Source of the DNA: Acidiferrobacteraceae bacterium
GTDB taxonomy: Bacteria > Pseudomonadota > Gammaproteobacteria > Arenicellales > UBA868
Reading direction: 5' to 3'
NCBI GenBank assembly: GCA_018698075.1
Contig: JABINT010000185.1
Location: 1-35,721 of the forward strand
Length of the DNA stretch: 35,721 bases
Below the pieces are notes generated by a model that was not told the DNA's origin, made no database searches, and worked only from the letters and a program-made list of their open reading frames with translations. Each line of letters starts with the position of its first letter. The first letter of the stretch is position 1. Below, one piece after another: positions 1-35,721 of the stretch. Made by a program: the position numbers and the translations under genes.

Positions 1-411
1 ACCCGTTGTGAGCGGCAGCAGCGCTCGCACACGAGCCTGCAACAGATCGATGGAATAGCCCGAGATGTCCAGTGTTTGTCCGGTCAGAACTCTGGCGGCA
101 TCCACGCTCGCAGAGGGAATGCGCAGTACGAAGCGCGTTCTGGCAGACAGTTCAATAGTGCCGTCGTCTGCAGGCTGTTGCCAGCCATTGCTCGACTGGG
201 CCCCGTGAATCAAGTGAATGCCGGCCTGTTCTTGCTGTTCCAGCCAGGGCAGAACCTGGGTGATAGCCTCGGACAAAGGCCAGGCGTGATCGGCCGGGAT
301 CTGCCGGCCCCGGATAGCAAACACCAGGTCAACGACAGGATCGATATCGGGCGTGGTGGCTTGGGGCGGGGTCTCGCGCCAATAGTTGGAGGTCGCCATG
401 ATCGTTGTCAT
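1..411 (-). CDS. Cas6/Cmx6-like protein (3' end cut by window edge)
   Basis: The visible 137 residues read inward from position 411 and run off the left edge in frame. The pattern VVDLVFAIRGRQIPADHAW, then LPWL, GIH.IHGA, LSARTRFVLRIP, and GQTLDISGYSI resembles the N-terminal part of the type I-MYXAN Cas6 (Cmx6) family of CRISPR RNA endonucleases, as I recall that family. The start at 411 gives an ATGA overlap with the upstream gene; a second in-frame ATG lies at 399. The gene is the last visible member of a four-gene minus-strand operon with a TauD-like dioxygenase, and I see no CRISPR repeats or other cas genes here. Members of this family may have non-CRISPR roles. The catalytic residues cannot be judged because the C-terminus is missing. 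Confidence 0.6.
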   Translation of the reverse strand, partial: MTTIMATSNYWRETPPQATTPDIDPVVDLVFAIRGRQIPADHAWPLSEAITQVLPWLEQQEQAGIHLIHGAQSSNGWQQPADDGTIELSARTRFVLRIPSASVDAARVLTGQTLDISGYSIDLLQARVRALLPLTTG

Positions 412-1112
412 TGTATGGGCAGCGAGGCTTGGATGAGATCGCGATCTATCCACCAGTCGTCCTGCACCAGTACGTCCACCACATTGCGTAGGCGCGGCAG
501 GAACTGTGCCGGATCATCAAGTTCCAGACGCTGAATCCATTGCTCGAAATCTTCCTGTTTTTCTATGCCACTGTGTCGGCGTGCGACGGTCCCCAGCAGT
601 TGGTTGGCAAAAAAGGACAGGGATTCGCGCATGTTACCCTGCGCTCGAAGATCGACGACGTAGGCGGCAGTGGCTGCTGCCACGGCTGCGCCATCTGAAT
701 CATCCGGCGTCTCATCGACGATATCTTGAAGCAGAGCAACCGACAACTCCGGATCGACAGGAAAGGTGACTGCGAGCCAGACAGCGTGTCCCAGTGCGAC
801 CAGCGCGTCGGGTTCACCGGACTGGAACATCACCCGGGCGGCTTCAGCGGCTTGCGCCCAGAGCCCCCCAGCGCAAAACTGTTCGAAACAACGTTGCGCG
901 CTGCGCCAGGCTTGTGCGCCTTCGTCCAGGTTGACCAGCAGTCGGCCCTCCTGCAGTGCCAGTTCACACCATTGTGGCGAGTCGATTGCAACCTCGCTTT
1001 CTTTTAGGCGGTCGCGCACAGCGTTAAGTTGTGCCTGTAATGCATCGGCGGATGCACCAGCGTCTTCACCTGACTCCGCGCCGAGGTCGAAATCCGTCCC
1101 TAAGTGTTTCAT
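408..1112 (-). CDS. Uncharacterised helical protein, 234 aa
   Basis: I do not recognise this protein. It has an acidic, Ala/Asp-rich N-terminus (residues 1-25), a predicted coiled or helical stretch around 26-45, and alanine-rich helices between about 50 and 175 that look like a TPR-like or other alpha-solenoid fold. The C-terminal segment (190-230) is rich in Trp and Asp. There is no signal peptide, membrane segment or metal motif. It overlaps the genes on both sides by 4 bp (ATGA junctions), so it is very probably translationally coupled to the small upstream gene and the Cas6-like downstream gene. A scaffold or partner role for one of them is possible but is only inference from context. 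Confidence 0.75.
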   Translation of the reverse strand: MKHLGTDFDLGAESGEDAGASADALQAQLNAVRDRLKESEVAIDSPQWCELALQEGRLLVNLDEGAQAWRSAQRCFEQFCAGGLWAQAAEAARVMFQSGEPDALVALGHAVWLAVTFPVDPELSVALLQDIVDETPDDSDGAAVAAATAAYVVDLRAQGNMRESLSFFANQLLGTVARRHSGIEKQEDFEQWIQRLELDDPAQFLPRLRNVVDVLVQDDWWIDRDLIQASLPIQ

Positions 1113-1321
1113 GGCCGTGTCTTGCCGGTGTCGGCATCGAGTGCGGCAGTGAATGCGCTCTCGACCTGGTCTTCCCAGTTATCCGGCGTGTCGGGGTAGG
1201 GCGGTTTGACATCCATACGCAGGAAGCGCTCGCCACTACCTGCTTTTTCACCTACCAGTGCAATCAGATGCGCAAAAGAGATAGGTTGGTTCTGCAGCAT
1301 GAGTTCACTGATCCAGAGCAT
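1109..1321 (-). CDS. Small uncharacterised protein, 70 aa
   Basis: This is a short acidic protein without cysteines, signal peptide or membrane segment, and I recognise no family. The N-terminal half (MLWISELMLQNQ, then SFAHLIALVGEKAG) looks helical. The C-terminal half carries a PPYPDTPDNWED stretch followed by another helix. It starts 7 bp after the stop of the TauD-like gene and ends in a 4-bp ATGA overlap with the 234-residue protein. That spacing is the main reason to accept it as real. It may be a small subunit or adaptor of the neighbouring proteins, which is inference only. Confidence 0.65.
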   Translation of the reverse strand: MLWISELMLQNQPISFAHLIALVGEKAGSGERFLRMDVKPPYPDTPDNWEDQVESAFTAALDADTGKTRP

Positions 1322-1328
1322 GGGGCAT

Positions 1329-2258
1329 TTACCTTAAAACCATTGTAGTTAGTGCCTGGGTGTAGCGCCCGCGGTAGATCAGGCGGGTACACCCGGGCTG
1401 TGACGAGTCGATAAATCCATCACGTCGATGCAGTACGTTGTTGCATACCAGCCCTTCGCCCGGCAACAGCCGGCGAAATACAGCCAGATCAGCACACGAA
1501 TCCAGAATTTCTTGCAGTGCCGCGATGGCTTCACCAACCACGGGATCGCTTTTCCAGATAATGTTGCGCTTGCGTGCGCTATAGCGCATTTGCAGTACAT
1601 CACCTTCATGAGAAAAAACCGGCCCGCTCACGCTGGCACGCACGCCAGACCCGGCTGCTTCATTTTCAGGTATGGTCATTGTGTCTGACTGGCTGAGTGC
1701 CGCGGTGTATCGAGGATCACAACGGTGTAGCAGACCAAATACGATTTCATGATCAATGACCTGAAGTGTGCCGCCGCTCATGGCCGGGCGGACACAATGC
1801 AGCGCCATGGCCCGGATGGTGCGTTCTGGCGTATGGTAATAGCCATCAGTATGCCAGCCGATCGGACGGTTGCTGTAGGGAATATAGCGCTGATGCGTGG
1901 AGCTATGATTGACTTCGAGTTCACTCAGGCCGTCATCGGCGGCGCACAGGTTACTGTCTGGTTTTCCCAGGCCCAGTTGCGATGTCAGTGCCTGTATGGC
2001 CGCACGGTCAATATTTTCTGGTTGGCGACATCGATAGACGGCCATGTTGGTATCGCGAACGCGCACGGCCAGGGCGTGACGTTCGTTAGCGCTGAGTTGC
2101 AGTGGGTCGGCGATCTCGACGCTGAGATCTTCAATTGCTCTACGATAACGCGAAAGGCGTTCGTCCCACCAGCGTGAAAAATCGCCGCCGCTGAAGTGCG
2201 CCGATGTGCCGGATCGGGTCTTGGATGCCACAGTGACTTGCGGTTCAGAAAGGTTCAC
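1329..2258 (-). CDS. TauD/TfdA-like Fe(II)/2-oxoglutarate-type dioxygenase
   Basis: The 309-residue protein carries the facial triad expected of TauD/TfdA-type non-haem iron oxygenases: a His-X-Asp motif at H136/D138 in GWHTDGYYH, a distal His at H277 (NNVLHRRDGF), and an Arg near 292-295 (TRLIYRGRY) suited to binding the 2-oxoglutarate carboxylate. Length is in the family range. The substrate is unknown; taurine is only one possibility, because close relatives act on many acids, and no taurine transport genes are nearby. It is the first gene of a minus-strand operon and is divergent from dsrA across a 466-bp spacer, so the two could share regulation. Its link to the Cas6-like protein downstream is unexplained. 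Confidence 0.8.
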   Translation of the reverse strand: MNLSEPQVTVASKTRSGTSAHFSGGDFSRWWDERLSRYRRAIEDLSVEIADPLQLSANERHALAVRVRDTNMAVYRCRQPENIDRAAIQALTSQLGLGKPDSNLCAADDGLSELEVNHSSTHQRYIPYSNRPIGWHTDGYYHTPERTIRAMALHCVRPAMSGGTLQVIDHEIVFGLLHRCDPRYTAALSQSDTMTIPENEAAGSGVRASVSGPVFSHEGDVLQMRYSARKRNIIWKSDPVVGEAIAALQEILDSCADLAVFRRLLPGEGLVCNNVLHRRDGFIDSSQPGCTRLIYRGRYTQALTTMVLR

Positions 2259-2481
2259 GGGTGCTCGAAACGCTGTTGGCGCAGTAGGAACGGAAACAAA
2301 TTCTAGCCCGTGGCGTTGTTAGGCAAACTCTCCCAAAAGGTTGATTCCATCAGGCTCGGTCCAGTGGCCTGGTGCCAGAACGCGCTCTTACTCGCTCTTT
2401 CCGGCAGGTCTTTGTGAGTTAAATATATGAATGCATGATGTTTTTAAGGAAATACGTAGCCATTGTCGAAAGGAAATCTTG

Positions 2482-2573
2482 TGCACTGCAAGATAAATCC
2501 TATCCCTATAGGGATAAGGTGGATTTTTGTGAGGCATACCCTCCCGGGGAATGGTGCGACCTCGGGCAGTGCA
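2482..2573. repeat. Outer inverted repeat enclosing the palindrome
   Basis: TGCACTGC (2482-2489) and GCAGTGCA (2566-2573) are exact 8-bp reverse complements flanking the inner palindrome. Similarity extends outward (TTG before the left arm, ACAA after the right) with a 2-base offset. Nested symmetry over about 90 bp suggests a folded leader RNA or paired protein-binding sites. Confidence 0.5.
2495..2526. repeat. Perfect 16-bp palindrome with extended arms upstream of dsrA
   Basis: TATCCCTATAGGGATA at 2501-2516 is a perfect palindrome. It is flanked by AAATCC (2495-2500) and GGATTT (2521-2526), which extend the symmetry after a 4-base insertion on the right side. It could be a dimeric regulator's operator or an RNA hairpin in the leader. 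I recognise no known operator consensus. Confidence 0.7.
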
Positions 2574-2724
2574 TACAATGGACTCACATCAGCACCCTCG
2601 TGGTACGGACCTTGGTGTCGTAAGACCTTCTGCACGCGGGCAGCACAGCCCAAGCCAACGAATCGTGTATCGAGACGGCGCTTATCACCTTATGGTGCCA
2701 CAAACGCAATGGAGTAGCCCTGTT

Positions 2725-3993
2725 ATGGCTGATAACAAGCAACATGAAACCCCGATGCTGGATGAACTGGAGAGCGGCCCCTGGCCGAGTTTTGTCTCTG
2801 GGATTAAGCGCCTGCGTGACGAGCATCCGACTGATCGTATTAACGGGGTGGCGAATGATCTGCTCGGCCAGCTCGAGCACTCCTACGAAACCCGCAAGGG
2901 TTACTGGAAAGGAGGCACGGTAAGCGTTTACGGTTACGGTGGTGGAATCATCCCGCGGTTCTCAGAAGTCGGTCAGCAATTCCCCGAGTCCAGAGAGTTT
3001 CACACCGTGCGGGTTCAACCGCCCGCCGGTAACCACTACAGCACCGATATGCTTCGCCAACTGGCCAACAGTTGGGAGAAATGGGGTTCGGGCCTGGTGA
3101 CATTCCATGGCCAGACCGGGAACATCATGTTTATTGGCGCGACCACGGATAACACCCAGCACTTCTTTGACGATATTAACGACTATGGTTTTGACTTGGG
3201 CGGTGCCGGCCCGTGTGTGCGTACCGCCATGTCCTGTGTCGGCGGCGCGCGCTGTGAACAGTCGTGTGCCAACGAACACAAGATTCATCGAACTTTGGTT
3301 AATAACTTTACTGATGACGTGCATCGCCCAGCTCTACCGTACAAATTCAAATTCAAGGTGTCGGGTTGTCCCAACGACTGCATGAACTCAATCGAGCGCG
3401 CCGACATGGCGGTAATTGGAACCTGGCGCGATGACATGAAAGTCGACCAGGAAGCCTGGAAATCCTATGTTGCGAAAAAAGGTCGTCAGCACACCATCGA
3501 CAACATCATTACCCGGTGCCCGACCCGTTGCATGAGTCTTAAAGATGATGACTCAGTTGAGATCGACAACCGGAATTGTGTGCGCTGTATGCACTGTCTG
3601 AACGTCGTTCCCAAAGCACTATCGCCCGGAGACGACAAGGGCGTAACGGTCCTGATGGGCGGCAAACGGACACTGAAGATCGGCGATCTGATGGGCACGG
3701 TGATCGTGCCGTTCATGAAGCTGGAAACCGAAGAGGACTACGAGAAAATTACCGAGATCGCGGAAAGCACTATCGATTTCTGGGCAGAAAATGGCCTTGA
3801 GCACGAACGCTGTGGTGAGATGATCGAGCGCATCGGTCTGGTCAATTTCCTCGAGGGGGTTGGTATCGACGTCGATCCGCACATGATTGCCAGTCCGCGT
3901 CAATCTTCTTATGTGCGCATGGATGGCTGGGATGAAGAGGCGGTTAAATGGTTTGAGCGCCAGGCCGAAGATCGCCAGTCAGCAGCCGGTTAA
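2725..3993 (+). CDS. dsrA: Reverse-type dissimilatory sulfite reductase alpha subunit
   Basis: DsrA, together with DsrB, forms the cytoplasmic siroheme enzyme that in sulfur oxidisers releases sulfite from DsrC-bound sulfur. The 422-residue product shows the siroheme/[4Fe-4S] ligands in C171-X5-C177 and C215-X3-C219 (SGCPNDC). An inserted ferredoxin domain has C265, C285, C288 and C291 (NCVRCMHC). The start at 2725 (MADNKQHETPMLDELESGPW) matches the usual DsrA N-terminus and has GGAG ten bases upstream. The frame is open for 58 more codons upstream, but that part runs across the leader and is not DsrA-like. It is the first gene of the dsr operon. The gene set (dsrEFH, dsrL) argues for the oxidative direction. 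Confidence 0.97.
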   Translation: MADNKQHETPMLDELESGPWPSFVSGIKRLRDEHPTDRINGVANDLLGQLEHSYETRKGYWKGGTVSVYGYGGGIIPRFSEVGQQFPESREFHTVRVQPPAGNHYSTDMLRQLANSWEKWGSGLVTFHGQTGNIMFIGATTDNTQHFFDDINDYGFDLGGAGPCVRTAMSCVGGARCEQSCANEHKIHRTLVNNFTDDVHRPALPYKFKFKVSGCPNDCMNSIERADMAVIGTWRDDMKVDQEAWKSYVAKKGRQHTIDNIITRCPTRCMSLKDDDSVEIDNRNCVRCMHCLNVVPKALSPGDDKGVTVLMGGKRTLKIGDLMGTVIVPFMKLETEEDYEKITEIAESTIDFWAENGLEHERCGEMIERIGLVNFLEGVGIDVDPHMIASPRQSSYVRMDGWDEEAVKWFERQAEDRQSAAG

Positions 3994-4043
3994 ACCCACA
4001 AGTCCCATCGCAAAACAACCCCGAACGTTTACCGGAGAGAAAA

Positions 4044-5117
4044 ATGGCTAAGGAAATGCGCCAGCCGATTGAGTCGGGCTGCCCTGATGGGTTCCAGTAT
4101 ATGCACCCGCTGATGGTTAAGAACTTCGGACAGTGGCGTTGGCATGACCACCCACGCCCCGGCGTGCTTCGTCACGTTGCTCAAAGCGGTGACGCGCTGT
4201 GGACGGTCAAGGCCGGAACCCAGCGTATTCTGGATGTCTTTACCCTGAGAAAATTATGTGACATTGGCGACCAGTATGCCGATGGTCATGTCCGGTTCAC
4301 TATCCGCAGCAACATCGAGTACATGGTGGCGGACGAGATCAAGGTCGAGCCGCTGATTAGCGCGTTGGAAGAAGCCGGCTTTGTGGTTGGTGGCACTGCC
4401 AATTCAGTGGCGATGATCGCACACACTCAGGGCTGGTTGCACTGCGACATACCTGGCACCGATGCGTCGGGCGTGGTCAAAGCAATGATGGATGAACTCA
4501 TTGACGAGTTTAAAAACTGTGACATGCCCAACCGGGTCCATATCACCACTTCCTGCTGCCAGATTAACTGCGGTGGTCAGGGAGATATCGCCATCAACGT
4601 GCAGCATACCAAGCCACCCAAGATTAATCACGACCTGGTGGCTAACGTTTGCGAAAGACCCTCAGTAGTGGCACGTTGCCCGGTGGCTGCGATTCGCCCG
4701 GCGCAAGTCAATGGCAAGCCCACCCTGGAAGTCGATGAGAAAAAATGCATCTGCTGCGGGGCCTGTTATCCACCGTGTCCGCCGATGCAGATCAATGACC
4801 CTGAGCACACCAAGTTGGCGATCTGGGTGGGAGGCAACCACTCCAATGCACGCAGCAAGCCAAGCTTCCAGAAGTTAGTCGCTTCCGGTGTGCCCAACAA
4901 CCCGCCGCGCTGGCCCGAAGCCACGGCTATTGTTAAGCGCATCCTCAAGGCCTACAAGGAAGACGCACGAGATTGGGAGCGCGTCAATGACTGGATCGAC
5001 CGCATCGGTTGGCCACGCTTTTTTGAAGCGACCGGGTTGCCGTTTACCAAGTTCCATATCGATAACTGGCGTGGCTCACGGGCAAGTCTCAACGCATCCA
5101 CGCATATCCGTTTCTAA
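4044..5117 (+). CDS. dsrB: Reverse-type dissimilatory sulfite reductase beta subunit
   Basis: This is the partner of DsrA in the alpha2-beta2 siroheme sulfite reductase. The 357-residue protein has the DsrB siroheme/[4Fe-4S] region with cysteines at 171, 172 and 176 (TSCCQINCGG). A ferredoxin insertion (KKCICCGACYPPC) has cysteines at 235, 238, 241 and 245. Length is normal for the family. A GGAGAG ribosome-binding site sits just before the ATG, and the gap from dsrA is 50 bp, consistent with co-transcription. DsrB is commonly used as a phylogenetic marker for sulfur oxidisers, so this gene would be the best one to place the organism. Confidence 0.97.
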   Translation: MAKEMRQPIESGCPDGFQYMHPLMVKNFGQWRWHDHPRPGVLRHVAQSGDALWTVKAGTQRILDVFTLRKLCDIGDQYADGHVRFTIRSNIEYMVADEIKVEPLISALEEAGFVVGGTANSVAMIAHTQGWLHCDIPGTDASGVVKAMMDELIDEFKNCDMPNRVHITTSCCQINCGGQGDIAINVQHTKPPKINHDLVANVCERPSVVARCPVAAIRPAQVNGKPTLEVDEKKCICCGACYPPCPPMQINDPEHTKLAIWVGGNHSNARSKPSFQKLVASGVPNNPPRWPEATAIVKRILKAYKEDARDWERVNDWIDRIGWPRFFEATGLPFTKFHIDNWRGSRASLNASTHIRF

Positions 5118-5126
5118 GCACTGACT

Positions 5127-5519
5127 ATGAAACTTGCAGTCATGGTGAATGAGGGGCCCTATACGCACCAGGCCTCAGATACGGCCTATAACTTCATCGT
5201 TGCGGCGCTCAATGCCGGGCACGAGATATTTCGTGTGTTTTTTTATCACGATGGAGTCAATAACGGTACGCGTCTGACCACACCGCCGCAGGACGATAGA
5301 CACATCGTCAATCGTTGGAGTGAATTGAGTAAGGCACATGATCTGGACCTGGTGGTCTGTGTGGCTGCAGCTCAGCGCCGCGGTATCGTTGATCCGGACG
5401 AGGCCAAGCGTAACGGCAAGGACAGTGACAACATCGCGCCGGGTTTTCGTATCTCTGGACTTGGTCAGTTGATTGAGGCTGGGATCCAGGCCGATCGTTT
5501 ACTGGTGTTTGGAGACTAG
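5127..5519 (+). CDS. dsrE: Sulfur-relay protein DsrE
   Basis: DsrE is the sulfur-binding subunit of the cytoplasmic DsrE2F2H2 hexamer, which passes persulfide sulfur to DsrC. The 130-residue sequence has a TusD/DsrE-like fold pattern and keeps the active cysteine as Cys78 (DLVVCVAAAQRRGI), the position known in the Allochromatium protein. It begins 9 bp after dsrB. There is no strong ribosome-binding site, so coupling to dsrB translation is likely. TusD of the thiouridine pathway is the main paralogue, but the dsr context settles the assignment. Confidence 0.96.
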   Translation: MKLAVMVNEGPYTHQASDTAYNFIVAALNAGHEIFRVFFYHDGVNNGTRLTTPPQDDRHIVNRWSELSKAHDLDLVVCVAAAQRRGIVDPDEAKRNGKDSDNIAPGFRISGLGQLIEAGIQADRLLVFGD

Positions 5520-5535
5520 GAACTAGGGAATTGTC

Positions 5536-5943
5536 ATGAGCGAGACAAAGAAATTCATGTACATCAACCGTCGTCCGCCCTACGGCACTGTTTACCCTTT
5601 GGAGGGCCTGGAAGTAGTGCTGATTGGCGCAGCATTCGAGCAGGAGGTATGCATGGTCTTCATCAGCGATGGTGTGTTTCAGTTGAGACAGGGTCAGGAC
5701 ACGATCGATTCAGGTATGAAGAATTTCTCACCCACTTACCGTGCGTTGGGCGATTACGAGGTCACCCGGCTTTATGTCGAGCGCGAATCTCTTGAGGAGC
5801 GGGGCCTGACAGAAGCGGATCTGATGCCCTTGACCTGGGAGGACGAAGACGATGACTGGGCCGAAAAACCTTCTATCCAGATTGTCAGTCGCGCGCAACT
5901 ATCCGACCTGCTTGAAGAGCAGGATGTGGTTTTTAACTTCTAA
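5536..5943 (+). CDS. dsrF: Sulfur-relay protein DsrF
   Basis: DsrF is a structural subunit of the DsrEFH hexamer. The 135-residue protein is of the TusC/DsrF type, opening with the KKFMYINRRPPYGTVY segment. It has a cysteine at position 39 (QEVCMVFISDGV), close to the cysteine known in characterised DsrF. The C-terminal half is strongly acidic (EDEDDD). It follows dsrE by 16 bp and precedes dsrH by 17 bp. A purine-rich GGAACTAGGGA stretch upstream can serve as ribosome-binding site. Confidence 0.95.
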   Translation: MSETKKFMYINRRPPYGTVYPLEGLEVVLIGAAFEQEVCMVFISDGVFQLRQGQDTIDSGMKNFSPTYRALGDYEVTRLYVERESLEERGLTEADLMPLTWEDEDDDWAEKPSIQIVSRAQLSDLLEEQDVVFNF

Positions 5944-5960
5944 TTCTGCAGGCCAGCACC

Positions 5961-6263
5961 GTGTTACATACCGTTAACAAATCTCCCTTTGAGTCAACGA
6001 GTCTTAAGACCTGCCTGGGCTTGGCGCAGTCTGGCAGCGATATTCTGCTGATCGAAGATGGGGTCTACGGTGCATTGGCTGGAACCATTCACACGGCCAT
6101 GCTGGCCCAAGCGACCGGCACGATAAGCGTTTACGCGCTCGGGCCGGATCTTAAAGCTCGAGGATTACCAGAAGATCGGCTGATCCCCGGCATCAAGGTA
6201 GTCGGCTACGATGGCTTTGTTGAGTTGGCCTGTGCCAACGACAAGGTCCAGAGCTGGCTCTGA
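5961..6263 (+). CDS. dsrH: Sulfur-relay protein DsrH (GTG start)
   Basis: DsrH is the third subunit of the DsrEFH sulfurtransferase and belongs to the TusB/DsrH family. The 100-residue protein begins with GTG (LHTVNKSPFESTSLKTC). It has a cysteine at 18, near the conserved DsrH cysteine, followed by the typical SGSDILLIEDGVYGAL stretch. Length is normal for the family. It lies 17 bp behind dsrF and 32 bp ahead of dsrC, so the three relay proteins and their acceptor are encoded side by side. Confidence 0.95.
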   Translation: MLHTVNKSPFESTSLKTCLGLAQSGSDILLIEDGVYGALAGTIHTAMLAQATGTISVYALGPDLKARGLPEDRLIPGIKVVGYDGFVELACANDKVQSWL

Positions 6264-6295
6264 TTTCATTTGATAAATAGTAACAGGAGACCGAA

Positions 6296-6628
6296 ATGGC
6301 ATTTGAACTGAACGGTAGGACCTACGAAACTGACGAGGAAGGTTACCTCGCTGATCTGAGTGAGTGGAATCGCGAGGTGGCCGGTTATATGGCCACAGAA
6401 GATGATTGCGACCTCAGTGAGAATCACTGGGAAGTGATCAACTTTCTGCGCGAGTATTACGAGGAGTACCAGATTGCGCCCGCGGTGCGTGTGCTGACCA
6501 AGGCGATTGGCAAGAAGTTAGGCAAGGACAAGGGCAACAGCAAGTACCTGTATGAACTGTTTCCTTACGGCCCAGCCAAGCAGGCCTGTAAGTACGCCGG
6601 CCTGCCCAAGCCCACCGGCTGCGTCTGA
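6296..6628 (+). CDS. dsrC: Sulfur carrier DsrC
   Basis: DsrC is the small cytoplasmic carrier that accepts sulfur from DsrEFH and presents it to DsrAB. The oxidised product is then processed by DsrMKJOP. The 110-residue protein ends with the flexible arm containing both functional cysteines, Cys98 (KQACKYAG) and Cys109 (PTGCV). This marks a true DsrC rather than a TusE, which keeps only the last cysteine. It has the best ribosome-binding site of the cluster (AACAGGAGACC). It is followed by a GC-rich hairpin, which may let dsrC transcripts accumulate above the rest of the operon. DsrC has been proposed to bind DNA upstream of dsr in Allochromatium. Confidence 0.97.
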   Translation: MAFELNGRTYETDEEGYLADLSEWNREVAGYMATEDDCDLSENHWEVINFLREYYEEYQIAPAVRVLTKAIGKKLGKDKGNSKYLYELFPYGPAKQACKYAGLPKPTGCV

Positions 6629-6650
6629 GCTCGTATCACCCCCGGGTCGC

Positions 6651-6685
6651 ACCTGTATAGCCGGGGCCCGGCGGCCCCGCCAGGT
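6651..6685 (+). promoter_or_regulatory. Stable hairpin between dsrC and dsrM
   Basis: In the 128-bp gap after dsrC, CGGGGCC (6662-6668) pairs with GGCCCCG (6673-6679) across a CGGC loop. ACCTG (6651-6655) pairs with CAGGT (6681-6685) outside an internal loop. No clean U-run follows, so full termination is unlikely. A partial terminator, RNase barrier or processing site that favours dsrABEFHC mRNA is more plausible. Confidence 0.65.
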
Positions 6686-6756
6686 ACACGCCCTGGATTT
6701 TCCGACTCGGCGCACAAGTCATCAGTGTCGAGTCATTTGCTGGGAGGCCTATTCCC

Positions 6757-7500
6757 TTGGTGCTAGGTTCCGTCTTCGCCATCCTGTTTTACCTGGCGGC
6801 TATCATTCTGGTAACCGGCGTGGCCGCCCGGGTGACCCGGTATGCCCGCACTCCGGCCCCATTGGTGATCCCGACTACGCCGGCGCCGTTAACCCGCACC
6901 GGTGTCGCGGCACGAATGGCGCGCGAGGTGGTTTTTTTCGAGAGCCTGTTCAAAGGCAGCAAATGGACCTGGCTGTTCGGCTGGCTGTTTCACTTTGGCA
7001 TGTTAGTTGCATTGGCACGGCACCTGCGTTATTTCACCGAGCCGGTATGGTGGTGGGTGGCCATGATCCAGTGGATCGGCATCTATGCGGGCATGGCGAT
7101 GTTTGCCGGGCTCACGGGCCTGTGGGCACGTCGGCTGCTGGTTGATCGCGTCCGCTACATCAGCGCACCTTCTGATCATCTGATGTTATTGCTATTACTG
7201 GCTATTGCCGGCTCCGGGCTGGTTATGAAATACGTTCAGCATACCGATATCGTGTCACTCAAAGCATTCACTCTGGGACTGCTGACACTTGATTGGCAGC
7301 CGCTACCGGCCGATGGGGCGCTGCTGGTTCATCTGTCATTGGTCATTACGCTGATACTGATATTCCCTTTCAGCAAATTACTTCATGCGCCCGGCGTTTT
7401 TTTCAGCCCGACCCGCAACATGCGTGATACGCCTCGCGAGAACCGCCATGTCGCACCGTGGGCGCGGGATCTCCCGGGCGCCGGACCCGATCGCTCCTAG
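6757..7500 (+). CDS. dsrM: Membrane cytochrome b-type subunit DsrM
   Basis: DsrM is the NarI-like haem-b quinone-reactive subunit of the DsrMKJOP transmembrane complex. The 247-residue protein has about five hydrophobic helices (near residues 1-22, 72-90, 100-125, 138-160 and 185-212). Histidines suited to haem b ligation lie in the second, fourth and fifth (GWLFHFGM, YISAPSDHLM, LLVHLSLV). It starts with TTG at 6757 or GTG at 6760, with GGGAGG at 6742-6747 upstream. An Arg/Pro-rich hydrophilic tail ends the protein. dsrK follows after 15 bp. The start codon is uncertain, but either choice changes only one residue. Confidence 0.93.
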   Translation: MVLGSVFAILFYLAAIILVTGVAARVTRYARTPAPLVIPTTPAPLTRTGVAARMAREVVFFESLFKGSKWTWLFGWLFHFGMLVALARHLRYFTEPVWWWVAMIQWIGIYAGMAMFAGLTGLWARRLLVDRVRYISAPSDHLMLLLLLAIAGSGLVMKYVQHTDIVSLKAFTLGLLTLDWQPLPADGALLVHLSLVITLILIFPFSKLLHAPGVFFSPTRNMRDTPRENRHVAPWARDLPGAGPDRS

Positions 7501-7515
7501 GGCCGCAGCCTGATT

Positions 7516-9012
7516 ATGCTTAAGATCGAATTCGAGACACCGCCCCTGGGTGAGCTGCTGGTAACGCCCCCAGTCCAACCCGATGCCATGGCCCACAGCC
7601 GACCCTTTGTGGCTAAGCCGGAACACCAGCAGGGTCTGGGTTTTCCAGGCGAATTGGTCGATAACTGGCAGGACGTGGCTCTGGAAAAAATGGATGAGTT
7701 ATTGGGCAAGTACCGCTCACTGCCGGTCTTTCTCGACTCCTGTGTTAAGTGCGGCGCGTGTACTGATAAGTGCCACTACTATCTTGGCACCGGTGATCCC
7801 AAGAATATGCCGGTGGCCCGCCAGGATCTGTTACGCAAAGTCTATCGACGCTATTTCACGCTGGCTGGGAAATGGTTTCCTCGCCTGGTAGGCGCGGTGG
7901 AGCTGAGTGAGGACGTGATCAACGATTGGTATAGCTACTACCACCAGTGCTCTGAATGCCGGCGTTGCTCAGTGTATTGCCCGTTTGGCATTGATACCGC
8001 CGAGATCACCATGGCCGGGCGAGAGATTCTGGCATCGATCGGTGTGGGTCAGAAATACTCCAATGAAATCATTGGCAAAGTTCATATCATTGGCAACAAC
8101 CTCGGTCTTCCCGAGCCTGCCCTGGCAAATACCCTGGAAGGTCTGGAAGAGGAAGTTGAAGAAGACATCAATGTGCCAGTCAAATTTCCACTGGATCAGC
8201 ACGGCGCAGAGGTGTTGTTAGTGACACCATCGGCGGATTTTTTTGCCGAGCCACACGTAGACGGCCTGATTGGTTATGCCAAGGTGTTTCACCAAGCCGG
8301 TATCAGCTGGACCTTGAGCTCATACGCCTCGGAAGCGGCCAATTTTGGTATCTTTATCGGCAATTACGAGAATATGCAAAAAGTCGCGCAGCGTATTCGT
8401 CAAGCGGCCATTGATCTGGGCGTAAAGCGTATTGTCGTTGGCGAGTGTGGCCACGCATGGCGGGTGGCCTACAGTTTCTGGAACACTTTGATCGGGCCTT
8501 TTGATTTTTTGGATCCTGCGTACCCGGCGCCTCAACATATCTGCGAATTCACATACGACCTGCTACAGGGTGGTGCTTTGAAGCTGGATACTGAGGCGAA
8601 TGACGATAAGGTGGTTACCTTTCATGACTCGTGTAATGTCTCGCGAGGCTCGCGCTTAGGGAATGTTCCCGGAGGCCAGTTCACGATTCCGCGCGAGTTG
8701 ATCCGCTCCGCTTGCAGCCATTTTGTGGACATGGCGCCAGAGACGATTCACGAGCATACCTTTTGTTGCGGTGGCGGCGGTGGGTTGTTGACTGATGATC
8801 TTATTGAGCTGCGCGTGAAAGGAGCGCTACCTCGAGCTCAGGCGCTACAGCAGGTGATCGAGCAACATGGCGTCACTCATATGGCCGCGATCTGCGCGAT
8901 TTGTAAGAGCCAGTTCAGCAAGGTATTACCTTATTACGGCATGGAAATGGACATGATTATCAGCGTACACCAGTTGATTGGTGACGCACTGGTATTCGAC
9001 AGCGAACACTGA
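7516..9012 (+). CDS. dsrK: HdrD-like iron-sulfur subunit DsrK
   Basis: DsrK is the cytoplasmic catalytic subunit of DsrMKJOP, related to HdrD of heterodisulfide reductase, and is thought to act on DsrC disulfide or trisulfide. The 498-residue protein has two [4Fe-4S] motifs, C76/C79/C82/C86 (CVKCGACTDKC) and C145/C148/C151/C155 (CSECRRCSVYC). It also has the CCG-domain cysteines at C311, C373 and CCG 417-419 (CCGGGGG), which in this family bind a special [4Fe-4S] centre. There is no membrane segment, consistent with docking on DsrM. The neighbouring dsrM supplies the quinone link. Confidence 0.96.
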   Translation: MLKIEFETPPLGELLVTPPVQPDAMAHSRPFVAKPEHQQGLGFPGELVDNWQDVALEKMDELLGKYRSLPVFLDSCVKCGACTDKCHYYLGTGDPKNMPVARQDLLRKVYRRYFTLAGKWFPRLVGAVELSEDVINDWYSYYHQCSECRRCSVYCPFGIDTAEITMAGREILASIGVGQKYSNEIIGKVHIIGNNLGLPEPALANTLEGLEEEVEEDINVPVKFPLDQHGAEVLLVTPSADFFAEPHVDGLIGYAKVFHQAGISWTLSSYASEAANFGIFIGNYENMQKVAQRIRQAAIDLGVKRIVVGECGHAWRVAYSFWNTLIGPFDFLDPAYPAPQHICEFTYDLLQGGALKLDTEANDDKVVTFHDSCNVSRGSRLGNVPGGQFTIPRELIRSACSHFVDMAPETIHEHTFCCGGGGGLLTDDLIELRVKGALPRAQALQQVIEQHGVTHMAAICAICKSQFSKVLPYYGMEMDMIISVHQLIGDALVFDSEH

Positions 9013-9059
9013 GTATCCGGCAACGAGTGGGCACGATAAACAATCAGAGGAATTTTGCA

Positions 9060-11009
9060 ATGGCAGCTTCCGAAGAACACACCGCGAATCCGACTTTTCT
9101 AAAGTATGAAGAGGGAGATTACGAGTGGCAGGACTTCAAGGAAAACATTTTTGATGCGGATCACTCGCACAAGTGTCCCACCTATGTTCATCGCACGCCG
9201 CCGTGCCAGGGCAGTTGTCCCTCGGGCGAGGATATCCGCGGCTGGCTGCAGATTGTTCGTGGTATGGAACCGCCCCTTAAGGATATGACATGGCAGGAAT
9301 ATGCGTTTCGCCGAGCCACCGAGGCCAACCCCTTTCCCGCCATGATGGGGCGGGTATGTCCGGCGCCCTGCGAAGACGGTTGTAACCGCAACAACGTTGA
9401 TGATTTTGTCGGTATTAACTCGGTGGAGCAATTCATCGGTGATACCGCGTTTTCTGAAGGTTACCGGTTTGAGAGCCCTCCACCGGTGGGTGGCAAGCGT
9501 GTCGCCATCGTCGGCGGAGGCCCTGCGGGACTCGCCGGGGCTTACCAGTTGCGCCGCAAGGGTTACAGCGCCACTATTTTTGAATTCCAAGAACAGCTCG
9601 GTGGCATGTTCCGTTACGGCATCCCCGGTTACCGCACGCCACGCGAACGACTTGATCGGGAAATTGAACGCATTATCGAACTAGGAGATATCGAAGTGCG
9701 CACCGGGGTGCGCATTGGCAAGGATATCTCGATTGCCGAGCTCGAGGCCGATTACGATGCGATCCTGTGGGCGATTGGCTGTCAGACCGGTCGTGATCTG
9801 CCGGTTGAAGGCTGGGCTGATACGCCTAACTGCGTTTCCGGTGTGGCATTTTTGGACGCGTTTAACAAGGGCACCATGAAGGTAACTGCTGAAAAGGTGC
9901 TTTGTATTGGTGGTGGCGATACATCCATCGACGTCGTTTCAGTGGCACGACGCCTGGGCAAGATTGACCAGATTCATGCGAAAGACCGCCCCGAAGAAGT
10001 AATCGGCGGTTACGCCGCACATGATGCGGCCATGGCTGCGGTTCGCGAGGGTGCACAGGTCACGCTCACGGCGTTGTTTGAGCGCCCTAAGATGACCGCG
10101 ACCGACGAAGAAGTCGACGATGCGCTGACCGAGGGCGTGACTATTCTTAATGGTGTAATGCCAGTCGCTTTGATCAAGGATAGCTCAGGTCGCGCCACCA
10201 GCTTGCGCCTGGCCAAATGCAGTGTTAACGAAAAGGGGGTACCGACACCCCTTGAGGGAACAGAGTTTGAGGTGGAGGCGGATCTGATCGTTTCTGCCAT
10301 CGGCCAATCCGGGGATCTCAACGGCATTGAAGAGATGGGTAACCAGAGGAACTTCATCGATGCTGATCGGTATTTTCAGGTGCCGGATCGGCCCGGACAT
10401 TTTGTAGCCGGGGACATTGTTCGTCCGCACCTGTTGACTACGGCCATTGGACAAGCCTCTATTGCGTCGGAGAGTATTGATCATTATTTACAGGCGCGCG
10501 ATGCGGCCCGGCGACCCAAAGTAGATGTGCACCATTTCAATCTGTTGTCCAAGCTCAATGAACAATCGTTGGCGCCGACAGCATACGATCACACCCAGGC
10601 CTGGGGTACCGCAGACGCAAATTTCGCAGTACATAACTACGAAGATCGTTCAGCACACGAAATCATTGCAGCCGATAAACTTTTCCTGGGACATTTTGAG
10701 CAGACTCCGCGCTACCTTCGTGAAGCGACCGTTCCCGACGCTGAAGAGGTGTTGGGGCATTTCGAAGAACGCCACCATGGCCTGGTTGATGAGGCTGCCC
10801 GCGCCGAAGCTGAACGCTGCATGAGTTGTGGTTTATGTTTTGAGTGCAACAACTGCGTGATCTTCTGCCCCCAGGATGCGGTATTTCGGGTCAACAAAGA
10901 CCAGTCCACCACGGGGCGTTATGTCGATACCGACTACGACAAATGCATAGGTTGCCATATCTGCGCCGATGTCTGTCCGAGCGGGTACATCGACATGGGG
11001 ATGGGCTAA
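9060..11009 (+). CDS. dsrL: DsrL, NAD(P)-linked iron-sulfur flavoprotein
   Basis: DsrL is a glutamate-synthase-small-subunit-like oxidoreductase that exchanges electrons between DsrAB and NAD(P). It is needed for sulfur oxidation. With the chosen ATG the product is 649 residues. N-terminal cysteine motifs lie at about 39-53 and 100-108, followed by an FAD fold (VAIVGGGPAGLAG, about 148-160) and a pyridine-nucleotide fold (VLCIGGGDTSIDVV). Two C-terminal [4Fe-4S] motifs follow (CMSCGLCFECNNC and CIGCHICADVC). The start at 9060 is preferred over an in-frame GTG at 9027 because CAGAGGA precedes it at good distance. A position between dsrK and dsrJ is the usual one in sulfur oxidisers. Confidence 0.96.
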   Translation: MAASEEHTANPTFLKYEEGDYEWQDFKENIFDADHSHKCPTYVHRTPPCQGSCPSGEDIRGWLQIVRGMEPPLKDMTWQEYAFRRATEANPFPAMMGRVCPAPCEDGCNRNNVDDFVGINSVEQFIGDTAFSEGYRFESPPPVGGKRVAIVGGGPAGLAGAYQLRRKGYSATIFEFQEQLGGMFRYGIPGYRTPRERLDREIERIIELGDIEVRTGVRIGKDISIAELEADYDAILWAIGCQTGRDLPVEGWADTPNCVSGVAFLDAFNKGTMKVTAEKVLCIGGGDTSIDVVSVARRLGKIDQIHAKDRPEEVIGGYAAHDAAMAAVREGAQVTLTALFERPKMTATDEEVDDALTEGVTILNGVMPVALIKDSSGRATSLRLAKCSVNEKGVPTPLEGTEFEVEADLIVSAIGQSGDLNGIEEMGNQRNFIDADRYFQVPDRPGHFVAGDIVRPHLLTTAIGQASIASESIDHYLQARDAARRPKVDVHHFNLLSKLNEQSLAPTAYDHTQAWGTADANFAVHNYEDRSAHEIIAADKLFLGHFEQTPRYLREATVPDAEEVLGHFEERHHGLVDEAARAEAERCMSCGLCFECNNCVIFCPQDAVFRVNKDQSTTGRYVDTDYDKCIGCHICADVCPSGYIDMGMG

Positions 11010-11023
11010 TAAAGCTAACCACT

Positions 11024-11452
11024 ATGATCTGGAGCGGTTTATTCGAGCACTGGTCCAAGCGCCGAAGTTGTGCCATACGGACAGGCGTGATCACTGTAGG
11101 CCTGGTGGCGGGCATGGCTTTGAGCGGAGCCTATGCACAAGTCAGCCAGCCGGTATTTCCCAGTGCACGTGGCGAACAATGCGTCGAGCCGGTAGATGTC
11201 ATGCGGCGGGATCACTTCGAATTTCTCAAACACCAGCGCGACAAAACCGTGCACGAGGGTATTCGCACCCCGCGGCACAGCCTGGCGGGATGCATTGATT
11301 GTCACGCAGACAAGGACGCACAGGGTCGATTCGTACCGGTGAACGCAAAGGGGCAGTTCTGCCAGAGCTGTCATGTCTATGCGGCAGTGAAGATAGACTG
11401 CTTTAGCTGTCACGCGGCCCGGCCGTCCGAGCGCGTCAGCCAGTCACCCTGA
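11024..11452 (+). CDS. dsrJ: Periplasmic triheme cytochrome DsrJ
   Basis: DsrJ is the periplasmic c-type cytochrome of DsrMKJOP. The 142-residue product has an uncleaved or cleavable N-terminal hydrophobic segment (about 18-38, ending SGAYAQ) and exactly three CxxCH haem sites at 90-94, 113-117 and 126-130. Cys53 in GEQCVEP matches the position of the unusual cysteine haem ligand described for DsrJ of purple sulfur bacteria. The ATG at 11024 lies 14 bp behind dsrL; an upstream in-frame start would lie inside dsrL. No good ribosome-binding site is visible, so coupling to dsrL is likely. Confidence 0.95.
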   Translation: MIWSGLFEHWSKRRSCAIRTGVITVGLVAGMALSGAYAQVSQPVFPSARGEQCVEPVDVMRRDHFEFLKHQRDKTVHEGIRTPRHSLAGCIDCHADKDAQGRFVPVNAKGQFCQSCHVYAAVKIDCFSCHAARPSERVSQSP

Positions 11453-11462
11453 ACCAATCGTT

Positions 11463-12212
11463 ATGGACATGAAAGATTCCAGCCCTGCCAGTGCACGCCG
11501 GACGTTCTTCACCCAGGCCAGTGCTGGTGTTGCCTTATTGGCGTTGGCGCCCGGGGTACGTCTGGTGGACTTGGCATTGGCTCGCGTGCAAGACGAGCCG
11601 GCCAGTGCCACTCAGCGCTGGGGCCTGCTGGTCGATGTAGATCGTTGTGTCAGCGGTTGTGATGCCTGTGTCTCAGCCTGCGATACCGAACACGGCCTCG
11701 ATGGCAACGAGCGGCCGCAGACCGATGCCCAGTGGATACGTAAAGTGGATCTCGTAGACAACAATACTGAGCACCAGCTGTCACTGCCCGTAATGTGTCA
11801 ACATTGTGAAGAACCGCCTTGTGTCGATGTTTGCCCCACCGGAGCATCGTTCCGCCGGGCAGATGGCATCGTGTTAGTGGACAAGCATACTTGCATCGGT
11901 TGCCGGTACTGCATGATGGCTTGCCCGTACAAGGCGCGCTCTTTCATTCACGAGGATCTTACCGGACAGAAAACCCACGCTCCACGCGGCAAGGGCACAG
12001 TGGAAAGCTGCACGCTCTGCGTTCATCGGGTGGATCGCGGCGAGTCGCCTGCCTGTGTTGAGGCCTGTACCGATGCCGGCCACGAGGCCCTGGTTTTTGG
12101 CGACATTAATGATCGCAACGATCCCTTGGCCACGCAACTCGCTGAGACGACAACCCGTGAACTTCGCGCAGACCTGAAACTCAATACCGCGGTGCGCTAC
12201 CGCGGCCTGTAA
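11463..12212 (+). CDS. dsrO: Periplasmic iron-sulfur protein DsrO (Tat substrate)
   Basis: DsrO is the periplasmic ferredoxin-like subunit that passes electrons between DsrJ and DsrP. The 249-residue protein begins with a twin-arginine signal (ARRTFFTQAS at 11-20, followed by a hydrophobic stretch ending near 40). Four cysteine clusters follow: CVSGCDACVSAC, CQHCEEPPCVDVC, CIGCRYCMMACP and CTLCVHRVDRGESPACVEAC. This is the arrangement of NrfC/HybA-like proteins with up to four [4Fe-4S] centres. It is 10 bp from dsrJ and 5 bp from dsrP, as expected for a stoichiometric complex. Confidence 0.96.
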   Translation: MDMKDSSPASARRTFFTQASAGVALLALAPGVRLVDLALARVQDEPASATQRWGLLVDVDRCVSGCDACVSACDTEHGLDGNERPQTDAQWIRKVDLVDNNTEHQLSLPVMCQHCEEPPCVDVCPTGASFRRADGIVLVDKHTCIGCRYCMMACPYKARSFIHEDLTGQKTHAPRGKGTVESCTLCVHRVDRGESPACVEACTDAGHEALVFGDINDRNDPLATQLAETTTRELRADLKLNTAVRYRGL

Positions 12213-12217
12213 GCATA

Positions 12218-13405
12218 ATGAAGATCGCCTATTTTCAGAGCGTCAGCAGTAGCCGCGGTTATTGGCTGATATCAGCGATTGCCGGGGTGGTCACACTGGC
12301 CGGACTGCTCGGCGCCCATCACATGGAAAACGCGGGCCACTGGGTGACCGGCATGAGCAACCAGGTTGTCTGGGGTGTCCCCCATGTTTTTGCGATTTTC
12401 CTTATTGTCGCCGCGTCCGGTGCGCTTAATACCGCCTCGATCGCATCGGTCTTTGGGCGCGACGATTACAAGCCCCTGGCACGTCTGTCTGCACTGTTGG
12501 CTATCGCCTTGCTGTCGGGAGGGCTCGCGGTGCTGGTGCTCGATCTGGGTCGGCCGGATCGGTTGATTGTGGCTATGACCCACTACAACTTTAAGTCTAT
12601 TTTTGCCTGGAATATCTTTCTTTATATCGGTTTCATGTTTATCGTTGGAATCTACCTGTGGATGATGTTTGAGCCGCGCATGAATCGCTTTAGCGCGCGG
12701 GTGGGCACAGCAGCGTTTATCTGGCGTCTCGTGCTTACCACTGGCACAGGCTCTATTTTTGGTTTCCTGGTCGCACGTGAGGCTTTCGACAGCGCGGTCA
12801 TGGCGCCGCTTTTTGTCGTGATGTCACTGTCATTTGGCACGGCGTTGACGCTGCTGATCGGCATGCTGATCTTTTGGATCAACGGCGCGGCCATAGATCC
12901 AGCGCTGGCGCAAAAACTGCGCCGATTGCTGGGCTTTTTTGTGATCGGCGTGGCTTACCTGGTCGCGGTAGATCATTTGACCAGGCTGTACGTGACCGGC
13001 CACCACCAGCTGGAGCGGTTCATCCTGGTCGATGGGGGAATCTACACTTTGTTGTTCTGGGGAGTACAGATTCTGCTAGGCACTGTGGTGCCGGCTATCT
13101 TGCTGCTGCTGCCGCGTTTTTGCCAGCGCGGTTATCTCATTACTGCCGCTTTGCTGGTCGTTGTGGGCGCCCTGGCCCAGGTGTACGTGTTGATTATTGG
13201 TGGCCAGGTTTTCCCCCTGGAACTTTTTCCGGGTTACTCGGTTACCAGTACATTTTACGATGGCGTTATTGCCCACTACACGCCATCGCTGGCCGAACTC
13301 GCACTTGGTATGGGCGGGATGGGATTAGCAGTGCTGGTCACCCTGATCGGGGTTCGTATATTGCCGTTTGTACCGGTCCAGATGGCTGGCGAAAACCAGG
13401 ACTAG
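12218..13405 (+). CDS. dsrP: NrfD-like membrane subunit DsrP
   Basis: DsrP is the NrfD/PsrC-type integral membrane subunit that connects DsrO to the quinone pool. The 395-residue protein is hydrophobic throughout, with about ten predicted helices. The first lies near residues 16-34 and the last near 360-385. A charged loop around 88-112 (LDLGRPDRL) is typical of NrfD proteins. No haem or iron-sulfur motif is present, as expected for the family. It closes the MKLJOP block before dsrN. Confidence 0.95.
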   Translation: MKIAYFQSVSSSRGYWLISAIAGVVTLAGLLGAHHMENAGHWVTGMSNQVVWGVPHVFAIFLIVAASGALNTASIASVFGRDDYKPLARLSALLAIALLSGGLAVLVLDLGRPDRLIVAMTHYNFKSIFAWNIFLYIGFMFIVGIYLWMMFEPRMNRFSARVGTAAFIWRLVLTTGTGSIFGFLVAREAFDSAVMAPLFVVMSLSFGTALTLLIGMLIFWINGAAIDPALAQKLRRLLGFFVIGVAYLVAVDHLTRLYVTGHHQLERFILVDGGIYTLLFWGVQILLGTVVPAILLLLPRFCQRGYLITAALLVVVGALAQVYVLIIGGQVFPLELFPGYSVTSTFYDGVIAHYTPSLAELALGMGGMGLAVLVTLIGVRILPFVPVQMAGENQD

Positions 13406-13460
13406 CCTGCCCCGCTGCCCGCTTTTGCAGCGTCCTGCAGGTATCGACTGACTTTGACCC

Positions 13461-14843
13461 TTGAACCGCCTACTTCTTTCTGCCGCACATAAATCCTCAG
13501 GCAAGACCCTGGTGAGTATTGGTCTTTGTGCGGCGTACCGGCGTCGTGGGCTGAGCGTATCGACCTTCAAGAAAGGGCCTGACTATATTGATCCACTGTG
13601 GCTGGCTCGGGCGAGCGCACGGCCTTGTTGGAACCTTGATTTTTTCACCATGGGTGAGAGAGAGATCCGGTCGTGTTTCCAGGCGCACCAGCATGATGCT
13701 GACATCGTGCTGGTCGAAGGCAACAAGGGCTTGCACGATGGGCTGGATGTAAAGGGCACTGACAGTAACGCCGCACTGGCCACTTTGCTGGACTTGCCGG
13801 TGATACTGATACTGGATGTCACTGGCATTACCCGCGGGGTGGCGCCGTTGCTGACGGGCTATACCCAGTTCGACCCCGATGTACGGATTGGTGGGGTTAT
13901 CCTCAACCGGGTGGCCGGATCACGCCAGGAGCACAAGCTGCGCGCTGCGATCGAGTACTACACTGATCTGCCGGTATTGGGTGCAATCGGTCGCACACCA
14001 AAGTTTGTGATCGATGAGCGTCACTTGGGTCTGGTACCTGGGAACGAGGATTGCGAGGCGGCATCGCGTATCGAGCAGATAGCAGACGTGGTTGAAAACG
14101 ACGTTGCCTTAGATGCCCTGTTGGCATTGACCGATGCGCCTTCCAGATCTCCAGGCCCAGCGAAGGTTTCTCCACCGAACCGCGTGACTCGTGGCCGCCC
14201 GATACGTATCGGCATCGCCCGTGATCGGGCATTTGGTTTTTACTACCCGGACGACCTTAGCGCTTTTGAGCGGGCCGGCGCCGAGTTAGTACCCTTTGAC
14301 ACCCTCAATGATGCCCGCTTACCACCGGTAGACGGGCTGTTCATCGGCGGCGGGTTTCCTGAGTGCTTTATTGAGGCTCTGTCGGCCAATACCCACCTGC
14401 GCGATGCCATTCGCGCCTTTATAGAAGGTGGTGGCCCAGCGTACGCCGAATGCGGAGGTCTGATGTATCTGACCCGCTCTATCAGTTGGCAGGGCGTATG
14501 CAAACCGATGGTAGGTGTGATTCCAGCCGACACGCAGGTTGGGCAAAGGCCGGTAGGGCGGGGCTACATGCAGTTTCGGGCCTTAGCCGAGCATCCCTGG
14601 CCGATGGCAGCAGGCGCACCGGACAAAATCTACAACGCACACGAGTTTCACTACTCCCACCTGGAAGGCCTCCCTGAGAGCACGAGTACAGTATTGTCCG
14701 TCGAGCGAGGCTATGGCCTGGACGGCGTTCGTGATGGCATCCACATTCACAATCTGCTGGCGACGTACGTCCATCAGCGCCACGTTCAGGCCAATCCATG
14801 GGTTGATGCCTTTAGTGCGTTTGTTCGCGCGCAGCGCACCTGA
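13461..14843 (+). CDS. dsrN: Siroheme amidase DsrN (cobyrinate a,c-diamide synthase family; TTG start)
   Basis: DsrN is a CbiA-like glutamine-dependent amidotransferase that makes siroheme amide for DsrAB. The 460-residue protein has the ATP-binding loop at the N-terminus (AHKSSGKT, 9-16), and EGNKGLHDGLD and KGTDSNAALA further in. A C-terminal class-I-like glutaminase domain has the nucleophile in AECGGLMYL near residue 333. The proposed start is TTG at 13461, placing MNRLLLSAAHKSSGKT in register with the family; no ATG lies close by. CbiA of cobalamin synthesis is the alternative, but the dsr context and absence of other cob genes favour DsrN. Confidence 0.93.
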   Translation: MNRLLLSAAHKSSGKTLVSIGLCAAYRRRGLSVSTFKKGPDYIDPLWLARASARPCWNLDFFTMGEREIRSCFQAHQHDADIVLVEGNKGLHDGLDVKGTDSNAALATLLDLPVILILDVTGITRGVAPLLTGYTQFDPDVRIGGVILNRVAGSRQEHKLRAAIEYYTDLPVLGAIGRTPKFVIDERHLGLVPGNEDCEAASRIEQIADVVENDVALDALLALTDAPSRSPGPAKVSPPNRVTRGRPIRIGIARDRAFGFYYPDDLSAFERAGAELVPFDTLNDARLPPVDGLFIGGGFPECFIEALSANTHLRDAIRAFIEGGGPAYAECGGLMYLTRSISWQGVCKPMVGVIPADTQVGQRPVGRGYMQFRALAEHPWPMAAGAPDKIYNAHEFHYSHLEGLPESTSTVLSVERGYGLDGVRDGIHIHNLLATYVHQRHVQANPWVDAFSAFVRAQRT

Positions 14844-14898
14844 AAATCCTGCAGCCCACCAAAATTAACACGATATTAACTGGAGACACCGGACAAAT

Positions 14899-15219
14899 AT
14901 GTTGTTGCGTATAACGGAAAAGGCTGCAAAACAGATTCTTGTTTCAGCAAACAGCAGTGCTATGCAGAACCTGGCACTGCGCATTGCTGGCCTGCGTGTG
15001 GCCGATGGGTCGATCGAGTACGCGATGGGTTTTGATGAGCCAGCGGAAAATGACACCCGCTTCACTCAGCACGAGGTAGATATTCTGATAGCACCGACCA
15101 GCACGGAACTGCTTAGCGGCGCTGTGCTTGATTTTGACACGCCAGAAAATGAGACTGAGCCGCAGTTTATCTTCCTCAACCCAAACGACCCACTGTTTGA
15201 GCCGCCTGAGTCAGACTAG
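14899..15219 (+). CDS. dsrR: IscA-like protein without cysteines, DsrR
   Basis: DsrR resembles A-type iron-sulfur carriers (IscA) but lacks the three conserved cysteines; this 106-residue product contains none. The N-terminus MLLRITEKAAKQILVSA and the LALRIAGLRVADGSIEYAMGF segment follow the IscA pattern. In Allochromatium the protein is reported to affect dsr expression after transcription rather than to carry clusters. An acidic tail (PPESD) ends it. It is the last recognised dsr gene here. A purine-rich ACTGGAGACACC upstream can be its ribosome-binding site. Confidence 0.92.
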   Translation: MLLRITEKAAKQILVSANSSAMQNLALRIAGLRVADGSIEYAMGFDEPAENDTRFTQHEVDILIAPTSTELLSGAVLDFDTPENETEPQFIFLNPNDPLFEPPESD

Positions 15220-15247
15220 AAAGTGGTCAATGACATTGTGGCGGGTC

Positions 15248-15328
15248 GTAGCTGCTCCTATACTTGTGTGTCGTGTACATATTCCCGTCCTTAACTTGCA
15301 AGCCCGGCAATGGAGACACAGGAGCTAC
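15248..15328 (+). repeat. Interrupted inverted repeat between dsrR and the kinase gene
   Basis: GTAGCT (15248-15253) pairs with AGCTAC (15323-15328), CCT (15257-15259) with AGG (15320-15322), and GTGT (15266-15269) with ACAC (15316-15319). The stem is imperfect and the loop long, and no U-run follows. It might mark the end of the dsr transcript but is weak evidence. Confidence 0.3.
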
Positions 15329-15364
15329 CTGCGCCAGGCGTTGGCTTTGTAGCGAAATGATGCC

Positions 15365-16492
15365 GTGGATATAGCCGGCCCATCGAACGACCCACGTGCT
15401 GACCCTGGGGTGCCTTTAGGTACAACTCCATCTGCCAGTTCTCTGCCGCCCACAGGACGAGCTTTGCAACAGCGCTTTCAATGGTTGGCTGCCTTAATTC
15501 TGTTTCTGGCCATGGCAGCAACTGCGCTCGCATTGATACTCAGTATTCGCCCCGCCGCCCCCGGTCAGTTGGGTGCCTGGCTTGCGGCGACGTCCGTGGT
15601 TCTACTGGTGAGTCTTGGAGTTTTGCTGGCGCGGATACGTCAGTGGTTACTATGGCCGTTGCTACAGGTACGGCTTTGGGCATCTGAGATTCGCCAGGGC
15701 GACTTTTCTTCACGGCTGCAGTTATCCGACCCCGAAGCCATGAGTGGCCTGGGTGAGGACATCAACCGGCTCGCCGAGTGGCTGGAATCTCTGGCGCATG
15801 AGCGCGAGCATGAGTTACAGGCGCAACGGGATCGCCTGGAGGAGCGCGCGCAACTTGCCAATGAGTTACATGATTCTCTGGCCCAGACATTGGCCAGTTT
15901 AAGATTCCAGGTTCGTGTGCTTGACGATACTTTGCGCCAGGACAATGAATCGGCAGTATGGCAGGAGATGGAACGTATCCAGGGCAGCCTGGACGAGGCC
16001 AACGTCGAGTTGCGCGAGCTGATCGCGCATTTTCGGGCCCCCGTCTCCAAGCATGGGCTGATGCCCGGTATCCGTAAGTTGCTGTCACGTTTTCGCAAGG
16101 AAACCGGGACCGAGGCCGTTTTACAAAATCAGGCGCCTGATGTGGAACTTGGCGCCGAAGAAGAAAACCAGGTGTTGCGTATCGTCCAGGAGGCTTTGAC
16201 CAATGCCCGCAAGCACAGCCGGGCCAACATGGTTCGGGTGTTGCTGAGCGAGGACAACGCGGGTCGTTTTCGGGTGATTATCGAAGATGATGGCATCGGG
16301 TTTACACCAGGGGCCGAGGATCGCGACACAGACCGTCATTTCGGACTGGCAATCATGCGCGAACGTGCAGAGGCGGTGGGGGCCGCTCTTGGTGTCGAGA
16401 GTGAACCGGGAGAGGGCACCCGCGTGGTTGTGGAACTGTCCCTGAAGGATACTGTTGCCGATGGGCTTGAGACGAAAGCAGGAGTCTTATGA
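15365..16492 (+). CDS. NarX/DegS-type sensor histidine kinase
   Basis: The 375-residue protein has two close membrane helices (about 38-60 and 70-90), a HAMP-like linker (about 92-145), a HisKA_3 dimerisation domain with the phospho-acceptor in NELHDSLAQ (His169), and a HATPase_c domain (EALTNARKHS, DDGIGF, RERAEAVG). Only about ten residues separate the two helices, so there is no periplasmic sensory domain of NarX type. The signal may be sensed in the membrane, by the N-terminal 35 residues, or through a partner. The start is a GTG at 15365. It overlaps the response regulator by 4 bp. The dsr operon ends 145 bp upstream, so a role in sulfur or electron-acceptor control is plausible but unproven. 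Confidence 0.9.
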   Translation: MDIAGPSNDPRADPGVPLGTTPSASSLPPTGRALQQRFQWLAALILFLAMAATALALILSIRPAAPGQLGAWLAATSVVLLVSLGVLLARIRQWLLWPLLQVRLWASEIRQGDFSSRLQLSDPEAMSGLGEDINRLAEWLESLAHEREHELQAQRDRLEERAQLANELHDSLAQTLASLRFQVRVLDDTLRQDNESAVWQEMERIQGSLDEANVELRELIAHFRAPVSKHGLMPGIRKLLSRFRKETGTEAVLQNQAPDVELGAEEENQVLRIVQEALTNARKHSRANMVRVLLSEDNAGRFRVIIEDDGIGFTPGAEDRDTDRHFGLAIMRERAEAVGAALGVESEPGEGTRVVVELSLKDTVADGLETKAGVL

Positions 16493-17148
16493 ATGTACTG
16501 ATAGTGGATGACCATGCACTGTTCCGGGTCGGGCTGCAAGGATTGTTGGAGCGCCGTGGTATCGAGATCATTGGCACCGCGGCAGACGGTGAGGAGGGCA
16601 TTCGTCTGGCACAGGAACTGCACCCCGATGTGGTGTTACTGGACCTGCGAATGCCGGAACTGGGCGGATTGTCGGTGCTACGCCGTTTAGCCGATCAGGG
16701 TTTGGATGTTCCGGTGGTGATGCTGACAACCAGCGCCGATGAGACCGATCTTTCTGAATCACTGCGCAATGGCGCACGCGGTTATCTACTGAAGGACATG
16801 GAGCCCGATGAGCTGATTGTAGCGTTGCAGGATATCGTTGCAGGCAAAATTGTGGTCGCACCGGGCCTGACCGGTGTATTGGCAGATCTGGTGCGCCATG
16901 GTGACCGACGCGAACGTAAGGACGAAATGGCTCCGTTCAGCAGTCTCACCCCGCGCGAGCACGAAATTCTCTGTCACCTGTCTGAGGGGCAAAGTAATAA
17001 GGTGATCGCCCGTCACCTGGACATCTCGGACGGAACCGTAAAACTGCATGTCAAAGCCATTTTACGTAAACTGAGCGTGCATTCCCGTGTTGAGGCCGCC
17101 GTAATGGCTGTCGAAAAAGGCGTTTGCTCACGCCACAAGCGTGACTGA
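16489..17148 (+). CDS. NarL/FixJ-family response regulator
   Basis: This 219-residue protein pairs with the upstream kinase through an ATGA-type 4-bp overlap. The receiver domain shows the acidic pocket (VDDHALFR), the phospho-acceptor Asp52 (VVLLDLRMP), and the conserved LTTSADETD and LLKDM segments. A LuxR-type helix-turn-helix follows (LTPREHEILCHLSEG, then NKVIARHLDISDGTVKLHV), at roughly 150-205. It should bind DNA as a dimer. Its target sites cannot be named, though the inverted repeats in the dsr leader are candidates. It ends 10 bp from the convergent S24-like gene, with no clear terminator between them. Confidence 0.94.
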   Translation: MNVLIVDDHALFRVGLQGLLERRGIEIIGTAADGEEGIRLAQELHPDVVLLDLRMPELGGLSVLRRLADQGLDVPVVMLTTSADETDLSESLRNGARGYLLKDMEPDELIVALQDIVAGKIVVAPGLTGVLADLVRHGDRRERKDEMAPFSSLTPREHEILCHLSEGQSNKVIARHLDISDGTVKLHVKAILRKLSVHSRVEAAVMAVEKGVCSRHKRD

Positions 17149-17158
17149 GGGGTACGAC

Positions 17159-17467
17159 TTAGAGGTAGGATTTCCGTTCGCTACGCCGCCGGCCTGCACG
17201 CTGCGTTACCACACCGCGAATGACCCCCAGACCATCAATTCGGATTCGCGGGTAGCCTTGCGCCAGCGCTTGCAGTGACCAGTGTTCTGTCTCTATCACC
17301 AGTTGGCGTAGGATAACCCCGTTGCCATGTTCGGCAACGACAAAGGCGCCGTCACACACTGACCCGCCAGGCTCCACGATGACCACGCAGCCATCTTTAA
17401 ATTCAGGCGCCATGCTGTCCCCCAAGACCTGGAGCGCAAAGGGCTCGTTCGAGGCGCAACTGCTCAT
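17159..17467 (-). CDS. Small S24/LexA-like protein, probably inactive as a peptidase
   Basis: The 102-residue product resembles the C-terminal self-cleavage domain of LexA/UmuD-type S24 proteins, with the nucleophile-like serine in LGDSMAP (Ser18). The general-base lysine expected in the V-x-V-K-R-L-like segment is replaced by Arg54 (GVILRQL), so proteolysis is doubtful. There is no helix-turn-helix. The start at 17467 follows the ptsI stop after one base; a longer frame upstream lies within ptsI and is not homologous. It is last in the minus-strand operon. A binding or sensing role is possible. Confidence 0.75.
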   Translation of the reverse strand: MSSCASNEPFALQVLGDSMAPEFKDGCVVIVEPGGSVCDGAFVVAEHGNGVILRQLVIETEHWSLQALAQGYPRIRIDGLGVIRGVVTQRAGRRRSERKSYL

Positions 17468-17468
17468 G

Positions 17469-19217
17469 TCAGCCGTCGATTTGGTTGAGTTGGTCGACCA
17501 GGTCGTACAGAGATCCGGTTTCCACGCAGTTGAGGATATCCGTAACCTGTCCTGGCAGCCCGGCCAGCGTGCTCTGGCGCACCTGCTGGCGGATTTCCAG
17601 TAGTTGCGAAGGCTCCATACTGAAATGACGCAGACCCAGTCCAAGCAATAGTCGGGTGAAAGCTGGGTCACCGGCCATCTCGCCGCACATCGAAACTGGG
17701 ATGTCGGCTTCGTGCCCGGCTCGAATCACGGTGCGGATCAGCCGCAATACCGAAGGATGCAGCGGATCGTAAAGGTAGTTGACGCTATCGTCGACACGAT
17801 CAATGGCCAGCGTATACTGGATCAGATCGTTGGTGCCGATAGATAAAAAGTCGAGTTTGCGCGCAAACAGGTCCGCTGAAACTGCCGCTGCGGGCACCTC
17901 GATCATGCCACCGAGCGGTACCTTCGAATTGAATGCCACCCCCTCACGCTCTAATTCGGCGCAGACTTCGCCAACCAATGCCAGGCTTTGTTCGAGTTCG
18001 TGCAAACTGGAAAGCATCGGGATCATTATCTGCGCATCGCCATGAACCGCTGCGCGCAAAATGGCGCGCAATTGTGGCTTGAACAGGGATGGCTCACTCA
18101 AGCACAGGCGAATGGCACGCAGTCCCAGCGCCGAGGTCGCAGTCGTCTCGCTATCAGGCCGACTGCCATCGACCTGCTTATCAGCGCCAAGATCCAGTGT
18201 GCGGATCGTAACCGGGCCTTCGACCCTGCGCAGTACGTGACAGTACGCTTGGTACTGTTCGTCTTCGCTGGGAGGCTTTGGGCGATTCATGAACAGGAAC
18301 TCGGTACGGTACAGTCCGACACCGGCCGCGCCGGCTGAGCGCAGACCTTCGATATCTTCAGGAAGTTCGATGTTGGCCAGCAGGGTGATCGCCTCGCCGT
18401 CTTGGGTCACTGCTTTCTCGTTCTTGAGCAGTGTCAGGCGTTGTTGATGTTCAAGATGCTGTTGCTGCAACTCGCGAAACTGCGTCAGCAACGGTTCGTC
18501 GGGTGCGACCAGTACCGTGCCGGTAGCTGCATCTACTATTAGCAGATCGTTATTGTGAATGGTGTCGATAACGTCATGCAGTCCAACAATGGCTGGCAGG
18601 CCCAGACTACGCGCAAGGATCGCTGTGTGGGATATGGGCCCACCCAGACTTGTCACAAAAGCCGCCATATTTCGGCCGCGCAGCATGATCGTGTCGGCAG
18701 GGGTCAGGTCACGGGCCACAATGATCTGCTCCGCCAAACTGCTACCCAGTGTTGCCAGGTCAGGCGGTTGCTCGCCCGGGCTGTGTGCCAACTCGTCCAT
18801 GATTCGCCCCACGACTTGGGCAACATCATTTTTCTTGCTGCGCAGGTAGGGGTCAGCGATATCCTCGAAAAAATCGATCAGCGTGTCGGCGTGACTTTTC
18901 AGTGCCCATTCGGCATTTTGCTGTTGTTCCTGTATGGTCTGTACCGGTTGCTGAGAAATTACCGGGTCGTCCAGCATGAGAAGGTGCACATCGATAAATG
19001 CGCTGGTTTCCGGTGGTGCATCGGTCGGTAGATTACGCTGGACTCGTTTGAGGTCGGCGCGCACCGCATCCACCGCGTGATTGAAGCGTTCGATTTCGCC
19101 AGACAACGCGGTGGCGCTGATGTGGTAACAGGGAATATCGTTATGCCCTTGATCGAGGACAATGGCGCGACCGATTGCGATTCCCCGGCCGATACCGGTG
19201 CCGCTAAGGGACAGCAT
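17469..19217 (-). CDS. ptsI: Phosphoenolpyruvate-protein phosphotransferase (PTS enzyme I)
   Basis: Enzyme I takes phosphate from PEP and gives it to HPr/NPr. The 582-residue protein shows the phospho-histidine in GGPISHTAI (His197), the PEP-utiliser signature, the TIM-barrel part with GLYRTEFLFMNR and LSIGTNDLIQYTLA, and the active cysteine in PVSMCGEMAGD. It lacks the N-terminal GAF domain of PtsP, so by length it is a PtsI-type enzyme. It sits with ptsH, rapZ and ptsN and no sugar permease is present, so the circuit here is of PTS-Ntr type. Its ATG overlaps the ptsH stop by one base (TAATG). Confidence 0.94.
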   Translation of the reverse strand: MLSLSGTGIGRGIAIGRAIVLDQGHNDIPCYHISATALSGEIERFNHAVDAVRADLKRVQRNLPTDAPPETSAFIDVHLLMLDDPVISQQPVQTIQEQQQNAEWALKSHADTLIDFFEDIADPYLRSKKNDVAQVVGRIMDELAHSPGEQPPDLATLGSSLAEQIIVARDLTPADTIMLRGRNMAAFVTSLGGPISHTAILARSLGLPAIVGLHDVIDTIHNNDLLIVDAATGTVLVAPDEPLLTQFRELQQQHLEHQQRLTLLKNEKAVTQDGEAITLLANIELPEDIEGLRSAGAAGVGLYRTEFLFMNRPKPPSEDEQYQAYCHVLRRVEGPVTIRTLDLGADKQVDGSRPDSETTATSALGLRAIRLCLSEPSLFKPQLRAILRAAVHGDAQIMIPMLSSLHELEQSLALVGEVCAELEREGVAFNSKVPLGGMIEVPAAAVSADLFARKLDFLSIGTNDLIQYTLAIDRVDDSVNYLYDPLHPSVLRLIRTVIRAGHEADIPVSMCGEMAGDPAFTRLLLGLGLRHFSMEPSQLLEIRQQVRQSTLAGLPGQVTDILNCVETGSLYDLVDQLNQIDG

Positions 19218-19489
19218 TACTCATCTTCCTCGAAACGGTTGTTGATTAAGTGTTGCACCTGAGTCATGGCATCTTCAGCGTCAGCGCCGCTGGTGATCAC
19301 CGTGAGTCTGGTTCCCTGGGTGGCTGCCAGCATCATCAGCCCCATGATGCTTTTGGCATCAGCCTGGTGTTCGTTCTGGCGCAAAACAATATCGCTCTCG
19401 AATTGGTTTGCTGTCTTAACCAGTTTGGCGCAGGCCCGTGCGTGCAGGCCCAGCCGGTTGACGATCTGTAGCTCGCGCTGCAGTTTCAT
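19217..19489 (-). CDS. ptsH: HPr/NPr phosphocarrier protein
   Basis: This 90-residue protein passes phosphate from enzyme I to EIIA-Ntr. The N-terminal phosphorylation site is present as His16 (NRLGLHARACAK). The helix-2 region with Ser47 (AKSIMGLMML) matches the regulatory serine region of HPr and NPr. No HPr kinase gene is seen nearby. It overlaps rapZ by 4 bp and ptsI by 1 bp, so these three are tightly coupled. I cannot tell HPr from NPr by sequence alone; the gene order with ptsN and rapZ favours the nitrogen branch. Confidence 0.94.
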   Translation of the reverse strand: MKLQRELQIVNRLGLHARACAKLVKTANQFESDIVLRQNEHQADAKSIMGLMMLAATQGTRLTVITSGADAEDAMTQVQHLINNRFEEDE

Positions 19490-20391
19490 ACAGTTTCGGC
19501 CTGGGCTATGGGGTGCAGGTCGCGATGGCGGATTTGTACCGAACGGTCAGCACTGTGGAACGTTTTTGCCAGGCGCTGGACCATGTACACGGAACGATGC
19601 TGTCCACCGGTACAGCCCAGGGCAATGGTCATATAACTACGGTCGCCGCTATCGAAATGCGGTAGCCAATGTGTTAGAAATGCGATGAGTTGATTGGCCA
19701 TCTCATGCGCCAGGGGGGAGTGTTCGAGAAAGGTGATCACTGGTGTATCCATCCCGGTCAGGTCACGCAGATCCTTTTCCCAGTAAGGGTTGGGCAGGCA
19801 GCGCAGGTCGAAGATATAGTCAGCATCTGCCGGCGTGCCGTGTTTAAAGCCAAAAGATTGAAACAATAGGGTTGGACCGCTTTGCAGTTCGCCAAAGGCG
19901 AATTCACGGATAACGGCGCGTAATTCATGCGGGGTCGTGATGCTGGTATCGATGGTCCGCTCAGCTGCGTCGGCCAGCGGAGCCAACAGGCGACGCTCCT
20001 CCAGGATGCCCTCGAGCAGGGGGGTATCTTTGTCGGTGAGCGGGTGACGTCGACGGGTTTCGCTGTAGCGCTGCAACAATCTTTTGTTGTCAGCTTCAAG
20101 GAAGACAATTCGAGCCGCAAAGCCCGCTGCACGCAGCTCGGCCAGGCCCAGATCCAGGGTTTGCAAGAATTCACGGTTGCGCGAGTCGATGCTGACCGCC
20201 GCGTTGCCCTCAGACCCGGATGAGGTGCGTTGCAGTTCCTGTGCCAACTGAACCAGCATGACAGCCGGCAGGTTATCAATACAAAAGTAGCCCAGGTCTT
20301 CCAGTGCGTGGAGGGCGATACTCTTGCCGGATCCGGACAGTCCGCTGACTATGATCAGATCCATGCTGGGCGTTCGCTGTGTTTGTCTCAT
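19486..20391 (-). CDS. rapZ: RapZ, RNase adaptor/nucleotide-binding protein
   Basis: RapZ (YvcJ/YhbJ) binds small RNA and in Escherichia coli directs RNase E to GlmZ, controlling glucosamine-6-phosphate synthesis. The 301-residue protein has Walker A GLSGSGKS (17-24), the CIDNLP segment and the hallmark GCTGGQHRSV near residue 260. A second ATG at 20364 (MDLIIVSG) matches the usual family start better, and no ribosome-binding site clearly decides between them. The link to cell-envelope synthesis fits the neighbouring lpt genes. Confidence 0.95.
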   Translation of the reverse strand: MRQTQRTPSMDLIIVSGLSGSGKSIALHALEDLGYFCIDNLPAVMLVQLAQELQRTSSGSEGNAAVSIDSRNREFLQTLDLGLAELRAAGFAARIVFLEADNKRLLQRYSETRRRHPLTDKDTPLLEGILEERRLLAPLADAAERTIDTSITTPHELRAVIREFAFGELQSGPTLLFQSFGFKHGTPADADYIFDLRCLPNPYWEKDLRDLTGMDTPVITFLEHSPLAHEMANQLIAFLTHWLPHFDSGDRSYMTIALGCTGGQHRSVYMVQRLAKTFHSADRSVQIRHRDLHPIAQAETV

Positions 20392-20464
20392 GGCTAAGCG
20401 GGTCTTGCCGATGCTGTGAGTGACTGGGCGCCTTGTTTACTCAGGCGTGTCCACAGCGTGAAAC

Positions 20465-20947
20465 TCAAGTCAGCAGGCGGTACAGGGTATCGGCATCAGC
20501 CGCCTCGAAGATCTCTCGCCGGAACGACGAATCAGAAAATCCACCGGCGAGTTGGCTCAGTATTCTAAGGTGCTGATCAGTGGCCTCAGCCGGAACCAAC
20601 AGGCCAATCACGAGCGTAATGGGTTTGTCGTCGATAGCATCAAAATCCAGTGGTTGGTGTAAGCGCACTGCGGCAGCGATCGGCTCACTGATCCCGTTCA
20701 GGCGACCGTGAGGCAGGGCAATTCCGTGGCCAATACCAGTGCTGCCAAGGCGTTCACGCTCGTTGAGCACGGCGAACACGGTATGCTGATCCATGCCCGG
20801 CAGTTGCCGCGAGAGCAGTTCTGCCAGTTCTTCCAGCATGCGTTTCTTGCTTGATACCTTGATCGCCACAGCGACCCGGTCACGGGTCAACAGGGTACGC
20901 AGCGGACCCGCGCTGGTTGTTGCGGCGTTAGGTGCGGTCTGGCTCAT
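20465..20947 (-). CDS. ptsN: PTS EIIA-Ntr protein
   Basis: PtsN receives phosphate from NPr and acts by binding partner proteins such as potassium transporters or kinases. The 160-residue protein has the mannitol/fructose-type EIIA fold with the phospho-histidine in GHGIALPHGRL (His80). The ATG at 20947 gives a normal length; an in-frame ATG at 20977 would lie 50 bp inside hpf. A short Ala/Thr-rich N-terminal extension precedes the domain. It overlaps the hpf stop by 20 bp. The link to rpoN is the classic one. Confidence 0.93.
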   Translation of the reverse strand: MSQTAPNAATTSAGPLRTLLTRDRVAVAIKVSSKKRMLEELAELLSRQLPGMDQHTVFAVLNERERLGSTGIGHGIALPHGRLNGISEPIAAAVRLHQPLDFDAIDDKPITLVIGLLVPAEATDQHLRILSQLAGGFSDSSFRREIFEAADADTLYRLLT

Positions 20948-21272
20948 AGTTTTCTGACATCGTTTTGATACTGCCATCTATCTGATGATGATCAGTTGTT
21001 TTTTCCTTGTGTCGCATGGCCTGGCGGTCCAGTTTATCCATCATGCTGTCGATCGCGGCGTACATATCGACAGCCTTGCCGTGTGCATGCAACTGAATGC
21101 CTCGGGCGTTAACGGTCACCTCGGCAAGGTGGCTTGCTTTTTCTACGTGCAGGACCACATGGACTGTAGTGATCTCGTCAAAATGATGAACGAGGCGGTT
21201 CATTTTTTCACCGACATAATCACGCAGCGTATCAGTGATTTCCAGGTGCTGGCCGGTAATGTTGAGTTGCAT
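20928..21272 (-). CDS. hpf: Ribosome hibernation-promoting factor (short HPF)
   Basis: HPF binds the 30S subunit in stationary phase and promotes ribosome dimerisation. The 114-residue product has the MQLNITGQHLEITDTLRDYV start typical of the family, then EKASHLAEVTV and AAIDSMMDKLDRQ. It lacks the C-terminal dimerisation domain of long HPF, so it is the short form used in Gammaproteobacteria. An AAGAGG ribosome-binding site precedes the ATG. It lies 24 bp after rpoN, the usual position. Confidence 0.95.
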   Translation of the reverse strand: MQLNITGQHLEITDTLRDYVGEKMNRLVHHFDEITTVHVVLHVEKASHLAEVTVNARGIQLHAHGKAVDMYAAIDSMMDKLDRQAMRHKEKTTDHHQIDGSIKTMSENYEPDRT

Positions 21273-21296
21273 GGAAAACCTCTTTTGAGAATCAGG

Positions 21297-22760
21297 CTAC
21301 AGGACACTTCGTCGCTGGGTCGCGGGTGGAATATTCATCTGCTCGCGGTATTTTGCCACCGTACGCCGGGCGATCTGGATGCCCTCGTTGTCGAGTATCG
21401 CTACTAGTTGGCTGTCGCTCACCGGCTTTAACGGGGCTTCGGATTCTATCACTTTGCGGATCCGCGCTTGTACCGCACGGGCCGAGGTTGCCGGCCCGGA
21501 CGACTCCCCCACCCCACCTGAAAAAAAATATTTGAGCGGATAAACCCCATGGGGCGTGAGCAGATGCTTTTGATCGACGGCGCGAGAGATGGTCGATTCA
21601 TGTAACTCGAGTCGTTGCGCAACCACGCGCATGGTCAGGGGAACCAGCGCCGAATCGCCGTGGTCCATAAAGCCTTGCTGGACATCAACGATCTCGCGTG
21701 CGACCCGCAAAATGGTGCTGTCCCGCTGTTCGAGGCTACGGATGAACCACTGGGCATTGCGCAGGTTCTCCTGCAGGTATTTCTGCGTTGGCGGGTCCTG
21801 GCCCCTGAGATACTGGCGGTAATGGTCGTTAAGCTGGACTCGCCGGGCGTTTTCCTGGGTTAAAGAGGTGGTCCAGCGATCGCCCTGACGACGCACCATC
21901 GCATCGGGGATGATACTGGTCGCCACTTGCTCGAAGAGGCGCTCGCCGGGCTTGGGGTCCAGCGAGTGGATCAAAGCCAGTGCCCGCGCGAGTGTCGGGC
22001 GGTCTATATCCAATAGCCGCACCAACTCATCGTAGCGGTGAGCCGATAACAGCGCCAAGTGTGTCTCGACCAACCGCTGGGCAGTGTTGAGTTCAGGGGT
22101 GTCGGGATCCAGTGCTGATAATTGCAGGGTCAGGCATTCGCGCAGGTCGCGTGCACCGATCCCAGGCCAGGACAACTGCTGTAACAGGTGTAGTACTGAA
22201 TTAATCTCGGAATCTTCCGGCGCCGTTTGTGGTGCCAGAATCTGACGTAATTCATCGTAGTTCACCGCCAGGTAACCTTGCGGATCAAGGCAGCCGATCA
22301 GGGCGCGGGCAATCCACTGATCAGATTCGCTCAGGCGGTGCAATGCCAGTTCGCCAAGCAGGACCTGCGTCATGCCGTCAGGGGGGTTTTGCCATTGTGA
22401 CTCAGCACTGACAGAAACACTCGAAAACGGGTCGAAACTGGACGAAGCCTGCGAAGATTGGTCCCAGCGGCGCTCTGAAGTTGCCGTGCTGTCCCAATAG
22501 TGTTCGTTGGGGTCATCCCGATCTGCATGGATCCCGTCTTCTAGTGCCGATTCCTCATCGGTATCGACGACGGGCAGATCTGGGAGTGGGGCATCCGGGC
22601 CGGTGGATTCAGCTTCCTCAAGAAATGGATTCGACTCCATGGCGCCGCTGATTTCCTGAGTCAGGTCGGCATACGACATCTGCAGAAGGCGGATCGATTG
22701 CTGTAACTGGGGAGTCAACTGCAGCCGCTGGCTGTGACCGATTTGAAGCGCCTGTTTCAA
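21297..22760 (-). CDS. rpoN: RNA polymerase sigma-54 factor (TTG start)
   Basis: RpoN directs polymerase to -24/-12 promoters together with AAA+ activators. With TTG at 22760 the product is 487 residues and starts LKQALQIGHSQRLQLTPQLQ, the expected region I sequence. AGGG followed by six A residues precedes this codon, a good ribosome-binding site. An upstream in-frame ATG at 22844 would add 28 unrelated residues overlapping lptB. The C-terminal RpoN box is present as ARRTVAKYRE. An acidic region II lies at about 60-110. The gene lies between lptB and hpf as in most Gammaproteobacteria. Confidence 0.95.
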   Translation of the reverse strand: MKQALQIGHSQRLQLTPQLQQSIRLLQMSYADLTQEISGAMESNPFLEEAESTGPDAPLPDLPVVDTDEESALEDGIHADRDDPNEHYWDSTATSERRWDQSSQASSSFDPFSSVSVSAESQWQNPPDGMTQVLLGELALHRLSESDQWIARALIGCLDPQGYLAVNYDELRQILAPQTAPEDSEINSVLHLLQQLSWPGIGARDLRECLTLQLSALDPDTPELNTAQRLVETHLALLSAHRYDELVRLLDIDRPTLARALALIHSLDPKPGERLFEQVATSIIPDAMVRRQGDRWTTSLTQENARRVQLNDHYRQYLRGQDPPTQKYLQENLRNAQWFIRSLEQRDSTILRVAREIVDVQQGFMDHGDSALVPLTMRVVAQRLELHESTISRAVDQKHLLTPHGVYPLKYFFSGGVGESSGPATSARAVQARIRKVIESEAPLKPVSDSQLVAILDNEGIQIARRTVAKYREQMNIPPATQRRSVL

Positions 22761-22797
22761 TTTTTTCCCTGTACCGGGTCGTAGAGCTGCGACACAG

Positions 22798-23523
22798 CTA
22801 CAAGCGGAAACTCGTGCCGAGATAGACCGAGCGCACCTCTTCATGTGCGAGGATATGCTCGGAGGTTCCGGAAGTCAGGACTCGGCCCTGCGTCAGGATG
22901 TAGGCGCGGTCACAGATATTCAATGTTTCCCGTACGTTATGGTCAGTGATCAGCAAGCCGATGCCCATATCTCGCAAGTCCGCGATGAGTTTCTGGATAT
23001 CGCCAACCGATATCGGGTCGATTCCAGCAAAGGGTTCGTCCAGCAGCATGAATGCCGGCCGCAGGCAAACGGCTCGGGCAATTTCGACCCGGCGCCGCTC
23101 GCCACCAGAAAGGCTGTAACCATAGTCGCCAGCCTTGTGAGCGATGCCAAAATGTTCCAGCATCTCGTCTGCTCGCTGTTCCCGGTCTGCACGAGCCAGA
23201 TCAGGCAGAGCTTCAAGGACAGCAAGCAGGTTCTCGCGCACCGTGAGGCGACGGAAAATAGAGGGCTCCTGCGGCAGGTAGCCAATACCTTTTCGCGCTC
23301 TTTGGTGCATTGGTAAAGTGCTGATATCTTCTGAATCCAGCCAGATGCTGCCGGCATCACGGCGCACGAGACCGCAGATCATGTAAAAGCAGGTGGTTTT
23401 GCCGGCGCCGTTTGGCCCCAGAAGGCCGACGACTTCCCCGCCGTTGACCTCAAGGTCGACCTCATCAACAACCACGTTGCCACCGAAGCGCTTAATCAAT
23501 CCTCGGGTTGTAAGTGTGCTCAT
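22798..23523 (-). CDS. lptB: LPS export ABC transporter ATPase LptB
   Basis: LptB powers extraction of lipopolysaccharide from the inner membrane with LptFG (not in this window). The 241-residue product has Walker A GPNGAGKT (36-43), the Q-loop YLPQEPS, signature LSGGERRR, Walker B FMLLDEPFAGID and the H-loop ITDHN. The ATG at 23523 gives the length of the Escherichia coli protein. An in-frame ATG at 23565 would add 14 residues and cannot be excluded, as neither has a clear ribosome-binding site. It follows lptC and lptA in one run. Confidence 0.95.
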   Translation of the reverse strand: MSTLTTRGLIKRFGGNVVVDEVDLEVNGGEVVGLLGPNGAGKTTCFYMICGLVRRDAGSIWLDSEDISTLPMHQRARKGIGYLPQEPSIFRRLTVRENLLAVLEALPDLARADREQRADEMLEHFGIAHKAGDYGYSLSGGERRRVEIARAVCLRPAFMLLDEPFAGIDPISVGDIQKLIADLRDMGIGLLITDHNVRETLNICDRAYILTQGRVLTSGTSEHILAHEEVRSVYLGTSFRL

Positions 23524-23574
23524 CAGGGTGCCATCTGCCGCCCGCATGGCGGGGGGCTGGTGCATTTAATCCGT

Positions 23575-24633
23575 CTAATCCGTCGTGCCAGGGCGTGCCA
23601 GCTTGCGCCAGTCATCTTGCCACTGCTCGGTCTTGCCGGGCTTGTGAATTCGGGCACTGGGTATCCAGGCCCTGAAATTTGCCGGGGGCTCAATCTGTTT
23701 CCAGTCGCCGCGCACCGCGATAACCCAGACCTTCTGTCCCTGGTTGGCTTCACCGGTCACCGTTGAGCCTGTTCCGGTCGAAGGAGCGGAACGCAGGCGC
23801 ACTCGCGAACCCGTCACCACTCCAACACCTGCACTGGATGAAACGAATTTTCCATAAATCCAGACTTTTATTCCTCGGGGCGCACTAATCTGGGCCCAGC
23901 CGTCGCTAGAGCGCAGTACCCGTACCGGGGTGTTAGCCGCCAGGGTGCCCAACTGGGGGGCGGTCACGCTGCGCTGGGCAAAAACCGTTGCTCCTTTGTT
24001 GCCGATATAACGCATATCAGATGTATTTACAGTCTCAACCTTCACTGTAGTGATAGGAGGTGTTGTTGCCGTGTTGCTGGTGTTTTTTGCATCAGGTTGG
24101 ATAACCAGCCGGGGCCGGCCTGAATCCCCCTGGGCGATGACCGTCGGTGCATCTTCGCCAGCACGGGTTGTACGGGTCGGTGCCGTGACTCCGCCACGCA
24201 CCTTCATTCGGTCCCGAGCCATATCGTACACAATGCGCTGACCTTCGATCGAATCCCGGCCTTGCCTTAGCTGGGCATCGGTAATGAAGGTAACGATATT
24301 GTGGACCTCGTCCAGTTCAATTGTCTGGCCGGTGCCGATAATGTCGTGATCTTTGCCTTCGGGCCTCTGGCGGAAAACAGCAGGGTTGCCCTTGGCCACC
24401 GCATGGTCCAGTTGTTCGCCGCGGTAAAAAAGTTCTATCTCGTCGGCGAGGATACGGATGGTGCCCTGGCGGACAGAGACATTGCCCCGGTAGATTCGCT
24501 TGCCACTGCCAAAATCCAATTCGACTTCATCGGCTTCAATCAACGCACTTTGGTCACGATCCGACTCCAGTGCCAGGGCGCTAAGTGGCGTTAGGGCGAA
24601 ACAGGCCAGCAGAAGGATCACAGCACGGTGCAT
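23575..24633 (-). CDS. lptA: LptA with two C-terminal SH3-like domains
   Basis: LptA is the periplasmic bridge that passes lipopolysaccharide from LptC to LptD. After a signal peptide (about 1-22, LSALALES), the OstA-type beta-jellyroll spans about 28-150 (LIEADEVELDFG, RGEQLDHAVAKGNPAVFRQ, RIVYDMARDRMKVRGG). The protein then continues for about 200 residues, far beyond a normal LptA. A Thr/Pro-rich linker is followed by two bacterial SH3-like repeats, about 205-265 (DGWAQISAPRGIKVWIYGKFV) and 275-330 (GDWKQIEPPANFRAWIPSARI). I see one continuous frame, so this is a fusion or extension. SH3b modules often bind peptidoglycan or peptides. The neighbours lptC and lptB confirm the LPS role. Confidence 0.9.
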   Translation of the reverse strand: MHRAVILLLACFALTPLSALALESDRDQSALIEADEVELDFGSGKRIYRGNVSVRQGTIRILADEIELFYRGEQLDHAVAKGNPAVFRQRPEGKDHDIIGTGQTIELDEVHNIVTFITDAQLRQGRDSIEGQRIVYDMARDRMKVRGGVTAPTRTTRAGEDAPTVIAQGDSGRPRLVIQPDAKNTSNTATTPPITTVKVETVNTSDMRYIGNKGATVFAQRSVTAPQLGTLAANTPVRVLRSSDGWAQISAPRGIKVWIYGKFVSSSAGVGVVTGSRVRLRSAPSTGTGSTVTGEANQGQKVWVIAVRGDWKQIEPPANFRAWIPSARIHKPGKTEQWQDDWRKLARPGTTD

Positions 24634-24669
24634 AACTAAATTTTACCAAACCTGTTCGGCGGAGTTGGT

Positions 24670-25110
24670 TTAGCCACCGCGTTCGAGGCGAACGGTCAGG
24701 CGCTCGGTATGGGTAACGCTGCCGGGATCCCCTTCGCTGGGGTTCTGGGTGACCTTGACGTTGCCGGTGAGCAGCACCTCGTTGCCATCGCCCGACAGCC
24801 AGCCGGACTCACTGGTGGTATGGCGCAAGGGCTGATCGCCCTGATACTGCACGAGGCGTGGAGCATCCAGCAGCGAGGTGTTGTCGTCCGGGAAATGCAC
24901 TAAGCGCTGTGCCTTGAGTACGTAGATAACGCCAGCTTCGTCGCGGCCTGTCGCTGTGAAACTCTGGATGTAGTAATCGGGTTCATGTGTCGAGGACAGC
25001 GCGGGCTTGACCGCAGGGGGCTCCAACAGGCTGACCTGCAGCCAAATACCAAGTGCTGCCATAGTGCCCAGCACCCCCAGCAAGACCATTCGCTCAAGGT
25101 AGCGGCGCAC
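24670..25110 (-). CDS. lptC: LPS export protein LptC
   Basis: LptC is the bitopic inner-membrane protein that hands lipopolysaccharide to LptA. The 146-residue product has one N-terminal membrane helix (about 9-27) and a periplasmic OstA-like fold (DYYIQSFTATGRDEAG, DDNTSLLDAPRLVQY, SGWLSGDGNEVLLTGNVKV). It is shorter than the Escherichia coli protein (191 residues), missing some C-terminal strands, though within the range of the family. It starts 4 bp after kdsD ends, where kdsC is often found in other genomes. Confidence 0.9.
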   Translation of the reverse strand: MRRYLERMVLLGVLGTMAALGIWLQVSLLEPPAVKPALSSTHEPDYYIQSFTATGRDEAGVIYVLKAQRLVHFPDDNTSLLDAPRLVQYQGDQPLRHTTSESGWLSGDGNEVLLTGNVKVTQNPSEGDPGSVTHTERLTVRLERGG

Positions 25111-25114
25111 GGAT

Positions 25115-26086
25115 TCAGAAGACTCCAGCGCGGATCAGATCCAGCGCATTCAGCGCGCCGGCTGGCCGGCCGTCAGCGTCCACCACGAAAACCCCATTGA
25201 TCGAATGACGCTGCATCAGCTCTACCACCTCGGCCGCCAGGGTGGTTGCAGGTATGGTGTGAGGTTTTTGCACCATGACCGAGCCCACCTCGCAACGGTT
25301 GACATCTACACCCTGGTTCAGCGAACGCCGAAGATCTCCATCGGTATAGATACCACAAAGCAGGCCGTCATCATCAATGACGCCGATCATGCCCAGGCGT
25401 TTGGCTGACATCTCGGCCAGCGCATCAAGCAGTGATGTCGTGTGGGTCACCAACGGCAGAGCGTCACCGGTATGCATGACGTCCCGAACATACACCAGCA
25501 GTCGCCGACCGAGTGCTCCACCGGGGTGCGAGCGGGCAAAATCGTCAGCACTAAAATCGCGTGCTTTGAGTACCGCAACTGCAAGAGCATCGCCCATGGC
25601 CAGCGTTGCAGTGGTGCTGGCCGTGGGTGCGAGGTTGTGTGGACACGCTTCGCGCTCGACGCTGACATCCAGGCAGACATCTGCAGCCGCGCCAAGCGAG
25701 GATGTGGTGCGCCCGGTCATCGCCAGCAGCGTAACACCCATGCGTTTTATGATAGGCAGGATGGTGAGTACTTCTGGGGTTTCACCAGAGTTGGAAATAG
25801 CGATGACGAGGTCCCCGGGCATGATCATCCCCAGGTCGCCGTGACTGGCTTCACCTGGGTGGACGAAAAATGCGGGTGTGCCGGTACTTGCCAGGGTAGA
25901 GGCGATCTTGCCACCGATATGGCTCGATTTGCCCATGCCGACGACCACCACCCGGCCGGCGCATTCCAGCAGGGCATGGCAGGCACGGGCGAAATTGTCG
26001 TCCAGCCGCTGCCCCAATTCTGCCAGGGCCTGGTGTTCGCGCGCGATTACCGCGCGGCCATCGGCAACAAAAGGGGATTCGGTCAT
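25115..26086 (-). CDS. kdsD: D-arabinose 5-phosphate isomerase KdsD
   Basis: KdsD converts ribulose 5-phosphate to arabinose 5-phosphate, the first step of Kdo synthesis for lipopolysaccharide. The 323-residue protein has an N-terminal SIS domain (VVVVGMGKSSHIGGK near 46-60; FFVHPGEASHGDLG near 73-86) and two CBS domains from about residue 205 to the end. It is the first gene of the minus-strand operon and divergent from the DUF72-like gene over a 110-bp spacer. The active-site histidine in HGDLG is present. Confidence 0.95.
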   Translation of the reverse strand: MTESPFVADGRAVIAREHQALAELGQRLDDNFARACHALLECAGRVVVVGMGKSSHIGGKIASTLASTGTPAFFVHPGEASHGDLGMIMPGDLVIAISNSGETPEVLTILPIIKRMGVTLLAMTGRTTSSLGAAADVCLDVSVEREACPHNLAPTASTTATLAMGDALAVAVLKARDFSADDFARSHPGGALGRRLLVYVRDVMHTGDALPLVTHTTSLLDALAEMSAKRLGMIGVIDDDGLLCGIYTDGDLRRSLNQGVDVNRCEVGSVMVQKPHTIPATTLAAEVVELMQRHSINGVFVVDADGRPAGALNALDLIRAGVF

Positions 26087-26196
26087 GCCGGGAAATTACT
26101 CAAAGGATTGCTGATCTTGCGAATACCACGAAGCATAGGGTTCAATCCGGGTTATTCTAAAGGAAAGGCTTGAGCGAGATGGTCTAACGTTCTTTG
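26087..26196. promoter_or_regulatory. Divergent promoter region between kdsD and the DUF72-like gene
   Basis: This 110-bp spacer must hold promoters for the LPS/rpoN operon to the left and the transporter/mla operon to the right. A TATTCT hexamer near 26152 is a possible plus-strand -10 element. I could not pair it with a good -35 sequence. Confidence 0.35.
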
Positions 26197-26850
26197 ATGC
26201 AGACTTCATTGCAAATTGGCACTCGTGGGTGGATTTATCCCGCCTGGAATGAGGCATTTTATGATCCGGATCTGCCGGTGGAATGGCAACTGTCCTGGTA
26301 TGCTAATCATCTGCGTGCGGTACTGGTACCGGCTGATACTATGCATGAGGTGAACGTTGCAAGGGCGCAGGACTGGGTCGAGGACACGGATCCCGAGTTT
26401 CGTTTTATCGTTGAAATTGGTCCTACAGGCCCTGATGGGGGCGGGGGTCAGGCGAGAGCTTCTTTCGCCAGATCACTGGCCCAATCATTCGCCGGGCAAC
26501 TGGATGCGCTGCTTTTCACATCCCAGCCGGGCTCAGCTCCCGATTGGGCCGCACTTGACACGTTGCGCCAAGATTTTCCGCAAGTGGCGATCTGTGTCGA
26601 CGGAGTAACTGCCGATGCAATTCCGGCCGGTTTTGGTAACTGCTGGCATGTTGGCGAAGGCGCATCTTTGGTGCCCTCCCCTTACACGGTTGCTTTTTGT
26701 GCCCACGGCGCGCTACCGGTCTTGCGGGAGGTCATCCAGACAGTGCAGGACACACTGCCTGGTGGTGGCGCCCTGATACTGACCGACCCAGCGCTTGCCT
26801 ACCACCATGCCAAAGAGGCACGCATGATTGCTGACCTGCTAGACGCATGA
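26197..26850 (+). CDS. DUF72 (YecE-like) family protein, divergent
   Basis: The N-terminus (LQIGTRGWIYPAWNEAFYDP) matches the opening motif of DUF72/YecE proteins, predicted TIM barrels of unknown function. The later segments have drifted: the family's conserved motif after the first helix is replaced by HLRAVLVPADT, and the total of about 217 residues is short. ATG at 26197 is preferred; a TTG directly before it is in frame. It overlaps the transporter gene by 4 bp (ATGA), so the two are co-translated. No function can be assigned. Confidence 0.8.
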   Translation: MQTSLQIGTRGWIYPAWNEAFYDPDLPVEWQLSWYANHLRAVLVPADTMHEVNVARAQDWVEDTDPEFRFIVEIGPTGPDGGGGQARASFARSLAQSFAGQLDALLFTSQPGSAPDWAALDTLRQDFPQVAICVDGVTADAIPAGFGNCWHVGEGASLVPSPYTVAFCAHGALPVLREVIQTVQDTLPGGGALILTDPALAYHHAKEARMIADLLDA

Positions 26851-29315
26851 TGGACCAGTTCGCTCGGCGCTACGATGCGTGGGTGCTCGGCCGGCCACTG
26901 CTGGTGCTACTGGCGCTGGCGCTGGTGCTGGGGTTTTTTGTCTGGCAAGCGCGTGATTTTCGCCTTGATGCCTCGGCGGATTCCTTGCTGCTGGAAGATG
27001 ATCACGATCTGCAGGTATTTCGCGATCTGTCGGATCGTTACCGCTCACGCAGTTTCCTGGTGGTTGCGCTGACTCCGCATGATGGGGTGTTTACGCCGGC
27101 AACACTCAAACGCATTGCCCGCCTGGCCGAAGATCTCGGTGCAGTGGGAGGTATTGAATCGGTGGTTTCCCTGCTTGATGCTCCGCTGTTGGCCCAGGGA
27201 GAGTCGTCTTTGATGCAGCTTAGTGGCGAGTATCGTACTCTGCGTGACACCGGGGTCGATCTCGCAAAGGCCCGCGAGGAACTGACTGCCAGCCCGGTGT
27301 TCTCCGAGCTTGTTATCAGTGTCGACGGCGCCGCCACGGCGCTTCAGTTAAACCTTGAAGATACCCCTGGTTTTCGCGAACTTCAGGATGAAAAACGAGC
27401 GCTCGCCGCACGAGTTCGTGACGGCATAGCCAGTCCTGCTGAAAGGGCGCGACTAGATCAAGTTCGACTCCAATACCGGGCGCTTAAGACAAGTGTAGAC
27501 CAGAGCAATCACGATACGATTGTTCACCTGCGCCAGGTCATGGAAGGTTACGACGATCTTGGTCAGTTGTACTTGGGCGGCGTTTCGATGATTGCTGATG
27601 ACATGATCACGTTTATCCGCAAGGATTTAATGATGTTTGGTTTTGGGGTCTTCGTTTTTCTGGTTGGCATGTTGAGCGTTATTTTCCGCTCCCCGCGCTG
27701 GGTGTTGCTGCCACTGGCCAGTTGCCTCTACGCGGGCGTGACGATGATCGGGCTGCTGGGATGGGTCGGCTGGCAGGTCACTGTGATCTCATCCAATTTC
27801 ATATCGTTGATGCTGATTCTGACCATGTCGATGAATGTGCACCTGGTGGTGCGCTACCGCCAGTTGGCTCTGGACCGGCCGGGATCATCACATCGTGAGC
27901 TGGTGCTGGCCACTATGTGCAAGATGGTGTGGCCATGCTTTTATACCGCACTGACCACTATTTTGGCCTTTGGTTCTCTGGTATTTAGCAGCATCAAGCC
28001 AGTGATCGATTTCGGCTGGATGATGTCTATCGGTCTGGCAGTGACTTTTGCTGTTTCCTTCTTGCTCTTTCCGGCGGCGCTAACCCTGCTCGGCTCGGCG
28101 CCATCCGCTGGGCGCCCCGCGCCGGCAGCCTCATTCACCGGCTGGCTGTCACACCTTGCGGCCGAACGCGGCCTTGTGGTGCTGGGAGTATCGTTCGCGC
28201 TGGCGTTGTTTAGCGCCGTGGGTATTACCCGCCTTGAGGTGGAGAACAGTTTCGTCAACTATTTCTCCACCGATACTGAGATTTATCAGGGGTTGAAATT
28301 GATCGATCGCAAACTGGGCGGGACTACACCGTTGGATGTCGTGGTGCGTTTCGAAGACGAGTCGGTGGCAGAGGCTACAAAGAGTAATGACGAGGACGAG
28401 TTGGAGTTGCTGCTGGGTAGCGTTTCACAAGGGGATCCGACGGATTACTGGTTCACGTCGCAAAAGATCGACACGATCAAGGCTGTGCATGACTTTCTTC
28501 AGAGCCGCTACGGTGTGGGCCAGGTATTGTCGCTGGCCTCGTTGATCCGGGTGGGCGAGGCGATCAGCGACGAAACCTTTGATACCTTCGAATTGGCAGT
28601 GCTGTACAAACGGATGCCTCAAGCACTCAAGGAAACGCTGCTGAGTCCATATGTTTCGATAGAGAATAACGAGGCGCGTGTAACGGCGCGAATTCGCGAC
28701 TCGCTAACCGATCTGCGCCGCAACGATCTGTTGGAGGGAATCCGTTTGGGCCTGGTCGAACAGGTGGGTTTGTCGAAGGACAGTTTCCAGTTGACCGGGT
28801 TGGCGGTACTGTACAACAACATGCTGCAGAGTCTGTACCGCTCGCAGATATTGAGCCTCGGCCTGGTGATGCTCGGCATTGCAATAATGCTGTTGATCCT
28901 GTTTCGTTCATGGAAGCTCGCTGTGATTGGTATCGTACCTAACCTGCTGGCGGCAGCGATCATCCTTGGACTGATGGGGTGGGGCGGTATCCCATTGGAT
29001 ATGATGACCATTACCATCGCTTCAATTACCCTGGGCATCGCGGTCGATAACAGCATCCATTACATCTACCGTTTTCGCGACGAGTATCCCCGTTTGGGTA
29101 ATTACGTACAGACTTTGCACTACTGTCACGCCAATATCGGCCGGGCCATCTTCTATACCGCAATCACTATCATCGCGGGCTTTTCCATACTGGTGTTGTC
29201 GAATTTTCTGCCGACAATATTCTTTGGCTTGCTTACCGCTTTGGGCATGGCCCTAGCGCTGTTTGCCGCCCTGACCTTATTGCCTCGACTGATCCTGCTG
29301 AGTCGACCTTTCTGA
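26847..29315 (+). CDS. RND/MMPL-family membrane transporter
   Basis: The 822-residue protein has the layout of RND-type lipid exporters such as HpnN or MmpL: one helix near 15-35, a periplasmic domain (about 36-245), six helices (about 250-450), a second periplasmic domain, and a final helix block (about 660-822). The second half keeps the family motif with an Asp in GIAVDNSIHYIYRFRDEY. The equivalent place in the first half reads ILTMSMNVHLVVRYR, with no Asp. A duplicated architecture with one intact proton-relay motif is therefore seen. The substrate is unknown. A downstream mlaC-like gene suggests phospholipid or another hydrophobic ligand. Confidence 0.9.
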   Translation: MMDQFARRYDAWVLGRPLLVLLALALVLGFFVWQARDFRLDASADSLLLEDDHDLQVFRDLSDRYRSRSFLVVALTPHDGVFTPATLKRIARLAEDLGAVGGIESVVSLLDAPLLAQGESSLMQLSGEYRTLRDTGVDLAKAREELTASPVFSELVISVDGAATALQLNLEDTPGFRELQDEKRALAARVRDGIASPAERARLDQVRLQYRALKTSVDQSNHDTIVHLRQVMEGYDDLGQLYLGGVSMIADDMITFIRKDLMMFGFGVFVFLVGMLSVIFRSPRWVLLPLASCLYAGVTMIGLLGWVGWQVTVISSNFISLMLILTMSMNVHLVVRYRQLALDRPGSSHRELVLATMCKMVWPCFYTALTTILAFGSLVFSSIKPVIDFGWMMSIGLAVTFAVSFLLFPAALTLLGSAPSAGRPAPAASFTGWLSHLAAERGLVVLGVSFALALFSAVGITRLEVENSFVNYFSTDTEIYQGLKLIDRKLGGTTPLDVVVRFEDESVAEATKSNDEDELELLLGSVSQGDPTDYWFTSQKIDTIKAVHDFLQSRYGVGQVLSLASLIRVGEAISDETFDTFELAVLYKRMPQALKETLLSPYVSIENNEARVTARIRDSLTDLRRNDLLEGIRLGLVEQVGLSKDSFQLTGLAVLYNNMLQSLYRSQILSLGLVMLGIAIMLLILFRSWKLAVIGIVPNLLAAAIILGLMGWGGIPLDMMTITIASITLGIAVDNSIHYIYRFRDEYPRLGNYVQTLHYCHANIGRAIFYTAITIIAGFSILVLSNFLPTIFFGLLTALGMALALFAALTLLPRLILLSRPF

Positions 29316-29384
29316 CACTGACAGCAAAATGCCATTTGTGGTCGCTGTCATAAATCCGCACAATAGCGGAACCATCCGAACTGT

Positions 29385-30041
29385 TTGAATGAACCACCTG
29401 ACTTGATTACATCTTTGTCTTTTTTGTGGCGTTGCCGTTTGTGCCCAGCGCTGGCGGGACTAGCGCTTGGCGCCATAAGTTCGGCTGTTCAGGCCGCCCC
29501 TTCTGCGGACGAGATGATTCGGTCCACCGTGTCGGGCTTGATTTTAGAGCTTAGCGAACGGCGCTTGGAGTTGGAATCCGATGAAGGGGCGTTGTACACG
29601 ATGGTTGACAAACTCGTGGTGCCGCATATTGCACTGGGCAAGGTCTCCAAGCTGATTCTGGGTAGTCACTGGAAAAGCGCCAGCGAGGTGCAGCGCCAGC
29701 ACTTTACAGTGGGTTTCAAAGATCTGCTTATTCGCAGTTACGCTACGGCGATGTTCGAGTACACCGGTCAGGAGGAACTGCGCTATCGACCTGTCAAACT
29801 AAAAGGTGGCGGGCGTATTGCTGTGGTGCCGACTGATCTCGTGATACCGGGACAGGCGCCGATTCCGGTGGATTATTACTGCCTGCTTGAGAAAAGCGGG
29901 GCCTGGAAAATTTACGACATTCAGATCGATGGGATCAGTCTGATATTGAGTTATCGCAACCAGTACGGCCAGTACATCGATACCAATGGCCTGGATGCGC
30001 TGATAGAATCACTGCAGTTAAAAACCGCTGAATTCAAGTAA
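29385..30041 (+). CDS. mlaC: MlaC/Ttg2D-family periplasmic lipid-binding protein
   Basis: MlaC shuttles phospholipids across the periplasm. The 218-residue product has a signal peptide ending near ISSAVQAAPS (about residue 39). The MlaC pattern follows (MVDKLVVPHIALGKVSKLILGSHWKSAS, FKDLLIRSYATAMFEY, KSGAWKIYDIQIDGISLILSYR). The start is uncertain: the listed codon is a TTG at 29385, and other TTG codons lie at 29403 and further in. mlaF, mlaE, mlaD and mlaB are not beside it; instead an RND transporter precedes it, an arrangement also seen with hopanoid-associated HpnM/HpnN. It is followed by ibaG as in classical mla operons. Confidence 0.9.
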   Translation: MNEPPDLITSLSFLWRCRLCPALAGLALGAISSAVQAAPSADEMIRSTVSGLILELSERRLELESDEGALYTMVDKLVVPHIALGKVSKLILGSHWKSASEVQRQHFTVGFKDLLIRSYATAMFEYTGQEELRYRPVKLKGGGRIAVVPTDLVIPGQAPIPVDYYCLLEKSGAWKIYDIQIDGISLILSYRNQYGQYIDTNGLDALIESLQLKTAEFK

Positions 30042-30075
30042 AGAATTCGGGTTAATTTTTCAGGGGTTATTCAAG

Positions 30076-30312
30076 ATGGTTAGACCAGAAGACATCAAGG
30101 GCTGGATCGAGAGCAACCTTGTCGGCGCCGAGGTTGAAATATCGGGCGATGGACACCATTTTGAAGCCGAGATCGTTTGTGCTGATTTTTCGGGAAAAAA
30201 CCGGGTACAACAGCACCAGATGGTTTATGGCGCACTTGGGGATCGCATGAAGGCTGAGATCCACGCGCTGTCGATGCGGACACTGACGCCGGAAGAAAAG
30301 GCGGCACTGTAG
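30076..30312 (+). CDS. ibaG: BolA-family protein IbaG
   Basis: IbaG (YrbA) is a small BolA-type protein that, with monothiol glutaredoxin, binds or transfers [2Fe-2S] clusters and responds to acid. The 78-residue product has the BolA fold pattern (VEISGDGHHFEAEIVCADFSG and NRVQQHQMVYGALGDRMK). The histidine in the H-Q-M-V segment is the likely cluster ligand. It lies between mlaC and grxD, directly upstream of its expected partner. Confidence 0.93.
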   Translation: MVRPEDIKGWIESNLVGAEVEISGDGHHFEAEIVCADFSGKNRVQQHQMVYGALGDRMKAEIHALSMRTLTPEEKAAL

Positions 30313-30340
30313 GGATAATCAGTAGGCACTGGACAGAAAC

Positions 30341-30358
30341 AAACAGGACAAACAGGAC
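30341..30358. repeat. Short tandem repeat before grxD
   Basis: AAACAGGAC occurs twice in direct tandem (30341-30349 and 30350-30358), just upstream of the grxD start. It may only duplicate purine-rich leader sequence. Slippage could alter spacing to the grxD start codon, but I see no function. Confidence 0.5.
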
Positions 30359-30370
30359 AAAGAGAACACT

Positions 30371-30688
30371 ATGGACGCAAATCAAAGAATCAAGGAAGTT
30401 GTAGAAGGCAATCGGGTGATGCTCTTTATGAAGGGGAATCGCGATTTTCCGCAGTGCGGGTTTTCCGGACGGGCGGTGCAGATACTGCAAGCGTTGGACA
30501 CCGAGTTTGAAACCGCCGATGTACTCGCTGATGACGAGATTCGCCAGGGCGTAAAAGACTACTCAAACTGGCCGACCGTCCCGCAACTGTACATCGGAGG
30601 TGAGTTTGTCGGCGGCAGTGACATCATGATGGAGATGTATGAAAACGGCGAGTTAAAAAAGAAGCTGGAGCAGACGCCGAGCTCATAG
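30371..30688 (+). CDS. grxD: Monothiol glutaredoxin Grx4
   Basis: Grx4-type glutaredoxins carry a [2Fe-2S] cluster between two monomers or between glutaredoxin and BolA. The 105-residue protein has the CGFS motif (DFPQCGFSGRAV) with MKG before it, WPTVPQLYIGGEFVGGSD in the glutathione-binding region and a charged C-terminus. It directly follows ibaG and precedes an intrinsic terminator, so it ends the mla-type transcript. The pairing with a BolA gene is functionally sensible. Confidence 0.95.
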   Translation: MDANQRIKEVVEGNRVMLFMKGNRDFPQCGFSGRAVQILQALDTEFETADVLADDEIRQGVKDYSNWPTVPQLYIGGEFVGGSDIMMEMYENGELKKKLEQTPSS

Positions 30689-30711
30689 CGGTTACTCAAT
30701 AGATTGCGATT

Positions 30712-32123
<1,412 letters not shown>

Positions 32124-32199
32124 CGCAGGGTAGCGCCATCTCGTCATGTCAGCATCTGATACACAGCTACCAATCGCAAACTCTGGGCTTCAGTGACGC

Positions 32200-33513
32200 G
32201 TGAGGATATTAGACGCTAACACACCCGGCTTTGATGCGGCACTTGAGGCCCTGTTGGACCGCGCCCAGTCCTTTGATGCGTCGGTGGATGAGGCGGTTCG
32301 GGACATAATCAGCTCTGTGCGTCACGAGGGTGATCAAGCGCTGCTGACCCTGACCGAGCGTTTCGATGCACTGAAACTGGATAGCGCCGAACAGCTTGAA
32401 ATACCTTCTGATCAGTGGCGCTTGGCCAGTGAGTCACTGGATCCTGAGTTGCGAGCCGCCCTGGAAACCGCAGCTGAAAGAATCCGGGAGTTTCATGAGC
32501 ATCAGCGCGAATCGTCATGGCAGTTTGAACAAGCCGACGGTACACGACTGGGTCAGCAGATCACGGCGCTGGATCGGGTGGGTTTGTACGTGCCTGGTGG
32601 CAAAGCGGCTTATCCCTCCTCGGTGTTAATGAATGCGATCCCGGCGCAGGTTGCCGGTGTTGGGGAACTCATCATGGTTGTGCCCACACCCGGTGGTGAG
32701 ATCAGCCCGGCTGTATTGGCGAGTGCACGCCTCGCGGGTGTGGATCGGTTGTTTCGCATCGGCGGCGCTCAGGCAATTGCGGCGCTGGCTTACGGCACGC
32801 ACACCGTGCCGCGGGTCGACAAGATTGTGGGCCCCGGGAATATCTATGTTGCCGCGGCAAAAAAGCAGGTATTTGGTGACGTGGGCATCGATATGATCGC
32901 TGGACCCTCAGAGGTCGTGGTGATTTGTGATGCCGGGGCTGATCCCGACTGGGTGGCGATGGATCTTTTTGCCCAGGCGGAACACGATGAGCAGGCCCAG
33001 GCTATTGCAATTTTCTTAGATAGGCGGATGTTAGAGCGGGTCGAAAAGGCGATATCCCGCCTGTTAAGCGGCATGGAACGGCGCACGATTATTGAAAAAT
33101 CCCTGGCGGGCCAGGGCGCCTTGATCGAGGTCGCTTCCATTGGCGAGGCTATTAACCTGGCAAATCGCATTGCGCCAGAACATCTGGAACTGATGGTGGC
33201 GGACCCGCAGCCATTGCTCGAGCAAGTGCGCCACGCCGGGGCGATTTTCTGTGGCTACCATAGCGGCGAGTCACTCGGTGATTACTGCGCTGGCCCAAAC
33301 CACGTACTGCCTACTGCCGGTACGGCACGATTCAGCTCCCCTCTTGGGGTCTATGATTTTCAGAAGCGCTCCAGCGTGATTCATTGCTCACCAGCAGGTG
33401 CAGCGGCATTATCACCCGTCGCATCCACTTTGGCCCGTGCCGAGAAACTGACGGCACATGCCCGATCAGCCGAGTACCGTGGCCAATCTACAGGGTCTGG
33501 TGAAGATGTCTGA
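32200..33513 (+). CDS. hisD: Histidinol dehydrogenase (GTG start)
   Basis: HisD performs the last two oxidations to histidine with NAD. The 437-residue protein has the signature region ([47 protein letters not shown]) and the zinc/catalytic [10 protein letters not shown] and RIAPEHLE segments. It starts with GTG 76 bp after murA; hisG, often located between these genes, is absent. The stop overlaps the hisC start by 8 bp. Confidence 0.96.
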
Positions 33514-34597
33514 AAATCCAGTCTGCCAGCGTTGGATACCTTCTCGAATTCGCGAGTTGAAGGCCTATCAGGTCGCCAGTGCTCAGGGTCTCATCAAACT
33601 GGACGCGATGGAAAACCCCTACGTTTGGGATGAAGGTTTGCGGGACGCCTGGTTGGAACGGCTGGCGGGCGTGCCGCTCAACCGTTACCCCGATCCCGCT
33701 GCTGAGGCTCTGATCAATACCTTAACCAAGTGTTTCTCAGTACCGGATAAGGCGTCGCTGTTGCTGGGTAACGGTTCAGACGAGCTTATCCAGATGGTGG
33801 CTTTGGCCGTAGGTGGGCCCGGGCGGGTCATGCTGGCACCGGAGCCAAGCTTCTCGATGTATCAGGTCATCGCCAAGATCACCGGCTGTGATTATGTGGA
33901 TGTGCCCCGCCATTCGGATTTCAGCGTGGATGGTGATGCGCTATTGAGTGCAATCGATCAGCATGATCCATGTTGTGTGTTCCTGGCATGCCCCAATAAC
34001 CCCACCGGCAATTCCTGTGATCCTGCGCTGATCGAGAAGGTGGCCCGCGCCAGTAGTGGCATTGTGCTGGTCGATGAGGCCTATCATGCTTTTTGCGGCG
34101 AGTCTTTTATGGACCGCGCTGGCGCGTTGGATAACGTGCTGGTCATGCGCACGTTCTCAAAACTGGGCCTCGCCGCGCTGCGCCTGGGTTTTTTGGCAGG
34201 CCCAAAAGCGCTGGTCGACGAGATTAACAAGGTGCGCTTGCCCTATAACATCAGCGCACTGACCCAGATAACTGCCGAGTTTGCGCTGGAACATCTGAAC
34301 TGGTTTGAAGACAAAGCCCAGGCAATCTGTCACGCCCGGGACGATCTTTCTAAAGCGCTGGATGCAATGCCTGGGGTTACGGCTTATCCCAGCAAGGCTA
34401 ATTTTGTGCTCTTTCGCTTACCCACAGCTAAAGGCAATCTCGTTTTTGAGTCGCTTCGCCAGAGCGGCATTCTGGTAAAAAACCTTCACGGCGCCCACGA
34501 TGCGCTGAGCGATTGTCTTCGGGTAACCGTCAGCACGGCGTCCCAGAACCAGTTGTTTCTGGACGCTTTGACGGCATCGTTAGATGATGGCGGGTGA
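33506..34597 (+). CDS. hisC: Histidinol-phosphate aminotransferase
   Basis: HisC is a PLP enzyme that transaminates imidazole-acetol phosphate. From ATG at 33506 the 363-residue product shows the substrate loop ([10 protein letters not shown]), the APEPSFSMY segment, the ACPNNPTGN motif, LVDEAYHAF and the PLP-lysine in [22 protein letters not shown] precedes this ATG. An upstream in-frame start at 33458 would lie 56 bp inside hisD. Translation is coupled to hisD by overlap. Confidence 0.94.
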
Positions 34598-34634
34598 CTC
34601 GGGTTTTGGGTGAACCCGGGTGTTTTGCTAAAAT
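34597..34634 (+). promoter_or_regulatory. Hairpin and candidate promoter between hisC and hisB
   Basis: A 9-bp stem (34597-34605 with 34613-34621, one G-T pair) with a 7-base loop is followed by GTTTTGCT, which is terminator-like. TAAAAT at 34629-34634 with TTGGGT 17 bp upstream could be a promoter overlapping the hairpin. Both readings are tentative, but they suggest hisBH may be transcribed partly separately. Confidence 0.45.
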
Positions 34635-34685
34635 AGTGCCACGACGGCCTATTTCCCACCCTTTGCTCTTTTTGGTATTAGCATA

Positions 34686-35285
34686 ATGTCATCGCGTACC
34701 GCCAAAATTCATCGCGAAACCCGCGAGACTCAAATCAGCGTATCAGTCGATCTAGATGGAACTGGCGCCAGCACGGTGCAAACGGGCTTGCCTTTTTTTG
34801 ATCATATGCTCGATCAGGTAGCTCGCCATGGCCTGATTGATCTCGACATTAAGGCCAGCGGTGATCTCGATATTGATGCCCACCACACGGTCGAAGACGT
34901 CGGCATCACACTGGGACAGGCAATCGCCCAGGCCCTCGGGGAGCCCCGTGGTATCAACCGCTACGGTCACGCCTATGTACCCTTGGACGAAGCCTTAAGC
35001 CGGGCAGTGATCGATTTCTCCGGTCGGCCGGGCCTTGAGTTTCGGGTTGACTGGCCGCGTGCCCGGGTTGGGGATTTTGATGTGGATCTGCTGGGCGAGT
35101 TCTTTCAGGGTTTTTGCAACCACGCCCAGGTCACTGTGCATATCGATGCTTTGCGGGGGCGCAACACCCACCACGTAGCTGAAACGGTGTTCAAGGCTTT
35201 TGGCCGCGCGCTGCGAATGGCGCTTGCCCATGATGAGCGCCAGGGTAATACAGTGCCGTCCACCAAGGGCTCTTTGCAGGGTTAA
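34686..35285 (+). CDS. hisB: Imidazoleglycerol-phosphate dehydratase
   Basis: HisB dehydrates imidazoleglycerol phosphate, with two manganese ions per site. The 199-residue protein is the single-function form, without the N-terminal phosphatase of the enteric protein. It has the paired histidine motifs [11 protein letters not shown] and [11 protein letters not shown], and repeats them in [10 protein letters not shown] and [16 protein letters not shown]. It lies 88 bp after hisC. Its TAA overlaps the hisH start by one base. Confidence 0.96.
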
Positions 35286-35721
35286 TGCAGCGCATCGCGG
35301 TTGTCGATCTTGGTACCGGCAATCTACATTCAGTAGCCAAGGCGCTTGAAAAAGTTGCCCCCGGTGCCAGGGTTTCGGTTACCGCAGAACACGCTCGCAT
35401 CACTGACGCCACTCATGTGGTTCTGCCCGGGCAGGGTGCCATAGGATCCTGGCTGGATGCGTTGAGCGGCGCTGGTTTGCGCGATGTGATTGCCGGCGCT
35501 ATTGAATCCCGTCCGGTGTTGGGTATTTGCCTGGGACTGCAAGCACTGTTTGATCACAGCGATGAAGATGGCGGCACGACAGGCCTGGGTATTTTGTCAG
35601 GGGCTGTGCGTCGGTTTACCCCAGTGAGTGATAGTGCCGGCCCCGCGTTGAAAGTCCCTCACATGGGGTGGAACAATGTGGCGCAGCGTTGCTTGCATCC
35701 GTTGTGGCAGGGCATTAACCA
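35285..35721 (+). CDS. hisH: Imidazole glycerol phosphate synthase glutaminase subunit (3' end cut)
   Basis: HisH releases ammonia from glutamine for HisF. The 145 visible residues open with [20 protein letters not shown], contain VLPGQGAIG, and have the nucleophilic cysteine in LGICLGLQALF (Cys82). LKVPHMGWN matches the family's interface segment. The catalytic His and Glu near the C-terminus lie beyond the window. The start is fixed by the TAATG overlap with hisB. Confidence 0.95.
   Translation, partial: MQRIAVVDLGTGNLHSVAKALEKVAPGARVSVTAEHARITDATHVVLPGQGAIGSWLDALSGAGLRDVIAGAIESRPVLGICLGLQALFDHSDEDGGTTGLGILSGAVRRFTPVSDSAGPALKVPHMGWNNVAQRCLHPLWQGIN

Follow-up and report, generated by a model that had tools for sequence, protein, structure and literature searches.

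The window, the whole 35,721-nt stretch of DNA analyzed here, corresponds to contig C201 in a MAG of 2.67 Mb; its first base is a contig end. Next to that end, four genes occupy the minus strand as one tight operon: a TauD/TfdA-type Fe(II)/2-oxoglutarate oxygenase (positions 1329–2258; PF02668, E = 3e-10), a 70-aa ORF termed P2 (1109–1321), a 234-aa ORF termed P3 (408–1112), and the N-terminal 137 codons of a Cas6/Cmx6-like gene (1–411), which starts with an ATG at 411 and runs off the window at base 1. A 7-bp gap separates the TauD gene from P2, and 4-bp overlaps join P2 to P3 and P3 to cas6. On the other side of the operon, dsrA (2725–3993, plus strand; TIGR02064, E = 4e-190) is the first gene of a divergent rDsr cluster that contains dsrC (6296–6628, plus strand; TIGR03342, E = 8e-49). 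The sequence-only reading had described the four minus-strand genes with their overlaps and gap, the Cas6/Cmx6 and TauD-type identities, and two unrecognized proteins between them, all of which is borne out. It had also placed the operon beside the dsr cluster, which is correct, and facing it, which is not, as the two stand back to back.

The operon is, moreover, longer than the four genes originally counted. The same MAG contains a contig, C11, whose terminal ~47 bp align to the start of the window with three mismatches. C11 carries the remainder of cas6 (G000:C11:31601-31903, matching profile positions 91–190), followed on the same strand by a DsrC-like gene and a small gene (65–85 aa) and, further on, by a sox region. 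In locus L061, a DsrC-family gene without C-terminal cysteines (L061:19178-19516) directly follows Cas6 on the same strand and is succeeded, again on that strand, by a small unknown ORF of 85 codons (L061:18905-19162); a gene of the DUF6866/Sfum_1244 family (L061:17817-18869) then lies on the opposite strand, between the Cas6 operon and sox. Beyond it come a conserved 198-aa protein and two genes that we take to be soxB- and soxA-like from reading their sequences, with no profile search behind the sox call. The DUF6866/Sfum_1244 protein recurs either in this position or further downstream, and secreted-looking proteins with NP-x-x-Y repeats are encoded near sox (L061:15205-15705 and L061:3131-3730; LNPVTYVEYVNPMSY...). 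Close relatives are recorded under Arenicellales and further gammaproteobacterial groups, many with names that mark them as sulfur oxidizers.

The Cas6 fragment in the window matches Pfam PF09559 over profile positions 1–100 of 191 (E = 5e-27; 95.5 bits against a cut-off of 26.7). Against TIGR02807 it reaches 74.8 bits (E = 8e-21), below the curated cut-off of 98.85; it spans only half of the profile, and full-length relatives clear that cut-off with 118, 115.8, and 157.5 bits. An AF2 model of the close relative L016, not of the window protein itself (pLDDT 85, pTM 0.80), has as its best Foldseek match the Cas6 of a type I-B CAST (8fcu_B; E = 2.4e-17, TM 0.75/0.83), followed by Cas6 of P. furiosus. 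Assignment to a wrong, non-Cas6 family is ruled out by profile and fold, and on the strength of these profile matches and the predicted structure the window gene is a genuine Cas6/Cmx6 homologue.

Residue conservation was counted in 130 non-redundant Cas6 sequences, some of them from outside the immediate dsr locus, with seven cyanobacterial Cas6/Cmx6 sequences as controls; six of the controls directly adjoin cas3 or a CRISPR helicase, and the exception is L231 from Gloeobacter. The putatively catalytic histidine of the D-H motif is kept in 127 of the 130 and in 7/7 controls, and the glycine-rich loop is nearly invariant (G203 in 129/130, G211 in 130/130). In a few lineages the histidine is replaced by Phe (L078, L079, and L091), Tyr (L080), or Asn (L083), so some members may not cleave. 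That the histidine is catalytic is inferred from the family, and binding of hairpin RNA with cleavage at the stem base is inferred from the predicted fold and the conserved residues.

In terms of known systems, the protein shares its profile match, Cas6 fold, D-H motif (Asn in 8fcj), and C-terminal G-x-G...GCG-F-P loop with type I-MYXAN Cas6/Cmx6 (TIGR02807, PF09559; for example, cyanobacterial plasmid loci) and type I-B CAST Cas6 (8fcj/8fcu). Unlike these, it is dsr-linked, has no array, cas3, cas8, cas7, or cas1 adjacent, falls on a separate branch, and carries an extra SGNGWxRP insertion, an invariant Glu143, and a K..CG motif. Both W70 of the insertion and Glu143 are present in 130/130 sequences and missing from all seven controls, which have a gap at W70. 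A quick maximum-likelihood tree places the gammaproteobacterial dsr-linked Cas6 sequences on one side of a branch with an SH-aLRT of 96; the other side holds the CRISPR rows and three diverged rows from the same class (L244–L246), and some rows are long. Among close relatives, the median dN/dS is 0.20 for cas6 and 0.03 for dsrA, and cas6 is under purifying selection.

The distribution of Cas6 was compared with that of dsrA in a class-wide sample of 274 genomes (Gammaproteobacteria as GTDB uses the class; dsrA threshold E < 1e-30). Both genes are present in 87 genomes, Cas6 only in 4, dsrA only in 7, and neither in 176 (phi 0.91, Fisher 2e-57; the phyletic statistics are uncorrected for phylogeny). 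Most of the 11 exceptions coincide with a contig break at the expected place of the partner gene. Three of the Cas6-only genomes (L205, L207, and L208) have their TauD–Cas6 module cut off by the end of the contig; the fourth, L206, is represented by a 3.5-kb contig for which the map gave no call. Among the dsrA-only genomes, the contigs of L232–L234, L236, and L238 end at or just before dsrA, that of L235 stops after TauD and P2, and G270, an 86%-complete MAG, has a TauD-like gene near its dsrA piece, with Cas6 not found. A phylum-wide scan added three dsrA-positive genomes of the same class (L244–L246), all with Cas6 divergent from dsrA, and detected Cas6 in 0/48 dsrA-positive genomes of other classes. 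Four Cas6-free dsr loci read from other classes (L247, L249, L250, and L251), presumably alphaproteobacterial, have TauD and P2 divergent from dsrA, which points to the TauD–P2 pair as the more widely shared part; several other dsr loci outside the class look reductive-type. Cas6 is a near-constant companion of the dsr genes in sulfur-oxidizing gammaproteobacteria.

Gene order tells the same story. Enough upstream sequence is available at 92 non-redundant loci; 76 of them have dsrA no more than eight genes away from Cas6, and the neighbors across all 92 include TauD (67), P2 (59), and P3 (43); downstream of Cas6, RspA is found in 63 and F18 in 59 of 95 loci. The sequence-only reading had suggested tabulating whether the order recurs in dsr-containing genomes, which it does, and looking for a catalytic histidine, for which the alignment shows a conserved candidate. 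The sulfur-related module that it had raised as a mere possibility is now strongly supported by the co-occurrence with dsrA together with this conserved order.

The partner proteins were characterized computationally. All 68 TauD-like relatives compared keep the HxD...H triad (H136, D138, and H277) and the 2OG-binding R292. P2, which adjoins Cas6 or TauD in many lineages, shows the motif MLWLSE..SF..L..V...A..GE.FFRMDVKPPFPDTPENWEDRLEAAF in an alignment of 32 members and matched no Pfam or PDB family. P3 is conserved beside Cas6 and likewise hit no known family in profile searches; its AF2 model (pLDDT 89) is all-helical, with 11 helices predicted to form a TPR-like solenoid, and Foldseek returned no PDB match below E 0.09, the best being TPR/helical repeats. 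An identity of P3 with Cas11/Cse2 was considered and rejected, as profile matches were only weak (4/33 members, best E 0.02; PADLOC E 0.0095) and the 50 best fold matches were TPR/helical repeats without a Cas11. The DsrC paralogue that follows Cas6 scores 93.5 bits against TIGR03342 (E = 1e-26) and ends in GLPESRRKGGY, with an invariant RKGGY and no C-terminal cysteine; we assign it to the RspA type. It resembles RspA-type DsrC homologues of the TIGR03342 family in its DsrC fit, absence of C-terminal cysteines, and RKGGY tail, and differs in being the usual downstream neighbor of a Cas6 gene. With respect to the rDsr cluster (dsrABEFHCMKL...), the TauD–Cas6 operon stands divergent from dsrA and tracks it across genomes, and to our knowledge none of the Dsr proteins described so far is Cas6, P2, P3, or the TauD oxygenase.

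Candidate RNA targets were sought in the dsr region. Rfam yielded no family for either the window or L061. The dsrC–dsrM intergenic hairpin region (6629–6756, plus strand) was considered as a Cas6 substrate; compared with shuffled sequences, it has the more stable predicted folding (median z −1.9 across 45 lineages), other well-sampled dsr gaps giving −0.8 to +0.5. Strong hairpins of the same kind occur in the Cas6-free dsr operons L248 and L249, for which reason we reject the element as a specific Cas6 substrate and consider a role in mRNA stability or termination more likely. The hairpin is GC-rich and present in many lineages, its sequence having diverged, and is perhaps a partial terminator or a stabilizer of the dsrC message.

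The dsrA–TauD intergenic region contains a palindrome, TATCCCTATAGGGATA (2501–2516, no strand; consensus TATCYC-N4-GRGATA). The pattern, picked after inspecting the data, is found in 40 of 71 non-redundant dsrA–TauD intergenic regions, with 0.02 expected from shuffles, and in no more than two copies per genome in the 31 genomes searched. It is missing at the same-class dsr loci L244–L246, which carry Cas6, and was not found in the Cas6-free loci examined (L247–L251). About 60 bp downstream of the palindrome stands a conserved −10-like box, itself preceded by a CACCCCAAGGGTAGG-type box; in the window, palindrome-centered alignment and a pattern scan place the candidate dsrA promoter at 2541–2579 (plus strand), with box CTCCCGGGGAATGG and a −10-like TACAAT at 2574–2579. 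In close relatives, a comparable box and −10 are oriented toward TauD, and the corresponding candidate promoter of the TauD–Cas6 operon, inferred from sequence and conserved in those relatives, lies at 2300–2343 (minus strand; box CAACCTTTTGGGAGAG, −10-like TAGAAT). At the variable arm position of the palindrome, both kinds of half-change are about equally frequent, which fits a symmetric DNA operator better than a one-strand RNA stem. Its location upstream of the −10-like box and the lack of a one-strand pairing preference disfavor the palindrome as a Cas6 RNA hairpin. It is a probable DNA operator of the dsr genes, which we read as a hint of co-regulation rather than as a Cas6 substrate.

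The most familiar role for such a gene would be that of an ordinary CRISPR Cas6 serving arrays elsewhere in the genome, as the equivalog-level TIGR02807 match and the presence of Cas1 in 42 of the 91 Cas6-positive genomes might suggest. The other 49 lack Cas1, however, and over the 274 genomes Cas6 and Cas1 are scarcely associated (62 with Cas1 only, 121 with neither; phi 0.12, p = 0.06), so that the distribution tracks dsrA and not cas1. Among 61 relatives, Cas6 is found in 43, Cas1 in 7, both in 4, and a Cas7/DevR effector in none, and profile searches of the MAG itself (89% complete) gave no Cas1, Cas7/DevR, or Cas6_C family match. A scan of 257 sequences, which included the window and not the whole of its own genome, detected arrays only at the cyanobacterial controls L228 and L229, the one exception being an unrelated 3-copy repeat that lies well away from Cas6 in L216. 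The type I-MYXAN partners cas3, cas8a1/cmx1, cas7, and cas5 are not adjacent, the conserved neighbors being dsr, TauD, P2, P3, RspA, and sox. The sequence-only reading had noted no CRISPR in view and named an array or cas operon left of the window as its refutation; neither an array nor a cas gene was found beside Cas6 in the window or on the C11 side. Gene neighborhoods, Cas1/Cas7 searches, and array scan thus lead us to reject an ordinary CRISPR-Cas system, which we consider very improbable. Of the non-CRISPR RNA processing suggested earlier, the first element stands; RNA processing rests on inference from the fold and the conserved residues, with no substrate identified. Hardly any more credible is that Cas6 is an inherited neighbor of dsr with no functional tie. 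Tight physical linkage in most genomes would be expected of such hitch-hiking, but Cas6 is retained even where it does not adjoin dsr, which makes it unlikely: in ten genomes, mostly Beggiatoa relatives and often with P2, Cas6 was not seen beside dsr, and dsrA lies elsewhere in nine of them. Cas6 is also retained under purifying selection and in genomes of only 1.0–1.1 Mb (G099, G202, and G314; 96–99% completeness), and within one genus, g23, Cas6 and dsrA are jointly present in G061 and jointly missing in G328.

Two further rivals accept the tie to sulfur metabolism. The Cas6 fold may have been reused without cleavage, as a sequence-specific regulator of dsr that binds RNA or, less probably, DNA, possibly with RspA. 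The loss of the histidine in some lineages, the adjoining cysteine-less DsrC paralogue, and a conserved palindrome upstream of dsrA that a module protein could bind are consistent with this notion, whereas retention of histidine and glycine loop in 97–100% of the 130 sequences, the absence of the palindrome from the Cas6-bearing L244–L246, and its balanced half-changes, which suit a DNA operator and not an RNA stem, argue against it; we regard it as unlikely, although not to be dismissed. Alternatively, the module could serve thiolation or processing of tRNA or another stable RNA rather than dsr mRNA, given that a DsrC/TusE-family gene follows Cas6 in those 63 of 95 loci and that DsrEFH/DsrC correspond to TusBCD/TusE of the tRNA-thiolation relay (PMC3397948). 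The RspA-type protein, however, has no C-terminal cysteine to carry sulfur, and we consider this version improbable.

What the data establish is homology, a Cas6-type fold, a kept putative active site, purifying selection, dsr linkage, and independence from CRISPR. Our preferred reading, held as a whole with moderate confidence, is that a Cas6-family RNA endonuclease, independent of CRISPR, has been domesticated for the exclusive service of rDsr sulfur oxidation and probably acts on dsr-related RNA. That Cas6 is CRISPR-independent and dsr-dedicated we hold with high confidence, and that it acts on RNA we think probable, no substrate having been found; catalytic activity, inferred without biochemistry, is somewhat favored, and a dsr transcript as the target is only a tentative suggestion. 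A near-constant companion of dsr without CRISPR makes it seem that an immune RNA enzyme was recruited for a core energy pathway. A Cas6/Cmx6-family protein would have parted from CRISPR and settled as a fixed accessory in the rDsr pathway of Gammaproteobacteria, its gene divergent from dsrA and accompanied by those for a 2-oxoglutarate oxygenase, P2, often P3, an RspA-type paralogue, and a small protein, among which RspA, P2, and P3 may act as adaptor or sensor partners. It is possible, though we would not press it, that the captured enzyme provides obligate RNA-level control of rDsr throughout Gammaproteobacteria, a Cas6–RspA–P2/P3–oxygenase module binding and cutting a dedicated dsr-related RNA on a sulfur or oxygen signal.

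Cas6 can cut non-CRISPR RNA, as Sulfolobus Cas6-3 does with ncRNA60 in vitro (PMC4041471), although there the enzyme belongs to a working CRISPR system, and on sulfide the dsrEFH and dsrC transcripts exceed dsrA (PMC3397948). No paper linking Cas6, orphan or otherwise, with dsr was found in the open-access literature, subscription papers being outside the search, and nobody seems to have tested a role for dsr-linked Cas6 in sulfur oxidation. Much marine and sediment sulfur oxidation is driven by rDsr gammaproteobacteria. With a near-universal, apparently unstudied Cas6 beside dsrA, current Dsr models may miss an RNA-level component, and the proposed function, if true, would clearly exemplify how a CRISPR RNase can be drawn into housekeeping metabolism. 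Automatic annotation meanwhile reports a "type I-MYXAN Cas6" in genomes without such a CRISPR system. Among the cyanobacterial controls, L231, a Gloeobacter morelensis plasmid with no cas gene within the stretch read, has a cupin and a PAPS-reductase-family gene in the same gene row as its Cas6/Cmx6, which is perhaps another non-CRISPR Cas6.
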